Assembly (NCBI RefSeq): GCF_026967795.1 | Contig: NZ_JAPVBH010000003.1 | Location: 496,001 to 560,000, forward strand | DNA: 64,000 bases | Direction: 5' to 3' | From: Modestobacter sp. VKM Ac-2986 | GTDB lineage: Bacteria > Actinomycetota > Actinomycetes > Mycobacteriales > Geodermatophilaceae | Shown here: piece by piece, positions 1 to 64,000 of the stretch | Layout: each line of letters starts with the position of its first letter | Numbering within the stretch: the stretch's first letter is position 1 | The notes under the pieces: generated by a model | Seen by the model: only the letters and a program-made list of their open reading frames with translations | Databases searched by the model: none | What the model was told of the DNA's origin: nothing | Translations under genes and position numbers: made by a program

Positions 1-503
1 AGCACCGGCCCGGTGACCGAGCCCAGCTTGCTGGCGATCGCGTCGAGCCCGAAGACCTCCGCCCGGGTCACCACCCCGGCCGCCTCCAGCTGCCGCCCCT
101 GCGCGGCCAGCGCGGACTCCACGGCCGGGGAGAACAGCGCCGCGGCGAAGCCCACGAGCACGGTGCCGGCGAGCACGCCGGGCAGCGAGGTGGTCAGCGC
201 CAGGACGGCGAACCCGGCGATCCGCACGGTCACGCCCACCAGCACCACCGGCCGGACGCCGAACCGGTCGGCCAGCCCGCCGCCGAGGAAGAACAGCCCC
301 TGCTGGCTGAACGTGCGCACGCCGAGCACGAGCCCGACGACGCCGCCGGCCAGCGCGAGGTCCTCGGTCAGGTGCACGGCCAGGAAGGGCACCACGAGGT
401 AGAAGCCGATGTTGAACGCCAGCTGGGAGGCCAGCAGCAGCCGCGGCACCGGCGGCAGCCGCCGGAACAGCACGGCCGGCTGCCAGCCCCGGACCCCGCT
501 CAC
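1..503 (-). CDS. MFS transporter, N-terminal part only (cut by window edge)
   Basis: Leftward reading frame that opens with GTG at 503, overlapping the TGA of the upstream ATPase as GTGA, and runs off the left edge. About 167 residues are visible. They show alternating hydrophobic segments and the cytoplasmic loop motif GGGLADRFGVRP, which matches the MFS loop 2-3 signature (GxLaDRxGrRp). This indicates a major-facilitator exporter or importer of the inner membrane; the substrate cannot be read. It is the last visible gene of the TauD-ATPase-ATPase block and is translationally coupled to it. In opine-metallophore loci an MFS exporter often accompanies a Dpp-type importer, so metallophore export is one possibility, but drug efflux is equally compatible. 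Confidence 0.85.
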   Translation of the reverse strand, partial: MSGVRGWQPAVLFRRLPPVPRLLLASQLAFNIGFYLVVPFLAVHLTEDLALAGGVVGLVLGVRTFSQQGLFFLGGGLADRFGVRPVVLVGVTVRIAGFAVLALTTSLPGVLAGTVLVGFAAALFSPAVESALAAQGRQLEAAGVVTRAEVFGLDAIASKLGSVTGPV

Positions 504-1264
504 GACGCCACCAGCCGGGGTGCGGCCTCGACCAGCGCCCGCGCCGGTGCGCTCCGCGGCGCACCGAGCACCTGCCCGACCGGCCCGGACTCCACCACCC
601 GGCCCGCGGCCAGCACCAGCACGTCGGTGCACAGCGCCGCGACCACGCCCAGGTCGTGCGAGACGACCAGCAGCGCTACCCCCTGGGCCTCCCCGACCTC
701 CTGCAGCAGCTGCACGACCTGCAGCCGGACGGCGGCGTCCAGCGCGCTCACCGGCTCGTCGGCGACCAGCACCTCGGGCCGGGGGGCCAGGGCCCGGGCC
801 AGCGCGATCCGCTGCCGCTGCCCACCGGAGAACTCGTGCGGCAACCGGCCCGCGGCGTCGGCGTCCAGCCCGACGGCGGCCAGCAGCTCGGCGACCCGGG
901 CCGCGTGGTCGCCGGGGACGCGCAGGCAGTGCAGCGGCTCGGCGATCGCGCGGCCGACCCGCATCCGCGGGTCCAGCGACCGGCCGGGGTCCTGCGGCAC
1001 CAGCTGGACGGCCCGGCGGAACTCCCGCAGCGACCGGGGCCGGCCGGGCACGACCGGGCGCCCGCGGTGGGTGACCCGGCCGGCGTCCGGGCGCTCCAGC
1101 CCGAGCAGCAGACGGGTCAGCGTGGACTTGCCCGCGCCGGACTCCCCCACGACCGCGAGCCGCCGGCCCGCGCGCAGCTCCAGGCCGACGCCGTCCAGGG
1201 CCGGGGACGCGGTGCGCGGGTACCGGCGGGTGAGCCCGTGCGCGGCCAGCAGCACCTCGCTCAC
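500..1264 (-). CDS. ABC transporter ATP-binding protein, DppF/OppF-like
   Basis: 254-residue ATPase of the peptide/nickel/opine importer class. Walker A is GESGAGKST (about residues 40-48), the signature is FSGGQ (145-149) and Walker B is VLVADEP (165-171), followed by the switch histidine in VVSHDLG. The QDP-SLDPR stretch of the Q-loop region is typical of DppF/OppF proteins. The GTG start at 1264 overlaps the stop of the preceding ATPase (GTGA), so the two are coupled and probably form a heterodimer under a membrane permease. No permease lies on this strand within the window. It either uses the fused permease encoded divergently at 6224-7984 or one beyond the left edge. Confidence 0.92.
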   Translation of the reverse strand: MSEVLLAAHGLTRRYPRTASPALDGVGLELRAGRRLAVVGESGAGKSTLTRLLLGLERPDAGRVTHRGRPVVPGRPRSLREFRRAVQLVPQDPGRSLDPRMRVGRAIAEPLHCLRVPGDHAARVAELLAAVGLDADAAGRLPHEFSGGQRQRIALARALAPRPEVLVADEPVSALDAAVRLQVVQLLQEVGEAQGVALLVVSHDLGVVAALCTDVLVLAAGRVVESGPVGQVLGAPRSAPARALVEAAPRLVAS

Positions 1265-2088
1265 CGGGCACCTCCCGGCAGCGGAGGGCTCAGTGCGACG
1301 GTGGCCTCGACCAGCGCGCGGACCACCGGCTGCGGGTCGGCGAGCACCTGCGGCAGCGGCCCGTCGGCGAGCAGCCGCCCCGCACCGAGCACCAGCAGCC
1401 GGTCGCAGGTGGTGGCCGCGGCGGCCAGGTCGTGGGTGACGAGCAGCAGCGCCGTGCCGCGGTCCCGGGTGGCCGCGCCCAGGGTGCCGAGCACGCCGGC
1501 CTGGACGGTGCCGTCGAGGGCGGACGTCGGCTCGTCGGCCAGCAGCAGCGCCGGGTCGCAGGCCAGCGCCATCGCCAGCGCGGCCCGCTGCCGCTGCCCG
1601 CCGGAGAGCTGGACGGGGAACCGGCGGGCCGTGCCGGCCGGCAGCCGCAGCTCGGTCAGCAGCGTCTCGACCCTGGCCGCCGCCGCACGCCGGCCGAGCC
1701 CGGCCCGGCGCAGCGGCGCCGCCACCTGCCGGCCCACCCGCACCTGCGGGTTGAGCGAGGTGCCCGGGTCCTGCGGCACCAGCGCGGACACCCGGCCGCG
1801 CAGCCCTGCGAGCACCCGCTCGGAGGCACCGACCAGCTCGGTGCCGCCCACCCGCACGCTGCCGGTCACGACGGCGCCGGGCGGCAGCAGCCCGAGCAGG
1901 GCCAGCCCGGTCAGGGTCTTCCCGGCCCCGGAGGCACCCACCAGCGCCACCCGCTCCCCGGCCGCCAGCGTGAAGCCGACCCCGCTCACCAGGGCCCGCC
2001 CGCCGACGGAGACGGTCAGGTCGCGGACCTCGACCAGGGGTGCGGGGCCCACCGGTGGTGCCGGGTCCGCCAGGGTTGCCGGGCTCAC
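1261..2088 (-). CDS. ABC transporter ATP-binding protein, DppD/OppD-like
   Basis: 275-residue ATPase. I chose the GTG at 2088 because it overlaps the TGA of the TauD-like gene as GTGA, and because the longer upstream frame is only a shadow of that gene. Walker A is GASGAGKT, the signature [11 protein letters not shown], Walker B LLLADEPTSALD and the H-loop VTHDLA. The sequence QDPGTSLNPQ and the pairing with a DppF-like partner mark it as the D subunit of a peptide/nickel/opine importer. It is paralogous to the rightward ATPase at 3078-3881, so the locus carries two complete D/F pairs back to back. Confidence 0.92.
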   Translation of the reverse strand: MSPATLADPAPPVGPAPLVEVRDLTVSVGGRALVSGVGFTLAAGERVALVGASGAGKTLTGLALLGLLPPGAVVTGSVRVGGTELVGASERVLAGLRGRVSALVPQDPGTSLNPQVRVGRQVAAPLRRAGLGRRAAAARVETLLTELRLPAGTARRFPVQLSGGQRQRAALAMALACDPALLLADEPTSALDGTVQAGVLGTLGAATRDRGTALLLVTHDLAAAATTCDRLLVLGAGRLLADGPLPQVLADPQPVVRALVEATVALSPPLPGGAR

Positions 2089-2894
2089 CAGGCGTCGGCG
2101 GTGAGCACGGTCAGCACGTCCATGTCGCGCCGTCCGGTGAAGCCGTCCCGGCCGTGCAGCAGCCGGTGGTTGTCCACGACGAGCACCTCGCCGGCGTCCA
2201 GCCGGAAGCGGGGGGTCACCTCGGTGACGGTGGCCAGCACGTCGGCCCACAGGTCCAGGCACGCGTCGTGCCCGGCCGCGCCGGGGTCGCGGGGCGCGGG
2301 CACCGCGGTCTCGCTGTGCCGGACGACCCGGCGGCCGGAGCGGGTGTGCTCGACGAGCCGGCGCACCAGCGGGGTGCGCGGCACCTCGCGCGGCGGGTCG
2401 ACCCAGCCGCCGAAGTAGTCGACCTCGACGCCGGTGAGGAAGGCGTGCAGCTCCGGCAGGCCGTCGGCCAGCGCGTCGAGGAGCGCGTAGCCGTCGACGA
2501 GGAAGGAGTCCCCGCCCACGGCTGCGGGGTGCACGCAGCGCTGCAGCAGCCCGTCCTCGTGCAGCGAGCGCAGGTCGACCCGGGTGCCGTGGTCGTCGAC
2601 GACGACGTACGCGCCGTCGCTGTGCAGGGCGAGCAGCTCACCGGCGGTCTGCCGCAGCGGGCGGACGGTGAACAGCTGGCGGAGCCGGTCGCCCCAGACC
2701 TGGGCGGCGACGACCGGGAGCGCCTCGGGACCGGGTCCGGGCTCGGCGAGGACCACCGCGCCGTCCCGCGCCAGCAGCGCACCGGCCTCGGCCGCCGACG
2801 CCCGCTCGGGCACCACGCCGGTGCCACGGACGAGGTCGGTCAGCTCGGCGCGGACGGCGCCGATGCGCCGGCCGGACGGGGAGCGGTGGGCCAC
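2085..2894 (-). CDS. TauD/TfdA-like Fe(II)/2-oxoglutarate dioxygenase
   Basis: 269 residues; GTG start with a GGAGG sequence just upstream. The fold family is the clavaminate synthase-like/TauD dioxygenases, which hydroxylate or cleave small molecules with Fe(II), O2 and 2-oxoglutarate. The likely metal ligands are the His and Asp of LHSDGAY (about residues 90-97) and the His in NHRLLHGR (about 240-247), followed by an arginine that would bind 2-oxoglutarate. Short for the family but apparently complete. It is the first gene of the leftward block and is coupled to two Dpp-type ATPases. It may modify the ligand those proteins move, for example a metallophore or amino-acid derivative; the substrate is not deducible. 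Confidence 0.82.
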   Translation of the reverse strand: MAHRSPSGRRIGAVRAELTDLVRGTGVVPERASAAEAGALLARDGAVVLAEPGPGPEALPVVAAQVWGDRLRQLFTVRPLRQTAGELLALHSDGAYVVVDDHGTRVDLRSLHEDGLLQRCVHPAAVGGDSFLVDGYALLDALADGLPELHAFLTGVEVDYFGGWVDPPREVPRTPLVRRLVEHTRSGRRVVRHSETAVPAPRDPGAAGHDACLDLWADVLATVTEVTPRFRLDAGEVLVVDNHRLLHGRDGFTGRRDMDVLTVLTADAW

Positions 2895-2967
2895 GGGTAC
2901 CTCCGGGATCAGGTGCCGCGCCGGTCGGCGCGGCGGCGGGGCGGACCCGCGCCGCAGGGCACGCTAT

Positions 2968-2982
2968 TGCAACTGGTTTGCA
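2968..2982. promoter_or_regulatory. inverted repeat TGCAA-N5-TTGCA in the divergent promoter region
   Basis: Perfect 5-bp arms around CTGGT in the 183-bp gap between the leftward TauD block and the rightward ABC operon. The gap is AT-richer at this point than anything around it. Its place suggests a binding site for a regulator of the leftward promoter, but no regulator gene is adjacent and the family cannot be named. Confidence 0.45.
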
Positions 2983-3070
2983 GCAGAGCGACCGGGTGGT
3001 GGCCGGCCGGTGACGGTCCGGGCGGGTCGGGCACCCCCGACCCGGCCGCGGCGGCCGATCGACGGTCGCC

Positions 3071-3096
3071 TACGGTCATGACAATGATTACCGCTA
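3071..3096 (+). promoter_or_regulatory. promoter with Zur-like half site overlapping the start of the ABC operon
   Basis: TACGGT at 3071-3076 resembles a -10 hexamer and lies 7 nt before the second in-frame ATG (3084), as in leaderless actinobacterial transcripts. TGACAATGATT at 3079-3089 matches the left arm and centre of the Zur box found at 9280-9294, but the right arm is not conserved. The wider stretch 3074-3092 is an imperfect dyad (GGTCAT to ATTACC). Zinc control of this transporter is therefore possible but weakly supported. Confidence 0.4.
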
Positions 3097-3881
3097 CACC
3101 GGACGGTGCGGAGGCCCTGTCCCTCGTCGGGCTCTCCGTGCGACTGGGCGGCGTCCCGGTCCTGCGCGACGTGCACCTCACCGTCGGCGCCACCGAGCGG
3201 GTCGCGCTGATCGGTGCCTCGGGGTCGGGGAAGTCGCTCACCGCCGGCGCGGTGCTCGGCGTCCTGCCGGCCGGCGCGGAGCTCTCCGGGCGGGTGCTGG
3301 TGGGCGGGGTGGACGTGACCGGCGTGCACCCGGTGCGCCGTCCTGCGGCCGGCCGGGTGGCCACGGTCGGCCAGGATCCCGCCGCGGCGCTCAACCCGCT
3401 CGTCCCCGTGGGCGCCCAGCTCGCCCTGCCGCTGCGGCACCGCGGGCTGCGGGGCCGGGAGCTGGACCGGGAGCGCGCCGGGCTGCTCGCCTCGGTCGGC
3501 CTCACCGACGCCCGGGTGCTGCACAGCGCCCCCGGCGAGCTGTCCGGCGGTCAGCGGCAGCGGGTGTGCATCGCGATGGCGCTGGCCTCGCGGGCCGGGC
3601 TGCTGGTCGCCGACGAGCCCACGACCGCTCTCGACCTGGTCACCCAGGCGCAGGTCGTCACCGTCCTGCGGGAGGGCACCCGGGGCAGCGGGCTGCTGTT
3701 CATCACCCACGACCTGTCGGTGGCCGCCGCGCTCTGCGACCGCGCGGTGGTGCTGCACCACGGCGCCGTCGTCGAGGACGCCCCGGTCGCCCGGCTGCTG
3801 TCCGCACCGCAGCACGAGCAGACCGCCGCACTGGTCGCCGCCGCCCGCGCCGGCACGCTCCCGGTCGGGGCGCCCGCGTGA
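3078..3881 (+). CDS. ABC transporter ATP-binding protein, DppD/OppD-like
   Basis: 267 residues from ATG 3078; ATG 3084 is an equally good start if the mRNA is leaderless. Walker A GASGSGKS, signature LSGGQRQRV, Walker [13 protein letters not shown] and switch ITHDLS are all present. First gene of a rightward operon encoding a complete peptide/nickel/opine-type importer: this D subunit, an F subunit (overlap GTGA), a lipoprotein and a fused permease. It energises uptake from the cytoplasmic face of the membrane. The longer frame reaching back to 2040 is the shadow of the TauD-like gene. Confidence 0.92.
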
Positions 3882-4669
3882 GCGCGCCGGTGACGCTGGT
3901 CGCGACCGGCCTGGAGCGCCGGTACCCGCTCCCCCGGCACCGGCCGTGGCAGCAGCGGGAGGCCGTCCCGGCGCTGCGCGGGGTCGACCTGCACGTCGCC
4001 CCCGGCGAGCGGGTGGGCCTGGTCGGCACCTCGGGGTCGGGCAAGTCCACGCTGCTGCGCTGCCTGCTCGGGCTCGAGTCCCCCGACGCCGGCACCGTGA
4101 CCGTCGCCGGCCGACCGGTCCGGCCGGGCACCACCGCCTCGCTGCGCTGGTACCGCCGGCTGGTCCAGTACGTCCCGCAGGACCCGGCGGGGTCGCTGGA
4201 CCCGCGGGCCACCGTCCGCGAGCTGGTCACCGTCCCGCTGCGCGCCCTGCAGGTGCCCGGCGACCACGAGGCGGCGGTGTCCACCGCGCTGGCGCGGGTC
4301 GGTCTCGACCCGGAACTGGCCGGCCGCCGTCCCGGCGAGCTGTCCGGCGGGCAGGCCCAGCGGGTCGCCCTGGCCCGCGCCCTGGCCCCAGGGCCGGCGC
4401 TGCTGCTGGCCGACGAGCCGGTCAGCGGGCTGGACCTGCCGGTGCGCGACCAGGTGGTCGCCGTGCTCACCGAGCTGTCCACCACCCAGGGCCTGGGCCT
4501 GCTGCTGGTCTCCCACGACCTGGCCGTCGTGGCCCGGCTCTGCGACCGCACCGTCGTCCTCGGCGACGGGCTGGTCGTGGAGGACCGGCCCACGACCGAG
4601 CTGCTCACCCGGCCCCGGCACCCGCTGACGCGGGAGCTGGTCGCCGCCGTCCCCACGCTCCCCGCCTGA
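3878..4669 (+). CDS. ABC transporter ATP-binding protein, DppF/OppF-like
   Basis: 263 residues starting at GTG 3878, which overlaps the TGA of the previous gene. Walker [10 protein letters not shown], signature LSGGQAQRV, Walker [13 protein letters not shown] and H-loop VSHDLA are intact. The [10 protein letters not shown] segment is typical of DppF. Only about 30 nt separate it from the binding-protein gene. It should form the heterodimeric motor with the preceding ATPase for the fused permease at 6224-7984. Confidence 0.92.
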
Positions 4670-4701
4670 CCGACCGCACGTCCCCCACGGAGAACAGGAC
4701 C

Positions 4702-6219
4702 ATGTCCCCCACCCGCACCACCCGCGCCCTCGTGGCCGGCACCGCCGTCGTCCTGCTCACCTCCGGCTGCTTCGGCGGCTCGACGAACAGCACCGCCACC
4801 GGCAGCACCGCTGCCGGGGACGGCAGCCGGGTCTCGCTGGCCATGCTGCAGCCGCCCCGCTCCGGGCTGAACCCGCTGACCGACGACGCCTTCAAGCTCT
4901 CCCGCTGGAGCACCGCCGAGACCCTGGTCGTGCTGGACGCCGACGGCATCGCCCAGCCGGCGCTGGCCACCGCGTGGACCCAGACCGACGACCTCACCTG
5001 GCGCTTCACCGTCCGCGAGGGCGTGCAGTTCCACGACGGGACCGCGCTGACCGCCGAGCAGGCCGCGGCCGCGCTGACGGCCGCGACCCAGGCGTCGCCG
5101 AAGCCGCGCATCCTGGACGGGGTCGAGCTGACCGCGGTCGCCGAGGGCACCGACGTCGTCGTCACCACCGCGGTGCCCGACCCGCTGGTGCCGCAGCGGC
5201 TGTCCAGCCCGCAGCTGGCGGTGCTCGCCGCGGCCGCCTACGGCGCCGACGGCCGGGTCGACCCGGTCGGCCACGGCACCGGCCCGTTCGAGCTGGTCGC
5301 CGTCGACGGCACCTCCGGCGCCACCCTGGACCGCTTCGACGGGTACTGGGGCGACCGCGCGGCCGCCGCCGGCATCGACGTGGCCTTCGTGCCCGACGGC
5401 ACCGCGCGGGCTGCGGCGCTGCGCACCGGCACCGCCGACGTCGTCGAGGCGGTGCCGGTCTCCCAGGCCGGGCTGATCGAGCCGGAGCTGGTGCACGAGG
5501 TCCCCATGCCGCGCACCAACACCCTGTACCTGAACACGGGGTCCGGCCCGTTCGCCGACCCGGCGGTGCGGGCCGCCGCCGCGGCCGCGGTGCAGCGGGC
5601 GACCATCGTGGAGACCGTCTACGAGGGCCGCGCCGACATCGCCGAGGGTCTGCTGGGCCCCGCGCTCCCCTGGGCCGCCGGTCTGCGCGACGCCGCGCCG
5701 GCACCGGCGGCGTCCCCGGTGCCGGCCGGCACGACGATCACGCTGGGCACCTTCACCGACCGGGCCGAGCTGCCCGAGGTCGCCGTCCTGCTCGAGCAGC
5801 AGCTCGAGGCGGCCGGCTTCACCGTCGAGCAGGACGTGCGGGAGTACGCCTTCATCGAGGCCGACGCCCTGGCCGGTGCCTTCGACGCCTTCATCCTGTC
5901 CCGCGCCACGGTGCTGGACTCCGGTGACCCGGTGGCCTACCTGTTCAGCGACTTCGCCTGCGAGGGGTCGTTCAACATCGCCCAGCTCTGCGACCCGGCC
6001 GTGGACGCCGCGCTGGAGAAGGCCGCCGCGGCGACGCCCGGACCGGAGCGCCAGCAGGCGGTCATCGCCGCGGAGCGCGCTGTCCTGGACTCCGGCGCCG
6101 CGGTGCCGATGCTGCACGAGCGCGTCATCCAGGGTGAGGCGGCCGGGGTCTCCGGCGCCGTCCGCGACCCGCGGGAGCGGGCGCTGATCACCACCGGCAC
6201 CACCGTCGACGAGGGCTGA
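4702..6219 (+). CDS. ABC transporter substrate-binding lipoprotein, family 5 (DppA/OppA/NikA class)
   Basis: 505 residues. The N-terminus has two arginines, a hydrophobic stretch and the lipobox LTSGC with Cys23 as the lipidation site, so the mature protein is anchored outside the membrane. The body has the usual SBP_bac_5 features: an early TAETLVVLD-like segment, FTVREGVQFHDGT, and a C-terminal region rich in short acidic helices. Known ligands of the family are oligopeptides, nickel complexes and opine metallophores such as staphylopine. It lies 32 nt after the ATPase and 4 nt before the permease, so it is the extracytoplasmic receptor of this importer. Confidence 0.92.
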   Translation: MSPTRTTRALVAGTAVVLLTSGCFGGSTNSTATGSTAAGDGSRVSLAMLQPPRSGLNPLTDDAFKLSRWSTAETLVVLDADGIAQPALATAWTQTDDLTWRFTVREGVQFHDGTALTAEQAAAALTAATQASPKPRILDGVELTAVAEGTDVVVTTAVPDPLVPQRLSSPQLAVLAAAAYGADGRVDPVGHGTGPFELVAVDGTSGATLDRFDGYWGDRAAAAGIDVAFVPDGTARAAALRTGTADVVEAVPVSQAGLIEPELVHEVPMPRTNTLYLNTGSGPFADPAVRAAAAAAVQRATIVETVYEGRADIAEGLLGPALPWAAGLRDAAPAPAASPVPAGTTITLGTFTDRAELPEVAVLLEQQLEAAGFTVEQDVREYAFIEADALAGAFDAFILSRATVLDSGDPVAYLFSDFACEGSFNIAQLCDPAVDAALEKAAAATPGPERQQAVIAAERAVLDSGAAVPMLHERVIQGEAAGVSGAVRDPRERALITTGTTVDEG

Positions 6220-6223
6220 CCCG

Positions 6224-7984
6224 GTGCGGCGTCGAGGACGGGTGACCGCGCTGTCCCGGCTGGCCACCGTCCTCGGCGTCGTGGCGCTGATCGGGGTGCT
6301 GCCGTGGCTGTCCGGGCGCAGCCCCGAGCTGTCGGTGCTGCGGGCGCGCTCGGCCGAGCAGGAGGCCACCCCGGAGGCGCTCGCGGCCGTCCGCGCCGAG
6401 CTGGGCCTGGACGCCGGCCCGCTCGGGCTGCTCGGGCACTGGGTGTCCGGGCTGTTCCGGGGCGACCTGGGCACCTCGTGGATCTCCGGCGGACCGGTCG
6501 GCCCCGGGCTGGTCGAGGCGCTCGGGGTGTCGGTGACCCTGATGACGTGCGCCCTGGTCGTCGCGCTGGTCACCGCGACGCTGCTGTGTCTGCCGGTGCT
6601 GCGCCGGGTGGGCCGCGGCCGGCCCGGGCGCACCGGCGGGGTGGCCGGTGCGGCGCTGACCGCGCTGCCGGAGTTCCTGCTGGCCTCGGTGCTGCTGCTG
6701 GTCGGCGCGGTCTGGCTGGGCTGGTTCGCCCCCTACGGGTGGACCGGCCCGGCCTCGGCGGTGCTGCCGGCGCTGGCGATGGGCCTGCCGGCGGGCGGGC
6801 TGATCGGCCGGCTGGTCGCCGACGGGCTCGCCGTCACCGCCACCGAGCGGTGGGTGACCACCTGGCAGGTGGCGGGCGCCTCCACCGGGCAGGTCGCCCG
6901 CGCCCTGGTCCGCCGCACGCTGCCGGCGCTGACCACCCAGGTGGCGCTGGTGCTCGTCGGCCTGACCGGTGGCGCCGTCGCCGTCGAGCAGGTGTTCGCG
7001 ATCCCGGGTCTGGGCCGGGCGGTGCTGGGTGCGGCGGAGTCGCAGGACCTGCCCACCCTGCAGGCCGGGATGCTGCTCCTGCTGGGGGTGTCCGCGGTCT
7101 TCGGCGGGCTCGCGGCGCTGACCCGGGCGCTGCTGCTGGGCCGGGCGCTGCGCACCGGCAGCGTGCCGGTGCCCGCCCCGGTGTCCACCACCCGCCGGCG
7201 CGACTGGCTGCTGCCGGGTGCCATGGCGGCGCTGCTGCTGGCCGTCGTGGCCGCCGGGCTCGGCCGCGACCCGCTCACCTCCGCGCACCCCCGGCTGGCC
7301 ACCCCCAGCCTCGCGCTGCCCTTCGGCGCCGACGCCAGCGGACGCGACCTGCTGGCCCGGGTGGCGCACGGCGCGGTGCAGACGGTCGGGACGGCGGCGC
7401 TCGTCGTGGTGGCGACCCTGGTCGTCGGCGTCCTCGTCGGGCTGCTGTCGCGCGCGTCGGTCGGGCCGGTGGAGGTCGCCAACGCCGCACCCCCGGTGAT
7501 CGTCGGCGTGCTGGTGGCCGCGGCGCTGGGCACCTCGCAGGCCGGTGCCGCGCTGGCCGTGGCGCTGGTGTCCTGGGCGCCCATCGCGGCGTACGTGGCC
7601 GCCGCGTCGGAGGAGGTCCGTCGCCAGCGCCACGTCACCGTACTGCCGGTGCTCGGCTTGGGTCCGGCCGCGGTCACCTGGCGGTACGTCGTCCCGGCCG
7701 TGCTGCCCGCCGCCGCCCGCAACGCGGTGCTGCGGCTGCCGGGCATCGCCCTGGCCCTGGCGGCGCTGGGCTTCCTGGGCCTGGGGCCGACCCCGCCGCA
7801 GCCGGAGTGGGGTCTGCTGCTGGCCGAGGGCATGCCCTACGTCGAGCGGGCGCCGTGGGCGGTGCTGGCCCCGACCGGCGCGCTGGTGTTGACCGCAGTG
7901 CTGGCGGTGTCACTGTCCGGCTTGAGCTGGCGCCGCGCTCCACGGCCGGCACCGGTCACCGAGCACCCGCTCCCCGTCGGCTGA
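6224..7984 (+). CDS. fused ABC permease (DppB-like plus DppC-like halves in one chain)
   Basis: 586 residues from GTG 6224. The first half (about 1-315) resembles DppB, with a short periplasmic loop, then a permease core carrying the EAA-type loop around TTWQVAGASTGQVARAL and a GLGRAV-like motif. The second half (about 330-570) resembles DppC: FGADASGRDLLARV early, and a second EAA-type loop near RYVVPAVLPAAARNAV. In most bacteria these are two genes; here no stop or start separates them and the linker is a short proline/threonine segment. The operon ends here: a hairpin follows 14 nt later. Confidence 0.9.
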   Translation: MRRRGRVTALSRLATVLGVVALIGVLPWLSGRSPELSVLRARSAEQEATPEALAAVRAELGLDAGPLGLLGHWVSGLFRGDLGTSWISGGPVGPGLVEALGVSVTLMTCALVVALVTATLLCLPVLRRVGRGRPGRTGGVAGAALTALPEFLLASVLLLVGAVWLGWFAPYGWTGPASAVLPALAMGLPAGGLIGRLVADGLAVTATERWVTTWQVAGASTGQVARALVRRTLPALTTQVALVLVGLTGGAVAVEQVFAIPGLGRAVLGAAESQDLPTLQAGMLLLLGVSAVFGGLAALTRALLLGRALRTGSVPVPAPVSTTRRRDWLLPGAMAALLLAVVAAGLGRDPLTSAHPRLATPSLALPFGADASGRDLLARVAHGAVQTVGTAALVVVATLVVGVLVGLLSRASVGPVEVANAAPPVIVGVLVAAALGTSQAGAALAVALVSWAPIAAYVAAASEEVRRQRHVTVLPVLGLGPAAVTWRYVVPAVLPAAARNAVLRLPGIALALAALGFLGLGPTPPQPEWGLLLAEGMPYVERAPWAVLAPTGALVLTAVLAVSLSGLSWRRAPRPAPVTEHPLPVG

Positions 7985-7997
7985 GCCCGACGGCCGC

Positions 7998-8033
7998 CCC
8001 CGAGGGCGGAAGTGGCCACTTTCGCCCTCGGGG
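7998..8033. terminator. 18-bp hairpin, likely bidirectional terminator; copy A of a shared palindrome
   Basis: Arms pair 17 of 18 bases (one G-T) with no loop. The centre AAGTGGCCACTT is shared with the hairpin at 11369-11412. It lies between the convergent permease and the ribosomal-protein operon. No T-run follows. Confidence 0.75.
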
Positions 8034-8080
8034 ACCGCACCGGGGTGGCGGCAGCCGCGCGGACGTCGTCCCGCAGCCGC

Positions 8081-8215
8081 TCAGCGCTTGGCGGCCCGGG
8101 CGTCGCGGCGGCGCTCGGCACGGTTGCGCCGGTCGGGCTGACCGGGGACCGCCGGGGTGGCCGGCGTGGTCGCGGGGGCGGCACTGCAGCCGCGCGGGGA
8201 ACAGCAGTCGGACAC
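8081..8215 (-). CDS. 44-residue cysteine-containing basic peptide at the end of the Zur operon
   Basis: Reading frame from GTG 8215, with AGGAG seven nt upstream, to TGA 8081. The peptide begins VSDCCSPRGCS, followed by an alanine/proline/threonine linker and a strongly basic end (RRNRAERRRDARAAKR). Three cysteines within the first ten residues could bind a metal. The basic tail suggests RNA or ribosome contact. I do not recognise the family. It lies 55 nt after the S18 gene and would be the last gene of the zinc-starvation operon, which makes a cysteine cluster striking because its neighbours have lost theirs. Alternative: a spurious frame, but the ribosome-binding site argues against this. 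Confidence 0.6.
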   Translation of the reverse strand: MSDCCSPRGCSAAPATTPATPAVPGQPDRRNRAERRRDARAAKR

Positions 8216-8270
8216 GGGTCTCTCCTCGGGTACGGGGCTCCGGGGTGGGCGGGCCCACCCCGGAGCGGGC

Positions 8271-8495
8271 TCAGCGGCCCTTCGACGGGTACGGGAGCAG
8301 GGCCATCTCGCGGGCGTTCTTGATCGCGGTGGTCACCTGCCGGTGCTGCTGCGGGGTCAGCCCGGTCACGCGGCGGGCGCGGATCTTGCCGCGGTCGGAG
8401 AGGAACGTGCGCAGCTGCGTCACGTCCTTCCAGTCGACCGGACCCTCGAGCTTGCGCTTCCTGCGGGGGCGCGGCGGGCGCGGTGCGGGGGTCAC
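8271..8495 (-). CDS. rpsR2: 30S ribosomal protein bS18, zinc-independent paralogue
   Basis: 74 residues: basic N-terminal arm, then [25 protein letters not shown] and the [19 protein letters not shown] block diagnostic of S18. There is no cysteine, so this is the zinc-free (C-minus) form that replaces the zinc-binding protein when zinc is short. The GTG start overlaps the stop of rpsN2 (GTGA). Expressed from the Zur-box promoter at 9280 through rpmB2-rpmG2-rpsN2. Confidence 0.95.
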
Positions 8496-8794
8496 CAGCT
8501 GGACTTCCGGATGCCCGGCAGCTCACCGGCATGGGCCATCTCCCGGAAGCGCACCCGGGACAGCCCGAACTTGCGCAGGTGCCCGCGGGGCCGGCCGTCG
8601 GAGACGTCCCGGTTGCGCAGCCTGGTCGGACTGGAGTCGCGCGGCAGCCGCTGCAGCGCGGTCTGCGCCGCGGCACGGTCCTCGGGGCTCGCGGCGGTGC
8701 GGACGGTCTCCTTGAGCTGCGCCCGCCGCTCGGCGTGCCGGGCGACGACCTCCCGGCGCTGCAGGTCCTTGGCGATCATGGACTTCTTCGCCAT
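8492..8794 (-). CDS. rpsN2: 30S ribosomal protein uS14, zinc-independent paralogue
   Basis: 100 residues, the long form of S14. The C-terminal signature is complete: [21 protein letters not shown], then [12 protein letters not shown]. The two CxxC pairs of zinc-binding S14 are absent. Start [10 protein letters not shown] as usual for the family. It sits 1 nt from rpmG2 and overlaps rpsR2, so the four ribosomal genes form one transcript. Replaces the zinc form in the small subunit under zinc limitation. Confidence 0.96.
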
Positions 8795-8795
8795 C

Positions 8796-8963
8796 TCAGC
8801 GCTCCTCGCGGAAGTCGACGTGGGCGCGGATGCGCGGGTCGTACTTCGTGAGCACGAGCCGGTCGGGGTCGTTGCGGCGGTTCTTCCGGGTGACGTACGT
8901 GTAGCCGGTGCCGGCGGTCGACGTGAGCTCGATGACCGGGCGGATGTCCGTGCCGCGGGCCAT
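8796..8963 (-). CDS. rpmG2: 50S ribosomal protein bL33, zinc-independent paralogue
   Basis: 55 residues starting [11 protein letters not shown] at ATG 8963, which overlaps the rpmB2 stop (TGATG). It has the family motifs [18 protein letters not shown] and [14 protein letters not shown]. All four cysteines of the zinc-binding form are missing. The same frame continues far upstream only as a shadow. Second gene of the leftward Zur operon. Confidence 0.96.
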
Positions 8964-9232
8964 CAGGCGTTCCCCCGCCCGGCGCCGAGCCGGCGGCGCG
9001 CGTCGGGGTCGGTGGCGCGGATGCGGGCGACGACGGCCTCGATGCCCTGGACGTCGACGGTCTTGATGCCCTTGGCCGAGACGGTGAGTCGGATCCACCG
9101 GTTCTCGCTGGCCAGGAAGAAGCGCTTGGACTGCAGGTTGGGGTCGAACCGGCGGTTGGTGCGCCGGTGGGAGTGGCTGACGGCCTTGCCGAAGCCCGGC
9201 TTGCGGCCGGTGACCTCGCAGTAGGTGGCCAT
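8963..9232 (-). CDS. rpmB2: 50S ribosomal protein bL28, zinc-independent paralogue
   Basis: 89 residues: [34 protein letters not shown], then a strand-rich core ending in a basic tail. Only one cysteine (residue 5) remains, so the four-Cys zinc site is lost. First gene of the leftward operon. A GGAGG sequence precedes the ATG. The Zur box lies 48 nt upstream, and the opposite-strand TACTGT at 9273-9278 can serve as its -10. Confidence 0.95.
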
Positions 9233-9279
9233 GGGTGCGCCTCCAGGGGTCGGGAGCGGGGAGCACGCCGAACAGTAGA

Positions 9280-9294
9280 TGACGATGATTGTCA
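9280..9294. promoter_or_regulatory. Zur box in a divergent promoter
   Basis: TGACGATGATTGTCA is an almost perfect dyad and fits the actinobacterial Zur consensus (TGAxAATGATTxTCA type). It overlaps the -35 region (TGACGA, 17-nt spacing) of the rightward promoter whose -10 is TAGGGT at 9303-9308. That -10 lies exactly 6 nt before ATG 9315, so the rightward mRNA is probably leaderless. On the other strand it covers the promoter of rpmB2. Zinc-loaded Zur would shut both operons. Confidence 0.9.
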
Positions 9295-9314
9295 GTTGCA
9301 GTTAGGGTGTCGGC

Positions 9315-9779
9315 ATGACCTCCCGCCGCACCCCCCTGGTGCTCGTCGCCGGCCTGGACCGGGACCTCACCGCGCAGGCCGCCACCCCGCTGCTCGACCA
9401 GCCTGGCACCGTCGTCGTCCACCACGACGTCCGCGGCCTGGGCGAGGGCGTCGTGGTGCGCACGACCCGCGAGCAGCAGGCCGCCGGCGTCGTCACCTCC
9501 ACCGCCGCGATCGAGCTCGCCCACGGCTGCCTGTCCTGCACGCTCCGGCTGGACCTGCTCCCGCTGCTGCGCACCCTGGCCCGCCGGGACGACGTCAGCC
9601 GGATCGTGCTCCAGCTGGACCCCGTCCTGGAGCCCGAGCACCTGTGCTGGGCCTTCGAGGAGGTCGGCCTGGACGACGACGCCGAGGAGCCGGAGACCGC
9701 CGGTGACTGGGTGGAGGTGGCCGGCGTGCTCGCCGTCCTCGACGCGGCCAGCTGGCTCGACGCCGCGACCGGCGAGTAG
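9315..9779 (+). CDS. Mrf/COG0523-like protein, N-terminal piece
   Basis: 154 residues. [13 protein letters not shown] stands where normal COG0523 GTPases have GxxGxGKT, so the P-loop is degenerate, as in the Rv0106 subgroup. [16 protein letters not shown] is the metal-site region; the usual CxCC is CxxC here. It probably does not hydrolyse GTP. It is transcribed from the leaderless Zur-controlled promoter. Whether the truncated chain is stable is unknown. Confidence 0.7.
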
Positions 9780-9782
9780 ACG

Positions 9783-10598
9783 ATGGCCGACCACGGCCTG
9801 GCCGCGACCGCCGGTGACGAGCGGACGCTGGCCCAGGTCGCCGTGGGCCAGCTCACCGCCGCCGACGCGGTCCTGCTCGCCGGGGAGCCCGACGACACCT
9901 GGGCCGCCGTCCGGCTGACCGCCGTCCTCGACCGGCTGGCGCCCGGCGCACCGCGGGCCCGGCTGGACGCCACGCACCCCGACGAGCTGCTCACCGCCCT
10001 GCCGGCCACCGCCAGGCGTGGCCGGATGCCCACCCCGCACGACGCGCTGCTGGCCGGTCAGCCGCCGCTGGACGCCGTGGCCGACGTCCAGCTGGTGCGC
10101 TTCTCCGCGACCAGGCCGTTCTCCCCCGAACGGTTGCACGAGGCTGTCGACGTCCTGCTCAGCGGCGTGGTCACCAGCCGCGGCCGGTTGTGGCTGGCCA
10201 GCCAGCCCGACCGGGCCATCTGGCTGGAGTCCGCCGGTGGTGGCCTGCGGATCGGGGACGCGGGCCCGTGGCTGGCCACCCTGGGCGACGACGCGGAGCT
10301 GTGGAGCCAGGTCGACCCCGAGCGCGCCGCCGCCGCCGCGTTGCGCTGGGACCCGGTGCACGGCGACCGGGACGTCGAGCTGGTCGTGCTCACCCACCGC
10401 CAGCCGGCCGGGCTGATCACCGCCGCGCTCACCGACGCCCTGCTCACCGACGACGAGCTGGCCGCCGGCGAGGACGCCTGGCGCGCGCTGCCCGACCCGT
10501 TCGGCGCCTGGCACGAGGACCCCTGCGAGGCGAGCAGCCCCGCGGACGAGTTCGACCTGCACACCAGCACCACCGACCGAGAGGACCGATCCCGATGA
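9783..10598 (+). CDS. Mrf/COG0523-like protein, C-terminal piece
   Basis: 271 residues from ATG 9783, 3 nt after the TAG. The CobW C-terminal features are intact: [44 protein letters not shown] and the terminal [11 protein letters not shown]. The lack of further damage suggests either a recent break or continued translation. GGCGAG before the stop could act as a weak ribosome-binding site. Its TGA overlaps the rpmE2 start (ATGA). Confidence 0.72.
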
Positions 10599-10846
10599 GA
10601 GCCGGCATCCACCCCGAGTACCGCACCGTGGTGTTCCGCGACACCTCCAGCGGTGCCACCTACCGCACCCGCTCCACCATCCGCACCGAGCAGACCATCG
10701 AGCTGGACGGCGAGACGCTGCCGGTGGTCAACGTGGAGATCAGCGCGGCGTCGCACCCGTTCTGGACCGGCAACCAGCGCGTGCTGGACACCGCCGGCCG
10801 GGTCGAGCGCTTCAACCAGCGCTACGGCGCCCGGACGCGGGGCTGA
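10595..10846 (+). CDS. rpmE2: 50S ribosomal protein bL31 type B, zinc-independent
   Basis: 83 residues: [25 protein letters not shown], then [11 protein letters not shown] and VERFNQRYG. These are the marks of type B L31, which lacks the CxxC zinc site and replaces L31 type A when zinc is scarce. The ATG at 10595 overlaps the preceding TGA. GAGGA lies 10 nt upstream. Third reading frame of the rightward Zur transcript. Confidence 0.96.
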
Positions 10847-10850
10847 CGAC

Positions 10851-11012
10851 ATGGCAGTCCCGAAGCGGAAGACGTCGCGGTCCAACACCCGCTCCCGCCG
10901 TTCGCAGTGGAAGGCGACGCCGACGCCACTGGTGCCGGTGACCGTCGACGGCGTCGTGCGGATGGTGCCGCAGAAGCTGCGCAAGGCAGCCGAGCGGGGC
11001 CTGCTGCCGTGA
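10851..11012 (+). CDS. rpmF2: 50S ribosomal protein bL32, zinc-independent paralogue
   Basis: 53 residues: [22 protein letters not shown], the L32 N-terminal signature, followed by a short tail without the zinc-binding cysteines. Four nt separate it from rpmE2. Its stop overlaps the next gene (GTGA). Six different zinc-free ribosomal proteins are therefore encoded around one Zur box. Confidence 0.96.
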
Positions 11013-11368
11013 CCGCGGCCGGCGCCGACCCGGGCGGGCCGCTGGTGGCGCTGTGCACCGGCCACCGCTGCGCCGCACTGCACCGGCTGGCCGGCACCGA
11101 TGCCCTCGGCGACCTGGCGGCCGCGGTGCGGGGCACCCGCGGGGCGGTGCTGGTGACCACCGACTGCGTCGACGCCTGCGATCGGGGCTCGGTGGCCGGC
11201 CTGGCCCGGCGCACCCCGGTCACCGGCGAGGCCGGCCCGGCCGTGTGGCTGGCGGAGGTGCAGACGCCGGAGCGCACCCGTGCCCTCGTGGACTGGGTGA
11301 CCGCCGGCGGCCCGCTGCCGGACTGCCTGCGCACGGCACTCACCGCCCTCGCCGCACCCCATCGCTGA
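11009..11368 (+). CDS. small Cys-rich protein, thioredoxin-like ferredoxin type
   Basis: 119 residues from GTG 11009. Cysteines occur in LCTGHRC, in DCVDACDRG and near the end (PDCLRT). The pattern of a paired Cys early in a beta-alpha unit and CxxxC in a later loop resembles thioredoxin-fold [2Fe-2S] ferredoxins, but the spacing is not exact, so the cluster is a guess. It is translationally coupled to rpmF2 and is the last gene of the rightward Zur operon. A role in metal or redox handling during zinc starvation would fit. Confidence 0.7.
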
Positions 11369-11412
11369 CCCTGGGGAGGGGCGAAAGTGGCCACTTTCGC
11401 CCCTCCCCAGGG
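11369..11412. terminator. 22-bp perfect hairpin; copy B of a shared palindrome
   Basis: Uninterrupted 22-bp inverted repeat without loop, starting right after the TGA at 11366-11368. Its centre GAAAGTGGCCACTTTC is shared, save one base, with 7998-8033. It separates the convergent Zur operon and aldehyde dehydrogenase gene and probably ends both transcripts. Confidence 0.8.
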
Positions 11413-11453
11413 ACGCCGCGGACCGGAGGGCCGGACGGCGGCCCTCCGGTGGG

Positions 11454-12878
11454 TCACTCGCCGGCCTGGCCGGCGGTGCTGCCGTTGTCCTGCTCGCTGC
11501 TGGGGGCGCCCACCCACACGGTCTTGGCGTTCATGAACTCCCGCATGCCCAGCTCGGTCAGCTCACGGCCGTAGCCGCTCTGCTTGACCCCGCCGAAGGG
11601 CAGGTCGGGGTAGCTGGAGGTCATGCCGTTGATGAACGCCATGCCGGACTCGATGTCCCGGACGAACTGCGCGCGCTCGCCCTCGTCCTCGCTCCACAGA
11701 TTGCTGCCCAGGCCGTAGGGGTGGCTGTTGGCGATCTCGATCGCCTCGTCCAGGCTGTCGACGGTCCACAGCGCGGCGACCGGGCCGAAGACCTCCTCGG
11801 CATAGAGCTTCATCTCCGGGGTGATGCCGGTGAGCAGGGTCGGCTCGTAGAACCAGCCCGGCCCGTCGACCTTCTTGCCGCCGACGACGACGGTCGCGCC
11901 CTTGCTGACCGCGTCCTGCACGTAGTCGTCCACGTCGTCCACGCCGGACTCGGTGGCCAGCGGGCCGATCTCGGTGGCGGGGTCCATCGGGTCGCCGACG
12001 GTCAGCGCGCCGATCTTCTCCGCGAACAGCCGGGTGAACTCCTCGGCCACGTCGCGGTGCACGAAGAACCGCTTGGCCGCGATGCAGCTCTGCCCGTTGT
12101 TCTGGTTGCGGGCGGTGGTGGCCACCTCGGCGGCGGTGTCCAGGTGCGCCGACGGCATCACGATGAACGGGTCGGAGCCACCCAGCTCCAGCACGGTGGG
12201 CTTGAGCGCGTCCCCGGCGATCGCGGCCACCGACTGCCCGGCCGGCGCGCTGCCGGTGAGGGTCGCAGCGACCACGCGGTCGTCGCGCAGCACCCGCTCG
12301 ATGGTCTTCGAGCCGATGAGCAGGGTCTGGAAGACGTCGGCGGGGAAGCCCGCCTTGCGGAACAGCTCCTCCATGTAGAGCGCGGTCTGCGGCACGTTGC
12401 TGGCGTGCTTGAGCAGCCCGACGTTGCCGGCCATCAGCGCCGGGGCGGCGAAGCGCATCGCCTGCCAGAGCGGGAAGTTCCACGGCATGATCGCCAGCAC
12501 CACACCGAGGGGTTGGTAGCTGACGTAGGCCTGCTGGGCGTTCACCGCGCCGGCGTCCAGCTGCTGCGGCTCGAGCATGGCCGGGCCGTGGTCGGCGTAG
12601 TACCGCAGCGCCTTGGCGCACTTGGCCACCTCGGCCTTCGCGCTGGCGAGCGTCTTGCCCATCTCGGTGGTCATGAGCGCCGCGACGGAGTCGGTGTCGG
12701 CGTCCAGCACGTCGGCGGCGGCGCGCAGCCAGCCGACCCGGTCCTCGACGCTGGTGCGCCGGTAGCTCGCGAAGGCGGCCGACGCGCGGGCGATCCTGTC
12801 CTCGAGGACGTCGTCGGTCAGCGGCTCGAAGGTCTTCAGCGTCTCGCCGGTGGCGGGGTTGATCGTGGCGATGGCCAT
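11454..12878 (-). CDS. NAD(P)-dependent succinate-semialdehyde/aldehyde dehydrogenase
   Basis: 474 residues. ATG 12878 with GGAGGAG upstream gives MAIATINPATGE, the normal start; the longer frame is not needed. Landmarks: MPWNFPLWQ (cofactor site), LTGSAPAG, the catalytic glutamate in LELGGSDPF, the nucleophile in NNGQSCIAAKRFF, and EEVFGPVA near the C-terminus. The proteins most like this are GabD2-type succinate-semialdehyde dehydrogenases that convert the semialdehyde to succinate in the cytosol. Substrate assignment is by resemblance only. Stands alone, divergent from phoD. Confidence 0.9.
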   Translation of the reverse strand: MAIATINPATGETLKTFEPLTDDVLEDRIARASAAFASYRRTSVEDRVGWLRAAADVLDADTDSVAALMTTEMGKTLASAKAEVAKCAKALRYYADHGPAMLEPQQLDAGAVNAQQAYVSYQPLGVVLAIMPWNFPLWQAMRFAAPALMAGNVGLLKHASNVPQTALYMEELFRKAGFPADVFQTLLIGSKTIERVLRDDRVVAATLTGSAPAGQSVAAIAGDALKPTVLELGGSDPFIVMPSAHLDTAAEVATTARNQNNGQSCIAAKRFFVHRDVAEEFTRLFAEKIGALTVGDPMDPATEIGPLATESGVDDVDDYVQDAVSKGATVVVGGKKVDGPGWFYEPTLLTGITPEMKLYAEEVFGPVAALWTVDSLDEAIEIANSHPYGLGSNLWSEDEGERAQFVRDIESGMAFINGMTSSYPDLPFGGVKQSGYGRELTELGMREFMNAKTVWVGAPSSEQDNGSTAGQAGE

Positions 12879-12930
12879 GGGCTCCTCCTGGTGGTGGACA
12901 CGGCCGGCGTCCGGTGTCCTCCGGGCGGCC

Positions 12931-12963
12931 GTGTCCCCTGCACCTGCCCGCGGCAGGGGACAC
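12931..12963. other. 11-bp inverted repeat between divergent genes
   Basis: GTGTCCCCTGC and GCAGGGGACAC flank an 11-nt GC loop in the 197-bp gap between the aldehyde dehydrogenase and phoD genes. Because both neighbours point away from it, it is more likely an operator or 5'-leader structure than a terminator. Confidence 0.45.
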
Positions 12964-13075
12964 GAAACAGCAGTGCCCGACACGCCGACCCGCGCGCCGA
13001 CCGGCCAGCCGCACGCCCCCGACCGTTCACCCGGGGACCGCACCCCGGTCGTCCGGCCCCGCAACAGTCCCGCGC

Positions 13076-14878
13076 ATGGCCCTCGATGCCCCCCTGTCCC
13101 GCCGCACGCTCCTGAAGGGCGGGGCCGTCACGGCCGCCGCCCTCACCTTCGGCGGTCTGTCCGCCGAGGCCGCCCGCGCCGCCGTCGCCGAGACCGCCCA
13201 CTCCGGCGTCTTCGGCTTCGGTGTCGCCAGTGGCGACCCGACCGCCACCGAGCTGCTGCTCTGGACCCGGGTCACGCCCGTGCCCGGCGCCCTGCCCGGG
13301 AGCGGACAGGGGCCCCGGACCCGGGTCCGGTGGGAGGTCGCCCGGGACGAGGCGTTCCGTCGGGTCGTCCGACGCGGCACCGTCACGACCGACGCGTCCT
13401 GCGACCACACGGTCAAGGTGGTCGTGGACGACCTCGAGCCCTACACCCGCTACTGGTACCGCTTCACCGCCAAGGGCGCGACCTCCCCGGTCGGCCGCAC
13501 CCAGACCGCACCCGACGAGGCCGGTCAGCTGCACGCCCTGCGCATGGCGTTCGTGTCCTGCAGCAACTGGACCGGCGGCTTCTTCACCGCCTACCGCGGC
13601 ATCGCCGCCCGCGACGACCTGGACTTCGTCCTGCACCTGGGCGACTACCTCTACGAGTACGGCAACGACCCGCGCATCGCCGGGGTGGCCGGCTCCGGCG
13701 ACCGCTACGGCCCGAACGCGCTGATCGGCGTCCGCGACCACGAGCCGGCCACCGAGATCGTGTCGCTGGCCGACTACCGCCTCCGCCACGCCCTCTACAA
13801 GACCGACCCCGACCTGCAGGCCACCCACCAGCGGCACCCGTGGATCGTGGTCTTCGACGACCACGAGATCACCAACGACGCGTACGACACCGGCGCGGAG
13901 AACCACGAGCGGGACGACGACCCCGACACCGCCTACACCGAGCCGGGCAAGCCCGCGGGCATCCGCCCGGAGGGTGACTTCCTGGCCCGCCGGGAGCGGG
14001 CGTTCCGCGCCTACCTGGAGTGGATGCCGATCCGCGAGCCCGCCCAGTGGCAGCCCCGGCCCAGCACGGGCCGGCAGTTCTTCCGCCGCTTCACCTTCGG
14101 CGACCTGGCCGAGCTCTCGGTCGTCGAGACCCGGCAGAACCGCGCCGAGCAGGTCCCGGCCACCGTCGGCGGCGCGCTCAACCCGGCGCTGACCGACCCG
14201 CGCCGGCACCTGCCGGAGCCCCAGCAGATGAGCTGGCTGACCCGGGGCATCACGGCGCAGAGGACGGCGTGGCACCTGGTGGGCAACCAGACGGTGTTCG
14301 CCCGCGTGTACGCCGTCCCGCGCGCCGGGGTGCTCGGCGGGCAGGTGTTCAACACCGACCAGTGGGACGGCTACCAGGCCGACCAGCGCACCCTGCTCGA
14401 CGCGATGGCGGCCTCCGGGCACACCGACCCGGTCGTGCTCACCGGCGACATCCACTCCTCCTGGGCCAACGACCTGCCCACCGACTGGGCGCGGTACCCG
14501 GTCGACGGCAACTCGGCCGGCGTGGAGTTCGTCTGCCCCTCGATCACCAGCAACGGGTTCAAGGAGTCCCTCGGCAACTCCGCGGCCGCCGCCACCGCGA
14601 CGACCGCGGCGTTCCAGGCCGCCAACCCCTGGGTCCGCTACCTCGAGGGCATCGGCCACGGCTTCACCGTCCTGGACGTGACGCCGGAGCGGGTGCAGGC
14701 CGACTTCTGGTTCATCCGCAGCAATGGCGACAAGGGCCTGGCCGTCGACCCGCGGCTGGACCCGCAGGCCACCGTCGGCTACGAGACCTCCTGGGTCTCG
14801 GTGAAGGGCAGCCGCAAGGTCAGCGGCCCGGTCGCCCAGCTCGGCGCCCGCAGCGACCAGCCCCGCACCGCCCGGTGA
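13076..14878 (+). CDS. phoD: secreted alkaline phosphatase/phosphodiesterase, PhoD family
   Basis: 600 residues. The N-terminus has the Tat motif SRRTLLKG with Arg9-Arg10, a hydrophobic alanine-rich core and an AxA-type cleavage region, so folded export is expected. Next come the PhoD N-terminal fibronectin-like domain (about 45-145) and the metallophosphatase: FVSCSNW (150s), HLGDYLYEYG, VFDDHEITND, then VLTGDIHSSWA near 460. The family uses Fe and Ca to release phosphate from diesters and monoesters. ATG 13076 is chosen because it precedes the Tat signal directly. AACAGT seven nt before it may be a leaderless -10. A strong terminator follows. Confidence 0.93.
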   Translation: MALDAPLSRRTLLKGGAVTAAALTFGGLSAEAARAAVAETAHSGVFGFGVASGDPTATELLLWTRVTPVPGALPGSGQGPRTRVRWEVARDEAFRRVVRRGTVTTDASCDHTVKVVVDDLEPYTRYWYRFTAKGATSPVGRTQTAPDEAGQLHALRMAFVSCSNWTGGFFTAYRGIAARDDLDFVLHLGDYLYEYGNDPRIAGVAGSGDRYGPNALIGVRDHEPATEIVSLADYRLRHALYKTDPDLQATHQRHPWIVVFDDHEITNDAYDTGAENHERDDDPDTAYTEPGKPAGIRPEGDFLARRERAFRAYLEWMPIREPAQWQPRPSTGRQFFRRFTFGDLAELSVVETRQNRAEQVPATVGGALNPALTDPRRHLPEPQQMSWLTRGITAQRTAWHLVGNQTVFARVYAVPRAGVLGGQVFNTDQWDGYQADQRTLLDAMAASGHTDPVVLTGDIHSSWANDLPTDWARYPVDGNSAGVEFVCPSITSNGFKESLGNSAAAATATTAAFQAANPWVRYLEGIGHGFTVLDVTPERVQADFWFIRSNGDKGLAVDPRLDPQATVGYETSWVSVKGSRKVSGPVAQLGARSDQPRTAR

Positions 14879-14883
14879 CCCCC

Positions 14884-14918
14884 GGTCCCGCTCGCCCGCG
14901 CCCCGGGCGAGCGGGACC
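14884..14918 (+). terminator. 15-bp hairpin terminator after phoD
   Basis: Perfect arms GGTCCCGCTCGCCCG and CGGGCGAGCGGGACC with a 5-nt loop, starting six nt after the phoD stop. No T-run. Confidence 0.8.
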
Positions 14919-14988
14919 CCCGGCGGCCACCTAGCGTCGGCCGGAGACCTCCGGCGCCGTCCCGGGTGGCCGACGACGAGGAGGACCG

Positions 14989-16509
14989 ATGCCCGGCTCC
15001 AGCCGCATCCAGCACCCCGACTTCGCCCGCAAGGTGGTGCCGGCCGAGGAGGCCGCTGCCGTGATCGCCCCCGGGGACACGGTCGGGATGAGCGGGTTCA
15101 CCGGCGCCGGGCACCCCAAGGCGCTGCCGCAGGCGCTGGCCCGCCGGATCAGCGAGGTGCACGCCGCCGGGCACCCCTTCCAGGTCGACCTGTGGACCGG
15201 GGCGTCCACCGCGCCGGAGCTGGACGGGGCGCTGGCCGCCGTCGACGGCATCGCCCGGCGGCTGCCGTACCAGTCCGACCCGGTCACCCGCGAGAAGATC
15301 AACACCGGCGGCATCGACTACCTCGACGTGCACCTCTCGCACGTGGCGCAGCTGGCCTGGGAGGGCTTCCTCGGCCCGCTGGACGTCGCCGTCGTCGAGG
15401 TCAGCGCGATCACCGCCGAGGGCGGGCTGGTCCCGTCGTCCTCGGTCGGGAACAACAAGACCTGGCTGGACCTGGCCGACCGGGTGGTGCTGGAGGTGAA
15501 CTCGTGGCAGCCGGAGGGCCTGGACGGCATGCACGACGTCTACTACGGGACGGCGCTGCCGCCGCACCGCCGGCCCGTGCAGCTGACCCACCCCAGCGAC
15601 CGGATCGGGGTGCCGCACCTGCGGGTCGACCCGGCGAAGGTGGTGGCCGTGGTGGAGACCCACGCCCCCGACCGGAACACCCCGTTCAGCCCGCCCGACG
15701 ACACCGCCCGCGCCATCGCCGGGCACCTCATCGAGTACCTGGAGCACCAGGTCTCGCGCGGCCGGCTGCCCGCCGAGCTGCTGCCGCTGCAGTCCGGCGT
15801 CGGCAACGTGGCCAACGCCGTCCTGTCCGGGCTGCAGGAGTCGCGCTTCGAGGACCTGACCGCCTACACCGAGGTGGTGCAGGACGGCATGCTCGACCTG
15901 CTGCGGTCGGGCACCCTCACCTTCGCCTCGGCGACGGCGTTCTCCCTCAGCCCCACGGCGATCGCCGAGTTCACCGCCCACGTCGGGGAGTTCCGCGACC
16001 GGATCGTGCTGCGCCCGCAGGAGATCAGCAACCACCCCGAGCTGGTGCGGCGGCTGGGCGTCATCGCCATGAACGGGATGATCGAGGCCGACGTCTACGG
16101 CAACGTCAACTCCACGCACCTGATGGGCAGCCGGATGCAGAACGGCATCGGCGGCTCCGGCGACTTCGCCCGCAACGCCTTCCTGTCGGCCTTCGTCAGC
16201 CCGTCGACGGCCAAGGGCGGGGCCATCTCGGCGATCGTGCCGATGGTGTCCCACGTCGACCACACCGAGCACGACGTCGCGGTGATCGTCACCGAGCAGG
16301 GGCTGGCCGACCTGCGCGGCCTGTCCCCGCGCAAACGCGCCCAGCAGGTCATCGCGCGCTGCGCCCACCCGGACTACCGGGCGATGCTCACCGACTACAC
16401 CGAGCGTGCGCTGCACGGGGCGCACGGCCGGCACACCCCGCACCTGCTGGACGAGGCGCTGAGCTGGCACTCCCGCTTCCTGCGGACCGGCAGCATGCGC
16501 ACCGACTGA
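14989..16509 (+). CDS. succinyl-CoA:acetate CoA-transferase (acetyl-CoA hydrolase/transferase family)
   Basis: 506 residues; ATG 14989 with AGGAGGA upstream. The protein has both class I transferase lobes. GMSGFTGAGHPKALP binds CoA; EVSAITAEGG and LQSGVGNVANAVL follow; the likely catalytic glutamate is in the VVQDGM region or just before it. NVNSTHLMGSRMQNGIGGSGDFARN is highly characteristic of succinyl-CoA:acetate CoA-transferases such as AarC. The reaction moves CoA from succinyl-CoA to acetate and couples acetate use to the citric acid cycle. Close neighbours do not add to the assignment. Confidence 0.92.
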   Translation: MPGSSRIQHPDFARKVVPAEEAAAVIAPGDTVGMSGFTGAGHPKALPQALARRISEVHAAGHPFQVDLWTGASTAPELDGALAAVDGIARRLPYQSDPVTREKINTGGIDYLDVHLSHVAQLAWEGFLGPLDVAVVEVSAITAEGGLVPSSSVGNNKTWLDLADRVVLEVNSWQPEGLDGMHDVYYGTALPPHRRPVQLTHPSDRIGVPHLRVDPAKVVAVVETHAPDRNTPFSPPDDTARAIAGHLIEYLEHQVSRGRLPAELLPLQSGVGNVANAVLSGLQESRFEDLTAYTEVVQDGMLDLLRSGTLTFASATAFSLSPTAIAEFTAHVGEFRDRIVLRPQEISNHPELVRRLGVIAMNGMIEADVYGNVNSTHLMGSRMQNGIGGSGDFARNAFLSAFVSPSTAKGGAISAIVPMVSHVDHTEHDVAVIVTEQGLADLRGLSPRKRAQQVIARCAHPDYRAMLTDYTERALHGAHGRHTPHLLDEALSWHSRFLRTGSMRTD

Positions 16510-16517
16510 GCCGCCGG

Positions 16518-17099
16518 TCAGCCGGGGAAGACCTCCTGCTGGGAGAACAGCAGGTCGCCGTCCTCGGCGTCCGGCTCCGCACCGGGGGCGACCTGCTGGC
16601 CGACCACCAGCACCGAGCGGGCGGCCGAGCGCAGCCCCGGCACCTCACCGAGGGAGTCCCAGCCGGCGGTGCGGGCTAGCGCGGCGAGCGCCTGGCCCAG
16701 CTCGGACTCCCCCGCGGCCACCAGCACGGAGGCCTCGTCGGTGACCCGCAGGTCGTGCCGCTGCAGCACCGACACGTCGGTGGTGCCCGAGGTGTCCGGC
16801 ACCACCGCGGCCACGGGGACGTCGGGCAGGACGTCGGCGTCCTCCGCCTCGTCCTCGGCGTAGGTGTGCAGGACGCCGAACGGGAAGTCGTTGCCGGTCA
16901 GGTCGAACTGGGCGTCGGCGTAGGCCAGCACCGCCGGCAGCAGCCGGTCGTTGGCGGCGAGCACCTCGGGCACGCCGTCCTCGCCGGTCACCGCCGACAC
17001 CGTGGCGGCGTGCGCGGTCACCGCCGCGGCCAGGTCGGCCGCGGCGGCGCGCAGCCGCTCGGCGTCGGCGGGGGTCCACTGGGTGAAGTCGTCAGCCAC
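16518..17099 (-). CDS. conserved hypothetical acidic protein
   Basis: 193 residues starting VADDFTQWTPADAERL at GTG 17099. TACGGT lies exactly 6 nt upstream, so the transcript is probably leaderless. The protein is acidic, has no transmembrane segment or cysteine, and shows an all-alpha first third, an FPFGVLHTY centre and a beta-rich end with LLVVGQQ-type residues. I do not recognise the family. The longer frame reaching 18530 is the shadow of the alcohol dehydrogenase. The 3' end lies 8 nt from the convergent CoA-transferase gene. Confidence 0.75.
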   Translation of the reverse strand: MADDFTQWTPADAERLRAAAADLAAAVTAHAATVSAVTGEDGVPEVLAANDRLLPAVLAYADAQFDLTGNDFPFGVLHTYAEDEAEDADVLPDVPVAAVVPDTSGTTDVSVLQRHDLRVTDEASVLVAAGESELGQALAALARTAGWDSLGEVPGLRSAARSVLVVGQQVAPGAEPDAEDGDLLFSQQEVFPG

Positions 17100-17128
17100 G
17101 CCGCGACCGTACGACGTGCCCCGCGGCG

Positions 17129-18235
17129 TCAGTCCTGCGGCATGGTGATCACCGGCTTGACGACCTCGCCGCTGTACGAGGCCTCCATCGCCTCGCCGAT
17201 CCGGTCCAGCGGGAACCGCTCCACCAGTCGGTCGATCGGGAACCGGCCGGTGGCGTAGAGGGCCATCAGCGCCCCGATCAGCGGCCCGCTGCGGCCACTG
17301 CCGCCCAGGGTGCCCACGATCGACTTGCCCCACAGCGTGCTCATGTGGTCGGCGGTGAACTCCGCGCCGGCCGGCGCACCGCCGATCAGGATGGCCTTGC
17401 CGCGCATCCCGACCGAGTCGATGGCCTGGCGGACCACCGGCAGGATGCCGGTGCACTCCAGCGCGAAGTCGGCCGGTCCGCCGCAGATGTCGGCGACCGC
17501 CTGCACCGGGTCGGTGTCGCCGGCGTTCACCACCTCGGTGGCGCCCAGCTCCCGGGCCAGCTGCAGCCGGGACTCGTGCCGGTCGACGGCGATGATGGTG
17601 GTGGCCGCGGAGTTGCGGGCGGCCATGACCGCGGCCAGCCCCACGGTGCCGGCCCCGTAGACCACCAGCGAGGCGCCGGGCAGCGGGCGCGCGGTGTTGA
17701 GGACCGCACCGGCGCCGGTGGCCAGGCCACAGGCCAGCGGGCCCATCAGGTCGACCGGCAGCCCCTCGGGGACCGGCACCAGCGAGGTCGCCGTGACCAG
17801 CGAGTGGGTGGCGAAGGAGGACTGCCCGAAGAACGCCCCGGCCAGCGGGTCGCCACCCGTCGTGCGCACGCCGGAGGTGCCGATCGGCCGGGAGCCGCTG
17901 AAGGCCAGCCGCCCCAGGTCCAGGCAGTACCGCGGCTCGCCGTCCAGGCAGTTGCGGCAGCGCCCGCACCAGGGCCAGCCCATGACGACGGCCTGCCCCT
18001 CGCGGACCTCCGTGACCCCGTCGCCGACGGCGACGACCGTCCCGGCACCCTCGTGGCCGAGCACGCCGGGCAGCGGGAACGGCATGTTGCCCTCCCGGGC
18101 CAGCCCGTCGGTGTGGCAGAACCCGGTGGCGGTGACCTGCACCAGCACCTCGCCCGGGGCGGGGTCGTCGACCTCGACGTCCCGGAGGACGAACGGTGCG
18201 TCCGGCTGCTCGACGACGGCGGCGGTTGCTCTCAT
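17129..18235 (-). CDS. zinc-dependent alcohol dehydrogenase, aryl/S-(hydroxymethyl) type (MDR superfamily)
   Basis: 368 residues. The catalytic zinc ligands are FCHTD (Cys39), GHEGAG (His about 61) and a later Cys in LACGL. Structural zinc cysteines appear as CGRCRNCLDGEPRYC. The Rossmann motif is YGAGTVGLAA. The order and spacing match class III-like and aryl-alcohol dehydrogenases (XylB/AreB group), which oxidise primary alcohols with NAD. The exact alcohol is unknown. It has a single-gene appearance. Confidence 0.9.
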   Translation of the reverse strand: MRATAAVVEQPDAPFVLRDVEVDDPAPGEVLVQVTATGFCHTDGLAREGNMPFPLPGVLGHEGAGTVVAVGDGVTEVREGQAVVMGWPWCGRCRNCLDGEPRYCLDLGRLAFSGSRPIGTSGVRTTGGDPLAGAFFGQSSFATHSLVTATSLVPVPEGLPVDLMGPLACGLATGAGAVLNTARPLPGASLVVYGAGTVGLAAVMAARNSAATTIIAVDRHESRLQLARELGATEVVNAGDTDPVQAVADICGGPADFALECTGILPVVRQAIDSVGMRGKAILIGGAPAGAEFTADHMSTLWGKSIVGTLGGSGRSGPLIGALMALYATGRFPIDRLVERFPLDRIGEAMEASYSGEVVKPVITMPQD

Positions 18236-18360
18236 CTGCGCTCCCCACGCCGGGCCGGCCGACGACGGCCGCGCCGGCGCCCCCGCGGACCGTCACGCCG
18301 CGGGCGACAGTGCCCGCGGCGTGCCCGCAGTGTGCCCGCGACCGCAGTGCACAGCACGGG

Positions 18361-18376
18361 CGCGACATGTGTCGCG
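18361..18376. other. short dyad CGCGACA-TG-TGTCGCG
   Basis: Perfect 7-bp arms with two bases between them, just beyond the stop of the SDR gene and 126 nt upstream of the alcohol dehydrogenase start. Could be an operator or the stem of a weak terminator. The remainder of the gap holds a diverged GTGCCCGCGGC/GTGCCCGCAGT repeat but no gene. Confidence 0.35.
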
Positions 18377-18378
18377 GC

Positions 18379-19437
18379 TCAGCGCAGCGGCGGGATGACC
18401 TTCCGGTCGGCCAGCCGGCCGAAGAGCTCGACGAACCGGTCCTCGGTGTCCAGGCAGTCGGCGAACCCGGCCTGGCGCAGCTTGATCGTGGAGCTGACGT
18501 TGTCGAAGCCGGAGGTGAAGATGAACTCACCGAACTCCCAGCCGACCAGGTCCTGGAACGGGGTGGGCACCAGGTCGTGCCGGGTGGCCAGCCGCTCCCA
18601 CACGTCGCGGCGCCCGGCCATCGCCTCGGGCAGCGGCACCGGCTGGGGCTCGGCGTGCTCCATGCCGAACGCCCGGGCGAACGCCGGGAACAGGTGCCGC
18701 CAGCGCACCTGGTCGCCGTTGGTCACGTTGTAGACCTCGCCGTCGGCGGCGGGCGTCGCACCGGCCCACACGGTCGCCCGGGCCAGCAGCTCGGCGTCGG
18801 TCACCTGGTAGAGCGCGTCGTAGGCGGCCAGGCTGCCGGGGAAGCGCAGCGGCTGGCCCAGCTCGCGGCTGATCGCGGCGTAGACGGCGAGGACCATGAG
18901 CAGGTTCATCGGGTTGCCGACCGCGTAGCCGATGACCCCCTCTGGCCGCAGCACCGTGAGCCGGAACCCGCGCTCGGCGGCGACCTCGCGGAGCAGGTCC
19001 TCCTGGTCGTAGTAGAAGTTCGGCTGGACGATCCGCGGGTCGCTCTCCTTGGCCGGGGTGTTGAAGAAGCCCATGTGCGCGCCGTAGGCCTTGCCGCCCT
19101 GGTACAGGGTCACGTGCTCCAGCGGCGCCCCGGCCGCGGCCAGCCCGTCGAGGGTGTGCCGCAGCATCCCGACGTTGACCTCCGACAGCTCCGCCGCGGT
19201 GGGCCGCTCGGCGTAGGCGCCGAACACCAGGTGCGTGGTGTCCCGCGCCCCGGCCAGACCCTCCCGCGTGGCGTCGGCGTCCCGGAGGTCGACCGCCAGG
19301 TGCTCCCAACCGGCCTCCCGCGGCGCCCGCCGGCTGACCCCGCGCACCCGCCGTCCGGCGGTGACGTACTCGGTGGCCGCGGCGGAGCCGATGACCCCGC
19401 CCGCGCCGGTGACCAGCACGCTGCCCTGCTCGCTCAT
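18379..19437 (-). CDS. NAD(P)-dependent SDR, PRISE/iridoid-synthase-like
   Basis: 352 residues from ATG 19437 (MSEQGSVLVTGAGGVIG); the frame before it has no support. GAGGVIG is the Rossmann motif. LVFGAY, YQGGKAYG and the PNFYYDQEDLL segment (active-site Tyr) are typical of the atypical SDR group that includes progesterone 5-beta-reductase and iridoid synthase. Such enzymes reduce activated C=C bonds with NADPH. Bacterial members have mostly unknown substrates. Divergent from the DUF3616 gene with about 106 bp between. Confidence 0.85.
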   Translation of the reverse strand: MSEQGSVLVTGAGGVIGSAAATEYVTAGRRVRGVSRRAPREAGWEHLAVDLRDADATREGLAGARDTTHLVFGAYAERPTAAELSEVNVGMLRHTLDGLAAAGAPLEHVTLYQGGKAYGAHMGFFNTPAKESDPRIVQPNFYYDQEDLLREVAAERGFRLTVLRPEGVIGYAVGNPMNLLMVLAVYAAISRELGQPLRFPGSLAAYDALYQVTDAELLARATVWAGATPAADGEVYNVTNGDQVRWRHLFPAFARAFGMEHAEPQPVPLPEAMAGRRDVWERLATRHDLVPTPFQDLVGWEFGEFIFTSGFDNVSSTIKLRQAGFADCLDTEDRFVELFGRLADRKVIPPLR

Positions 19438-19543
19438 CCCGCTGTGCTCCCTCGTGTCGACTGCTCCCCCGACCAGTGCCCGGGAGCGCGGGGTCGAACC
19501 GGAAGGCGACGTCGAACCGGAGGGGTCGTGCCAGGCTGGCGGC

Positions 19544-20602
19544 GTGGGCATCGAACGCACGGTCCGGCTCTCCTTCTCCGCCGACGCCCGCGCCGCGGGG
19601 ACGCACACCAACCTCTCCGCCGTCCGCAGCGACGGCCCGGTGCTCTGGGTCGCCGGTGACGAGACGGCCACGGTCGAGCGGCTGGTCGCCGACGACGCCG
19701 GCGACTACGCCGGGCAGACCACCTTCCGGCTCGCCGACCTTGTCGACCTGCCCGGCGAGGACGACGACGAGGAGGCCGACGTCGAGGGCCTGGCCCGGCA
19801 CGGGGACTTCCTGTGGGCGGTCGGCTCGCACAGCCTGCGGCGCAAGCGGATCAAGGACGCCCACGAGGGCGACAAGGCGCTCCGCCGGCTCGCGAAGGTC
19901 TCCGGCCAGGCCAACCGCCAGGTGCTGGTGCGCCTCCCGGTGGCCACCGTCGACGGACTGCCCACGCCGGTGCGGGAGCTGACCGTCGACGGCGTGGCGC
20001 ACCGGGCGGCGGTGTTCGGTGCGCACGGCGACGACCTGCGCGACCTGCTCGCCGACGACGAGCACCTGGCGCCGTTCCTGCCGATCCCCGGCAAGGACAA
20101 CGGCCTGGACGTCGAGGGCATCGCGGTGGCCGGCGACCGGGTGTTCCTCGGGCTGCGCGGTCCGGTGCTGCGCGGCTGGGCCGTCGTGCTCGAGCTGCGC
20201 CCGGAGGTCCACCCCGACCACCCCGGCCGGCTCCGGCTGCAGCCGTTCCCCGACGGCCGCGGGTACCGGAAGCACGTGCTGCGGATGGCCGGGCTGGGCG
20301 TGCGCGACCTGTGCCCGCACGGGGACGACCTGCTGGTGCTGGCCGGCCCGACCATGGACCTCGACGGCCCGGTGCGGGTGTACCGCTGGCACGACGCGCT
20401 CACCGTGGAGGTCCCGCAGGTCGTGCGCGGCGAGGCGCTCACCCGTGAGCTGGAGCTGCCGTTCGGCGACGGCGACGACCACGCCGAGGGCATCGGCCTG
20501 GTCGGCGAGGACCGGCTCCTGGTCGTCTACGACAGCCCGGCACCGGCCCGGCTGCACGAGCACGGGGTGGACGCCGACGTCGTCCGGCTGCCCGCGCGCT
20601 GA
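19544..20602 (+). CDS. DUF3616 beta-propeller-like protein
   Basis: 352 residues from GTG 19544. CAGGCT lies exactly 6 nt upstream, so a leaderless mRNA is likely and I reject the longer frame. Repeated blade-like elements (LWVAGDETATVERL, DVEGLARHGDFLWAVGSHS, DVEGIAVAGDRVFLGLRGP, HAEGIGLVGEDRLLVVYDS) show a beta-propeller built from E-G-[IL] repeats, as in DUF3616. No signal peptide, so cytosolic. Function of the family is unknown. Confidence 0.82.
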   Translation: MGIERTVRLSFSADARAAGTHTNLSAVRSDGPVLWVAGDETATVERLVADDAGDYAGQTTFRLADLVDLPGEDDDEEADVEGLARHGDFLWAVGSHSLRRKRIKDAHEGDKALRRLAKVSGQANRQVLVRLPVATVDGLPTPVRELTVDGVAHRAAVFGAHGDDLRDLLADDEHLAPFLPIPGKDNGLDVEGIAVAGDRVFLGLRGPVLRGWAVVLELRPEVHPDHPGRLRLQPFPDGRGYRKHVLRMAGLGVRDLCPHGDDLLVLAGPTMDLDGPVRVYRWHDALTVEVPQVVRGEALTRELELPFGDGDDHAEGIGLVGEDRLLVVYDSPAPARLHEHGVDADVVRLPAR

Positions 20603-20609
20603 GCCCGGC

Positions 20610-21452
20610 TCAGCCGCCCAGCGCCGCGAGCGTGGCCCGCACCTCCGCAGCGGTGACCGGCTCGACCGGCAGCTGGGACAGCAGCGCCGGCACCTCCTCC
20701 GGGAGCAGCCCCTCGGCCAGCAGCACGTCGAGCAGCCGGTCGGCCTGGGCGAGCGGCACCGGCAGGGTGAGCCCGGAGCCCCGCACGGCGGCCTCGGCCA
20801 GGAACAGCGCGCCGGCAAGCTCGTCGGCCGCCGCACCGGTGGGCGCCGGCACCGGGGCCGCGGCCCGGGTGACCGCCTCGGCCGCGCGCACCAGCGACAG
20901 CGGCAGCCCCTCGGCCTCCACCTCCACCAGCGGCACCGCACCGATCGCGGCCAGCACGAGGTGCTCGGCGTCGATCCGCAGCGGCGCCTCCCACTCCCCC
21001 ACCCGCACGACCTCGACCAGGTCCGCACCGTCCTCGCCCAGCTCGTCCAGCAGCTCGGCCCACTCGGCGGTCCGGGTGGCGCGGGACCGTTCGGCGGCCT
21101 GCACGCAGGTGTCGAGCACGAACGGCTCGACCAGCTCCCGGTCGAACCGCTCGGCGTGCAGGACGCCGTCGGCGCCGAGGGCGTTGAGCGCGTCCTGGAA
21201 GCTGCCGGGGCGGGCGTCGCCGAGCTCGAGCCGGCCGTCCTCCTCACCGCCGAGCGGCTGGCCGTTGGCCGCCCGGGCACCCAGGGTCGAGCCGCTGGGC
21301 ACCACCCGGCCGCGCACCCGCTGGAAGTGCGGGTGGTCCGAGAGCCCCACCGCCCAGGCGCACGCCTCGGCGATCAGGGCCGGGGTGCGTTCGCGGAGCA
21401 CCTCCCGGCACAGCAGCGCCATGGGGTCCGGGCCGAAGTCGCTGTCGATCAC
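20610..21452 (-). CDS. conserved hypothetical protein
   Basis: 280 residues from GTG 21452 (CATGGT six nt upstream and GGAGGG right before it). The sequence starts MIDSDFGPDPMALLCREVL and is acidic and helix-rich. It contains an alanine/proline linker near 195-205, a helical repeat-like end with LLSQLPVEPVTAAEV and no transmembrane segment. I do not recognise it. It faces the DUF3616 gene tail to tail with 7 nt between. Confidence 0.75.
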   Translation of the reverse strand: MIDSDFGPDPMALLCREVLRERTPALIAEACAWAVGLSDHPHFQRVRGRVVPSGSTLGARAANGQPLGGEEDGRLELGDARPGSFQDALNALGADGVLHAERFDRELVEPFVLDTCVQAAERSRATRTAEWAELLDELGEDGADLVEVVRVGEWEAPLRIDAEHLVLAAIGAVPLVEVEAEGLPLSLVRAAEAVTRAAAPVPAPTGAAADELAGALFLAEAAVRGSGLTLPVPLAQADRLLDVLLAEGLLPEEVPALLSQLPVEPVTAAEVRATLAALGG

Positions 21453-21586
21453 CCCTCCACCATGCCCCGCCGGGGCGGCGTCCCACCAGCAGGACCCGGC
21501 TGTGCCCCGGCTGAGGGGCGGATGTGCGCGCGCGGGCCTAGCGTGAGCCGGGACAGCCGGACCCGCAGCGAGCCCTGGAGCAGTCC

Positions 21587-23317
21587 ATGCGCGTCGACCA
21601 GCACCGTCGTCCCCGCCCCCTGCGCCGTCCGCTGGCGGTCGCCGCCGCCGCGGCAGCCGCGGCGCTGCTGCTGCCGGCCAGCGCGGTCTCCGCGACGCCG
21701 CCGCACCGCCCTCCGGTCGCCGTCCCCGACCTCGTCGCCTCCCCCTCGGTGCCCGTCCGCGGCCTGGACCTCGACGCGCTGACCATCCCGGAGCTGCAGC
21801 AGCGGATGGACGCCGGGCAGCTCAGCGCCGTCGACCTGACCCGGGCCTACCTGGCCCGCATCGACACGCTCAACCCCGACCTGGGCGCGGTGCTCAGCGT
21901 CAACCCGCACGCCCTGGACGACGCCGCGGCCAGCGACGCGGCACGGCAGCGGCAGCAGACGCGGGGCCCGCTCGAGGGCATCCCGGTGCTGCTCAAGGAC
22001 AACGTGGACACCGAGGCGATGCCCACCACCGCCGGCTCGCGGGCGCTGCTGGGCAGCGAGCCCGACGACGCGACGATCACCCGGCGGCTCCGGGAGGCCG
22101 GGGCGGTCGTGCTCGGCAAGGCCAACCTGTCCGAGTGGGCGAATTTCCGCGGTGCCGCCTCCACCAGCGGCTGGAGCGGCGTGGGCGAACAGACGGCCAA
22201 CCCCTACGTGCTCGACCGCAACCCGTGCGGCTCTTCCTCCGGCTCGGCGGCCGGGGTGGCGGCCTCGCTGGCCCAGGTCGCGATCGGCACCGAGACCGAC
22301 GGCTCGATCGTCTGCCCCGCCGGCGCCAACGGCGTCGTCGGGCTCAAGCCCACGCTGGGCCTGGTCAGCCGCACCGGCATCGTGCCGATCTCCGCCGAGC
22401 AGGACACCGCAGGGCCCATGGCCCGGCACGCCGTGGACGCCGCGCTCGTGCTGGAGGTGCTGGCCGGCACCGACGACGCCGACGCCGCCACCGCCGAGAT
22501 CCCCGCCGACCTGGGCACCGACTTCGCCGACCTGGACCTCGACGCGCTGCAGGGCGCCCGGATCGGCGTCTGGACGCTCACCCCGGAGCAGTCCGCGGCC
22601 GTCGACGACCAGACCGAGGCCGTCTTCGCCGCCGCCGTGAAGGCGGTGGAGGCCGCGGGCGCGACCGCGGTGCCGGTGCAGCTGGCGTACCAGGACGAGA
22701 TCGGCGCCGGTGAGACCCCGGCCCTGCTCGCGGAGTTCAAGCGCGACCTGAACGCCTACCTCGCCGCCACCCCCGGCGACCACCCCGCCGACCTGGCCGG
22801 GCTGATCGAGTTCAACGCCCAGGACCCGGTGGAGCTGGCCTACTTCGGCCAGGAGCTCCTCGAGCAGGCCCAGGCGGCCACCGTGCCCGCCGACGACCCG
22901 GCGGTGCGCGAGACCCGCGACCGGATCCGGCAGCTGGCCCGCGCCTCCATCGACGAGGTGCTCGCCCAGGGCGCCGGCCCCGAGGACGACCTGGCCGCGA
23001 TCGTCGGGCTGACCAACACCCCGGCCTGGCAGACCCGCTACGAGTACCTGGACGGGCAGGCCGACGCCTTCGTCTACAGCACCTCCGGCCCGGCCGCGGT
23101 GGCCGGCTACCCGAACGTGTCGGTGCCCGCCGGGTTCTCCGGCCCGCGGGAGACGCTGCCGGTCGGCGTCTCGTTCTTCGGCGGCCGCTGGACCGACGCG
23201 GCCCTGCTCGACATCGCCGCGGACTTCGAGGAGCAGGCGGCGGCCCGCGAGGCACCGGGCTTCCTCCCCACGGTGGGCGCCGACCCGCAGCCGGACAACC
23301 CCGAGCCGGGCACCTGA
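21587..23317 (+). CDS. secreted amidase (amidase signature family)
   Basis: 576 residues. The first 35 form a signal peptide (basic start, alanine/leucine core, ASAVSA cleavage site). The amidase signature is complete: lysine in VLLKDNVDT, cis-serine in NPCGSSSGSAAG, and nucleophilic serine in IGTETDGSIVCPA. The loop GLKPTLGLVSRTGI also matches. The family hydrolyses amides, including amino-acid and aryl amides. The closest in form are the exported fungal/actinobacterial members and the substrate is open. A hairpin terminator follows at once. Confidence 0.92.
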   Translation: MRVDQHRRPRPLRRPLAVAAAAAAAALLLPASAVSATPPHRPPVAVPDLVASPSVPVRGLDLDALTIPELQQRMDAGQLSAVDLTRAYLARIDTLNPDLGAVLSVNPHALDDAAASDAARQRQQTRGPLEGIPVLLKDNVDTEAMPTTAGSRALLGSEPDDATITRRLREAGAVVLGKANLSEWANFRGAASTSGWSGVGEQTANPYVLDRNPCGSSSGSAAGVAASLAQVAIGTETDGSIVCPAGANGVVGLKPTLGLVSRTGIVPISAEQDTAGPMARHAVDAALVLEVLAGTDDADAATAEIPADLGTDFADLDLDALQGARIGVWTLTPEQSAAVDDQTEAVFAAAVKAVEAAGATAVPVQLAYQDEIGAGETPALLAEFKRDLNAYLAATPGDHPADLAGLIEFNAQDPVELAYFGQELLEQAQAATVPADDPAVRETRDRIRQLARASIDEVLAQGAGPEDDLAAIVGLTNTPAWQTRYEYLDGQADAFVYSTSGPAAVAGYPNVSVPAGFSGPRETLPVGVSFFGGRWTDAALLDIAADFEEQAAAREAPGFLPTVGADPQPDNPEPGT

Positions 23318-23323
23318 GCAGGA

Positions 23324-23363
23324 CCGCTGCCCCACCAGGCGTCTTCGCCGGGTGGGGCAGCGG
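23324..23363. terminator. bidirectional hairpin terminator
   Basis: 13-bp arms CCGCTGCCCCACC and GGTGGGGCAGCGG, capped by an inner GGCG-TCTT-CGCC stem. It lies between the convergent amidase stop (23317) and mannitol dehydrogenase stop (23366). Confidence 0.85.
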
Positions 23364-23365
23364 CG

Positions 23366-24844
23366 TCAGACCAGCGTCCCCCGGACCACGGCCTGCACGG
23401 TGGCCCTGGCCCCCTGGTCGGTGAGCGAGACCAGCGCCCGCCGGTAGGGGCCGGTGAAGCGCTCGTCGTCCACCAGGTCGCCGAACAACTCACGCAGGCG
23501 GAGGAAGGCCAGCGGGTCGCCGTCCTGCGAGCGTGCCGCGGCCCGGAGCGCGTCGGCGCGCGGATCGGTCATCTCCAGCTCCCGTCCGGAGTCGTCGGTG
23601 CCGGCGGCCCAGCGCGCCCAGGCCGCGACGACGACCGCGGCGTGGGTGACGTCACGGCCGGCGGCCAGGGCGTCCCGGACGACCGGCAGCAGGAACCGGG
23701 GGATGCGCTCGGAGCTGTCGACGCACAACCGCGCCAGCGTGTCCCGCACGTAGGGGTTGGAGAACCGGCCGAGCAGGTCGGCGCGGTACTGCGCGAGGTC
23801 GATGCCCGGCACCGGCGGCAGGGAGGGCGTGGCCTCGTCCGTCATGTACCCGACCAGGAAGGCCCGCAGGAACGGGTCCTGACAGGCGTCGTGCATGAAC
23901 GTGTACCCGGCCAGGAGCCCCAGGTAGCCCAGGCACTGGTGGCTGGCGTTGAGCAGCCGCAGCTTCATCAGCTCGTAGGGCTCGACGTCGGCGACGACCT
24001 GCACACCAGCATCCTCCAACGGCGGGCGGCCGAGGCTGAAGTCGTCCTGTAGCACCCACTGCGTGTACGTCTCGGCGATCACCGGCCAGCCGTCCTCGAC
24101 GGCGAACCGGCGGCTGACCTCCTCGCGCTGGACATCGGTGGTGCCCGGGGTGATCCGGTCGACCATCGAGTTCGGGAACCGGACGGTGGCCTGCACCCAG
24201 TCGCCCAGCTCCGGGTCGCGCAGCCGCGCGAAGGCGGTGAAGCTGTCGGCGGCGACGTCGCCGTTACCGGGCATGTTGTCGCAGGACACGACGGTGAACG
24301 GCGGGACGCCGCGCTGCCGGCGGCGGGCCAGCGCCTCGACCACCAGCCCGAACACCGTGCGCGGGACGGCGCCGGGGCCGGCGTCGGCGACCACACCGGG
24401 CTCGGTGGTGTCGAAGGCGCCGATCCCGGTGGTGTTGTAGCCGCCCTCGGTGACGGTCAGGGAGACGATCCGCACCTGGGGGTCGGCCATCTTCTCCAGC
24501 ACGGCCTCCGGGTCGTCCGGCGCCAGCAGGTACTCGACCATCGAGCCGATCACCCGGGCCTCCAGGAAGCCGTCCGGATGGGCGAGCACCAGCGTGTAGA
24601 GGCCGTCCTGGGCGGTGAGGACGTCGCGCATCCGTGCGTCCGAGGGCAGCACGCCGACGCCGCAGATGCCCCACTCGAGCGCCTGCCCCTGGTTCATCAG
24701 CCGGTCCAGGTACATCGCCTGGTGCGAGCGGTGGAACCCGCCGACGCCCAGGTGCACGATGCCGGTGCGCACCGCGCTGCGGTCGTAGCCGGGGGTGGAG
24801 ACCTCCGGCCCGAGGTCGTGCAGGGTCGTCGCGTCCAGCTGCAT
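23366..24844 (-). CDS. mannitol 2-dehydrogenase / fructuronate reductase family polyol dehydrogenase
   Basis: 492 residues from ATG 24844 (MQLDATTLHDLG). N-terminal Rossmann domain with IVHLGVGGFHRSHQA; SCDNMPGNG and RFPNSMVDRITPGT follow; the catalytic K-x5-N-x2-H motif is KLRLLNASH. The C-terminal helical domain is complete. This is the long-chain polyol-specific dehydrogenase family, NAD-dependent, acting on mannitol, arabinitol or fructuronate in the cytosol. Length and motifs agree with mannitol 2-dehydrogenase, but the sugar is not certain. The frame continues upstream into pseudogene DNA that is not part of the gene. Confidence 0.92.
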   Translation of the reverse strand: MQLDATTLHDLGPEVSTPGYDRSAVRTGIVHLGVGGFHRSHQAMYLDRLMNQGQALEWGICGVGVLPSDARMRDVLTAQDGLYTLVLAHPDGFLEARVIGSMVEYLLAPDDPEAVLEKMADPQVRIVSLTVTEGGYNTTGIGAFDTTEPGVVADAGPGAVPRTVFGLVVEALARRRQRGVPPFTVVSCDNMPGNGDVAADSFTAFARLRDPELGDWVQATVRFPNSMVDRITPGTTDVQREEVSRRFAVEDGWPVIAETYTQWVLQDDFSLGRPPLEDAGVQVVADVEPYELMKLRLLNASHQCLGYLGLLAGYTFMHDACQDPFLRAFLVGYMTDEATPSLPPVPGIDLAQYRADLLGRFSNPYVRDTLARLCVDSSERIPRFLLPVVRDALAAGRDVTHAAVVVAAWARWAAGTDDSGRELEMTDPRADALRAAARSQDGDPLAFLRLRELFGDLVDDERFTGPYRRALVSLTDQGARATVQAVVRGTLV

Positions 24845-24887
24845 CCCGACCCCGTCCCCGCGGCCACCGGGGCGCAAACCCGTACCC

Positions 24888-25107
24888 GTCAGGCCAGGAG
24901 GGCCTGGCGGAGCTCGGCGGCGTCGGTGCGCACCTGGGACAACACCGGTGCGACGTCGCGCTCGCGCAGCTGGCCCGCTCGATCGGCAGCTCCTCGTGGC
25001 CGGGGTCAACGACCCGGGCGGCGACCTCGAAGGCCGAGCGCAGCAGCGCCACGCCCAGCTTCGCCAGCGGGCCCAGGCACAGTGCGTCCTGCGGGCGCTC
25101 GGCGAGG
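24888..25107 (-). pseudogene. decayed partial copy of the HDOD gene
   Basis: About 220 bp that match the HDOD gene at 26281-27117 at most positions. 24888-25050 corresponds to its 3' end (about 26279-26451) and 25050-25107 to its middle (about 26655-26708). A 204-bp deletion joins them exactly at GCAGCAGCGC, which occurs at both 26442 and 26646 of the intact gene. A second 10-bp loss occurs in CAGCTGGCC and breaks the frame. Beyond 25107 the similarity ends; the rest of the gap to 25196 holds no recognisable gene. Confidence 0.85.
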
Positions 25108-25196
25108 TGACCGCCGACGAGCTGGCCCTGGACCCCGACACCACCCGCTGACCGCGCGGGTGCACCGGCGTCCGGCGACCGGCCGTCAGCTCCGGC

Positions 25197-26177
25197 TCAG
25201 GCCGACCAGGCGGGGTCCGTGCGCACCCGGTGCAGGACGTCCCCGCTGCTGCCGACCCCGGAGGTCCGGCTGCCCTGGTGGGCCCGGCGCAGCGCGTCCC
25301 GGGAGCTGACCAGCCCACCGACGGGGTCGGGCACGATGCCGCGGATGCGGTCGTCCCGGGAGTCCATGCTGTTGGGCAGGCTCATCACCAGGTCGGCGGT
25401 GAGCTCGCGCGGCAGCGGGGTCAGCCACGACGCGATCGTGGCGACCAGCCGGGGCGGCACGGGCGGGAAGGGCAGCCACAGGCGGCGGAGCCCGGCCTCG
25501 GCGGCGTAGGCCCGGATCAGCTCCGCGTAGGTGGGCCGCTCGCCGTTGGACACGTCGTAGGCACCGGCGGGCAGGCGGTCGCGGTCGGCCGCGGCGACCA
25601 GGTAGTGCAGGACGTCGGTCACGGCGATGGGCGACACCGGGTGCTGCATCCAGGTCGGCAGCGGGACCACCGGCACCCGGTCGGCGATGTGGCGCACCAG
25701 CTCGTAGGACGTGGACCCGCCGCCCAGGACGATCGCCGCGCGCAGCCACACGAGCTCGACGCCGGCCTCCCCGAGGGCGTCCCCGACGTCGGCGCGGCTC
25801 TCCAGGTGCGCGGAGAGCTGCTCCTCCTGGGGCACGAAGCCGCCCAGGTAGACGATCCGGGACACCCCGGCCTCCCGGGCGGCCGCAGCGAACGCCCGCG
25901 CGCTGTCGAGGTCCTGGGTGGCGAAGTCGCCCTCGCCGATGGAGTGCACGAGGAAGTAGGCGACCTCCACGGCGCCGGCCGCGGCGAACGCCCGGCGGCA
26001 GGAGTCGGCGTCGGAGACGTCCAGCGACACCTCGGTCACCGTGTCGGGCCAGTCGAAGTCGGCCAGCTTGGCCACCTCGCGCGCGGTCGCGACCACCTGG
26101 TGACCGGCGCGCTCGAGCTGCACGACCAGCCGGGACCCGATGTAGCCGGAGGAACCTGTCACCAGACAACGAGTCAC
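25197..26177 (-). CDS. NAD(P)-binding atypical SDR
   Basis: 326 residues if translation starts at GTG 26177, directly before CLVTGSSGYIGSRL. A TTG at 26210 is possible, with GGAGG 12 nt before the GTG. TGSSGYIGS binds the dinucleotide; YFLVHSIGEGDF and IVYLGGFVP are the usual SDR_a strands. PTWMQHPVSPIAVTDVLHYL and AYDVSNGERPTYAELI are typical of the group annotated as NAD-dependent epimerase or NmrA-like. No catalytic Tyr-Lys pair of classical SDRs. Substrate unknown. Lies between the HDOD pseudogene and the intact HDOD gene. Confidence 0.85.
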   Translation of the reverse strand: MTRCLVTGSSGYIGSRLVVQLERAGHQVVATAREVAKLADFDWPDTVTEVSLDVSDADSCRRAFAAAGAVEVAYFLVHSIGEGDFATQDLDSARAFAAAAREAGVSRIVYLGGFVPQEEQLSAHLESRADVGDALGEAGVELVWLRAAIVLGGGSTSYELVRHIADRVPVVPLPTWMQHPVSPIAVTDVLHYLVAAADRDRLPAGAYDVSNGERPTYAELIRAYAAEAGLRRLWLPFPPVPPRLVATIASWLTPLPRELTADLVMSLPNSMDSRDDRIRGIVPDPVGGLVSSRDALRRAHQGSRTSGVGSSGDVLHRVRTDPAWSA

Positions 26178-26280
26178 CGGTGAGGGGTGCCTCCGCGCTG
26201 TCCCGCACAAACCGGAGGAGACCGGTCACTCACCCCGGCGGACGACGAGGCCCGCCGCACGGTGGGCGCGGCGCCGACGG

Positions 26281-27117
26281 TCAGGCCAGCAGCGCCTGCC
26301 GCAGCTCCGCGGCGTCGGTGCGCACCTGGGACAGCACCGGTGCGACGTCGCGCTCGCGCAGCTGGCCACAGCTGACCCGCTCGATCGGCAGCTCCTCGTG
26401 GCCGGCGTCCACGATCCGGGCGGCGACCTCGAAGGCCGAGCGCAGCAGCGCCCCGGAGAACGAGCCCAGGTCCCCGACCTGCTCCAGCGGCACGAGCATC
26501 CCGGCCGGGAAGCCCCACTGCTCCAGCGCGACCGAGGTCAGCCGCAGCGCCGAGATGCCGTAGCGCTGCACCTCCGCCGCCCGCCGTGCGTCGAAGGACC
26601 GGGCGCCGGCCGTCAGCTCGGCGTGGCCGACGGGGTCGTGGTGGTGCAGCAGCGCGACGCCCAGCTGGGCCAGCAGGCCCAGGCACAGCGCGTCCTGCGG
26701 ACGCTCGGCGAACCGGGGCGCCAGGGTCGAGGCGGCCAGCGCCAGGCTGGTCGAGGTCTCCCAGAAGTCCTCGGGCAGCCGCGACTCGTCGTCGAGGTCG
26801 GTCAGCGCCACGGTGGCCATGGTGCGCACCGTGGCGAAGCCGATGACGGTGACGGCGAACTGCAGCGACGTCACCCGGCCGCGCATGCCGTAGAAGGCGG
26901 AGTTGGCCAGCTTCATCACCCGGCCGGCGAGGGCGACGTCGCCGGCCAGGATGCGGGCGAGCCCCTCGGCGCTGGCGTCGTCGCCGCTGGCGGTGGCGAC
27001 GACCTGGGCGGCGACCGGGCGCTGGGCGGCCATCGTGTCGATGCTGGCCAGCACGCCCTCGAGGTCGCACAGCGGCGCGAGGGCCAGGGCGGGTGCAGAG
27101 ATGGCGAGGGAGGTCAC
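26281..27117 (-). CDS. HDOD-domain signalling protein
   Basis: 278 residues from GTG 27117 (GGAG six nt upstream). The HDOD domain spans roughly 10-200: LARILAGDVALAGRVMKLANSAFYG, VTSLQFAVTVIGFATVRTM and LCLGLLAQLGVALLHHHDP. HDOD proteins resemble HD phosphohydrolases but lack the metal residues; they act as output or scaffold domains in c-di-GMP and stress signalling. A degenerate copy lies at 24888 and a possible EAL remnant just upstream, so the gene may once have encoded a larger EAL-HDOD protein (YuxH-like architecture). Confidence 0.88.
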   Translation of the reverse strand: MTSLAISAPALALAPLCDLEGVLASIDTMAAQRPVAAQVVATASGDDASAEGLARILAGDVALAGRVMKLANSAFYGMRGRVTSLQFAVTVIGFATVRTMATVALTDLDDESRLPEDFWETSTSLALAASTLAPRFAERPQDALCLGLLAQLGVALLHHHDPVGHAELTAGARSFDARRAAEVQRYGISALRLTSVALEQWGFPAGMLVPLEQVGDLGSFSGALLRSAFEVAARIVDAGHEELPIERVSCGQLRERDVAPVLSQVRTDAAELRQALLA

Positions 27118-27124
27118 GAGGGCT

Positions 27125-27330
27125 CCAGGTCGGTGGGGCGCGGTCGGTGGGGCCCGGTCGGGCGTGCGGGAGGAGCGGCACAGCTGGCGCCCGGCAGGTG
27201 GCGCCCAGACGGGTGAGCTCCTCGGCCTGCTCGACGCTCTCGGCGACCGTGCAGAGCCCCACCTCGGGGCGGTCCGGCGGCAGGTGGCGTCCGCGCTGCC
27301 ACGTGGTGCCTCCCCTCGCTGGTCGGGACG
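27125..27330 (-). pseudogene. possible remnant of an EAL (c-di-GMP phosphodiesterase) domain
   Basis: On the minus strand, in a frame different from the HDOD gene, this stretch reads GLCTVAESVEQAEELTRLGA. That is nearly the C-terminal EAL-domain helix (TVAEGVExxEQLxxLxxLG). It is followed by a degraded version of the GxQGYLFxRP end. No EAL motif or start of the domain is present. It directly precedes the HDOD gene, as the EAL half does in EAL-HDOD proteins. It is a short match and could be chance. Confidence 0.5.
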
Positions 27331-27443
27331 CAGCCGTGCGTCCTGAACATGACCTCGGCTCGTGGCCGGGTGCTCTCCAGCACCCCGGGCCGAACTCCCC
27401 CCAAGGTGGCGGTCCCCCGCTGCACCGGTCCCGGTGCGCGGGT

Positions 27444-27486
27444 CCGGCGTCCCGGTCGCCCCGCCGCGGGAGGACCGGGACGCCGG
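27444..27486 (-). terminator. 14-bp hairpin terminator
   Basis: CCGGCGTCCCGGTC and GACCGGGACGCCGG flank a 15-nt loop and end 1 nt before the stop of the glycine-rich protein gene (27488). Confidence 0.8.
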
Positions 27487-27487
27487 G

Positions 27488-28156
27488 TCAGCAGCCCCCG
27501 CCGCCGCCGCCGTCCCCACCGCCGCACCCGCCGCCGTCCCCGCCCCAACCGCCACCACCCCAGCCGCCACCACCCCAGCCGGCAGCGGTGCCGTCTCCCC
27601 CGCCCCAGCCGGCGATGCTGCCCGGTGACCCCGTCGACCACACGGCGCCGGAGCGCCGCGGGCGCCCTCCGGTGGACGGGGCGGGGTGGGCACCGAAGAC
27701 CCGCCGGCGGAGGTCCTGGTCGGCCATGGCGACCACGCCGTCGAGGGCGACGAGGCGCTCCTGGCCGGCCCCGCCCTCCTGCCGCGCCTCGACCAGCACC
27801 CGGCGGCCCTCCCGGGTGGGCACCAGGGCCGGCCCCGACAGCCGGGCCCACCGCCCCGGTCGCAGCAGGCCCTCGGCCTGCAGCCGGTCGGCGACGGCGA
27901 GGACCCGCGGGTCGTCCTGGACCCAGGCGCGCAGGGTGTGCGCCGAGCGCTGCGGGCGGGGGTCGACCAGGCCGAACACGGCCGCCTCCACCGGGTGCAC
28001 CGGGGCGGTGCCCACCGCGCGGAGCATGCCCCCGCCGTCGGCGCGCAGCCGACCGCGGACGAGGAGGGTGACCACCGCGGTGTCGGCCACCCGGGCGGAG
28101 CCGCCGGCCAGCTGGGCGAGGTCGTAGGTGTCGGTGCGGGTGCGGGTTCCGGTCAT
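27488..28156 (-). CDS. TIGR04222-like protein with Gly/Cys-rich C-terminus
   Basis: 222 residues from ATG 28156. The first 150 residues form a winged-helix-like arrangement (DLAQLAGGSARVADTAVVTLLVRGRL, AVFGLVDP, LQAEGLLRPGRW). This recalls the TIGR04222 and GPP34-type domains. The end is almost pure glycine with tryptophans and terminates CGGGDGGGGGGC, a composition typical of TIGR04222 proteins. Family function is unknown. The related proteins usually carry membrane segments, which are missing here. Divergent from the Scr1-like regulator. Confidence 0.7.
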   Translation of the reverse strand: MTGTRTRTDTYDLAQLAGGSARVADTAVVTLLVRGRLRADGGGMLRAVGTAPVHPVEAAVFGLVDPRPQRSAHTLRAWVQDDPRVLAVADRLQAEGLLRPGRWARLSGPALVPTREGRRVLVEARQEGGAGQERLVALDGVVAMADQDLRRRVFGAHPAPSTGGRPRRSGAVWSTGSPGSIAGWGGGDGTAAGWGGGGWGGGGWGGDGGGCGGGDGGGGGGC

Positions 28157-28240
28157 CGCTGTCCGTCCTGGGGTCGGTGCGGGTGGGGGGCGGCCGCTGC
28201 CGGAAAGGTCCCACCGCCGCCTCCTCCGACGGAAGGCCAC

Positions 28241-28276
28241 TTGCAAGATTGCACGCACACGGTCAGGCTGCGACTC
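28241..28276 (+). promoter_or_regulatory. promoter of the Scr1-like regulator
   Basis: TTGCAA (28241-28246) and CAGGCT (28264-28269) are spaced by 17 nt, and the ATG follows 7 nt after the -10. This fits a leaderless housekeeping promoter. TTGCAAGATTGCA contains a TGCAA/TTGCA-like repeat that could be an autoregulatory site. Confidence 0.65.
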
Positions 28277-29164
28277 ATGTCGGTCCACGAGACGCCCTCG
28301 GTGCGCGAGCGCCGGCTGGCCGCCGAGCTCCGGGTGCTGCGCACCGCGGCCCAGCTGCACGGCAAGGACGTCGCCGCCGCGCTGGGCTGGTCGCCGTCCA
28401 AGGTGTCCCGGATCGAGACCGGGCGCAGCGGCGTCTCCGGCGCGGACCTCGAGCGCCTCGTGCAGCTGTACGGGGTGCCCGAGCAGCAGGCCGGCCTGCT
28501 GCGCCGACTGGCCCCCTCGGCCCGCCCGCGCGGCTGGTGGGACGCCTACGCCGAGACCCTGTCGCCGGGCTACGCCAACCTCATCCGGATGGAGTCCGGG
28601 TCGCGGGCGCTGCGCTGCTACGGCGCACTGGTCCCGCACGCGCTGCTCCAGACCCCGGACTTCGCCCGCGAGGTCATCCTCTCGACCTGGGCGCGCCCCT
28701 CCCCGACCGAGGTCGAGCGCCGCGTGCAGGTGTGCCGGCGTCGGCAGGACGTGCTCGACGGCGACCGCCCCGGGGGCGCGCTGCAGCTGTCCGCCGTGCT
28801 GGACGAGTCGGTGCTGCGCCGCTGCGTCGTGCCCGGCGACCCGGCCCGCGACACCGCCGTCCGGCGCGGGCAGCTGCAGCGGCTGGCCGAGGTCGCCGCC
28901 CGGCCGGGCGTCCGGGTGCAGGTGCTGCCGTTCTCCGCCGGGCTGCCCCCGGTGACCGCCGGGTCGTTCTCGGTCCTGGACTCACTGGCCACCGCCACCG
29001 CCGACGTCGTCTACCTGGAGAACAAGACGCGGATCTTCTTCCTCGACGCCGAGGCCGAGGTGCACCGCTACACCCAGGCGTTCGACCTGATCAGCGAGAT
29101 GGCACTGGACCCGGCACAGTCGCTGGCGCTGATCCGGCGCGAGCTGGCGGCCCTGCCCGGCTGA
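28277..29164 (+). CDS. XRE-type regulator with DUF5753-like domain (Scr1 family)
   Basis: 295 residues. The N-terminal helix-turn-helix (about 10-70) reads LRTAAQLHGKDVAAALGWSPSKVSRIETGRSGVS. The remainder matches the DUF5753 region: EAD-like RALRCYGALVPHALLQTPDFAREVI, RRRQDVLDG, LDESVLRR, LQRLAEVAARPGVRVQVLPF and FSVLDS. Proteins of this type (Scr1, BldB-linked in streptomycetes) are numerous in actinobacteria and are often paired with a small DUF397 protein; none is adjacent here. Its target may be its own promoter or the following oxidoreductase genes. Confidence 0.88.
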   Translation: MSVHETPSVRERRLAAELRVLRTAAQLHGKDVAAALGWSPSKVSRIETGRSGVSGADLERLVQLYGVPEQQAGLLRRLAPSARPRGWWDAYAETLSPGYANLIRMESGSRALRCYGALVPHALLQTPDFAREVILSTWARPSPTEVERRVQVCRRRQDVLDGDRPGGALQLSAVLDESVLRRCVVPGDPARDTAVRRGQLQRLAEVAARPGVRVQVLPFSAGLPPVTAGSFSVLDSLATATADVVYLENKTRIFFLDAEAEVHRYTQAFDLISEMALDPAQSLALIRRELAALPG

Positions 29165-29207
29165 GCCGGGAATGCCCGGCGGTGTGGCAGGGTTCCACCG
29201 GCCAGTA

Positions 29208-29221
29208 GTTGCACTCTCAAC
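29208..29221. promoter_or_regulatory. inverted repeat GTTG-N6-CAAC upstream of the luciferase-like operon
   Basis: TAGTTGCACTCTCAACCA sits 22 nt before the monooxygenase start, after the regulator gene ends. Its symmetry is of the sort bound by MarR- or TetR-type redox regulators. TTGCA also occurs in the Scr1-like promoter, so both could share a regulator. Confidence 0.4.
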
Positions 29222-29242
29222 CACCAGCACGAGGAGCACGCC

Positions 29243-30346
29243 ATGCAGTTCGGGGTCTTCACCGTCGGCGACGTCACGCCCGACCCGACCACCGGCCGGG
29301 CACCCACCGAGGCCGAGCGGATCAAGGCGATGATCGCCATCGCGCTCAAGGCCGAGGAGGTCGGGCTCGACGTGTTCGCCATGGGCGAGCACCACAACCC
29401 GCCCTTCGTGCCCTCCTCCCCCACCACCGCGCTGGGCTACATCGCCGCCCGCACCTCGACGCTGCAGCTGTCGACGGCGGTCACGCTGATCACCACCAAC
29501 GACCCGGTGAAGATCGCCGAGGACTACGCGATGCTGCAGCACGTCTCCGACGGCCGCGTCGACCTGACCATGGGCCGGGGCAACACCGGCCCGGTCTACC
29601 CGTGGTTCGGCAAGGACATCCGGGACGGCATCCCGCTCGCCGTGGAGAACTACCAGCTGCTGCGTCGGCTGTGGCGCGAGGACGTCGTCGACTGGTCGGG
29701 CCAGTTCCGCACCCCGCTGCAGGGCTTCACCTCCACCCCGCGCCCGCTCGACGGCGTCCCGCCGTTCGTCTGGCACGGCTCCATCCGCAGCCCGCAGATC
29801 GCCGAGCAGGCCGCCTTCTACGGCGACGGCTTCTTCCACAACCACATCTTCTGGCCCAAGGAGCACACCCAGCGGATGGTCGAGTACTACCGCCGCCGGT
29901 ACGCCCACTACGGCCACGGCGACCCCGACCAGGCGATCGTCGGCCTGGGCGGTCAGGTGTTCATCCGGAAGAACAGCCAGGACGCCGTCCGGGAGTTCCG
30001 CCCCTACTTCGACAACGCACCCGTCTACGGCCACGGCCCGTCGCTGGAGGACTTCTCCTCCCAGACGCCGCTGACCGTCGGCTCCCCCGAGCAGGTCATC
30101 GAGCGGACGCTGGGCTTCCGCGACTACGTCGGTGACTACCAGCGCCAGCTGTTCCTCATCGACCACGCCGGGCTGCCGCTGAAGACGGTGCTCGAGCAGC
30201 TGGACCTCCTCGGCGAGGAGGTCGTGCCGGTGCTGCGGCGGGAGTTCGCCGCGCTCAAGCCCGCGCACGTGCCCGAGGCGCCGACCCACGCCAGCCTGGT
30301 CGCCGCGGCCGCCGGCGTGCCCGCGGTGACAGGGGCGCAGGCATGA
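29243..30346 (+). CDS. luciferase-like flavin-dependent monooxygenase, CE1758 type
   Basis: 367 residues; ATG 29243 with GAGGAG upstream. The TIM-barrel LLM fold is clear: FAMGEHHNPPFVPSSP, TAVTLITTNDPVKIAEDYAMLQHVSDGRVDLTMGRG, and WHGSIRSPQIAEQAAFYGDGFF. The order of features and the following FMN reductase match the two-gene CE1758/CE1759 family known from Corynebacterium relatives. It should use FMNH2 from the partner to oxygenate an unknown small molecule. Stop and start overlap (ATGA) with the reductase. Confidence 0.9.
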   Translation: MQFGVFTVGDVTPDPTTGRAPTEAERIKAMIAIALKAEEVGLDVFAMGEHHNPPFVPSSPTTALGYIAARTSTLQLSTAVTLITTNDPVKIAEDYAMLQHVSDGRVDLTMGRGNTGPVYPWFGKDIRDGIPLAVENYQLLRRLWREDVVDWSGQFRTPLQGFTSTPRPLDGVPPFVWHGSIRSPQIAEQAAFYGDGFFHNHIFWPKEHTQRMVEYYRRRYAHYGHGDPDQAIVGLGGQVFIRKNSQDAVREFRPYFDNAPVYGHGPSLEDFSSQTPLTVGSPEQVIERTLGFRDYVGDYQRQLFLIDHAGLPLKTVLEQLDLLGEEVVPVLRREFAALKPAHVPEAPTHASLVAAAAGVPAVTGAQA

Positions 30347-30963
30347 CCACCCGCACCCTGGCCGTGCTCAGCGCCGGCCTGAGCGTCCCGTCGTCCACCC
30401 GGTTGCTGGCCGACCGGCTGACCACCGCGACCGTGGCCGCCCTGCAGGCCCGCGGCGAGGACGCGACGGTCGAGGTCGTGGAGCTGCGCGCGCACGCCCA
30501 CGACCTCGCCGACGCCCTGGTCACCGGCTTCCCCAACGCCGCGCTGCGGACGGCGATCGACACGGTGGTCGGCGCCGACGGGCTGATCGCGGTCACGCCG
30601 GTGTTCTCCGCCAGCTACAGCGGGTTGTTCAAGACGTTCTTCGACGTCCTGGAGGTCGGCGCGCTGACCGGCAAGCCGGCACTGCTCGGGGCGACCGCCG
30701 GCTCGCCGCGGCACTCGCTGGTGCTGGAGCACGCGGTCCGCCCGCTGTTCTCCTACCTGCGCGCGCTCAGCGTGCCGACCGCGGTGTTCGCCGCCAGCGA
30801 CGACTGGGCCGGCGGCGGGGTCGACCAGTCCCTGTCCGAGCGGATCGACCGGGCCGCCGGCGAGCTGGCCGGGCTGGTCGCCGGACAGCCGGTGACCAGC
30901 CGGCCCGCCGACCCGTTCGCCGACCCGACGACGTCCTTCGAGGACCTGCTCAGGGGGCAGTGA
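30343..30963 (+). CDS. NAD(P)H-dependent FMN reductase, CE1759 type
   Basis: 206 residues of flavodoxin-like fold: AVLSAGLSVPSSTRLLADRLT (phosphate-binding loop), VTPVFSASYSGLFKTFFDVLE and LLGATAGSPRH. It supplies reduced flavin to the coupled monooxygenase. Start ATG 30343 overlaps the upstream TGA. Its 3' end overlaps the convergent VOC gene by 14 bp. Confidence 0.9.
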   Translation: MTTRTLAVLSAGLSVPSSTRLLADRLTTATVAALQARGEDATVEVVELRAHAHDLADALVTGFPNAALRTAIDTVVGADGLIAVTPVFSASYSGLFKTFFDVLEVGALTGKPALLGATAGSPRHSLVLEHAVRPLFSYLRALSVPTAVFAASDDWAGGGVDQSLSERIDRAAGELAGLVAGQPVTSRPADPFADPTTSFEDLLRGQ

Positions 30964-31438
30964 CCCCCGCGGGGGCGGTGGCCGTGCCCGCGGCTGCCGC
31001 CTCCAGCTCGGCGACGACGATCCGGCGCATGCCGAGCATCGCCTGCATCGCGCGCTGTGCGCGCTCGGGGTCGGGGTCTCCCAGGAGCTCGGGCAGCCGC
31101 ACCGGGACGACCTGCCACCACAGACCGAACCGGTCCTTGAGCCAGCCGCACTGGGACTCCTCGCCGCCGTCGCTCAGCGCGTACCAGTAGTGGTCCACCT
31201 CGGCCTGGTCGGCGCAGGAGATCGAGAAGCTGACCGCCCAGCTGAAGCCGGCGTGCTCGGGGCCGCCGTTGAGACCCTGGTAGCCCTGGCCGTCGAGCGT
31301 CCACTCGACCACGAGGGCCGAGCCGTCGGGGTTGCGGTTCACCGAGGTGACCGCGGAGTTCGGGAAGACCGACGTGTAGAAGGTGGCTGCCTGCTCGGCC
31401 TGGCCGTCGAACCACAGGCAGGGTGTCTGGACGGGCAT
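30950..31438 (-). CDS. VOC-superfamily protein, PhnB/YjdN-like
   Basis: 162 residues: CLWFDGQAEQAATFYTSVFPNS at the start, LNGGPEHAGFSWAVSFSISC in the middle, and DRFGLWWQVVP. This is the classic shape of the PhnB-like (3-demethylubiquinone-methyltransferase-related) VOC fold. The metal ligands of true dioxygenases are not all present. The catalytic role is unknown for most members. Extra alanine-rich tail of about 15 residues. Confidence 0.87.
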   Translation of the reverse strand: MPVQTPCLWFDGQAEQAATFYTSVFPNSAVTSVNRNPDGSALVVEWTLDGQGYQGLNGGPEHAGFSWAVSFSISCADQAEVDHYWYALSDGGEESQCGWLKDRFGLWWQVVPVRLPELLGDPDPERAQRAMQAMLGMRRIVVAELEAAAAGTATAPAGVTAP

Positions 31439-31512
31439 GGTGGGTCCTCTCCTCGGGGTGTGCAGAGGAGACCACCTGCGGCCGCCGAAGTCATCGGCGT
31501 CCGCGCCCGTCG

Positions 31513-32112
31513 TCAGCCGACCTTGATCGCCGAGACGTCGAACTCGATCTGCACGCGGTCGCTGACCAGCACGCCGCCGGTCTCGAGCACCGCGTTCCAG
31601 GTCAGCTGCCAGTCGCTGCGCTTGATCGCCAGCGCACCCTCGAAGCCCACCCGGGTGTTGCCGAAGGGGTCCTGCGCCGAGCCGGTGAGGGTGAAGTCGA
31701 TCGACACCGGACGGGTGACGTCCTTGATCGTGAGGTCGCCGGTGACCCGGTAGACCTCGTCGTCGACCTGCTCTACGTCGGTGGAGGCGAAGCGCATCTC
31801 CGGGTAGCGCTCGACGTCGAGGAAGTCCGGGGAGCGCAGGTGCGCGTCGCGGTCGGGGGTGCCGGTGTCGATGCTGGCGGTGGCGATGCGCAGGTCGACG
31901 CTGCTGGCCACCGGGTGCGTCGTGTCCAGGTGGGCGGTGCCGGAGAACTCGGTGAACGCGCCGCGCACGGTGGTCACCATCGCGTGCCGGGCGCGGACGC
32001 CGATCCGGGTGTGTGCGACGTCGACCGTGTAGTCACCGGTGACGTCGGAGAGGGCGCTGGTGGCGGCGTCGAAGTCCGTCACCGCACCCTCGTCTGCACG
32101 GTGCTTGCCCAC
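31513..32112 (-). CDS. YceI-family lipid-binding protein
   Basis: 199 residues. The YceI lipocalin-like barrel is seen from about 28: YTVDVAHTRIGVRARHAMVTTVRGAFTEFSG, then DAHLRSPDFLDVERYPEMRF and the paired strands to SAIKVG. The family binds polyisoprenoids. There is no signal peptide, so it is likely cytosolic, as in other actinobacteria. Confidence 0.9.
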   Translation of the reverse strand: MGKHRADEGAVTDFDAATSALSDVTGDYTVDVAHTRIGVRARHAMVTTVRGAFTEFSGTAHLDTTHPVASSVDLRIATASIDTGTPDRDAHLRSPDFLDVERYPEMRFASTDVEQVDDEVYRVTGDLTIKDVTRPVSIDFTLTGSAQDPFGNTRVGFEGALAIKRSDWQLTWNAVLETGGVLVSDRVQIEFDVSAIKVG

Positions 32113-32204
32113 GTTGCGCGCTCCTGGTGTCGGAAGGGTCGAACGTGTCGATCGTGCACGACGGACCCCGCCTCAGGAAGAGGGGGTCTCCTCCCGGGCT
32201 GCGC

Positions 32205-33194
32205 TCAGTACCAGCCGGTGGCCTTCGAGTGCGACCAGGCGCCGCACGGCGAGCCGTAGCGGGCGTCGATGTAGATCAGCCCGGCGTCGATCTGGCGGTA
32301 GCCGTCGGAGGTCTTGGCGATCCCGGTGCTCTTCCAGGTCGAGTCCAGGAACTGCGGGATGCCGTAGGCGGTGCTGCGCGGGTTCTGCGCGTTCGGGTTC
32401 CAGCCGCTCTCCTTGCCCCACAGGCTCTCGAGGCAGGTGAACTCGCGGCTGTCGCCACCGAGCTTCCCCAGTGCGTAGTCCTGGAAGGAGCCCGACCCGC
32501 CCGACGACGCGGCGACCGGGGCCTCGGCGGCGGCCTTGGGGGCAGCCGCCTTCGGTGCCGGCGCGGCAGCCGGCGTGCTCTTCTTGGTGGCCTTCGCAGC
32601 GGCAGCCGCTGCCTCGGCAGCCTTGGCCTCGGCGGCCTTCGCGGCGGCGGCCTCGGCCTCCGCGGCGGCCTTCGCCTCGGCGGCCAGCCGGGCCTCCTCC
32701 GCCAGGCGGGCCTCTTCGGCGAGCCGGGCCTCCTCCGCCAGCCGGGCCTCCTCGGCGGCCTTGGCCGCGAGCACGGCCTGGTCCGCGGCGGCCTGCGCCT
32801 GGGCGGCGGCGGCCTGCTCGGCCTCGCGCTGGCTGCGGTTGCCGGCGAGCGCACCGAGGCGCTCGCCCACCTGGCCCGGCGTCACGGTCAGCTCGGCCTG
32901 CTGGGAGCTGAGCCCGAGCTGCGCGGCGATGCTGACCGGCTCGGTGGTCGCGTCGGCGAGGGCGTCCTCCTGGCCGAGGGTGAGGACGTTGACCATGATC
33001 GCCCCGGCGGCGGCGACGGCCACGAAGAGCGCGGGACGGCGGAGCCCCCCGGGGGTCAGCCGGCGGCCGGTGCGCGGCGTGGCGACCGGCCCGGCGAGGA
33101 CCGCGGTGGCGGGGGCGTCCGTGGCGGGGACGTCGAGGACGTCGGTGGCCGGGGACTGGTCGTGCGAGGCGCGCGCCGAGGTGCGACGGGACAT
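32205..33194 (-). CDS. membrane-anchored lysozyme-like/transglycosylase-type protein under riboswitch control
   Basis: 329 residues from ATG 33194. A cytoplasmic start of about 50 residues is followed by one hydrophobic segment (LFVAVAAAGAIMVNVLTLG) acting as signal or anchor. Next comes a helical, probably coiled-coil stalk with four EEARLA repeats and an alanine/lysine-rich linker. The C-terminal 75 residues (LESLWGKESGWNPNAQNP, AYGIPQFLDSTWKSTG, YIDARYGSPCGAWSHSKATGWY) form the lysozyme-like domain of actinobacterial aggregation-promoting-factor/transglycosylase proteins. The glutamate in GKESGW is the likely catalytic residue. It should cut or remodel peptidoglycan. Confidence 0.88.
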   Translation of the reverse strand: MSRRTSARASHDQSPATDVLDVPATDAPATAVLAGPVATPRTGRRLTPGGLRRPALFVAVAAAGAIMVNVLTLGQEDALADATTEPVSIAAQLGLSSQQAELTVTPGQVGERLGALAGNRSQREAEQAAAAQAQAAADQAVLAAKAAEEARLAEEARLAEEARLAEEARLAAEAKAAAEAEAAAAKAAEAKAAEAAAAAAKATKKSTPAAAPAPKAAAPKAAAEAPVAASSGGSGSFQDYALGKLGGDSREFTCLESLWGKESGWNPNAQNPRSTAYGIPQFLDSTWKSTGIAKTSDGYRQIDAGLIYIDARYGSPCGAWSHSKATGWY

Positions 33195-33220
33195 CGAGGG
33201 GGTGGACTCCGTTGGTCTTC

Positions 33221-33358
33221 CGCGGCCGCCTACCGGGTTAGCTGACGGATTCGGGCGGGAAGGCGCCCTACGCGCGCCGGGCGGTGGCCCGGAGCGAGAT
33301 TCACCCCAGTGCTGCGGTGGGTCCCCGGATCGCTGTGGGCAGCGACTCGGCGGCATCC
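33221..33358 (-). ncRNA. ydaO-type c-di-AMP riboswitch
   Basis: Minus-strand leader of the lysozyme-like gene. It carries the conserved ydaO blocks in order: CCGGGGACCCA, GGGGTGAATC, and a 3' block with CCGTCAGCTAACCCGGTAGG. GCCGCC at the 5' side (33349-33354) can pair with GGCGGC at the 3' side (33225-33230) to close P1. The element ends about 27 nt before the ATG. ydaO riboswitches bind c-di-AMP and turn off cell-wall hydrolase genes in actinobacteria (for example rpfA in Streptomyces), which fits the gene downstream. Confidence 0.88.
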
Positions 33359-33515
33359 GGTACGGGCTCCCCGGGTGGGGACCTGACGTCCGACCGGACT
33401 CGGCCACGGTAGAGGCCGTGACCCGGTCGTGACAATCCCCGCCCGCCGATTTGTGAGCATCTGCCACGTTTGGCCTGCTCGCGGACGAGCCAGGGGCGCG
33501 CGTGTGACCGACGGC

Positions 33516-34163
33516 TCAGGGCAGTCGCCACACCGTCGTCCGCCGCACCTGCCCCCCGTCGGCGTCCGGCACGTCGTACTCGGCCTGCGCGACGAGGCCC
33601 TCCTTGGGCACGTAGGCCCGGCCGGGGTCACCGAGGAACACGGTGGCCCCGCGCAGCCACGCGGTGCCCAGGAAGGGCAGCACCCGGGCGGTCATGTCCC
33701 GGTCGTAGCAGACGTCCCCGGCCAGGACGACGTCCACGTCCGGCGGGTCCTCGCCCAGCACGTCACCGACGACCTGGACGCCGGCGACCCCGTTGAGCTC
33801 GCTGTTCAGCGCGATCGCGGTGTGCGAGTAGGGGTCGACGTCGCTGGCCACGACCTCGCTCGCCCCGGCCAGCAGCGCCGCCACGGCGACCAGGCCGCTG
33901 CCGGCGCCCAGGTCGAGCACCCGCCGGCCGGCGACCAGCTCGGGGTGGTCGAGCACGTGCCGGGCCAGCGCCTGCCCGCCGGGCCAGGCGGCGGCCCAGA
34001 ACGGCGGGTCCTGCCCGGCGCCGCCGCCCTCGGTCTCCATCGCCTCCCACAGCGCGACGACGTCGTCGGCGACGTGCAGCTGCACCTCGGGCACCAGCGT
34101 GGGCCGGGCCGGCGTGGTGTGTGCCCGCAGGAACTCCGGGGAGACCGCGCGCGGCTCGGCCAC
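33516..34163 (-). CDS. class I SAM methyltransferase, nicotinamide N-methyltransferase/METTL-like
   Basis: 215 residues from GTG 34163. FWAAAWPGGQALARHVLDHPELVAGRRVLDLGAGSGLVAVAA contains the SAM-binding GxGxG loop. DVDPYSHTAIALN and VLAGDVCYDRDMTARVLPFL follow. The WPGG motif is typical of the ETFB-lysine/METTL20-like bacterial proteins. A protein substrate is possible. The 5' end lies 5 nt from the end of the stress-protein gene, so they may be co-transcribed. The long frame to 37076 is a shadow. Confidence 0.87.
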   Translation of the reverse strand: MAEPRAVSPEFLRAHTTPARPTLVPEVQLHVADDVVALWEAMETEGGGAGQDPPFWAAAWPGGQALARHVLDHPELVAGRRVLDLGAGSGLVAVAALLAGASEVVASDVDPYSHTAIALNSELNGVAGVQVVGDVLGEDPPDVDVVLAGDVCYDRDMTARVLPFLGTAWLRGATVFLGDPGRAYVPKEGLVAQAEYDVPDADGGQVRRTTVWRLP

Positions 34164-34168
34164 CGGGC

Positions 34169-34726
34169 TCAGCCCTCGCCGCCGTCGCGGACCACGGTCA
34201 CCGCGCACGGGGCGTGCCGGGTGACCTGGTCGCTGACCGAGCCCAGCAGCAGCCCGGCGAAGCCGCCGCGCCCGCGTGCGCCCACGACCAGCAGGTCCGC
34301 ACCCTCCGCCGCCTCGACCAGGGCCTGCGCCGGGGCGGTGTGCACCACGTGGCAGGTGACGCCCGCGGCCCGCTCGGCGCCGAGCACGGCGGCGACGTCG
34401 GCCTCCAGGTCGGCCTGCACGGCGGCCTCGAAGTCGGTGAGGGGCGGCACGTAGCCGGACTCCCAGCTGGCCGGCTGCGGCGCGGTGGCGATCCGCCAGG
34501 CGCGCACGACGTGCAGCGGCCAGGAGGCCCGCTCGGCCAGCGTGGCCGCCCACACCAGGGCGTCGCGGGCGTGGTCGGAGCCGTCGTGGCCGACGACGAT
34601 GCCGCCGTCGACGACCGCCCGGGTGCTGACGTCGCCGGTGTCGGCGCCGGCCTGCTGGACGACCGCCTCGTCCAGCTCGGCCTCGGGTGATGCATCGAAC
34701 CGGTCGTTGCCTGCCTGGTCGCTCAC
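34169..34726 (-). CDS. universal stress protein (UspA family, ATP-binding type)
   Basis: 185 residues: an acidic unstructured start of 40 residues, then VDGGIVVGHDGSDHARDALVWAATLAE and LLVVGARGRGGFAGLLLGSVSDQVTRHAPCAVTVV. The Gx2Gx9G(S/T) ATP-binding motif is intact. Single Usp domain. AGGAGGACG precedes the start. The role is tolerance of starvation or oxygen stress by inference from the family. Confidence 0.92.
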   Translation of the reverse strand: MSDQAGNDRFDASPEAELDEAVVQQAGADTGDVSTRAVVDGGIVVGHDGSDHARDALVWAATLAERASWPLHVVRAWRIATAPQPASWESGYVPPLTDFEAAVQADLEADVAAVLGAERAAGVTCHVVHTAPAQALVEAAEGADLLVVGARGRGGFAGLLLGSVSDQVTRHAPCAVTVVRDGGEG

Positions 34727-34834
34727 GACGTCCTCCTGTGCCGGTGCACCTGCCCGGCCGCGGCCGGGCGCCAGGGTCGCCTGGCCTGCACAGCCTGTCG
34801 TACCGCACCGGCGCCGGTCCCCGCAGGTGGTCGG

Positions 34835-35242
34835 TCACGCCCGCAGCAGCCCGGCGAGCAGGTCCCGGTACGCCGCGTGGGCCAGCCGGAGCCCGGGCAG
34901 GTCGGCCGCGGTGCACCAGCGCAGCTCGTCGTGCTCGTCGGGTGCGGTGTCGGCCGGTTCGCCGTCCCAGCGGTCGACCCGCAGGACCGTCAGCCGCAGG
35001 TCGGCCTCCTCCAGGACGCCCGCGACGGCGCACCGGACGGCGGTGACGCCGAGCTCCTCGGTGAGCTCGCGCACCAGCGCCTGCCGGGGGGTCTCGCCGG
35101 GCTCGCGGTGGCCGCCGGGCAGGTCCCAGACGTCGGGGTACCAGCGGCGTGCCGGGCTGCGGTGGGCCAGCAGCACGGCGCCGTCCCGCACCAGCGCACC
35201 GGCGACGACGTCGTGCCGGGGTGCGGGGTCGGGTGCGGTCAC
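34835..35242 (-). CDS. NUDIX hydrolase
   Basis: 135 residues from GTG 35242. The Nudix box reads GGHREPGETPRQALVRELTEELG, matching Gx5Ex7REUXEEXGU. The strand WYPDVWDLPG before it and LRWCTAADLPGL after it are usual for 8-oxo-dGTP/ADP-ribose type enzymes. The exact nucleoside diphosphate substrate is unknown. CACACT seven nt before the start suggests a leaderless transcript. Confidence 0.9.
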   Translation of the reverse strand: MTAPDPAPRHDVVAGALVRDGAVLLAHRSPARRWYPDVWDLPGGHREPGETPRQALVRELTEELGVTAVRCAVAGVLEEADLRLTVLRVDRWDGEPADTAPDEHDELRWCTAADLPGLRLAHAAYRDLLAGLLRA

Positions 35243-35366
35243 CGTCGCCAGTGTGGGCGGCCGCGTCGAAGATCACCTCGGATCGCGCACCGGGCCGCGG
35301 TGCTCTTGACTGGACCACGACCGGCGGCAGCCCCTGCCGCCCGCATCGAAGAGGAGGACGAGGTCC

Positions 35367-35759
35367 ATGGAGCACTTCACCATCGCCACCGTCGCCGAGC
35401 AGAGCGCCGACTTCCGGCGGGTCCTCTGGACCGGCGAGCACACCCAACTCGTGATCATGACCATCCCGGTCGGCGGCGAGATCGGCGAGGAGATCCACGA
35501 CGTGGACCAGATCCTCACGTTCGTCAGCGGGACCGGCCAGGCGCAGGTCGGCGGGCAGAAGAAGAACGTGGCGCAGGGCGACCTCGTCGTCGTCCCGGCG
35601 GGCAAGAAGCACAACTTCCTCAACACCGGCGTGAACCCGCTGGTGCTCTACACGGTCTACGGCCCGGCCGAGCACGCCGACAAGGCCGTGCACAAGACCA
35701 AGGAGGAGGCCGACGCCCTCGAGGAGGCCGGCAAGGACGAGCCGCCGACCGAGGGCTGA
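35367..35759 (+). CDS. small cupin protein
   Basis: 130 residues; ATG 35367 with GAGGAGGAC upstream. The double-stranded beta-helix is evident: VGGEIGEEIHDVDQILTFVSG (motif 1, with His and acidic residues) and GDLVVVPAGKKHNFLNTG (motif 2). The tail after 105 is charged and probably helical. Such single cupins bind a metal and may act as isomerases or sensors. The function is unknown. Confidence 0.88.
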   Translation: MEHFTIATVAEQSADFRRVLWTGEHTQLVIMTIPVGGEIGEEIHDVDQILTFVSGTGQAQVGGQKKNVAQGDLVVVPAGKKHNFLNTGVNPLVLYTVYGPAEHADKAVHKTKEEADALEEAGKDEPPTEG

Positions 35760-35801
35760 CCGCGCGGGGGGCGCCGGGAGCGGACAGGGCAGGCTGGTCG
35801 G

Positions 35802-36713
35802 GTGACGACGCAGCCCGGCATCTTCGCTCTCGGCACCCCCGAGCACTGCTATCTCGAGCTCGACCTGGACCCCGACCGGACCGGTGAGGACCTCGTGCGC
35901 GCCGTCGCCGGGCTCACCGGTCCGTTGTCGTCGGTGGGCGGGGTGAACGTCGTGGTGGGCTTCCGCCCGGAGCTGTGGGCCGGGGTCTCCCCCGCCGACG
36001 CCCCGGCCGACGCGGCGAGCTGGACCGAGGACCTGGTCGGTGCCGGTGGCTACCGGATGCCGGCCACCCAGCACGACGCGTGGGTCTGGGTCGCCGGCGG
36101 CAACCGGACGGCGGTGTTCGACAACGCCCGCGAGGTGCTCGCGGCACTGTCCGGGGTGGCCGCGGTCGGCCGTGAGGTCACCGGCTGGCTGTACCGGCAC
36201 GACCGCGACCTGACCGGGTTCGTCGACGGGACCGAGAACCCCTCGCTGCTGACCGCCGCCGAGGTGGCCGCGGTGCCGGCGGGCGAGCCGGGTGCCGGGG
36301 CCAGCATCGTGCTGTTCCAGACGTGGCGGCACGACACCGGGTCGTGGGAGTCGCTGGGCGAGTACGGCCAGGAACGGATGATGGGCCGCACCAAGCCCGA
36401 CAGCGTCGAGCTCCCCGACGACGAGCAGCTGCCCAGCGCGCACGTCGTCCGCACCACCGTCGAGGTGGACGGCGAGGAGAAGCAGATCTTCCGCCGCAAC
36501 GTCGCCTACGGCGGGGTCACCGACCACGGGACGGCGTTCGTCGGGTTCGCCCGCGACCAGTGGCGGATGACGGAGATGCTGCGCCGCATGGCCGGGGCGG
36601 TCGACGGCGTCCGGGACGGGATCACCGGCTTCCTCACCCCGCTGACCGGGGCGTACTACACGTGCCCGTCGCTCGAGGCGCTGGCGCGGTTCGTCCCTGC
36701 GGACGAGGACTGA
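35802..36713 (+). CDS. DyP-type heme peroxidase
   Basis: 303 residues from GTG 35802 (CAGGCT six nt before it; leaderless). The GFVDGTENP motif carries the distal aspartate of DyP enzymes. FRRNVAYGGVTDHGTAFVGFARD contains the conserved C-terminal arginine-rich end, and the heme-binding His is in the PSAHVVRTTV region. Size and form fit the B-type (YfeX-like) group. No Tat signal, so cytosolic. The end FVPADED does not match an encapsulin-targeting peptide. It oxidises dyes and phenolics; the natural role is unknown. Confidence 0.9.
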   Translation: MTTQPGIFALGTPEHCYLELDLDPDRTGEDLVRAVAGLTGPLSSVGGVNVVVGFRPELWAGVSPADAPADAASWTEDLVGAGGYRMPATQHDAWVWVAGGNRTAVFDNAREVLAALSGVAAVGREVTGWLYRHDRDLTGFVDGTENPSLLTAAEVAAVPAGEPGAGASIVLFQTWRHDTGSWESLGEYGQERMMGRTKPDSVELPDDEQLPSAHVVRTTVEVDGEEKQIFRRNVAYGGVTDHGTAFVGFARDQWRMTEMLRRMAGAVDGVRDGITGFLTPLTGAYYTCPSLEALARFVPADED

Positions 36714-36716
36714 CCG

Positions 36717-36950
36717 GTGGACGCGCCCGGCCCGGGCGCAGGGCCGGAGGGCGGTGCCCAGCCGGACATCGACCCGAAAGGTGGCGGGCCGGACGCGCAC
36801 GACCCCGGCGCCGAGCCGGAGGGCACCGAGCCGGAGGGCGGGGACCCGGCCTGCTGGCTGGACCAGGTGTGCCCCGCGTGCGGCCGGCTCAGCGAGCGGA
36901 CGGCGGCCGGCCGGTGCGCGTCGTGCGGGCAGGCCTGGGACGTCGACTGA
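36717..36950 (+). CDS. small zinc-ribbon protein with acidic, proline/glycine-rich N-terminus
   Basis: 77 residues from GTG 36717, 3 nt after the peroxidase stop. Residues 1-43 are low-complexity (repeated PEG, DP, GG). The C-terminus is a treble-clef or zinc-ribbon pair, CPACG and CASCG, about 17 residues apart, ending QAWDVD. The ribbon is convincing; the start is less certain because the first half has poor conservation prospects. Possibly co-expressed with the DyP peroxidase. Function unknown. Confidence 0.65.
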   Translation: MDAPGPGAGPEGGAQPDIDPKGGGPDAHDPGAEPEGTEPEGGDPACWLDQVCPACGRLSERTAAGRCASCGQAWDVD

Positions 36951-37097
36951 CTGCTCGACGTCCGGCGGCGGCCGAGGTACAGCCATCGGCCGGCCGGGGC
37001 CACGATCGACATCGGGACCGCGACCGTCAGGTGGCGGTCGGGGCTGGCTGGTCCGCGCGTGGTAGGCGGGCCCCACAGGTCCGCGTCACCGCAGCCG

Positions 37098-37388
37098 TCA
37101 GGCGGCGGAGCTGGTGCGTTGGGAGCCGTACCAGCCGATGAGCAGCTGGCTGCGGACCGCGGCGGGCAGTCCACCCCAGCGCAGCAGCGCGGCCCGGGCG
37201 GGCAGCGTGCTGGAGGCGGCGAGCTGACCGAGTTCACGGACCCGCTCGGGGCGGGGCGTGAACGGGCTGCGGTCGTGCAGCCCGCTGGCCAGGTGCGTGT
37301 CGAAGGCAGCCAGGATGTCGGCCTGGTGGGCCGCGTCGAACCACTGAGGGCTCCGCAGCGAGCTCTCCACGGCGTGGGAACGGATCAC
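37098..37388 (-). CDS. hypothetical protein, possible fragment
   Basis: Up to 96 residues from GTG 37388. It reads VIRSHAVESSLRSPQWFDAAHQ, then a helical end with LRWGGLPAAVRSQLLIGWYGS. Codon bias is that of a real gene, but there is no clear ribosome-binding site and the frame is open further upstream. It may be the tail of a degraded gene. I do not recognise it. It lies 140 nt downstream of the HNH nuclease gene on the same strand. Confidence 0.45.
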   Translation of the reverse strand: MIRSHAVESSLRSPQWFDAAHQADILAAFDTHLASGLHDRSPFTPRPERVRELGQLAASSTLPARAALLRWGGLPAAVRSQLLIGWYGSQRTSSAA

Positions 37389-37528
37389 GAGGGACTCATC
37401 GGCAGATGCCGGTCCCGGCGTGACGTTCCCGCGTGACCACCTGCGGGGACGCGCGCGGCCACCGACCGTCCCCTGCGCTGCTGGGCCGTCCTCGGCGGGC
37501 GTGGCGGGAGCTGGTCCCGTGGGACTGG

Positions 37529-39307
37529 TCAGAACGGTGGCGGGTCGTCTGGACCGGCTCCCCGGTCCGGTGACCAGGAACCGCCGGTGAGCAGGAGCTC
37601 GGCCGCGGCCCCGCCCCCGACTCGACCCCGCACCCCGGTCAGCCGCAGGCCCGGTGGGTGGGTGGTGCGGGTGACCCCGCTGGGCGTGGTCACGGACAGG
37701 GTGCCGTCGGCGGTCATGGTGAACCGCCAGCCGGGGGCGTGGGTCTTGAGCCGGTGGTGCCGTCGGCACAGGCAGCACAGGTTGCTGCAGTCGGTGACCC
37801 CGCCGTCGGCGTGGGCGTGCACGTGGTCCAGGTCCGTCCGCGCCGCAGGACGACGGCAGCCGGGATGGCGGCACGTGCGGTCACGGGCCTGAACGAAGCG
37901 GCGTTGAGCCGGGGTGGATGTGTAGCGGTCGACCCGCGGTGGGCGTTCGAGCACAGGGCAGTCGCAGGCACCTGGCGGTGGGTGGTCCGACGCCCGGCGG
38001 AGGGGCCGGCCCGGTGCGGACGGGCCAGAGCCTGCGCACCCGTCGCGCCCTCGGCTCCGGGACGGGACGCGGGGCGGGCCCGGCAGGTGCTCCTGGCAGC
38101 CGCGACGGACCAGTCGTTGCAGCTCGCGACGGCTGACCGTCGCCCTCAGCGCCCCGGTGTCCGGGTCGACGAGCGCGATGTCCAGCGACCCGTCGACCGG
38201 TGCCTGCAGCCCTCCCGGGCAGAGCCCGTCCAGTTGCTCGAGCAGCTCTCGCAGCTGCTGGTGGGTGATCGGGGAGCCGTCCACCGAGGCGGCGTCCTCG
38301 TCGCTCGGCATCCAGGCCGACGGCGTCCGCCTCTCGTCTCCGCGCATCGGCGCCCGTGCCGGCGCAGCCTCGCTGGCATCGCGCCCGCCCAGAGCTGGCA
38401 GTGGCGCGATGACCTGCAGGTGTGCCGTCACCGACGGCCGGCTGGTGTCCCACGGCCGCAGGATCAGGTCCGAGAGCACGAGTGCGCGCAGCTGCCCGAT
38501 CGGCCGCTCGTCGCCGTCGTCCTTGGCCATGCGGGCGTAGGTGTCCACGGTCTCCCGGCAGGCCGCAGCGACCGGGGTGGGCAGGTCGGCGATCAGCTCG
38601 GACATGCCGTCCCCGACCGGCCGCGTCCGCACATCAGCCGCCCGCTCGGCCTTCTTGCGTCGCCGGTCAGCGGCCGCGGCGTCCAGCGCGATCAGGGCAG
38701 CCGCCGTGCGCTCCCGTAAGCGCACCGGGGTCTCCCCCGCCACCGCCCACTCCAGTGCCTGCATCTCCACCTCGGCCACGACCGCTGCATCGACCGGGCC
38801 ACCAGCGGCCTGCGACTGCCCCGCCAGCGCACGCACGATCGCGTTCGCCCGCGGCTCGTCCACCAGACCGTCAGCCAGCGCACCCCAGGTGGCCGGCAGC
38901 TCGTGCACCAAGGCCAGTGACCGCTCCACCAGCCCTGTTGCCGCAGCGAGCGAGATGCCCCGCATGAGCGCCAGCTCGTCGACCACGAACTCACTCACCC
39001 CAGGCACCCGAGCTGGTGACCAGCCCTCGACTGCGTGGCCGGGCTCGTCCTCGGTCAGGTCGGTCTGCGCCGGACGACGAGCAGCCAGCTGGGCGATCAG
39101 CACCGCGTCATAGGCCGCCAACTGACCCCGCCCGTCAGCGACCGCGCCCATCTCCCGCGCCAACTCGGTCTCCGAGAAGGACGCCGGCGCCAGCAGCTCC
39201 GCCAACCGTGACCGCCGCCGCGTCACCCCCACCGGAGGAGGCGGCAGAGCAGGCAGGGACTCGGCGCGGTCGACGACCGTCACACCCACCCCGTAGCCGC
39301 TGAACAC
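37529..39307 (-). CDS. DUF222 and HNH endonuclease protein (13E12-repeat family)
   Basis: 592 residues from GTG 39307; TAGGTT lies six nt upstream, so the mRNA is probably leaderless. The DUF222 region is about 40-400. The HNH nuclease is at about 470-530: RFVQARDRTCRHPGCRRPA, TDLDHVHAHADGGVTDCSNLCCLCRRHHRLK, giving the His-Asn-His set and four cysteines for a structural zinc. These proteins are multicopy in actinobacteria and behave like mobile or selfish DNA. I saw no terminal repeats here. The substrate is unknown. Confidence 0.9.
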   Translation of the reverse strand: MFSGYGVGVTVVDRAESLPALPPPPVGVTRRRSRLAELLAPASFSETELAREMGAVADGRGQLAAYDAVLIAQLAARRPAQTDLTEDEPGHAVEGWSPARVPGVSEFVVDELALMRGISLAAATGLVERSLALVHELPATWGALADGLVDEPRANAIVRALAGQSQAAGGPVDAAVVAEVEMQALEWAVAGETPVRLRERTAAALIALDAAAADRRRKKAERAADVRTRPVGDGMSELIADLPTPVAAACRETVDTYARMAKDDGDERPIGQLRALVLSDLILRPWDTSRPSVTAHLQVIAPLPALGGRDASEAAPARAPMRGDERRTPSAWMPSDEDAASVDGSPITHQQLRELLEQLDGLCPGGLQAPVDGSLDIALVDPDTGALRATVSRRELQRLVRRGCQEHLPGPPRVPSRSRGRDGCAGSGPSAPGRPLRRASDHPPPGACDCPVLERPPRVDRYTSTPAQRRFVQARDRTCRHPGCRRPAARTDLDHVHAHADGGVTDCSNLCCLCRRHHRLKTHAPGWRFTMTADGTLSVTTPSGVTRTTHPPGLRLTGVRGRVGGGAAAELLLTGGSWSPDRGAGPDDPPPF

Positions 39308-39407
39308 ACCCTGAACCTAGGCGAGGGGTACGACAGTTCTGGGGCATCGAGGAGCGCGCGGAGGACTCCCGAAACGGTCGTCCGGCCAGGCGGTGTGTCC
39401 TGATCCC

Positions 39408-39700
39408 GGGGCTCCGAACGGATCACTGAGCTGCCGCATGACACCGTCCGCGTCGGCCCGCGCCACGTCCAGCCGATCGACCCGGTGGACGACCAGCGCG
39501 ACGTCCGGACATCTTCCGCCCGCCTCCCGGACGCGACCCGGGCCACGCGCACCCGGCCCGGGGCTCCGAACGGAAGCGGCGCTGCCGCCTGACCGTCTGC
39601 GCCAGCCCGCGCCACGGCCAATCGACCGACCCTGCCGTTCACCAGCGCGACGTCCGGACGTGGTCAGCCCGCCTCCCGGACGCGACCCGGGCCACCCGTA
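39408..39700. repeat. imperfect tandem direct repeat of about 150 bp in a non-coding gap
   Basis: Unit 1 starts with GGGGCTCCGAACGG at 39408 and unit 2 with the same bases at 39560. CGACCAGCGCGACGTCCGGAC-like and CGCCTCCCGGACGCGACCCGGGCCAC blocks recur at the same offset (149-152 bp). The rest has diverged. It occupies most of the roughly 500-bp gap 39308-39806 next to the HNH nuclease gene. No gene, tRNA or promoter is apparent there. Confidence 0.75.
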
Positions 39701-39806
39701 CCCGAGCCAGGCGCAGCCCCAAAGCTGCGGCCCCTTGCGGCGGTTCGCGAGGAGCCCCGGGGCGAGGACCGGCCCACGCGCGCCAGTCGGTGGGCGCCCG
39801 ACCGAC

Positions 39807-40562
39807 CTACAGCCCGCCGGCCACCCGCAGCACCGCCCCGGTGCAGTAGCTCGCCTCGGGGCCCAGCAGCCAGGCGATCGCCGGCGCGATCTCGTCGGGC
39901 TCCCCCGCCCGCCCCATCGGCACCCGCGCGACCACCCGGTCCAGCCGGCCGGCGTCGCCGGCCCCGGCGTGGATGCCGGTGCGCACCAGTCCGGGCGCGA
40001 CCGCGTTGACCCGCACGCCGTCGTCCGCGAGCTCCTTGGCCAGCCCCAAGGTCAGCGCGTCGACGCCGGCCTTGGCGGCGGCGTAGTGCACGTACTCGTG
40101 CGGCGACCCGAGCGTGGCCGCGCCCGAGGACACCGTGACGATCGCGCCACCGACCCCGCCCCGCCGCCGGGACATCACCTGGGCCGCACGCCGGGCGCAC
40201 AGCACGACGCCGAGCAGGTTGACGTCGAGCACCTGCCGCACCACCTCGACCGGGGTGTCGGCGAGGTCGCCCAGGTGCGCGGTCAGCCCGGCGTTGGCCA
40301 CCAGACCGGTGACCGGGCCCAGCTCGGCCGCCGCGTCGAACAGCGCGTCGACCTCGGCAGGGTCGGCGACGTCGGCCCGGACGGCGACCGCCCGCGCGCC
40401 CAGCGCCTGCGCCGCCGCCACCACGGCCCCGGCCTCGCTGCGGCTGCTGCGGTAGCCGACGACCACGTCGTGCCCCAGGCCGGCGAGGTGGACGGCGGTG
40501 GCGGCACCGATCCCCTGGCTGCCACCGGTGACGAGCGTGAGCGGACGCGCAGCGGAGGACAC
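39807..40562 (-). CDS. short-chain dehydrogenase/reductase, FabG-like
   Basis: 251 residues from GTG 40562. TGGSQGIG is the dinucleotide-binding motif, NAG the next, then the Ser...Tyr-x3-Lys triad in VTVSSGAATLGSPHEYVHYAAAKAG. The N-terminal SSRS following the second strand suggests NADP. VNAVAPGLVRTGIHA and the end SYCTGAVLRVAGG complete the classical SDR. It stands divergent from the small hypothetical gene; the substrate is unknown. Confidence 0.92.
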   Translation of the reverse strand: MSSAARPLTLVTGGSQGIGAATAVHLAGLGHDVVVGYRSSRSEAGAVVAAAQALGARAVAVRADVADPAEVDALFDAAAELGPVTGLVANAGLTAHLGDLADTPVEVVRQVLDVNLLGVVLCARRAAQVMSRRRGGVGGAIVTVSSGAATLGSPHEYVHYAAAKAGVDALTLGLAKELADDGVRVNAVAPGLVRTGIHAGAGDAGRLDRVVARVPMGRAGEPDEIAPAIAWLLGPEASYCTGAVLRVAGGL

Positions 40563-40610
40563 GCCCCGCAGTCTGCCGGGATCGTCGGACCCGCCGGGCA
40601 GACTCAGCGC

Positions 40611-41210
40611 GTGGACCACCCCTCCGACGCCGTCGTCCGGCGGCTGCACCCCCTGCTGGTCGAGGTGCGCGACGCCCTCCTGCGCGGCCTCGCCGTCAGC
40701 CGGGCCATCCACGCCGAGCACGGCTGGCTGGCCTCCGCCGACCGGCACCTGGACCACCAGCTGGTCCGCCGCGAGGCGATGGAGCGGCTGCGTCCCTACG
40801 CCGAGCACGCCGACGACCCCTTCGGCACCCAGCTGGAGCTGCTCGAGCCGAGCAACGACAACCTGGGCCTGCCGATGAGCGGGCTGATCCTGCGCACGCC
40901 CACCGAGGTGCTGCGGGTGTGGCACTCCGAGGACGGCGAGCTGCCGGCCGCCGACACGCAGGGCCTGCGCGAGTACTACGCCCAGCAGCCCACCGCCCAG
41001 CTGCACCTGCAGCTGCCCCTGGACGCCGTCCCCGGCGACCCGTCCCGCCGCGACAACCTCGCCCTGCTGTGGTCGGACTCGCGACGCCCGGGCCGCGACC
41101 CGGAGCTGGTGCGCTTCGACCTGGTCCGCCCGCGCGGGCACATCGGCCGCCGCGTCGACGTCGACTGGCACCTGGGCCTGCTCGACCGGCTCGGGCGCAG
41201 CGCCGCCTGA
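40611..41210 (+). CDS. conserved hypothetical protein
   Basis: 199 residues from GTG 40611. CAGACT lies exactly 6 nt upstream, supporting a leaderless start. Features: helical N-terminus (LLVEVRDALLRGLAVSRAIH), an SNDNLGLPMSGLILRTP centre and a hydrophilic end with LALLWSDSRRPGRDPELVRFDLVRP. No membrane segments or cysteines. I do not recognise the family. Confidence 0.78.
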   Translation: MDHPSDAVVRRLHPLLVEVRDALLRGLAVSRAIHAEHGWLASADRHLDHQLVRREAMERLRPYAEHADDPFGTQLELLEPSNDNLGLPMSGLILRTPTEVLRVWHSEDGELPAADTQGLREYYAQQPTAQLHLQLPLDAVPGDPSRRDNLALLWSDSRRPGRDPELVRFDLVRPRGHIGRRVDVDWHLGLLDRLGRSAA

Positions 41211-41276
41211 GCCGTCGCGACACGCGCCGCACACCCCCGGGGAGACGCGCGCGGTGTCGCCCGACACAATGGCCGC

Positions 41277-42113
41277 GTGCACAGAGGCAGAAGCGTGGAC
41301 CCCGGTATCGCTCGTTCCTGGCTGCTGGTCAACGGCGCCCGCACCGAGCTCTTCGACGACGCGCACGCGTCGCGGGCCGACCAGATCGTGCTCGACATCG
41401 AGGACGCGGTGGACCCGGCGCGCAAGCCCGCCGCCCGCGCCGAGGTCGCCGAGTACCTGGCCAGCGGCGACAAGCGCGCGTGGGTGCGGATCAACGACCG
41501 GTCGACCGAGTTCTGGTCCGGGGACGTCGACGCGCTCAAGGGCCTGCCCGGCCTGGCCGGCGTGATGCTCGCCAAGACCGAGGCCGCCGAGCACGTCACC
41601 GAGACCTACGACCGGCTCGGCGGCGGCACCCCGGTGCTGGCCCTGGTCGAGTCCGCCCTCGGCATCGAGGAGGCGGTGAACATCGCCCGCGCCCGCGGCG
41701 CCTTCCGGCTCGCCTTCGGCAGCGGTGACTACCGCCGCGACACCGGCACCAGCGCCGACGACCTGGCGATGGCCTACCCCCGCTCCCGCCTGGTCGTCGC
41801 CAGCCGGGTCGGTGGCCTGCCCGGGCCGATCGACGGCCCCACGGTCGGCACCAGCCACCCGATCCTGCGCGAGCAGTCGGCGCTGACGGTCTCCCTGGGC
41901 CTCACCGGCAAGCTGTGCCTCCAGCTCGACCAGCTGCCGGTCATCAACGAGGTCATCAGCCCGGCGCCCTCCGACGTCGCCTGGGCCCGGGACTTCCTGG
42001 CCGACTTCGACGCCCGCGGCCAGGTCATCCGCGACGGCAGCGACCTGCCCCGCCTCGGCCGCGCCCGCAAGATCGAGAAGCTCGCCACGGCGTTCGGCGT
42101 CCAGCCCTCCTGA
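41277..42113 (+). CDS. HpcH/HpaI-CitE family aldolase/lyase
   Basis: 278 residues from GTG 41277 (CACAAT six nt upstream). The CitE-like TIM barrel shows VLDIEDAVDPARKPAAR (substrate-binding acidic pair), WVRINDRSTEFW, VMLAKTEAAEHV, LALVESALGIEEAVNIA (Mg-binding Glu) and LAFGSGDYRRDTGT (Asp). Members cleave citryl-, malyl- or beta-methylmalyl-CoA. There are no citrate-lyase partners here, so a stand-alone malyl-CoA-type lyase is more likely than citrate fermentation. Confidence 0.87.
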   Translation: MHRGRSVDPGIARSWLLVNGARTELFDDAHASRADQIVLDIEDAVDPARKPAARAEVAEYLASGDKRAWVRINDRSTEFWSGDVDALKGLPGLAGVMLAKTEAAEHVTETYDRLGGGTPVLALVESALGIEEAVNIARARGAFRLAFGSGDYRRDTGTSADDLAMAYPRSRLVVASRVGGLPGPIDGPTVGTSHPILREQSALTVSLGLTGKLCLQLDQLPVINEVISPAPSDVAWARDFLADFDARGQVIRDGSDLPRLGRARKIEKLATAFGVQPS

Positions 42114-42224
42114 CGAAGGTCGAAGGACCTCGTCCTCCTCACCACTCGCAAGCTCACGGCGAGCCTCGGGACGAGGCCTGACCCACCGCTCGCACGCTCG
42201 CGGCAGGCTCCGCAGAGAAGCCGT

Positions 42225-42261
42225 ACGACGGCCCGTTCCCCTGGTGGGAGCGGGCCGTCGT
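42225..42261. terminator. 16-bp bidirectional hairpin terminator
   Basis: ACGACGGCCCG pairs with CGGGCCGTCGT, continued by TTCCC against GGGAG; loop CTGGT. It lies between the convergent CitE-like and PrmC-like genes. Confidence 0.85.
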
Positions 42262-42266
42262 CGGTG

Positions 42267-43040
42267 TCAGGGGTCGAGTCGGCCGATCACGGCGGTGCCG
42301 TCGAGGTCGTCGTCGGTGACCACCCGCGCGGTGAGACCGGCGGCGGCGACCAGGTCCTGCGTCCCCGGCGCCTGCCGGCGGCTGGTCTCGATCAGCAGCG
42401 ACCCGCCGGGCGCCAGCCAGCGCCGGGCCCCCGCGGCGACCCGGCGGTGGACGTCGAGCCCGTCGGCGCCGCCGTCCAGCGCCGTCCGCGCCTCGTGGTC
42501 GCGGGCCTCGGGGGGCATCAGCGCGATCGCGCCGGTCGGCACGTAGGGCGCGTTGACCACCAGCACGTCGACGCGGCCGGCGAGCGCGGCGGGCAGCGGC
42601 GCGAACAGGTCGCCCTCGTGCACCGCGCCCCGCCCGGCCAGGTTGCGCCGGGCGCAGCGGACCGCGGCCGGGTCGACGTCCGCGGCGTGCAGCTCGACGC
42701 GCCCCAGCGCGGTGGCGATCGCCGCCCCGACCGCGCCGACGCCGCAGCACAGGTCCAGGACGACGGCGCCGGGCCGGGCCAGCTGCACCGCCGAGCGCAC
42801 CAGCAGCTCGGTGCGCCGCCGCGGCACGAAGACGCCGGGCTCGACGGCGAACCGCTGACCGCAGAACTCCGCCCACCCGAGCACCTGCTCCAGCGGCTCC
42901 CCGGCGACCCGCCGCGCGACCCACCCGTCGAGCACGGCGGCGCTCGGTGCGGCGGCCAGCAGCAGCCCGGCCTCGTCCTCGGCGAACACGCACCCGGCGG
43001 CGCGCAGCCGGGCGACGACGACCGGATCGGGTGGACTCAT
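42267..43040 (-). CDS. HemK/PrmC-like SAM methyltransferase
   Basis: 257 residues. EQVLGWAEFCGQRFAVEPGVFVPRRRTELLV is the PrmC-type N-terminal hallmark. DLCCGVGAVGAAI is the SAM loop, and the catalytic NPPY motif appears as NAPYVP. This indicates a protein- or small-molecule-glutamine-type methyltransferase. The A for P change is seen in the actinobacterial paralogues rather than in the true PrmC, so peptide release factor methylation is not certain. Divergent from the ECF sigma gene. Confidence 0.87.
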   Translation of the reverse strand: MSPPDPVVVARLRAAGCVFAEDEAGLLLAAAPSAAVLDGWVARRVAGEPLEQVLGWAEFCGQRFAVEPGVFVPRRRTELLVRSAVQLARPGAVVLDLCCGVGAVGAAIATALGRVELHAADVDPAAVRCARRNLAGRGAVHEGDLFAPLPAALAGRVDVLVVNAPYVPTGAIALMPPEARDHEARTALDGGADGLDVHRRVAAGARRWLAPGGSLLIETSRRQAPGTQDLVAAAGLTARVVTDDDLDGTAVIGRLDP

Positions 43041-43117
43041 CGCCGCCGAGTGTGCCGCCTTCCTCGCGGAACCGTTCCGGACCCCTACAGTGCGGCGACG
43101 ACAGCGGGAGGACGGGG

Positions 43118-43870
43118 ATGGACCGGCGGACCGACGACTTCACGGCCTTCGTCGCCGACTGCGAGCAGCAGCTGCGCGGCACCGCACTGCTGCTGACCGG
43201 CGACCCGGGGCAGGCCGACGACCTGGTGGTGGCCGCACTCGCCCGCACCCACCGTCGCTGGCGCCGCCTCGACTCCCCCGCCGAGGCGCTGGAGGACACC
43301 CGCGCGGCCCTCGTCGCGGCGGTGCTCGGCCGCACCCGGCTGCCGGCGTCCGGCGGCTCGATCGGCACCCTGTCCGGCCCGGACGACGGCCTGCACGACG
43401 GGCTGTACGACGGTCCGGACGGCGACCTGCACGGCGGTGACCAGCTCGATCCCGGCGACCGGCGCTGGCTGACGGCACTGGCCGACCTCGAGCCGACGGC
43501 CCGGGTGGTCGTCGTCCTCCGGCTGGTCGAGGGCCAGGACGAGGAGTCGGTGGCCACGCTGCTGGGCCGCTCGCCGCAGGAGGTGGCCGACGCCCTCGAC
43601 GCCGCCGTCGAGACGCTGGGCGGCCTGCTCGACGCCGAGCCCGAACCGGCTCAGGCCGCCGCACCGGCTGCGGCACCGGCACCGGCACCGGCCGGCGCCT
43701 GGACGGCCGCACCGCAGCCGACCGGTGACCTGGACGCCGTCTTCCGCCGTCCGGGCGTCCCGGCACCTCCGGGACCGGTGCCAGCCCCGGCACCGGTCAC
43801 CGCCCCGGCCGGGGCCGCGCCGGCGGACGACGGCGGCGACCCGTGGGCCATCTACCGGCGGCCGTCGTGA
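43118..43870 (+). CDS. ECF sigma factor, SigE-like, with low-complexity C-terminal tail
   Basis: 250 residues; ATG 43118 behind GGGAGGACGGGG. Region 2 is at about 8-75 (FTAFVADCEQQLRGTALLLTGDPGQADDLVVAALART). A linker holds DG-rich repeats (about 90-110). Region 4 follows (ALADLEPTARVVVVLRLVEGQDEESVATLLGRSPQEVADAL, about 115-160). After 170 comes an 80-residue alanine/proline tail. It contains two similar short motifs, AVFRRPG and AIYRRPS, the second at the very end. Such a tail is unusual and may be a binding site for a regulator. Its TGA overlaps the first of four membrane-protein genes. Confidence 0.88.
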   Translation: MDRRTDDFTAFVADCEQQLRGTALLLTGDPGQADDLVVAALARTHRRWRRLDSPAEALEDTRAALVAAVLGRTRLPASGGSIGTLSGPDDGLHDGLYDGPDGDLHGGDQLDPGDRRWLTALADLEPTARVVVVLRLVEGQDEESVATLLGRSPQEVADALDAAVETLGGLLDAEPEPAQAAAPAAAPAPAPAGAWTAAPQPTGDLDAVFRRPGVPAPPGPVPAPAPVTAPAGAAPADDGGDPWAIYRRPS

Positions 43871-44901
43871 CCGGCCCCGAGGCCCCCGAGGTCGCGGCGC
43901 GGCTGCGGCAGCTCGCGGCCCGGGTGCCCACCGCTCCGGTCGACGGGACGGCGGACACCGCCGGCCGGGTCCTCGAGGTGGGCCGGCACCGGCAGCAGCG
44001 CGTGGTGCGCTGGGTCGCCGCCGGCGTGGCCGTCGTCGTCCTGGGCGCCGCGGCGACCCTCGCCCGGCCGGACGTCACCCCGGTGGCGGCGGCCGCACCG
44101 ACCGCCACCCGGACGGCCCCCACGCCGCCGGAGGTCTACGAGCAGCCGCCGCGCGGGTCGCTCGCCGACGACGAGGCGTTCCTCGCGCAGGCGGCGGTGC
44201 TGCCCTGGTCGACGCCGCTGGACCCCGCCACGGGCGGGGCCCCGGAGATCGAGCTGGACACCCGCCGGGTCGTCTACGCCGCCGACGTCCCGGGCGGGCA
44301 CCGCTGGGCGCTGGTGATGGCGCGCTGGCGCCACCAGTGGGCGGTCACCTGGTTCTCCGGACCACGCGGCGCCGCGCCCACCGAGCTGACCGAGGCCCAC
44401 CCCGCGGTCCCGTGGTCCGGCCGCGGGCCGCTGGCGCTGATGGACGCCTCGGCCCCCCGCGGCCCGCTCCTGGTGCTCGCCGAGCCGGGCGCCGCCGCCG
44501 AGTACTCCCCCAGCCTCGACCGCGCCCCCGACGGCCGCCTGGTCCGCGACTTCGACCCGCTCCCGGTGGTGGACGGCGCCCTGCTCGGCATGGTGACGAC
44601 GCCGGTCACCTGGGACGCCGGCGAGGCGTACGTGCTGCGCGACACGGCGCGGAACCAGGTGCTGGAGGTGCTCTACACCGGGTCCCCGGAGTGGATGACC
44701 TGGTACGGGTCCCTCGACGGCCCACCCGACGAGGCGGTGCTGGCGGCCTGCCTGACCGGGCTCGGGTTCGACGTCGACGACGGCCCGGGCGAGCAGGACC
44801 TGAGCTACGGCATGACCCTGACCGAGGGGGAGAGCAGCGCCGAGAGCGCGGCGCGGGAGAAGTCGGCGGCCGACTGCCACGTCCAGGCCAGCCGCCCGTG
44901 A
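43867..44901 (+). CDS. membrane-anchored protein, paralogue 1 of 4
   Basis: 344 residues from GTG 43867, overlapping the sigma gene stop (GTGA). Layout: about 50 cytosolic residues, one membrane helix (VRWVAAGVAVVVLGAAATLA), a proline/threonine linker, then an external domain of about 265 residues. The domain has the shared marks: PPRGSLADDEAF, DTRRVVYAADVPGGHRWALVM, AEYSPSLDRAPDG and VDGALLG. Two cysteines near the end (AACL and ADCH) could form a disulfide. This resembles the plan of a transmembrane anti-sigma factor or sensor, but no zinc-finger anti-sigma motif is present. No family is recognised. Confidence 0.88.
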   Translation: MTGPEAPEVAARLRQLAARVPTAPVDGTADTAGRVLEVGRHRQQRVVRWVAAGVAVVVLGAAATLARPDVTPVAAAAPTATRTAPTPPEVYEQPPRGSLADDEAFLAQAAVLPWSTPLDPATGGAPEIELDTRRVVYAADVPGGHRWALVMARWRHQWAVTWFSGPRGAAPTELTEAHPAVPWSGRGPLALMDASAPRGPLLVLAEPGAAAEYSPSLDRAPDGRLVRDFDPLPVVDGALLGMVTTPVTWDAGEAYVLRDTARNQVLEVLYTGSPEWMTWYGSLDGPPDEAVLAACLTGLGFDVDDGPGEQDLSYGMTLTEGESSAESAAREKSAADCHVQASRP

Positions 44902-45998
44902 CCGACGTCGGGCAGGACGTGGGCGCCCGGCTGACCCGGCTGGCCCGGCAGGCCCACCCCCCGGACGGCGGCAGCACCGTCGACCGCGTCCTGGACGTGG
45001 CGCGCTCCCGCCGGCTGCGCACCCAGCGCGGGGTCGCGGCCGCCGTCGCCGTGCTGGTGCTGGGCACCACCGCGACGCTCGCCCGGCCGGACGCGGCCCC
45101 CACCGTCCAGGCGGCCCCGGCCGACGCCTCGGCCACGCCGTCCGCCACCCGGCCGGCCGCCCCGTCCTCCCGGCCGCCCGCGCCACCGCCGGAGGTCTAC
45201 GAGCAGCCGCCGCGCGGGTCGCTGGCCGGCGACCCGGAGTTCCTGGCCGGGGTCGCCGCGCTGCCCTGGTCACCGGCGATGGACCTCGAGAACGGCGTCG
45301 CGGCGGAGGTCGAGCCGGACACCCGCCGGGTGCTGTACGCCGCCGACGTCCCCGGCGGTCACCGGTGGGCCGTGGTCATGGCGCGGTCGCACCAGTCGTG
45401 GGCGGTGAACTGGTTCACCGGGCCGGCCGGCGCCGACCCGGCGGGCATGACCGAGGCGTCCTACCCCAGCAGCTGGTCCCCCACCGAGCCGCTGGCGCTC
45501 ATGGACGCCTCCACCGAGGCTGTGCCGCTCGTGGTGTTCGGCGACCCCGGCATCGGCTACGAGTACTCGCCCAGCCTCGACCGGGCGCCCGACGGCAGCC
45601 TCGTCCGCGAGTTCCAGCCGCTCCCGGTGGTCGACGGCGTGCCCCTGGGGGTCGTGCCCAGGCCGGTCGTCTGGGGCGCCGGCGCACTCCGCCGGTCCAC
45701 CGGGGAGGACCGCTCCACGGACGACGACCGGACCCCCGGGGACGGCTGGTCCCCGGGCGGGGACTTCCGCTACGTCGGGGCCGCGCCGTGGGAGAGCTGG
45801 TACGGGGAGGCCGCCGGTCCACCGGACATGGCGGTGCTGGTGCCCTGCCTGACCGCGCTCGGCTACGACGTGACCGTCGGTCCGGGCGAGAGCGAGTACG
45901 GCTGGAGCGACCCGACGACGGTCGAGCGCAGCAGCACCGAGCAGGCGGTGCGGGAGAAGGCGACCGCGGACTGCCAGAACGCAGCCAGCGGTGGGTGA
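44898..45998 (+). CDS. membrane-anchored protein, paralogue 2 of 4
   Basis: 366 residues from GTG 44898 (GTGA overlap with paralogue 1). The cytosolic part contains ARLTRLARQAHPPDGGSTVDRVLDVARSRRLR, clearly homologous to that of paralogue 3. Then come one membrane helix (VAAAVAVLVLGTTATLA), a longer proline/serine linker and the same outer domain (PPRGSLAGDPEF, DTRRVLYAADVPGGHRWAVVM, YEYSPSLDRAPDGSLVREF). An acidic insertion of about 25 residues (GEDRSTDDDRTPGDG region) is unique to this copy. The Cys pair is VPCL and ADCQ. Confidence 0.88.
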   Translation: MTDVGQDVGARLTRLARQAHPPDGGSTVDRVLDVARSRRLRTQRGVAAAVAVLVLGTTATLARPDAAPTVQAAPADASATPSATRPAAPSSRPPAPPPEVYEQPPRGSLAGDPEFLAGVAALPWSPAMDLENGVAAEVEPDTRRVLYAADVPGGHRWAVVMARSHQSWAVNWFTGPAGADPAGMTEASYPSSWSPTEPLALMDASTEAVPLVVFGDPGIGYEYSPSLDRAPDGSLVREFQPLPVVDGVPLGVVPRPVVWGAGALRRSTGEDRSTDDDRTPGDGWSPGGDFRYVGAAPWESWYGEAAGPPDMAVLVPCLTALGYDVTVGPGESEYGWSDPTTVERSSTEQAVREKATADCQNAASGG

Positions 45999-46025
45999 GC
46001 GGCGCCCGCTGCGTCGGGAGCCCGG

Positions 46026-47048
46026 GTGACCGACGCCGAGCAGGACGTGCGCGCCCGGCTCACCCGGCTGGCCCGCCAGGCCCGCTCCCCGGAGGACGCC
46101 GGCACCCTCGACCGCGTCCTGGACGTGGCCCGCTCCCGCCGGCTGCGCGCCCTGTGCTGGCTCGCGGCCGCCGTCGCTGTCCTGGTGCTGGGCACCACGG
46201 CGACGCTCGCCCGGCCGGACCCGGTCCCCGCCGTCCAGGCCGCCCCCGCCACCCGGACCGGTCCCCCGCCACCGGCGGTGTACGACCAGCCCCCGCGTGG
46301 GTCGCTCGCCGGTGACCCCGCGCTCGTGGCCGAGCTGGCGGCGCTGCCCTGGTCGGCGCCGCCCAGCGGCAGTGGGTACTCCCGCCCCTTCGACCCCGCC
46401 ACCCGCCGGGTCGTCTACGCCGCCGACGTCCCGGGTGGGCACCGCTGGGCCGTGGTGATGGCCGGCAACGGGTCCCAGTGGGTGCTGAACTGGTTCGCCG
46501 GGCCGAGCGGGGCCGCACCGGCGGACCTGACCGAGGCCTTCGGGCCGGTGCAGGTCTCGGCCGCCGACCCGGTGGCGCTGATGGACGTCTCCGCGGACAC
46601 CGGGCCGCTCGTGGTGCTCACCGACCCCGGGGTGACCGCCGAGTACTCCGCCACCCTCGACCGGGCCCCCGACGGCAGCCTGGTCCGCGACGTGGTGACC
46701 CTGCCCGAGGTCGACGGCGTGCCCCTGGGCCTCGTGCGCGGACCGGTCGCCTACGGCCCCGGCACGTCCCCGGAGCTGCACGTGCGCCGGGACGGGGCGC
46801 GCACCTCGGTGGACCTCCTCCTGACGACCGGCACCCCGCCGTGGGCCAGGACCCAGTTCCCCACGAGTCCCCCCGACCGGGCCGCGGTCGCCGAGTGCCT
46901 CGTCGCGAACGGCTTCACCGTCGAGGCGGCACCGCCGAGCGCGGGGGTGTACTACGAGGACCCGCGGACCGGCGACCTCTCCAGCGCCGAGCAGGCCGAC
47001 CGCGACCGGACGAGCGAGGACTGCTTCCTCGGCGCCGTCCCGGAGTGA
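46026..47048 (+). CDS. membrane-anchored protein, paralogue 3 of 4
   Basis: 340 residues from GTG 46026, 27 nt after paralogue 2. Same plan: ARLTRLARQARSPEDAG start, helix LAAAVAVLVLGTTATLA, linker and outer domain with PPRGSLAGDPAL, ATRRVVYAADVPGGHRWAVVM and AEYSATLDRAPDGSLVRD. The Cys pair AECL and SEDC is kept. It has no insertion. It is very close to paralogue 2 in the N-terminal half, so the two probably arose by recent duplication. Confidence 0.88.
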   Translation: MTDAEQDVRARLTRLARQARSPEDAGTLDRVLDVARSRRLRALCWLAAAVAVLVLGTTATLARPDPVPAVQAAPATRTGPPPPAVYDQPPRGSLAGDPALVAELAALPWSAPPSGSGYSRPFDPATRRVVYAADVPGGHRWAVVMAGNGSQWVLNWFAGPSGAAPADLTEAFGPVQVSAADPVALMDVSADTGPLVVLTDPGVTAEYSATLDRAPDGSLVRDVVTLPEVDGVPLGLVRGPVAYGPGTSPELHVRRDGARTSVDLLLTTGTPPWARTQFPTSPPDRAAVAECLVANGFTVEAAPPSAGVYYEDPRTGDLSSAEQADRDRTSEDCFLGAVPE

Positions 47049-47100
47049 GGCCGCCGCGCCCCCGGGGACCGGGCATCCTGGGAGCCGGAGAGGGGGCCGG

Positions 47101-48129
47101 ATGACCGACGTCGAGCAGGACCTGCAGGACCGGCTGACCCGGCTCGCCCGGCACGCGCCCTCCCGCGGTGACACCGCCGCGCACGTCCTGGCCCTGCGCA
47201 GCCGGCGCCGCCGGGGCCGTGCCGCGCAGGTCGCCGGTGCGGCCACGGTCGCCCTCGCCGTCGTCCTGGCCGTCGTGCCCGGGCGCCCGGCGCACCCGCC
47301 GCCGCCCGTCGTCACCACCGAGGTGGTGACCGGGTACACCGGCCCCTCGCTCTACGACGTCCCCACCCGCGGGTCGCTGGCCGGGGACGCGGCGTTCGTC
47401 GCCGGGGTGCAGGCCATCGAGTGGGCCAGCCCGCCGAACGCGGCGCTGGGCGTGCTGTCGCCGCCGGCCGACACCCGCCGGGTGCTCTTCGCCGGCGACG
47501 TCCCCGGCGGGCACCGCTGGGCGCTGGTCATGGGCCGGGTCGGCGACGAGCTGCGGACCGCCTGGTTCGCCGGCCGCACCGGCTCCCCGCCCGGGCGGCT
47601 GACGTTGTGGCTGGGCACCGGGGAGGCCAGGCCCGACGTGCCGATCGCCCTGCAGGACGCCGGTGCCGCGACCGGGCCGCTGGTGGTGGTCGGGATGCCC
47701 GGCGACCGGGTCGAGTACTCCCCCGGCCAGGACCGCGACGCCGCGGGCCGGCTGGTCCGGTCCTACGCCGAGCTGCCCGTGGTGGACGGGGTGTCGCTCG
47801 GGGAGGTGAGCACCCCGCTGGTCGAGTCCGCCGCCATCGCGATCGCCTACCGGGACGGCCGGGTGGTGGCCGCCGGGGCGCCGCGGACGCTCCACATGCC
47901 ACTGCGCGGGGTGCCGCTGCACCCGGACCCGGACGCCGCCTACTGGCTGCGGCTGCGGGACTGCCTGACGCCGCAGGGCTTCCGGGTGACCGTGGCGCCC
48001 TCGGGCCGGGACCTCAGCTGGACCGGCGGCCCGGTCACCGGACCCGACGGGAGCGAGCTCAGCAGCGCGGAGCGTGCCCAGAACGCCGCGGTCTTCGACC
48101 GCTGCGCCGAGGACGTCCGGCAGGGCTGA
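47101..48129 (+). CDS. membrane-anchored protein, paralogue 4 of 4
   Basis: 342 residues from ATG 47101 with GGAGAGGGGG upstream, 52 nt after paralogue 3. It is the most diverged copy: helix AAQVAGAATVALAVVLAVVPG, domain with PTRGSLAGDAAF, DTRRVLFAGDVPGGHRWALVM, VEYSPGQDRDAAG and VDGVSLGE. It lacks the ARPD after the helix. The Cys pair is RDCL and FDRC. Its own ribosome-binding site suggests it can be made without coupling. Last gene of the unit; no strong hairpin follows. Confidence 0.87.
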   Translation: MTDVEQDLQDRLTRLARHAPSRGDTAAHVLALRSRRRRGRAAQVAGAATVALAVVLAVVPGRPAHPPPPVVTTEVVTGYTGPSLYDVPTRGSLAGDAAFVAGVQAIEWASPPNAALGVLSPPADTRRVLFAGDVPGGHRWALVMGRVGDELRTAWFAGRTGSPPGRLTLWLGTGEARPDVPIALQDAGAATGPLVVVGMPGDRVEYSPGQDRDAAGRLVRSYAELPVVDGVSLGEVSTPLVESAAIAIAYRDGRVVAAGAPRTLHMPLRGVPLHPDPDAAYWLRLRDCLTPQGFRVTVAPSGRDLSWTGGPVTGPDGSELSSAERAQNAAVFDRCAEDVRQG

Positions 48130-48452
48130 CCCCGCCGGGCCCGCCGCTGGGCTCAGGGCTGCTGGTGGACCGCGTCCGGGCGGGCTCCTCGGCCGGGACG
48201 GGACGGTCGGCCGACGCCCGCCGGGCGTCACCCCTCCCCTCACTGCGGTCTTCCCTTCAGCCCGACTCGGCGCCAAGTTGGGGATAACGGTCGACGTCAC
48301 GCAGGCCGGACAGCAGCACGTCCAAGGCCCGGTCACGACCTACGACGAGGTCGGTCGCGGGTACCCGGGCGCCCAGCCCGAGGAGGGCACGGCCCGACCC
48401 GCACGGGAGCGGGCGCGGGCGGCGGCGGGGTCGGCAGCCGGCGCGGTGGTGG
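48130..48452. other. 323-bp gap without a supported gene
   Basis: Short frames on both strands lack start sites and the local codon bias. An AT-richer stretch (about 48270-48300) with TTGGGGATAACG might hold a promoter, but nothing is convincing. The GntR gene ends at 48453 from the other side. Confidence 0.5.
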
Positions 48453-49166
48453 TCACGGAACCCTCCGGGGCGAGTCGCGGTGGACGGTGCGCAGCTGGGA
48501 CTCCGAGTCGTGCAGGTAGGCGTCGAGCTGCTCGGCCGCCCGCGCGGTCTCCCCGGCGGCCAGCAGGTCCAGCAGGGCGCGGTTGCGCTGGACGTAGGGC
48601 TCGTGCAGCGGCCGCGGGTCCGCCACGGTCTGGAACAGCAGCCGCAGCTCGGCGAACAGCCGCGCCGCCGTCTCGTCCAGCCGGCGGCTGCGGCCCAGCG
48701 CCACCAGGGCGAGGTGGAAGCGCATGTTCGCCGTCCCGACGGCCGGCCAGTCACCGCGCCGGGCGGCGTCCTCGGCGGCGGCGACCGCGTCGTGCAGCGG
48801 CCGCAGCCGCACGGCGTCGGCGCCCTCCAGGCGCGCGACGACGCCGCACTCGATGGCCCGCCGCGCCCGGTACAGGTCGACCAGGTCGTCCTCGTCGAGC
48901 TCGGGGACGAAGACGCCGCGGTGCAGCCGGTGCACCAGCAGGCCCTCGTGGGTGAGCAGCCGGAACGCCTCACGCAGGGTGTTCCGGGAGACGTGCAGCA
49001 CCTCGACCAGCTGCTCCTCGCTCAGCCGGGTGCCCGGTGGCAGGTCGCCCTCGATGACCCGGGCGCGCAGCAGCTCGGCGACCCGCTCGGCGGTGCTGGA
49101 CCGGTCGAAGCTGCGCACCTCGTGGGCGACGGTGCGCAACCAGCCGGAGTCCGCGGCGTCGGTCAT
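48453..49166 (-). CDS. GntR/FadR-family regulator (FCD type)
   Basis: 237 residues. The winged helix occupies about 25-95: RVAELLRARVIEGDLPPGTRLSEEQLVEVLHVSRNTLREAFRLLTHEGL. The C-terminal helical FCD domain has DLYRARRAIECGVVARL, NMRFHLALVALGRSRRLDE and a late HxxLLDLLAAGE-like segment, with the metal-binding Asp/His set. It is divergent from the NRAMP-pxp operon across 157 bp that contains a FadR-type operator, so it very likely represses that operon and is relieved by oxoproline or a related acid. Confidence 0.9.
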   Translation of the reverse strand: MTDAADSGWLRTVAHEVRSFDRSSTAERVAELLRARVIEGDLPPGTRLSEEQLVEVLHVSRNTLREAFRLLTHEGLLVHRLHRGVFVPELDEDDLVDLYRARRAIECGVVARLEGADAVRLRPLHDAVAAAEDAARRGDWPAVGTANMRFHLALVALGRSRRLDETAARLFAELRLLFQTVADPRPLHEPYVQRNRALLDLLAAGETARAAEQLDAYLHDSESQLRTVHRDSPRRVP

Positions 49167-49230
49167 GCGGCCATCCTGCCCGGTCGGCGTGTGTCGTCGC
49201 AGTTAATTGTCCGGCCATCCCCTTGTCGGA

Positions 49231-49241
49231 TTGTTCAACAA
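49231..49241. promoter_or_regulatory. FadR-type operator TTGTTCAACAA
   Basis: Perfect dyad matching the FadR-subfamily consensus TNGTNNNACNA, in the divergent gap between the regulator and the pxp operon, 83 nt before the transporter start. A weaker TTGTCCGGCCA lies at 49207-49217. Confidence 0.7.
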
Positions 49242-49323
49242 CTCCCTAGGTTCACCCGGCAAGGGGCACAGCCCCGACGGACGCCGCCCGCGCGGCACCG
49301 ACCGACCCGACCGGGGAGCACCC

Positions 49324-50565
49324 ATGGCACACGAGGCGCACGGCACGGACAGCGCGGCACCGACCGGCGGGCGACTGGCGACCAGCACCCGGTCGACCCT
49401 GCTGGGCGCGATGTTCCTGATGGCCACCTCGGCGATCGGGCCGGGCTTCATCACCCAGACCACCACGTTCACCGTGCGGCTGGGCGCGGCGTTCGCCTTC
49501 GCGATCGTCATCTCGATCCTGGTCGACATCGCGCTGCAGCTCAACGTCTGGCGGGTGATCGGCGTCAGCGGCCGCCGCGCCCAGGAGCTGGGCAACCTGG
49601 TCCTCCCGGGCATGGGCTGGGTGATGGCCGGCTTCCTGCTGATCGGCGGGCTGGTGTTCAACATCGGCAACGTCGCCGGCTCCGGGCTGGGCCTGGACGC
49701 GATGCTCGGCCTGGACCCCAAGCTCGGCGGCGCGCTGTCGGCGCTGATCGCCATCGGCATCTTCCTGAGCAAGAAGGCCGGGCTGGCCGTCGACCGGATC
49801 GTCGTCGTCCTGGGCATCGCGATGATCGCGCTGACCACCTACATCGCGATCACCTCCGGGCCCCCCGTCGGGCAGGCGCTGAGGAACGTCGTCCTGCCCG
49901 AGCAGGTCGACGTGCTGGCGATCACCACGCTCGTCGGCGGCACGATCGGCGGCTACATCGTCTACGCCGGCGCGCACCGGCTGCTGGACTCCGGCGTCTC
50001 CGGCGCCGCCCACGTCCGGGACATCACCCGCGGCTCGGTCACCGGCATCCTGCTCACCGCCGTCATGCGGGTCGTGCTCTTCCTGGCCATCCTCGGCGTC
50101 GTCAGCGGCGGCGCCGCGCTCGACCCGGCCAACCAGGCCGCCTCGGCGTTCCAGCAGGCCGCCGGTGAGATCGGGCTGCGCGTGTTCGGCATCGTGCTGT
50201 GGGCCGCGGCGATCACCAGCGTCATCGGGGCCAGCTACACCTCGGTGTCCTTCGTGACCTCCCGGACGCAGACCTCCGACCGCACCCGCACGCTGCTCGT
50301 CGTCGGCTTCATCGCGGTCACCACCGCGGCCTACCTGCTCATCGGCACCGCGCCGACCACGCTGCTGGTGTTCGCCGGGGCGTTCAACGGGCTGCTGCTG
50401 CCCATCGGCATCGCCGTCCTGCTCTGGGTGGCGACCCGGCGGGCCGACCTGCTCAACGGCTACCGCTACCCGCGCTGGCTGCTGGTCGTCGGCTGGGTCG
50501 CCTGGCTGCTGACGCTGGTGCTGGCCGTCCGGTCGGTCCAGCCGGTCATCGACCTGTTCCGCTGA
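49324..50565 (+). CDS. NRAMP-like membrane transporter (YcsG type)
   Basis: 413 residues from ATG 49324 (GGGGAGCACCC upstream); an earlier ATG at 49207 is less likely because it lies over the operator. About 11 membrane segments. [28 protein letters not shown] replaces the DPGN metal motif of true NRAMP proteins; it is altered here, so metal transport is doubtful. The protein starts the pxpABC operon, as ycsG does beside the Bacillus PxpA gene. It probably imports 5-oxoproline or a related organic acid. Confidence 0.87.
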
Positions 50566-50591
50566 CCGGCCGAGCGGGCAAGGAGAGCGTC

Positions 50592-51347
50592 ATGGACCTC
50601 AACAGCGACCTCGGCGAGGGCTTCGGCCAGTGGACCCTCGGCGACGACGACGCGCTGCTCGGCGTGGTCACCAGCGCCAACGTCGCCTGCGGCTTCCACG
50701 CCAGTGACGCGTCGATCATGCGGCGGGTGTGCGACAAGGCCGTGGAGTCCGGCGTCGCGATCGGCGCGCAGGTGGGCTACCGCGACCTGCCCGGCTTCGG
50801 CCGCCGGTTCATCGACATGGAGCCCGAGGCGCTCACCGCCGACGTGGTCTACCAGGTCGGCGCGCTGCAGGCCTTCGCCCGGATCGCCGGCGACCGGGTG
50901 CGCTACGTCAAGCCGCACGGCGCCCTCTACAACGCGATCGTCCACCACGAGGAGCAGGCCGCCGCCGTGGTGGCCGCGGTCGTCGCGCTCGACCCGACGC
51001 TGCCGGTGCTCGGGCTCCCGGGCTCGGCCTGGCTGAGGCTGGCCGCCGAGGCCGGGCTGACCGTGGTGCACGAGGCGTTCGCCGACCGCGCCTACACACC
51101 CGAGGGCACCCTGGTGTCCCGCCGGCTGCCCGGCGCGGTGTTGCACGACCCGGCGGAGATCGCCGCGCGCTGCGTGGCCATGGCCGCCGGCGAGCCGGTC
51201 CGGGACGTCGAGGGCGGCGAGCTGGTGCTCACGCCCGGGTCGATCTGCGTGCACGGCGACACCCCGGGCGCGGTGGGGATCGCCCGGCAGGTGCGGGCGG
51301 CGCTGACCGCGGCCGGGGTCGCCCTGACCCCGTTCGCGCCCGCCTGA
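50592..51347 (+). CDS. pxpA: 5-oxoprolinase subunit A (LamB/YcsF family)
   Basis: 251 residues. ATG 50592 with AGGAGAGCG upstream. [55 protein letters not shown] and [10 protein letters not shown] are the canonical PxpA motifs. With PxpB and PxpC it hydrolyses 5-oxoproline to glutamate using ATP, salvaging a damage product. The stop overlaps pxpB (TGATG). Confidence 0.95.
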
Positions 51348-51961
51348 TGCGCCTGCTGCCCAGCGGCAGCGCCGCGCTGCTGGTCGAGGTCGACGGGCTG
51401 GACGACGTGCTGGCGCTGTACGCCGCGCTGACCGACGCCCCACCCGAGGGCGTCGTCGACATCGTGCCCGCCGGCCGCACGGTGCTGCTGGTGACCGACC
51501 CGGCGCGCACCACCCTCGACGCGGTGGCCGCCGCGGTGCGGACGACGACCCCGCGCCCCGGCGACCGGCGGTCCGGGGACGCCGTCGAGCTGCCGGTGCA
51601 CTACGACGGCGCCGACCTCGCCGACGCCGCCGGGCTGCTGGGGCTCACGCCCGAGGAGCTGGTCCAGCGGCACACCGGGGCACCGTGGACCGTGGCCTTC
51701 TGCGGCTTCGCGCCCGGGTTCGGCTACCTCGTCCAGCCCGGCACGCAGTGGGACGTGCCGCGCCGGGCGACCCCGCGGACCAAGGTGCCGCCGGGCTCGG
51801 TGGCGCTGGCCGGGGAGTTCAGCGGCGTCTACCCGCGGGAGTCCCCCGGAGGTTGGCAGCTCATCGGCCGCACCGACGTCGCCGTCTTCGACCTGGCCCG
51901 CGACCCGGCGGCGCTGCTGCGGCCGGGCACCCGGGTGCGCTTCGTCGAGGTGGGCGCATGA
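51347..51961 (+). CDS. pxpB: 5-oxoprolinase subunit B (KipI family)
   Basis: 204 residues from ATG 51347. The KipI/allophanate hydrolase subunit 1 signature is complete: RHTGAPWTVAFCGFAPGFGYL, PRRATPRTKVPPGSVALAGEFSGVYPRESPGGW. It pairs with PxpC, and the start of pxpC overlaps its stop (ATGA). The short N-terminal domain LLPSGSAALLVEV is normal for the family. Confidence 0.95.
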   Translation: MRLLPSGSAALLVEVDGLDDVLALYAALTDAPPEGVVDIVPAGRTVLLVTDPARTTLDAVAAAVRTTTPRPGDRRSGDAVELPVHYDGADLADAAGLLGLTPEELVQRHTGAPWTVAFCGFAPGFGYLVQPGTQWDVPRRATPRTKVPPGSVALAGEFSGVYPRESPGGWQLIGRTDVAVFDLARDPAALLRPGTRVRFVEVGA

Positions 51962-52794
51962 GCCTGACCGTGCTGGCCCCGGGCCCGCTGACCACCGTGC
52001 AGGACGAGGGGCGACCCGGCCAGGCGGCGCTGGGCATCGGCCGTTCCGGCGTCGCCGACCGCGCCTCGGCCCGGCTGGCCAACCGGCTGGTGGGCAACCC
52101 ACCGGACGCCGCGGTGCTGGAGGTGACCCTCGGCGGGCTGGCCGTCCGCGCCGAGGCCGACCTGCTCGTGGTCACCACCGGCGCCCGCTGCCCCGGCTCC
52201 CCGCACGACGCCCCGACCCTGCTGCGCGCCGGTACGGAGCTGCGGCTGGGCGCCCCCGCCGCGGGGCTGCGCACCTACCTCGCGGTGCGCGGCGGGATCG
52301 CCGTCCCGCCGGTGCTGGGCTCGCGCGCCACCGACGTCCTGGCCGGGCTGGGTCCGGCCGTCGTCGCCGCCGGGGACGTGCTGCCGGTCGGTGCGCCGGC
52401 CGCGCCGCTGCCCGGGGTCGACCTCGCCGCGGTACCCGACCCGGCCGCCGGCGACCTGACCGTCACGGTGCTGCCCGGCCCGCGCGCGGACTGGTTCGGC
52501 GAGGCCGGTTGGGCCGCGCTGACCGGGCAGCGGTGGACGGTCACCAGCGAGAGCAACCGGGTCGGCCTGCGGCTGGACGGCGTCCCGCTGGAGCGGCTGC
52601 GCGCCGGCGAGCTGCCCAGCGAGGGCATGGTCCGCGGCGCGCTGCAGGTGCCGCCGTCGGGCACGCCGGTGCTCTTCCTCGCCGACCACCCGGTCACCGG
52701 CGGCTACCCGGTGATCGGCTACGTGACCGACGCCGACGTCGACCGGTGCGCCCAGCTGCGCCCCGGCCAGGGCCTGCGGCTGCGCGCCGGCTGA
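51958..52794 (+). CDS. pxpC: 5-oxoprolinase subunit C (KipA family)
   Basis: 278 residues from ATG 51958. TVLAPGPLTTVQDEGRPG is the start of the KipA/biotin-dependent carboxyltransferase-like family. Next come LEVTLGGLAVRAEAD, YLAVRGGIAVPPVLGSRATD, SNRVGLRLDG and LADHPVTGGYPVIGYV. Forms the active complex with PxpA and PxpB. The operon GntR-NRAMP-PxpA-PxpB-PxpC is thereby complete. A hairpin terminator follows 28 nt later. Confidence 0.95.
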   Translation: MSLTVLAPGPLTTVQDEGRPGQAALGIGRSGVADRASARLANRLVGNPPDAAVLEVTLGGLAVRAEADLLVVTTGARCPGSPHDAPTLLRAGTELRLGAPAAGLRTYLAVRGGIAVPPVLGSRATDVLAGLGPAVVAAGDVLPVGAPAAPLPGVDLAAVPDPAAGDLTVTVLPGPRADWFGEAGWAALTGQRWTVTSESNRVGLRLDGVPLERLRAGELPSEGMVRGALQVPPSGTPVLFLADHPVTGGYPVIGYVTDADVDRCAQLRPGQGLRLRAG

Positions 52795-52822
52795 CCGACG
52801 TCGGGCACCGACGGCGGCCACG

Positions 52823-52850
52823 CCCTCGTGCCGGCCCACCGGCACGAGGG
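52823..52850 (+). terminator. 12-bp hairpin terminator after pxpC
   Basis: CCCTCGTGCCGG and CCGGCACGAGGG with a 4-nt loop, between the pxpC stop and the next gene on the same strand. Confidence 0.85.
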
Positions 52851-52888
52851 GGCTGGACGCCGGCAGGGCGGCCCGGTAGACCACTGCC

Positions 52889-53824
52889 GTGACCCACCCC
52901 GGCCCAGTCACCGTCCGCCCCGCCGACTGGCCGCCCGGGGCGACCTCGTCCGTCACCGACCTCGACGGCCCGGTGCACTGGCTCGACCTCGGCGGCCCGG
53001 CCGGTGCCCCGGTGCTCGTCGCCGTCCACGGCCTGGGCGGCTCGGCGCTGAACTGGGGGCTGCTGGGCCCCCGGCTGGCCGCGACGCACCGGGTGCTCGC
53101 CGTCGACCTCGTCGGGCACGGGGGCAGCGGGCTGCCGGACCCGGGCCGAGGACTGGCTGCCGACCGCCGGGTGCTGCACCGCTTCCTGACCGAGGTGGCC
53201 GGGGCCCCGGTGGTGCTGCTCGGTCACTCGATGGGCGGGGTGCTCGCGCTCCAGCACACCGCCGAGCACCCGGGCACCGTCGACCGGCTGGTGCTGCTGT
53301 CGCCGCCGGTACCCGGCGGGCGGGGCCGGCTGGACCGCGCCCTGCTCGCGCGGCGGGCGCTGCTGCGGCTGCCCGGCGTCGCCGGGGCGGTGCGGCGCCG
53401 GCTGGCCGCGCTCACCCCCGAGGAGGTCGTCGACCAGCAGCTGCGCCGGGCCACCCCGCACGCCGACCGCGTGCCGGCCGACGCCGTCGCCGCCTCGGTG
53501 GCCGAGACCCGGCTGCGGGCCGGCCGGTCGGACGCCGCCGGCGCCCAGGCCCAGCAGTGGGCCGGGATCGTCGACACCATGGCGCTGCTGGGCCACGCCG
53601 GCGCCTGGCGGCGGACGCTGGCCGGCATCGACGTCCCGGTCCTGTGGCTGCAGGGCGCGGACGACCCGCTGTCCCGCGCCGACCGGGCCGCCGCGCTCGC
53701 GGCCACCCGCCCGGATTGGCCCTTCCTCGTCCGCGCGGGAGCCGGTCACCTGCTCTCGCTGGAGGACCCGGAGTGGACCGCGGCACGGATCACCGACTGG
53801 CTGGCGGCCCCGCAGCCGGGCTGA
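52889..53824 (+). CDS. alpha/beta hydrolase
   Basis: 311 residues from GTG 52889. VAVHGLGGSALNWG is the oxyanion-hole region. VLLGHSMGGVLAL carries the nucleophile elbow (GHSMG), WLQGADDPLS the acid residue, and AGAGHLLSLEDP the catalytic His. Canonical for lipase/esterase or meta-cleavage-type hydrolases. There is no signal peptide and the substrate is unknown. Confidence 0.9.
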   Translation: MTHPGPVTVRPADWPPGATSSVTDLDGPVHWLDLGGPAGAPVLVAVHGLGGSALNWGLLGPRLAATHRVLAVDLVGHGGSGLPDPGRGLAADRRVLHRFLTEVAGAPVVLLGHSMGGVLALQHTAEHPGTVDRLVLLSPPVPGGRGRLDRALLARRALLRLPGVAGAVRRRLAALTPEEVVDQQLRRATPHADRVPADAVAASVAETRLRAGRSDAAGAQAQQWAGIVDTMALLGHAGAWRRTLAGIDVPVLWLQGADDPLSRADRAAALAATRPDWPFLVRAGAGHLLSLEDPEWTAARITDWLAAPQPG

Positions 53825-53875
53825 GGCACGGAGCGCGAGGAGCGGGTCCGCGGGCGGTGCGCCAGGATCGACGCC

Positions 53876-54571
53876 GTGTTCGACGAGGAGGTCCTGGAGC
53901 TCGGCCGGGTGTCCGGCGCGCACGGTGAGGTCGTGCTGCGGCGGCGGGGCGGGGTGACCGAGCTGATCGTGGACGGCGTCTTCGCCATGGACGACGTCGA
54001 CACCACCACCGAGCGCGCACTGGCCACCGAGACGCTGGCGCGGTGCACCGGCGAGGGCCTGCGGGTGCTGGTCGGCGGGCTGGGCCTGGGCTGGACCGCG
54101 GCGACCGCGCTGGCCGATCCGCGGGTGGCCGACGTCGAGGTCGCCGAGCTGCAGCCCGCGCTGGCCGGCTGGGCCGCCGACGGTCTGCTGCCGGGGCTGC
54201 CCGGCGGGCTGCCGGACCGGCTGCGGGTGTGCACCGCCGACGTCGCCGACGTCGTGGCCGGGTCGCCGGGCACCTGGGACGCGGTGCTGCTCGACGTCGA
54301 CAACGGCCCGGCGTTCCTGGTGCACCAGGCGAACGCCGGGCTGTACGAGCCGGCCGGCCTGGCCACGACGCTGGCCGCGCTGCGGCCCGGCGGGGTGCTG
54401 GCGGTCTGGTCCAGCGACCCGATGCCGGAGCTGGCCGACCGGCTGGCCGCGCTCCCCGGCACCACCGACGTGGAGCACCAGCTGCTCCCGGTGGAGCGGG
54501 ACGGCCGGCGGTTCGACTACGCGATCGTCACCGCCCGCGCGGCCGGTCAGCCCTCGCGGGGCGGGTCGTAG
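53876..54571 (+). CDS. spermidine-synthase-like methyltransferase-fold protein
   Basis: 231 residues from GTG 53876 (CAGGAT seven nt upstream). VFAMDDVDTTTERAL, LVGGLGLGWTAATAL, VAELQPALAGWA and VLLDVDNGPAFLVH match the polyamine-synthase-type Rossmann fold (the GGLGLG loop binds the nucleoside). The catalytic aspartates of SpeE (GGGDGG) are missing. It is thus a spermidine-synthase-like protein of unknown reaction, frequent in actinobacteria. Its 3' end overlaps the convergent MFS gene by 25 bp. Confidence 0.87.
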   Translation: MFDEEVLELGRVSGAHGEVVLRRRGGVTELIVDGVFAMDDVDTTTERALATETLARCTGEGLRVLVGGLGLGWTAATALADPRVADVEVAELQPALAGWAADGLLPGLPGGLPDRLRVCTADVADVVAGSPGTWDAVLLDVDNGPAFLVHQANAGLYEPAGLATTLAALRPGGVLAVWSSDPMPELADRLAALPGTTDVEHQLLPVERDGRRFDYAIVTARAAGQPSRGGS

Positions 54572-55914
54572 GCCGAGCCGCCCCGGAAGCGGGCGCGGGC
54601 GGCGGTCACCAGCGGGGCGAGGACGACGCCGTCGCGGGCGAGCCGGGCACGCAGCTGACGGCGGTGGGTGAGCACCCCGACCAGGCCGATGGCCCAGAAG
54701 ACGTACTGCACCGCGAACGCGGCCCGGAAGGCGTCCAGCGAGTAGTCGGTGGAGCTGCCCGGGGTCAGCACGTCGAGCACGGAGCCGATGGCCAGCACGG
54801 TGAGCAGCGAGGCGACGAACCCGCCGACGTTGACCACGCCGCTGGCGCTGCCGGAGCGCTCGACCGGGTTCTCGGTGCGGGCGAAGTCGAAGCCGATCAT
54901 CGACCCCGGCCCGTTGGTGCCCAGCACCAGCACCAGGACGACGAGCAGCCACAGCGGCGCGCGGCCGGGCCACAGCAGCACGACGGTCCAGGTGACCGCG
55001 GTGATCCCGAGGATGCCGAACACCAGGTCGGAGCGGCGCAGCGGCCACCGGGCGACGAGCCGGCCCAGCAGCGGGCCGAAGCCCATCCCCACGACGACCA
55101 GCAGGCTCAGCAGGGTGGCCGCGACGCCGGCGGACAGGCCCTGGCCGGTGGTCAGGAACGGGTAGCCCCAGAGCAGGGCGAACACGGTGCCGGAGAACTG
55201 GGTGACCAGGTGGGTGAACAGGCCGATCCGGGTGCCCGGCTCCTGCCAGGTGTCGACCAGGTTCCGGCGCACCTGCGCCAGGCCGAGCGGCGGGGCGAGC
55301 ACGGTGCCGGGCGGGGCGTCGCGCAGCGCCACGAACACCAGCACCGCGGCCAGCACGCCCGTCCCGGCGGCCCCCAGGAAGGTGGGCTCCCAGCCGGCGG
55401 AGTGCAGCAGCCGCACCAGCGGGTAGGCGGCGACGATCTGCCCGAGCTGGCCGAGGATGCCCGTCAGCTGGGTGATCACCGGCACGACGCGGCCGGGGAA
55501 CCACATCGGCACCAGGCGCAGCACGCTGATGAAGGTCATCGCGTCCCCGGCGCCGACCAGCACCCGGGCCACCACGGCGGTGGGCACGTCGTCGGCGAGG
55601 GCGAGCACGACCTGCCCCACCGACATCGTCAGCGCCCCGGTCAGGATCAGCCGCCGCGATCCGAACCGGTCGAGGGCGACCCCGACCGGCACCTGCAGCC
55701 CGGCGTAGACGGCCAGCTGCAGCACCAGGAACAGCGAGATCGCCGACGCCCCCGCGGAGAACCGCTCCTGCGCCTCGACCCCGGCCACCCCGAGCGAGGC
55801 CCGGTGGAAGATCGCGACCGCGTAGGCGACCAGGGCGATGCCCCAGATCACGTAGGCCCGACGGGGGGTGCGGGCCGACGTCACGCTGGGGGTGGACACG
55901 TACACAGACGACAC
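54547..55914 (-). CDS. MFS transporter
   Basis: 455 residues, twelve membrane segments. YAGLQVPVGVALDRFGSRRLILTGAL is the loop 2-3 motif. VLVGAGDAMTFISVLRLVPMWFPGR, TQLTGILGQLGQ and FARTENPVERSGSASGVVNVGGF are also visible; the last resembles the conserved end of sugar/aromatic-acid H+ symporters. Substrate unknown. The convergent neighbour overlaps its end. Confidence 0.9.
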   Translation of the reverse strand: MSSVYVSTPSVTSARTPRRAYVIWGIALVAYAVAIFHRASLGVAGVEAQERFSAGASAISLFLVLQLAVYAGLQVPVGVALDRFGSRRLILTGALTMSVGQVVLALADDVPTAVVARVLVGAGDAMTFISVLRLVPMWFPGRVVPVITQLTGILGQLGQIVAAYPLVRLLHSAGWEPTFLGAAGTGVLAAVLVFVALRDAPPGTVLAPPLGLAQVRRNLVDTWQEPGTRIGLFTHLVTQFSGTVFALLWGYPFLTTGQGLSAGVAATLLSLLVVVGMGFGPLLGRLVARWPLRRSDLVFGILGITAVTWTVVLLWPGRAPLWLLVVLVLVLGTNGPGSMIGFDFARTENPVERSGSASGVVNVGGFVASLLTVLAIGSVLDVLTPGSSTDYSLDAFRAAFAVQYVFWAIGLVGVLTHRRQLRARLARDGVVLAPLVTAARARFRGGSAYDPPREG

Positions 55915-55943
55915 CAGGGCCGGCCCGGGGCTTCCACCCGGGC

Positions 55944-55963
55944 CCGGTGAGATCCCTCACCGG
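55944..55963 (-). terminator. 8-bp hairpin downstream of purU
   Basis: CCGGTGAG and CTCACCGG with loop ATCC, 13 nt beyond the purU stop on its strand and before the MFS start. Confidence 0.6.
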
Positions 55964-55975
55964 ACGCCGGGAGGC

Positions 55976-56848
55976 TCACTCGAAGACGACGGTCCGGCTC
56001 CCGTGGACGACGACGCGGTTCTCGGTGTGCCAGCGGACGGCGTGCGCCAGCGCCCGGGTCTCGGCCTCCCGGCCGCGGGCGGCGAGCTGCTCGGGGGTCA
56101 GCGCGTGGTCGACCCGGAGCATCTCCTGCTCGATGATCGGGCCCTCGTCGAGGTCGGCGGTGACGTAGTGCGCGGTCGCGCCGATGAACTTCACCCCGCG
56201 GGCGTGAGCCTGGTGGTACGGCCGGGCGCCCTTGAAGCTGGGCAGCATCGAGTGGTGGATGTTGATCGCCCGGCCCTCGAGCTGGCGGCACAGGTCGTCG
56301 GAGAGGATCTGCATGTAGCGGGCCAGCACCACCAGCTCGACCCGCTCGGCGCGGACGATCTCCAGCAGCGCGGCCTCGGCCGCGGGCTTGGTGTCGCGGG
56401 TGACCGGCACGTGGTGGAAGGGCACGCCGTAGAACCCCGCGGTGCCGGCCAGGGTCTCGTGGTTGGACACGACGGCGACCACGTCGAGGTTGAGCTCGCC
56501 GATGGAGTTGCGGAACAGCAGGTCGTTGAGGCAGTGCGCGTACTGGCTGACCATGATCAGCACCCGCGGCCGGGCCGCGCCGTCGGTCATCCGCCAGTTC
56601 ATCCCGAAGGTGGCGGCGATCGGCTCGAACGCCCGGCGCAGGCCGTCGAGGTCCAGCGGCGCACCGTCGGTGTGCGCGAACTCCACGCGCATGAAGAACA
56701 TGCCGCTGACCGGGCTGTCGAACTGGTGGCTCTCCACGATGGTGCAGCGCTCGGTCACGAGCAGGCCGGACACCGCGTGGACGATGCCCGGGGCGTCCTG
56801 GCAGCTCAGTACCAGGACGCCGTGCTGGGCGTCGGCGGGCCGCGTCAT
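55976..56848 (-). CDS. purU: formyltetrahydrofolate deformylase
   Basis: 290 residues from ATG 56848, with GGAGG upstream. An N-terminal ACT domain (about 8-85: VLVLSCQDAPGIVHAVSGLL, ESHQFDSPVSGMFFMRVEF) is followed by the formyl-transferase fold: LIMVSQYAHCLNDLLFRN, VSNHE, INIHHSMLPSFKGARPYHQA and IGATAHYVTADLDEGPIIEQ. The Asn-His-Asp catalytic set is visible. It releases formate from 10-formyl-THF for purine synthesis and one-carbon balance. Confidence 0.96.
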   Translation of the reverse strand: MTRPADAQHGVLVLSCQDAPGIVHAVSGLLVTERCTIVESHQFDSPVSGMFFMRVEFAHTDGAPLDLDGLRRAFEPIAATFGMNWRMTDGAARPRVLIMVSQYAHCLNDLLFRNSIGELNLDVVAVVSNHETLAGTAGFYGVPFHHVPVTRDTKPAAEAALLEIVRAERVELVVLARYMQILSDDLCRQLEGRAINIHHSMLPSFKGARPYHQAHARGVKFIGATAHYVTADLDEGPIIEQEMLRVDHALTPEQLAARGREAETRALAHAVRWHTENRVVVHGSRTVVFE

Positions 56849-56912
56849 CGCGCCTCCTCCGGATCGGTGCCGGGGGCCGGTCGACCGGCCTCGGCGGGGT
56901 GTCCCACCGCCC

Positions 56913-56936
56913 CCGTGGTCGACGACCCGACCACGG
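56913..56936 (-). promoter_or_regulatory. hairpin in the purU leader
   Basis: CCGTGGTCG and CGACCACGG, 9-bp arms with a 6-nt loop, 65-88 nt before the purU start. It could be an attenuator or an operator. No riboswitch consensus was recognised in this leader. Confidence 0.4.
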
Positions 56937-57120
56937 CGAGGGAGACGGTGCCGTGAACCTACGCAGCCCGGTGACGGGCCGAACACGGCAGATGACGACT
57001 CCGCGGCGGTGGGGAGTGCCAGCGCGGCCGCGACAATCGACGTAGCCGGGCACGGGCAGCGCAGGAGCTGACCGCGACCTGTTGCCCCCCGCCCCGGCGG
57101 GCGGGCAGGCTGTGACCGGC

Positions 57121-57144
57121 GCCACGGTCACCGGAGACCGTGGC
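57121..57144 (+). promoter_or_regulatory. 9-bp inverted repeat upstream of the ABM-like gene
   Basis: GCCACGGTC and GACCGTGGC around ACCGGA, 24 nt before the ATG at 57168. The position fits an operator controlling the gene pair that follows. The remaining divergent gap 56849-57167 shows nothing else. Confidence 0.45.
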
Positions 57145-57167
57145 CGCCGCCTGCACCAGGAGGACCG

Positions 57168-57797
57168 ATGACCCGGATGCACGCCCGGTCGACCACGATC
57201 CACGGCGCTCCGCGGTCGGTGCCCACGGCCACCGACTTCGTCCGCGACCAGGTCGTGCCCGAGGTCGCCGCGATGGCGGGGTGCACGGGGCTGTCCCTGC
57301 TGACCGACAGCGCCTCGGGCACCTGCATCGTGACGACGTCCTGGCTCGACGAGGCCGCGATGCACGCGAGCCGGGAGGGCGTCGCGGCCTCCGCGGCACG
57401 CACCGCCGAGGTCCTCGGCGGCCGGCCGGAGCTGCAGGAGTGGGAGGTCGCCGCGATGCACCGGGTCCCGGAGGCCGGGCACGGGGCCCGGTCGCGCGTC
57501 ACCTGGCTGCGGACCGGGCCCGGCGCCGTCGACCGGGCCGTCGACGCCGTCCGCCTGTCGCTGATGCCCAAGCTCGACGACCTGCCCGGGTTCTGCAGCG
57601 TCAGCGTCCTGGTGCGGCGGTCGGAGGGGCTCGCGGTCGCGGCGGTCAGCTACGCCAGCCCCGCGGACCTCGAGCAGGCGCGGGAGGGCGCCCGGGAGTT
57701 CCGGGAGTCCTTCGCCCCCGCCCTGGGCATCGAGGTCCTCGACGCCGCCGAGTTCGACGTCGCGATCGCGCACCTCCGGGTCCCGGAGACGACGTGA
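57168..57797 (+). CDS. tandem ABM-like (dimeric alpha-beta barrel) protein
   Basis: 209 residues from ATG 57168 with AGGAGGACC upstream. Two similar halves are evident: a strand-helix unit with FVRDQVVPEVAAMAGCTGLSLLTD plus TSWLDEAAMHAS, and a second one with DDLPGFCSVSVLVRR plus AVSYASPADLEQAR. This matches antibiotic biosynthesis monooxygenase-like barrels. No cofactor ligands stand out. It precedes the SDR gene by 43 nt and probably shares its transcript. Confidence 0.75.
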   Translation: MTRMHARSTTIHGAPRSVPTATDFVRDQVVPEVAAMAGCTGLSLLTDSASGTCIVTTSWLDEAAMHASREGVAASAARTAEVLGGRPELQEWEVAAMHRVPEAGHGARSRVTWLRTGPGAVDRAVDAVRLSLMPKLDDLPGFCSVSVLVRRSEGLAVAAVSYASPADLEQAREGAREFRESFAPALGIEVLDAAEFDVAIAHLRVPETT

Positions 57798-57840
57798 GCG
57801 CCCCTGCTGCGGCGCGTCCGGCACCGGTCCAGGAGCGACC

Positions 57841-58602
57841 GTGACGCCGACCGACCTGCGCGGCGAGGTCGCACCCGGCACCGTCGTGGTGGTCACCGGG
57901 GGCGCGCGCGGCATCGGCGCGGAACTGGCCCGGCACCTGGCCACACAGGGCGCGGCCGTGGTGACGGCCGACGTCGTCGCGGCCGGCGGGGAGACCGGGG
58001 ACCTGGACATCACGCACGTGCAGGCGGACGTGAGCGACGAGGCGTCCTGGCGGGACCTCGTGGCGGTGACCCTGGACCGGCACGGCCGGATCGACGCACT
58101 GGTCAACAACGCCGCGATCTACCAGGGGCTGGGGGGCAAGCGGGCCTTCACCGACATCTCCGTCGACGAGTGGGACCGGGTCATGGCGGTCAACACCCGC
58201 GGGGTGTGGCTGGGCATGCGGGCGGTCCACCCGGTCATGAGGGCCCAGGGCCGGGGCCGGGTGGTGAACATCGCCTCCTCGACGGTGCACATGGGGGTGC
58301 CGTACTTCGCCCACTACACGGCGTCCAAGGGCGCGGTGATCGCGCTGACCCGCAGCGTGGCCCGGGAGGTGGGCGCGGACGGGATCACGGTGAACGCCGT
58401 CGCGCCCGGGCTGGTCGAGACCGAGGCCACCCGGTCCCTCAACGACCCCGACTACCTGGCCGCCTCGGCCGGCCGCCGGGCCGTCCCACGCGCGATGGAG
58501 CCCGGGGACCTGGCGCCGGTGGTGTCCTTCCTGTGCTCGGAGGGCAGCGGCTTCCTCACCGGGCAGACGCTGGTCGTGGACGGCGGGGTCACCTTCAGCT
58601 GA
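57841..58602 (+). CDS. short-chain dehydrogenase/reductase
   Basis: 253 residues from GTG 57841. TGGARGIG, NNAA, NIASS and the Tyr-Lys pair in YFAHYTASKGAV are intact. The end GQTLVVDGGVTFS is typical of FabG-like catabolic dehydrogenases. An aspartate after the second strand (ADVVA) points to NAD. It lies head-on against the esterase gene with an 8-bp overlap. May oxidise an intermediate of the neighbouring aromatic pathway. Confidence 0.92.
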   Translation: MTPTDLRGEVAPGTVVVVTGGARGIGAELARHLATQGAAVVTADVVAAGGETGDLDITHVQADVSDEASWRDLVAVTLDRHGRIDALVNNAAIYQGLGGKRAFTDISVDEWDRVMAVNTRGVWLGMRAVHPVMRAQGRGRVVNIASSTVHMGVPYFAHYTASKGAVIALTRSVAREVGADGITVNAVAPGLVETEATRSLNDPDYLAASAGRRAVPRAMEPGDLAPVVSFLCSEGSGFLTGQTLVVDGGVTFS

Positions 58603-59470
58603 CCGCCGCCGTCGGCGCCGGGTCCGGCGTGAGGGCACTGCGCAGGAAGGCCGCGACCGCCGCCCGGCTCGCCGGGGTCTCGAACGCCGGGTCCTCGTGG
58701 TTGGCCCCGGCCAGCAGCCACAGCGACGAGTCCACGCCCGCGGCGCGCAGCGCGCGGTGCAGGGCGCGGCTGTGGTCGGCCGGGACCATGCCGTCCCGGT
58801 CCCCGTGCACGAGGAGGAAGGGCGGCGCCCCGGCGTGCACGTGGGTGACCGGGCTGGCCGCCCGCGCCTCGGCCGGCACCTCCCGGAGGGACTGCGCGCC
58901 CAGCAGGAGCGCCTCCGGCGACGGGTCGGCCCGCGGCCCGGTCATGAACGGTGGCGGCGGTCCCGCCGGCACGTCGGTGTCCCGCAGCGTGAGGTCGGTG
59001 ACCGGGAACCAGCACACGGCGGCCTGCACCGAGCTGTCCCCCAGGTCGGCGTCGCGGTCGTCGGGGCACAGCGCCAGCAGGGCGGCCAGGTGCCCACCCG
59101 CCGAGGCCCCCCACACGCCGACCCGCTCGGCGTCCACGCCCAGGTCCGCGGCGTTGCGGCGCAGCCACCGGACCGCTGCCCGCACGTCGTCGAGCTGCGC
59201 CGGGAACGTCGCCACACCGCTGAGCCGGTACTGCACGGCCGCGACCGCCACCCCGCTCGCGGCCACCGGCAGCAGCCGCTCCGCGGCGCGGGCCGTGCGC
59301 GACCCGCGCGCCCAGCCACCGCCGTGCAGCCACAGGCACAGCGGCGCGTCCGCGGCCGCCGGCAGGTACAGGTCCAGCTGCAGCTCCCCGCCCTGCGGGG
59401 AGCTGTACACCAGGTCCGACCGCACCGTCACCCCTGCGGCACCGCCGGGTGCCGCCGGCGCCCCGGTCAC
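58595..59470 (-). CDS. alpha/beta hydrolase, BD-FAE/hormone-sensitive-lipase-like esterase
   Basis: 291 residues. LWLHGGGWARGS is the oxyanion motif HGGGW, VWGASAGGHLAAL the nucleophile elbow, LVHGDRDGMVP the acid and ANHEDPAF the His. This is the carboxylesterase type that releases acyl groups, for example feruloyl-like esters. The GTG start at 59470 overlaps the stop of the monooxygenase gene, so it is the last gene of the aromatic operon. Confidence 0.9.
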   Translation of the reverse strand: MTGAPAAPGGAAGVTVRSDLVYSSPQGGELQLDLYLPAAADAPLCLWLHGGGWARGSRTARAAERLLPVAASGVAVAAVQYRLSGVATFPAQLDDVRAAVRWLRRNAADLGVDAERVGVWGASAGGHLAALLALCPDDRDADLGDSSVQAAVCWFPVTDLTLRDTDVPAGPPPPFMTGPRADPSPEALLLGAQSLREVPAEARAASPVTHVHAGAPPFLLVHGDRDGMVPADHSRALHRALRAAGVDSSLWLLAGANHEDPAFETPASRAAVAAFLRSALTPDPAPTAAVS

Positions 59471-60552
59471 CGCCGCACCGCAGCCGTGAGCCCGTGGACC
59501 GCCGGGACCACCTCGTCGCGGAACAGCCGCACCGAGCGCAGCGAGGTCTCCACGTCCAGCGACCCCCAGGCGAAGGAGCCCGCCACGTGGTTCACCTCAC
59601 CCACGGCCACGGCCTCGGCCACCTGCCGGGCGACCGTCTCCGGCGAGCCGACGTAGAGCCTGCCCTCGGCGACGAGCTGGTCGACGTCGACCGGCCGGGT
59701 GTGCCGCTCGTCGCCGTGCAGCCGCCACAGGTGGGTGAAGTTGCGGTGGTGGTCGGCGAAGGCCGGCCGCAGCAGGGCCATCGCCTCCTCGTCGGTCGGC
59801 GCGACGAGGACGTGCCGCATCAGCCCGAACCGCGGGGTCACGCCCGGGAGGCCGTAGCGCACCTCGCCCCGCGCGCTCGCCTCCCGGAACCGGTCGAAGA
59901 AGACCCGGCTCTGCTCCCGGACGGTCTCCAGCGGCGGGGAGACGAAGCCGAAGCCGAAGACGACGTTGTAGCCCTCCGCCCCCAGTCGCGGGATCGAGGC
60001 GGCGTTGGACGTCGGGTACCACAGCGGCGGGTGCGGCCGCTGGCGCACCGGCACGTGCAGCGGGACGGCCTCCCCCGCTCCACCCGGACGCTGGAACACC
60101 CCGGTCTCCAGCGCCGCCAGGACCGCCGGCACCAGCTCCTCGAACCGGGCGGCGGCCTGCTGTGGCGTCAGCCCGTACATCGCGGCCTCGTGCGGTGAGG
60201 ATCCCTTGCCGACCCCGATCTCCAGCCGCCCACCGCTGAGCTGGTCGAGCATCCCGATCTCCTGCACGAGCCGCAGCGGGTCGTACAGCGGCACGATGAA
60301 CGTCGTCGGCGCGAGCCGGATCCGTTCGGTGGCCTGGGCGGCCGCGGCCATGAACAACGCCGGGGAGGGCGCCAGCCCCAGCGGGGTGCCGTGGTGCTCC
60401 GCCAGGTGGTAGACGTCGAAGCCGCCACGGTCGGCCTCGGCCAGCAGCCGCAGCCGGTCCGCGTAGACGGCGCCCGGCGTCCTCCCCGGCACCGCGTCGA
60501 TCCAGTCGAAGACGCCGAAGCTGACGTCGGGGGCGTGCGGGTCCAGCGACAT
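59467..60552 (-). CDS. luciferase-like flavin-dependent monooxygenase
   Basis: 361 residues: FGVFDWIDAVPG, VYHLAEHHGTPLGLAPSP, LAPTTFIVPLYDPLRLVQEIGMLDQLSGGRLEIGVGKG and WYPTSNAASIPRLGAEGYN. The bacterial luciferase barrel is complete. No dedicated flavin reductase is next to it. It overlaps the esterase gene downstream by 4 bp and lies 77 nt after the LigJ-like gene, so it is probably in the operon. A hydroxylation or oxidative decarboxylation step in the pathway is a fair guess. Confidence 0.9.
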   Translation of the reverse strand: MSLDPHAPDVSFGVFDWIDAVPGRTPGAVYADRLRLLAEADRGGFDVYHLAEHHGTPLGLAPSPALFMAAAAQATERIRLAPTTFIVPLYDPLRLVQEIGMLDQLSGGRLEIGVGKGSSPHEAAMYGLTPQQAAARFEELVPAVLAALETGVFQRPGGAGEAVPLHVPVRQRPHPPLWYPTSNAASIPRLGAEGYNVVFGFGFVSPPLETVREQSRVFFDRFREASARGEVRYGLPGVTPRFGLMRHVLVAPTDEEAMALLRPAFADHHRNFTHLWRLHGDERHTRPVDVDQLVAEGRLYVGSPETVARQVAEAVAVGEVNHVAGSFAWGSLDVETSLRSVRLFRDEVVPAVHGLTAAVRR

Positions 60553-60629
60553 GGTGTGCGTCCTCGCGTCGTCGGGAGGTGCCGGTCAGGGGTGGAGCAG
60601 GTCACCGTGGGTGGAGGCGGGCGTCCCGG

Positions 60630-61649
60630 TCACCGTCCGGCGCGCTCCAGCGCCGCGGCCAGCCGCGGGTAGACCCGCCGCACGTTGCCCTCGAAGACCG
60701 CCGCCCGCGCGTCGTCGTCCAGCGACGAGGCCTCGACGTAGCGGCGGGTGTCGTCGTAGTACTCGCCGGTGCGTGGGTCCCGGCCGCGCACCGCGCCGAC
60801 CATCTCCGACCCGAACAGCACGTTCGGGGTGTCCACCACCTCCAGCAGCAGGTCGATGCCGGGCTGGTGGTAGACGCAGGTGTCGAAGAAGACGTTGCCC
60901 ATCACGTTGGTCTCCACCGGCGGCTGCCCGAGCATGTCGGCCAGCCCGCGGTAGCGGCCCCAGTGGTAGGGCACCGCTCCCCCACCGTGCGGGACCACCA
61001 GCCGCAGGTCGGGCAGGTCGGTGAACAGCGAGCCCTGCAGCAGCTGCATGAACGCGGTCGTGTCGGCGTTGATGTAGTACGCCCCGGTCGCGTGGAACGC
61101 CGGGTTCGCCGACGCCGAGACGTGCACCATCGCCGGGACGTCGAGGTCGGTCATCGCCTCGTAGAAGGGGTACCAGCTGCGGTCGGTCAGCGGCGGGGAG
61201 GTCCAGAACCCGCCGCTGGGGTCGGGGTTGAGGTTGCAGCCGACGAAGCCCAGCTCCTGCACGCACCGGCGCAGCTCGGCGATCGAGTCCTCGATCGGCG
61301 CACCGGGCGACTGCGGCAGCTGGCCGACGCCGACGAACCGGTCCGGGTACAGGGCGGTGACCCGGGCGACGAGGTCGTTGCAGCGGCGGGTCCACTCCTG
61401 GCTGACCGCGGAGTCGCCGACGTGGTGGGCCATCGCCGAGGCGCGCGGGGAGAACAGCGTGACGTCGATGCCACGCTCATCCATCAGCCGCAGCTGGCTG
61501 CCCTCGATCGTCTCCCGGATCTCGTCGTCGCTGATCCGCGGGTAGGCCGGCGTGCTGTCGCCGGCCTCCCAGGCGGCGACCTGGGCCTGACGCCAGGCGG
61601 TGTGCGCGGCCGGTGCGGTCGTGTAGTGGCCGTGGCAGTCGATGATCAC
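60630..61649 (-). CDS. amidohydrolase-family 4-oxalomesaconate hydratase (LigJ type)
   Basis: 339 residues from GTG 61649 (GTGA overlap). IIDCHGHYTTAP has the first metal site; SPRASAMAHHVG, CNLNPDPSGG, VHVSASANP and VVPHGGGAVPYHWGRYRG follow. NVFFDTCVYHQPGIDLL and VLFGSEMVGAVRG close the barrel. This combination is that of LigJ and the related hydratases that turn 4-oxalomesaconate into 4-carboxy-4-hydroxy-2-oxoadipate in the protocatechuate 4,5-cleavage and gallate pathways. The aldolase that would follow is not in the window. Confidence 0.87.
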   Translation of the reverse strand: MIIDCHGHYTTAPAAHTAWRQAQVAAWEAGDSTPAYPRISDDEIRETIEGSQLRLMDERGIDVTLFSPRASAMAHHVGDSAVSQEWTRRCNDLVARVTALYPDRFVGVGQLPQSPGAPIEDSIAELRRCVQELGFVGCNLNPDPSGGFWTSPPLTDRSWYPFYEAMTDLDVPAMVHVSASANPAFHATGAYYINADTTAFMQLLQGSLFTDLPDLRLVVPHGGGAVPYHWGRYRGLADMLGQPPVETNVMGNVFFDTCVYHQPGIDLLLEVVDTPNVLFGSEMVGAVRGRDPRTGEYYDDTRRYVEASSLDDDARAAVFEGNVRRVYPRLAAALERAGR

Positions 61650-62434
61650 GGGGTCGCCTCCCGGGCGTCGGTGGTGTCGCGGAGCTCGGCGAGCAGGTCG
61701 TGGGCGGCGGCGGCGATCCGCGGCTCGACACCGAGGTCGCGCAGCTGGTCGGTGGCCGCGGCCATCTCGTCGGCCCGGCGGCGGGCGTGCCGGTGCGTGC
61801 CGTCGACCAGCCGGTCGATCGCGTGCGCGTCGAAGCCGGCGAGCTCGGCGCTGATGTCGCCGCGCAGCCAGTCGGCGCAGCCGGCCCGCTCGGCACCGGC
61901 CAGTGCCTCGACGACCGCCGCGGCCAGCCCCTTGTAGAAGACGCTGCGCAGCAGCTTGCGGGAGATGGCCTCACCCACCGGCCCCGGCTGGACGGTGACC
62001 TGCGCGCCCAGCGCGGACAGCTCCGCCGCGTACCGCTCCGCCGCCGGGCCGGACACCAGCATCGGCGTGCGCAGCCCCTTCCCCGGCACCGGCGCCATCA
62101 ACGCGACGTCGACGACCTGGACCGACTCCCCCGCCGCCTGCGCCAGGGCCACCTTGAGCGCGGGCGCGGCGGTGTTGAGGTCGGCCCAGACCGTGCCCGG
62201 CCGCAGCGCGGGCAGCGCGGCGGTCAGCGCGGGCAGCGCGTCGTGCGAGCTGTTGACGCTGAGCACCAGGTCGGCGTCGGTGACCGCGGCCGCCTCGCCG
62301 TCCCGGGGCGCCACGCCGGCCACGGTGGTCCCCTTCGGGTCGTACCCGCGCACGTCGGCGCCGGCGGCGACCAGGTCCCGGGCGATCTCGGACCCGGCCT
62401 CGCCCAGGCCGAGCACCGCGATCCGGGTGCTCAC
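61646..62434 (-). CDS. NAD-binding dehydrogenase with DUF1932 C-terminus
   Basis: 262 residues from GTG 62434 (GTGA overlap with the dioxygenase gene). IAVLGLGEAGSEIARDLVAAG is the 6-phosphogluconate/beta-hydroxyacid-type Rossmann motif. The usual SGP loop is in MLVSGPAAE; KLLRSVFYKGL carries the catalytic-type lysine, and the helical DUF1932 domain ends the chain. Its role in the aromatic operon is open. It could oxidise a hydroxy-acid or hemiacetal formed after ring cleavage, in the way LigC does, although it is not homologous to LigC. Confidence 0.87.
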   Translation of the reverse strand: MSTRIAVLGLGEAGSEIARDLVAAGADVRGYDPKGTTVAGVAPRDGEAAAVTDADLVLSVNSSHDALPALTAALPALRPGTVWADLNTAAPALKVALAQAAGESVQVVDVALMAPVPGKGLRTPMLVSGPAAERYAAELSALGAQVTVQPGPVGEAISRKLLRSVFYKGLAAAVVEALAGAERAGCADWLRGDISAELAGFDAHAIDRLVDGTHRHARRRADEMAAATDQLRDLGVEPRIAAAAHDLLAELRDTTDAREATP

Positions 62435-63387
62435 GCCTGCTGCTCCCCCACCGGTGGCGTGCCGTGGGTGTGGAAGGTGGAGATGGTCTGCAGTCCCCAC
62501 GCCTGGCCCCTGGCGCGCTCGGCCGCCGACCAGTCGACCGGCTGCCAGTCCGGCGCGAACACCAGCCGGGCGCCGGGGTTGTCCAGCTCGATCCGGTTGC
62601 CGGCCGGGTCCCAGACGTAGAGGAAGAAGCTCTGCTGGATGGTGTGCTTGTGCGGCCCGGTCTCGATGTGGATGCCGTGCTCGATCGCCAGGTCGGCGGC
62701 CCGGATGACGTCGTCCCGGCTGTCGACGGCGAAGGCCAGGTGGTGCAGCCGGCCGGCGGTGCCGGTGTTGTCCCGGGTCCACACGGCGTCGTAGCCCTTG
62801 TTGGTGAACGTCGTCCAGCTGCCGGCGACCCCGTCGTCGAGCACGATCTGCTCGGTGACCATCCCGCCGAGGACGTCGACGGCGAAGTCCCGGTTGGCGA
62901 CCGGGTCGACCCCGAGGTAGTTGATGTGGTCGATCCGGCGGACGCTGACGCCGCGACCCGGGTAGGCCTGCGCCTGGTTCTTCAGCGCCGGCACCAGGTC
63001 GCCCTCCGGCCGGTACCACTCGGTCTCGTAGTAGACGCCCATCTCGTGGCCGTCGGGGTCGGTGAACACGTAGACGGGGCCGTAGCCGGGGTCGCCGTCG
63101 GACCAGCCGCGGCCCAGCCCGGTCGCCTCGATCGCGGCGACCCGGCGCTGCAGCGCCTCGGGGCTGCTCGCCCGGAAGTTGGTCCGCCCCACCCCCGGCT
63201 GGGCGGCGGCGGTCAGCTTGATCGTGGTGTTCTCGTAGTCGTCCCAGGCGCGCAGGAAGACCGAGTCCCCGCTCCTGCCGTGCTCGGTCATCCCGAGGTA
63301 CCGGACGTAGAAGTCCAGGCACTCCTCCGGCTTGTCGGTGAGCAGCTCGACGTGGGCGAGGTGGGCGATGTCGTGCAGCGGGGGCAC
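62431..63387 (-). CDS. type I extradiol dioxygenase (catechol 2,3-dioxygenase class)
   Basis: 318 residues. It has two VOC modules: residues about 8-130 (AHLAHVELLTDKPEECLDFYVRYLG, YVFTDPDGHEMGVYYETEW) and 145-300 (RIDHINYLGVD, RLHHLAFAVDSRDDV, YVWDPAGNRIELDN). The metal triad is probably His153 of RIDHINY, a His of LHHLAFA and Glu of NRIEL. The class cleaves catechols next to the hydroxyl groups. The substrate is unknown; genes around it suggest a carboxylated catechol. A 45-nt gap precedes it. Confidence 0.9.
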   Translation of the reverse strand: MPPLHDIAHLAHVELLTDKPEECLDFYVRYLGMTEHGRSGDSVFLRAWDDYENTTIKLTAAAQPGVGRTNFRASSPEALQRRVAAIEATGLGRGWSDGDPGYGPVYVFTDPDGHEMGVYYETEWYRPEGDLVPALKNQAQAYPGRGVSVRRIDHINYLGVDPVANRDFAVDVLGGMVTEQIVLDDGVAGSWTTFTNKGYDAVWTRDNTGTAGRLHHLAFAVDSRDDVIRAADLAIEHGIHIETGPHKHTIQQSFFLYVWDPAGNRIELDNPGARLVFAPDWQPVDWSAAERARGQAWGLQTISTFHTHGTPPVGEQQA

Positions 63388-63432
63388 AGCACTCTCCTTC
63401 GAGCACGTGGTCGTGCGGGGGTGGGTCCTGCG

Positions 63433-64000
63433 TCAGCGGGGGTAAGCGGTGCCGTCGAAGAGCTTGCGGGCGGTGCGCACGACGCCGGAGCGGACCACCC
63501 GGGGCGGGGTGGCGGCGGTGTCGACGACGACGTCGACGAGCAGGTGGCCGGTGGGGTGCTCGACGTCGACCTGCGAGGTGCCGGCCGGCCAGTCGGCGGT
63601 GAGCTCGTGCCCGACCGCGCCGGGCAGCAGCATCCCGGTGACGACGCTGACCGCGCCGAGGACGCCGATCGAGCTGTGCGGCTGCACCGGGATGAACGAC
63701 CGCGTGCTCACCTGGCCACCGTCGCGGGCCGCGGCGAGCAGCACCGTCTTGGGCACCGAGGACGACGACACGTCGCCCATCCCCATCAGCGCGGCGGCCT
63801 CGCGGCGGAAGGCGTCGACGCGGGCCAGCAGCGCGGCGTCGGCGGCGAGCTCCTCGTGCGGCTCGTACCCGGTGAGGCCGAACGCCTCGGCGTGGGCCAG
63901 GACGACGGGCATCCCGTTGTCGACGCAGGTGACCTCGACGCCGGCGACGGTGTCCCGCACCGACCCGGTCGGCAGCAGCGCCCCGGTGGCCGAGCCCTCG
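63433..64000 (-). CDS. PrpF-family 4-oxalomesaconate tautomerase-like protein, N-terminus missing
   Basis: Runs in from the right edge; about 189 residues are visible. VEVTCVDNGMPVVLAHAEAFGLTGYEP, KTVLLAAARDGGQVSTRSFIPVQPHSSIGVLGAVSVVTGMLLPG and HPTGHLLVDV belong to the PrpF/GalD double-domain isomerases, which lack PLP and use a lysine. GalD converts the keto and enol forms of 4-oxalomesaconate, the substrate of the LigJ-like enzyme encoded in this operon. Aconitate isomerase (PrpF) is the alternative, but the neighbours favour the former. Confidence 0.87.
   Translation of the reverse strand, partial: EGSATGALLPTGSVRDTVAGVEVTCVDNGMPVVLAHAEAFGLTGYEPHEELAADAALLARVDAFRREAAALMGMGDVSSSSVPKTVLLAAARDGGQVSTRSFIPVQPHSSIGVLGAVSVVTGMLLPGAVGHELTADWPAGTSQVDVEHPTGHLLVDVVVDTAATPPRVVRSGVVRTARKLFDGTAYPR

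Follow-up and report, generated by a model that had tools for sequence, protein, structure and literature searches.

A candidate pseudo-sigma of the SigE family and its single-pass membrane partners in Modestobacter

Sigma factors are usually regarded as promoter readers. In the 64,000-nucleotide stretch of the Modestobacter sp. VKM Ac-2986 genome analyzed here (the window), a gene resembling a SigE-type ECF sigma factor is followed by four related genes for single-helix membrane proteins, which raises the question of whether the first product still starts transcription and what ties it to its neighbors. The gene order described in the original prediction is real (sigma-like gene 43118-43870, membrane genes 43867-48129), and the GTGA overlaps are present, both between the sigma-like gene and membrane gene 1 and between membrane genes 1 and 2. 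Gaps of 27 nt (genes 2-3) and 52 nt (genes 3-4) separate the later copies. The features of the locus, all on the forward strand, are as follows.

43068..43093, +, conserved promoter-like block GGAAC-N13-TACAGTGC, 5' of the operon (putative function)
43118..43870, +, degenerate SigE-family sigma-like protein (candidate pseudo-sigma), 250 aa, by profile and residue comparison
43133..43270, +, residues 6-51, region 2.1-2.2 kept with its core columns, V38 in place of the region 2.2 glutamine
43295..43345, +, degenerate equivalent of region 2.3-2.4 (DTRAALVAAVLGRTRLP)
43568..43624, +, degenerate equivalent of region 4.2, the -35 helix (RSPQEVADALDAAVETLGG), net charge -3
43727..43753, +, DLDAVFRRP, internal repeat of the tail motif
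43838..43867, +, C-terminal motif, DPWAIYRRPS
43867..44901, +, membrane protein 1, 344 aa: cytosolic segment, one helix and outer domain
44898..45998, +, membrane protein 2, 366 aa
46026..47048, +, membrane protein 3, 340 aa
47101..48129, +, membrane protein 4, 342 aa

Eleven other congeneric genomes carry the sigma-like gene and at least one such membrane gene behind the same upstream neighbor, a gene found at that place in all 11 window-type loci besides the window. The 4-nt overlap of the sigma-like and membrane genes recurs in all 11 loci measured, the window included, and the arrangement is more than chance. Neither a sigma-70-type promoter nor an intrinsic terminator turned up in a scan of positions 42900-48500. 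The upstream block, searched with its pattern shortened by one base, has one match in the window and none in 100 shuffles.

Family membership and residue loss of the sigma-like protein

The best NCBIfam match of the sigma-like protein is TIGR02983, the SigE family (E 3.4e-21), with a score of 75.8 bits that lies below the curated cut-off of 141.55. It groups with SigE-family members in a 103-row tree, and on these sequence comparisons it is of common descent with that family. Pfam sigma regions 2 and 4 are both detectable under their cut-offs; region 4 comes out barely over in orthologue P0007 (26.1 vs 25.7 bits) and is present in precomputed annotation for 9 of 29 window-type proteins. A search of solved-structure sequences with the sigma-like protein gave no match at E 0.01. 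As a query the protein was matched in 45 of 59 genomes, where orthologues and ordinary SigE genes are mixed, and these matches were used for coordinates only.

Residue loss was assessed over 55 alignment columns in which 50 separate, intact relatives (class I) reach a conservation of at least 85%, and these relatives were compared with 12 window-type proteins. Of these columns 27, 21 of them hydrophobic, are kept at 92-100%, and 14 are entirely missing from all window-type proteins compared: R27, Q44, P63, Y66, V67, S77, P116, D130, Q150, R153, G154 and R159 in 12 of 12 and, counting readable rows, W78 in 11 of 11 and E86 in 10 of 10 (numbering of row L133). The region 2.2 glutamine, which we take to correspond to sigma70 Q406, is Q in 100% of letters in the 50 class I and 30 canonical rows, and V or L in every window-type row. 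The segment expected to read the -10 element has a mean net charge of +0.17 in the window type (n=12) vs +4.96 in separate relatives (n=51), and the -35 reading segment one of -2.42 vs +3.33. The region 4.2 helix carries a net charge of -3 to -1 in the 12 window-type rows, compared with 0 to +5 in 51 separate relatives and +2 to +6 in 27 canonical rows. Against degeneration stand two basic residues of region 2.3-2.4, R68 and R80, kept in 10 of 12 and 7 of 11 window-type rows, respectively.

The working SigE-type sigma factor originally proposed thus does not fit a score so far below the cut-off and the loss of promoter- and core-facing residues. We no longer find it plausible as a sigma factor, and the chances that sigma activity itself has been lost appear to us about even. 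The ECF-like order of overlapping genes, the faint region 2 and 4 matches, the partly retained R68 and R80 and the GGAAC-containing block, a possible self-recognized promoter, would also suit a divergent but working sigma factor that four membrane anti-sigma factors keep in check until envelope signals set it free. We consider this unlikely, as the region 2.2 glutamine and most of the conserved -10 and -35 residues are gone from every window-type row and the -35 helix is acidic. The exact upstream block moreover occurs a single time in the window genome, and 9 of its 10 matches across 23 congeneric genomes lie at the operon locus, so that no regulon shows at exact-match stringency.

Selection on the sigma domain and its C-terminal tail

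In the pooled comparison, which took in nine of the 12 window-type rows, region 2.1-2.2 has a dN/dS of 0.19 (nine orthologues), compared with 0.09-0.25 in five sets of intact sigmas, and is under purifying selection. The value for sigma4 is 0.56, vs 0.12-0.29 in intact sigmas, a relaxation that could reflect ongoing decay. The alanine/proline tail with its repeated xFRRP/xYRRP motif, pointed out in the original prediction, is likewise real: all 29 window-type proteins found end in DPxA[IA]YRRP. Its RR codons likely overlap the predicted ribosome-binding site of membrane gene 1, which explains the conservation in part. The DNA pattern of the motif, restricted to CGN arginine codons, has two matches in this genome, both within the sigma-like gene, and revealed no partner elsewhere.

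Decay might go further than sigma4. The sigma-like gene would then be a remnant and the membrane proteins would act alone, for example as envelope proteins, as could be read from the relaxed sigma4, from a frame change in the tail of orthologue L062 and from those outer-domain loci that have no detected sigma domain (see below). This seems improbable to us, given that region 2.1-2.2 is constrained like that of intact sigmas and that open frame, gene overlap and C-terminal motif are kept in 11 unbroken window-type loci, the motif also in 29 of 29 proteins. The frame change gives the L062 gene a fused look, and we dropped this fusion as proof of physical coupling, since the tail motif is out of frame with the fused reading frame.

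The membrane partners and their linkage to SigE-type genes

Proteins 2, 3 and 4 share 55%, 52% and 39% identity with membrane protein 1, respectively. In each of the four a single hydrophobic segment falls within residues 39-68, after an arginine-rich stretch, and each carries, as originally noted, the DVPGGHRWA block and two C-terminal cysteines, whose columns hold C in 83 of 87 and 86 of 87 aligned relatives. The outer domain was rightly called new, with no match in Pfam or NCBIfam. Among 15 members scanned, the one hit, to the viral REV family of Pfam (one member, E 0.015), was taken as chance; the outer-domain alignment found nothing at E 1 among solved-structure sequences, and a larger alignment, searched up to E 10, found two chance-level hits only.

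Four membrane genes in a row, which the original prediction singled out, are present in the window. Two relatives have three, one has two and eight window-type loci have one; the fourfold array is a lineage-specific local amplification and not a defining feature. One recent tandem duplication as the origin of all four genes is ruled out by the tree, in which membrane protein 4 lies on a branch other than that of copies 1-3 and groups with L067 and with the partners of intact SigE-type sigmas (L065, L066). Membrane protein 2 is of mixed affinity, with a 5' part resembling copy 3 and an outer part closest to copy 1 of genome G007. Copies 2 and 3 are near-identical in the 5' part (pS 0.08 in the cytosolic vs 0.38 in the outer segment), a likeness that probably stems from recombination. 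The outer parts of copies 1-3 show pairwise dN/dS of 0.89-0.93. Between orthologous membrane proteins the cytosolic segment shows no strong constraint (0.20-1.34, eight pairs), which counts against the partner role proposed below.

With a cytosolic N-terminal module and one helix directly behind a SigE-type gene, the proteins have an anti-sigma-like layout, and of 19 loci fetched from other parts of the phylum 16 have such a module behind a SigE gene. Peptide patterns of the outer domain yielded 73 named loci, 71 with readable upstream DNA. The proposed linkage of outer domain and sigma genes came through a test set beforehand: a SigE-type domain lies upstream or is fused in 65 of the 71. No sigma domain was detected in the other six, five of which sit behind an exonuclease gene.

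A single clade (support 100/99) unites window-type sigma domains, fused-type domains and the intermediate L067, and its members outside the window type are mostly fused to the same kind of membrane protein. Support is weak (84/62) for the branch that places this clade next to intact sigmas linked to the outer domain, and degenerate sequences may attract each other in such a tree. Fused members are less degenerate, with mean charges of +3.62 in region 2.4 and -0.31 in region 4.2 (16 rows) and the region 2.2 glutamine kept in 68%; the term pseudo-sigma is therefore firm for the window type only.

A possible path from promoter reading to membrane signaling

Taken together, we posit with about as much confidence as doubt that the locus encodes a pseudo-sigma that no longer starts transcription, along with its own single-pass membrane partners in amplified number. 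This suggests the conversion of a gene-switching protein into a part of membrane signaling. Of the earlier interpretation the link to sigma genes, the new outer domain and the tail motif remain; the working sigma factor and the fourfold array as defining feature do not. Its ancestor would have been a standard SigE-type sigma factor paired with a single anti-sigma-like protein of the membrane. Within a clade of Geodermatophilaceae the promoter-reading residues of the sigma domain have been lost and, in the branch of the window, the conserved glutamine of region 2.2 as well, while the fold would have been kept, and presumably the face gripping the cytosolic segment of the partner. Sigma domain and partner have become one polypeptide in some branches. 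In that of the window they are separate, the sigma-like protein carrying a proline/alanine tail that ends in DPxAIYRRP and the partner gene having been copied. The outer domains diverged, whereas copies 2 and 3 remained alike in their 5' half, probably by recombination, so that several sensors, through N-termini that may bind it, probably feed one pseudo-sigma.

A close relation is to the SigE ECF factor and its membrane anti-sigma-like protein (TIGR02983), with which gene order, 4-nt overlap and cytosolic-plus-helix module are all shared, and intact pairs of this kind exist in Modestobacter, Geodermatophilus and Micromonosporaceae. The window differs in a sigma-like protein without core and promoter residues, in its four membrane partners and in the conserved Pro/Ala tail with DPxAIYRRP. 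ECF48, ECF52 and ECF53, e.g., SCO4117, are described in excerpts of PMC8999054 and PMC5826349 as membrane-tethered ECF sigma factors. On that description our fused relatives (class III) resemble them in having sigma domain, one helix and outer domain in one chain, but their outer domain is different, their sigma domain is partly degenerate and four of them (P0115, P0120, P0126, P0147) have no zinc finger at E 0.1. In the window, in contrast, sigma-like and membrane proteins are encoded apart. Its sigma-like protein gave no zinc-finger match either. Class III also resembles IutY (ECF243) of Pseudomonas putida, in which a sigma factor is fused to its anti-sigma; IutY acts in iron cell-surface signaling and is an active sigma after proteolysis (excerpt of PMC8999054).

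PhyR of the alphaproteobacterial general stress response has an ECF-type sigma-like domain that is degenerate in promoter and core contacts, according to an excerpt of PMC8103513, and in this the window protein is similar. The latter might thus be a mimic of the PhyR kind, which binds the anti-sigma segments and thereby releases a genuine ECF sigma factor at some other place in the cell. A weak match to Pfam PhyR_sigma-like (19.9 bits vs a cut-off of 27) points the same way, and 9 of 12 window-type genomes hold a possible client in the form of at least one SigE-family protein over cut-off. Still, we give this mechanism little credence. None of the 20 TIGR02983 matches in the window genome (G000) is over cut-off, nor is there such a protein in G007 and G016, so that the obvious client is missing in 3 of 12 genomes; other ECF types, present intact in the window genome, could serve as clients. 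Furthermore, the Pfam scan gave sigma-type matches only and no receiver domain, and, unlike PhyR, the gene adjoins those of membrane proteins.

In the literature searched, which extended to work other than the main ECF re-classification, PhyR is the sole precedent found for an ECF domain turned from promoter reading to signaling, and no paper came up that deals with SigE-type sigma factors in degenerate form or with a Modestobacter ECF system. If our pseudo-sigma reading is true, the locus would be a second case of such a change of role, in another phylum and tied to membrane sensors. More tentatively, and with less confidence than in the pseudo-sigma itself, we suggest a radiation of Geodermatophilaceae pseudo-sigmas out of transcription, in which they would form the cytosolic half of transmembrane receptors, fused to them or shared as a subunit among an array of diversified sensors, with DPxAIYRRP as a multivalent dock for output through the tail. 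Annotations such as "sigma24" or "sigma factor" may, in these genomes, mark proteins that do not act on DNA. Since intact members, degenerate ones and the intermediate L067 coexist within one family, the route from transcription factor to signaling adaptor would, if this holds, be traceable step by step.

Operon layout and degeneration of the sigma-like protein

The original prediction described an ECF sigma factor gene followed by four tandem, paralogous membrane protein genes, and the coordinates confirm the SigE-like gene, the four related genes and their GTGA overlaps. The nearest named proteins belong to Modestobacter.

43118-43870, + strand: SigE-like gene, first of five head-to-tail genes
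43867-44901, + strand: membrane protein gene 1, related to genes 2-4
44898-45998, + strand: membrane protein gene 2, related to genes 1, 3 and 4
46026-47048, + strand: membrane protein gene 3, related to genes 1, 2 and 4
47101-48129, + strand: membrane protein gene 4, related to genes 1-3

The 4-nt GTGA overlaps join the SigE-like gene to membrane gene 1 and gene 1 to gene 2, while gaps of 27 and 52 nt follow genes 2 and 3. Each membrane protein starts with about 40 cytosolic residues, arginine-rich at their end. A single helix and a linker lead on to the outer domain, which carries DVPGGHRWA and a pair of C-terminal cysteines (C in 83/87 and 86/87 aligned relatives at these columns). The outer domain matched no named family in Pfam or NCBIfam. 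The genes 3' of the operon (48453-52794) are, by look, presumably a GntR regulator, an NRAMP-like transporter and a 5-oxoprolinase-type (pxpA/B/C) operon.

The claim of a sigma factor was not supported, as the SigE-like protein is by its sequence a pseudo-sigma. It scores 75.8 bits, below the SigE family (TIGR02983) cut-off of 141.55, and falls below the Pfam cut-offs for sigma regions 2 and 4. Orthologue P0007 barely passes for region 4 (26.1 vs 25.7), and precomputed Pfam region 4 is present in 9/29 window-type orthologues. We compared 12 window-type proteins (the window and L054-L064, loci of other Modestobacter genomes) with 50 intact separate rows, numbered after the intact Geodermatophilus relative L133. 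Among the 55 columns at ≥85% in the intact rows, the window-type rows keep 27 at 92-100%, of which 21 are hydrophobic, and lack 14 in every row read: R27, Q44, P63, Y66, V67, S77, W78, E86, P116, D130, Q150, R153, G154 and R159 (12/12 rows readable, except W78 with 11 and E86 with 10). The remaining 14 are intermediate, with R68 kept in 10/12 and R80 in 7/11 rows. The Q44 column, V38 in the window, presumably corresponds to the beta-prime clamp contact Q406 of sigma70; several other lost columns fall in segments reading -10 and -35.

Net charge was compared across 134 rows, of which 12 partial and 16 duplicate rows were set aside. The -35 helix is acidic in the window type (-3 to -1, mean -2.42, n=12), as against 0 to +5 in separate relatives (mean +3.33, n=51; the 0 is the intermediate L067) and +2 to +6 in canonical rows (n=27). 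Region 2.4 averages +0.17, compared with +4.96 (separate) and +4.26 (canonical). The WRR/WRL motif, a less telling marker, occurs in 43/51 separate, 15/27 canonical and 0/12 window-type rows. Fused relatives, with sigma domain and membrane protein in one chain, are only partly degenerate (region 4.2 mean -0.31, region 2.4 still +3.62, n=16), and 68% retain the glutamine at Q44.

A plain pseudogene was rejected, since region 2.1-2.2 is as constrained as in intact sigmas. Pooled Nei-Gojobori dN/dS (9/12 window-type rows, L059, L062 and L063 left out, vs five intact sets) was 0.19 vs 0.09-0.25 in region 2.1-2.2, 0.44 vs 0.15-0.44 in region 2.3-2.4 and 0.56 vs 0.12-0.29 in sigma4, which indicates that constraint persists in one part and has eased in the other.

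An upstream neighbour gene, which we take to be prmC-like, is common to 11/11 other window-type loci and is shared by L067, a draft-genome locus with a half-degenerate sigma that kept Q44 and R27. Downstream genes are conserved at 9/11, with none seen in the fetched stretches of L061 and L062. A GGAAC-N13-TAC[AG]GTGC block lies 5' of the operon; of the 10 exact matches across 23 genomes, 9 fall here, and the exact form was not found in window-type genomes G017, G019 and G022. DPxA[IA]YRRP plus one residue forms the C-terminal end in 29/29 window-type proteins, the window's own counted, and 26/29 carry at least one further motif copy. As a caveat to this conservation, the last RR codons contain a likely ribosome-binding site of the next gene; the inner copies have no such overlap.

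Linkage of the outer domain to SigE-type genes

Scanning named genomes with two outer-domain peptide patterns yielded 73 loci. In 48 of them the outer domain is preceded, on its own strand and at ≤800 nt, by a SigE-type domain, and in 16 both domains share an open frame; the other nine include L164, whose fused sigma domain matches only weakly (22.4 bits), and L160 and L168, which start at a contig end and were set aside. The outer domain is thus linked to a SigE-type domain at 65/71 readable loci, a strong tie, as originally proposed. No upstream or fused sigma domain was found at the other six, namely L192 and five loci behind an exonuclease gene. These five outer-domain genes, with short N-termini and no sigma domain detected (L142, L143, L145, L147 and L158; Blastococcus and Geodermatophilus), directly follow a presumably RNase D-like gene that encodes DNA_pol_A_exo1 and HRDC domains. 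At 40 Modestobacter loci (L054-L093), a sigma domain was detected upstream or fused for 42/47 outer domains.

The outer domain occurs mainly in Geodermatophilaceae, with relatives in Micromonosporaceae. A match is present in 85/112 genomes of Geodermatophilaceae, and a phylum sample gave matches in 29/296 genomes, the window's own counted, the others mostly in the first 100 residues only. At 16/19 fetched loci of this latter kind the match is preceded by a same-strand SigE-family domain, which at 15 of the 16 ends at most about 25 nt from it. This distribution indicates that the cytosolic-plus-helix half is a general SigE-linked module carrying different outer domains.

The window's genome holds two more outer-domain genes outside the window, L005 (G000:C8:35310-35963) and L036 (G000:C9:456346-457170). 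What appears to be a degenerate SigE-type domain is fused in front of each, clearly in L036, and by eye in L005/L078, where the profile missed it. The product of L034 (G000:C1:446598-447068) is short and SigE-like and lacks the outer domain; its sigma domain looks degenerate, and a hydrophobic helix stands at its C-terminus.

Fused relatives and the fourfold array

In a sigma-domain tree of 103 rows, the 12 window-type rows form one group (100/99), and together with 14 fused rows and L067 one clade (100/99), a grouping that long branches may have aided. The clade adjoins, with weak support (84/62), intact Modestobacter/Geodermatophilus sigmas with a neighbouring outer-domain gene. In 13 fused proteins the sigma domain continues into the cytosolic module, with the helix and the outer domain behind it, an arrangement suggesting that the sigma-like protein and the membrane module are physical partners. 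In L062 (G008), the sigma-like and membrane genes share one open frame (L062:2348-4120). The tail there shows a frame change, whether from an assembly error or from a recent event, and this explains the locus better than a true fusion in the window's branch.

Four genes in a row are present in the window as predicted, but the array is a local elaboration: fetched stretches hold three copies in G007 and G010, two in G018 and one at the other eight window-type loci. Membrane gene 4 is orthologous to the third copy of G007 and G010, and clusters with L067, L065 and L066 (100/98), apart from copies 1-3. The first G007 copy resembles window copy 1 in its 5' part and copy 2 in its outer part, fitting a deletion through recombination between two copies. 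The second G018 copy (L061:4571-5539) has an altered start resembling the 5' stretch of the sigma-like gene, as recombination might produce.

Between window copies 2 and 3, identity is 86-90% up to alignment column ~270 and 79% or lower beyond it, with pS of 0.08 in the cytosolic vs 0.38 in the outer part. Outer dN/dS is 0.89-0.93 among copies 1-3 and 0.29-0.71 in eight orthologous or near-orthologous pairs (cytosolic 0.20-1.34). We read these values as outer domains that diverged over a shared cytosolic half, or alternatively as relaxed constraint.

Possible role of the operon

We posit that the cytosolic segments of the membrane partners would hold the sigma-like protein as an anti-sigma factor holds an ECF sigma. 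Presumably unable to bring polymerase to promoters, it might serve as one cytosolic subunit to which several outer domains report, its tail passing the signal on to a putative partner. The nearest printed mechanism is that of PhyR (PMC8103513), titration of an anti-sigma from another sigma, but no SigE-family member over the cut-off was found in the window's genome or two other window-type genomes. Such members are present in 9/12 window-type genomes, so a client is possible there, and other ECF types, which the window's genome does hold, may also be clients. On our reading, the operon would be of the ECF sigma/anti-sigma kind in altered form, with the fourfold array as its local elaboration, and there is a real chance that its sigma-like protein represents a new class of receptor subunit.
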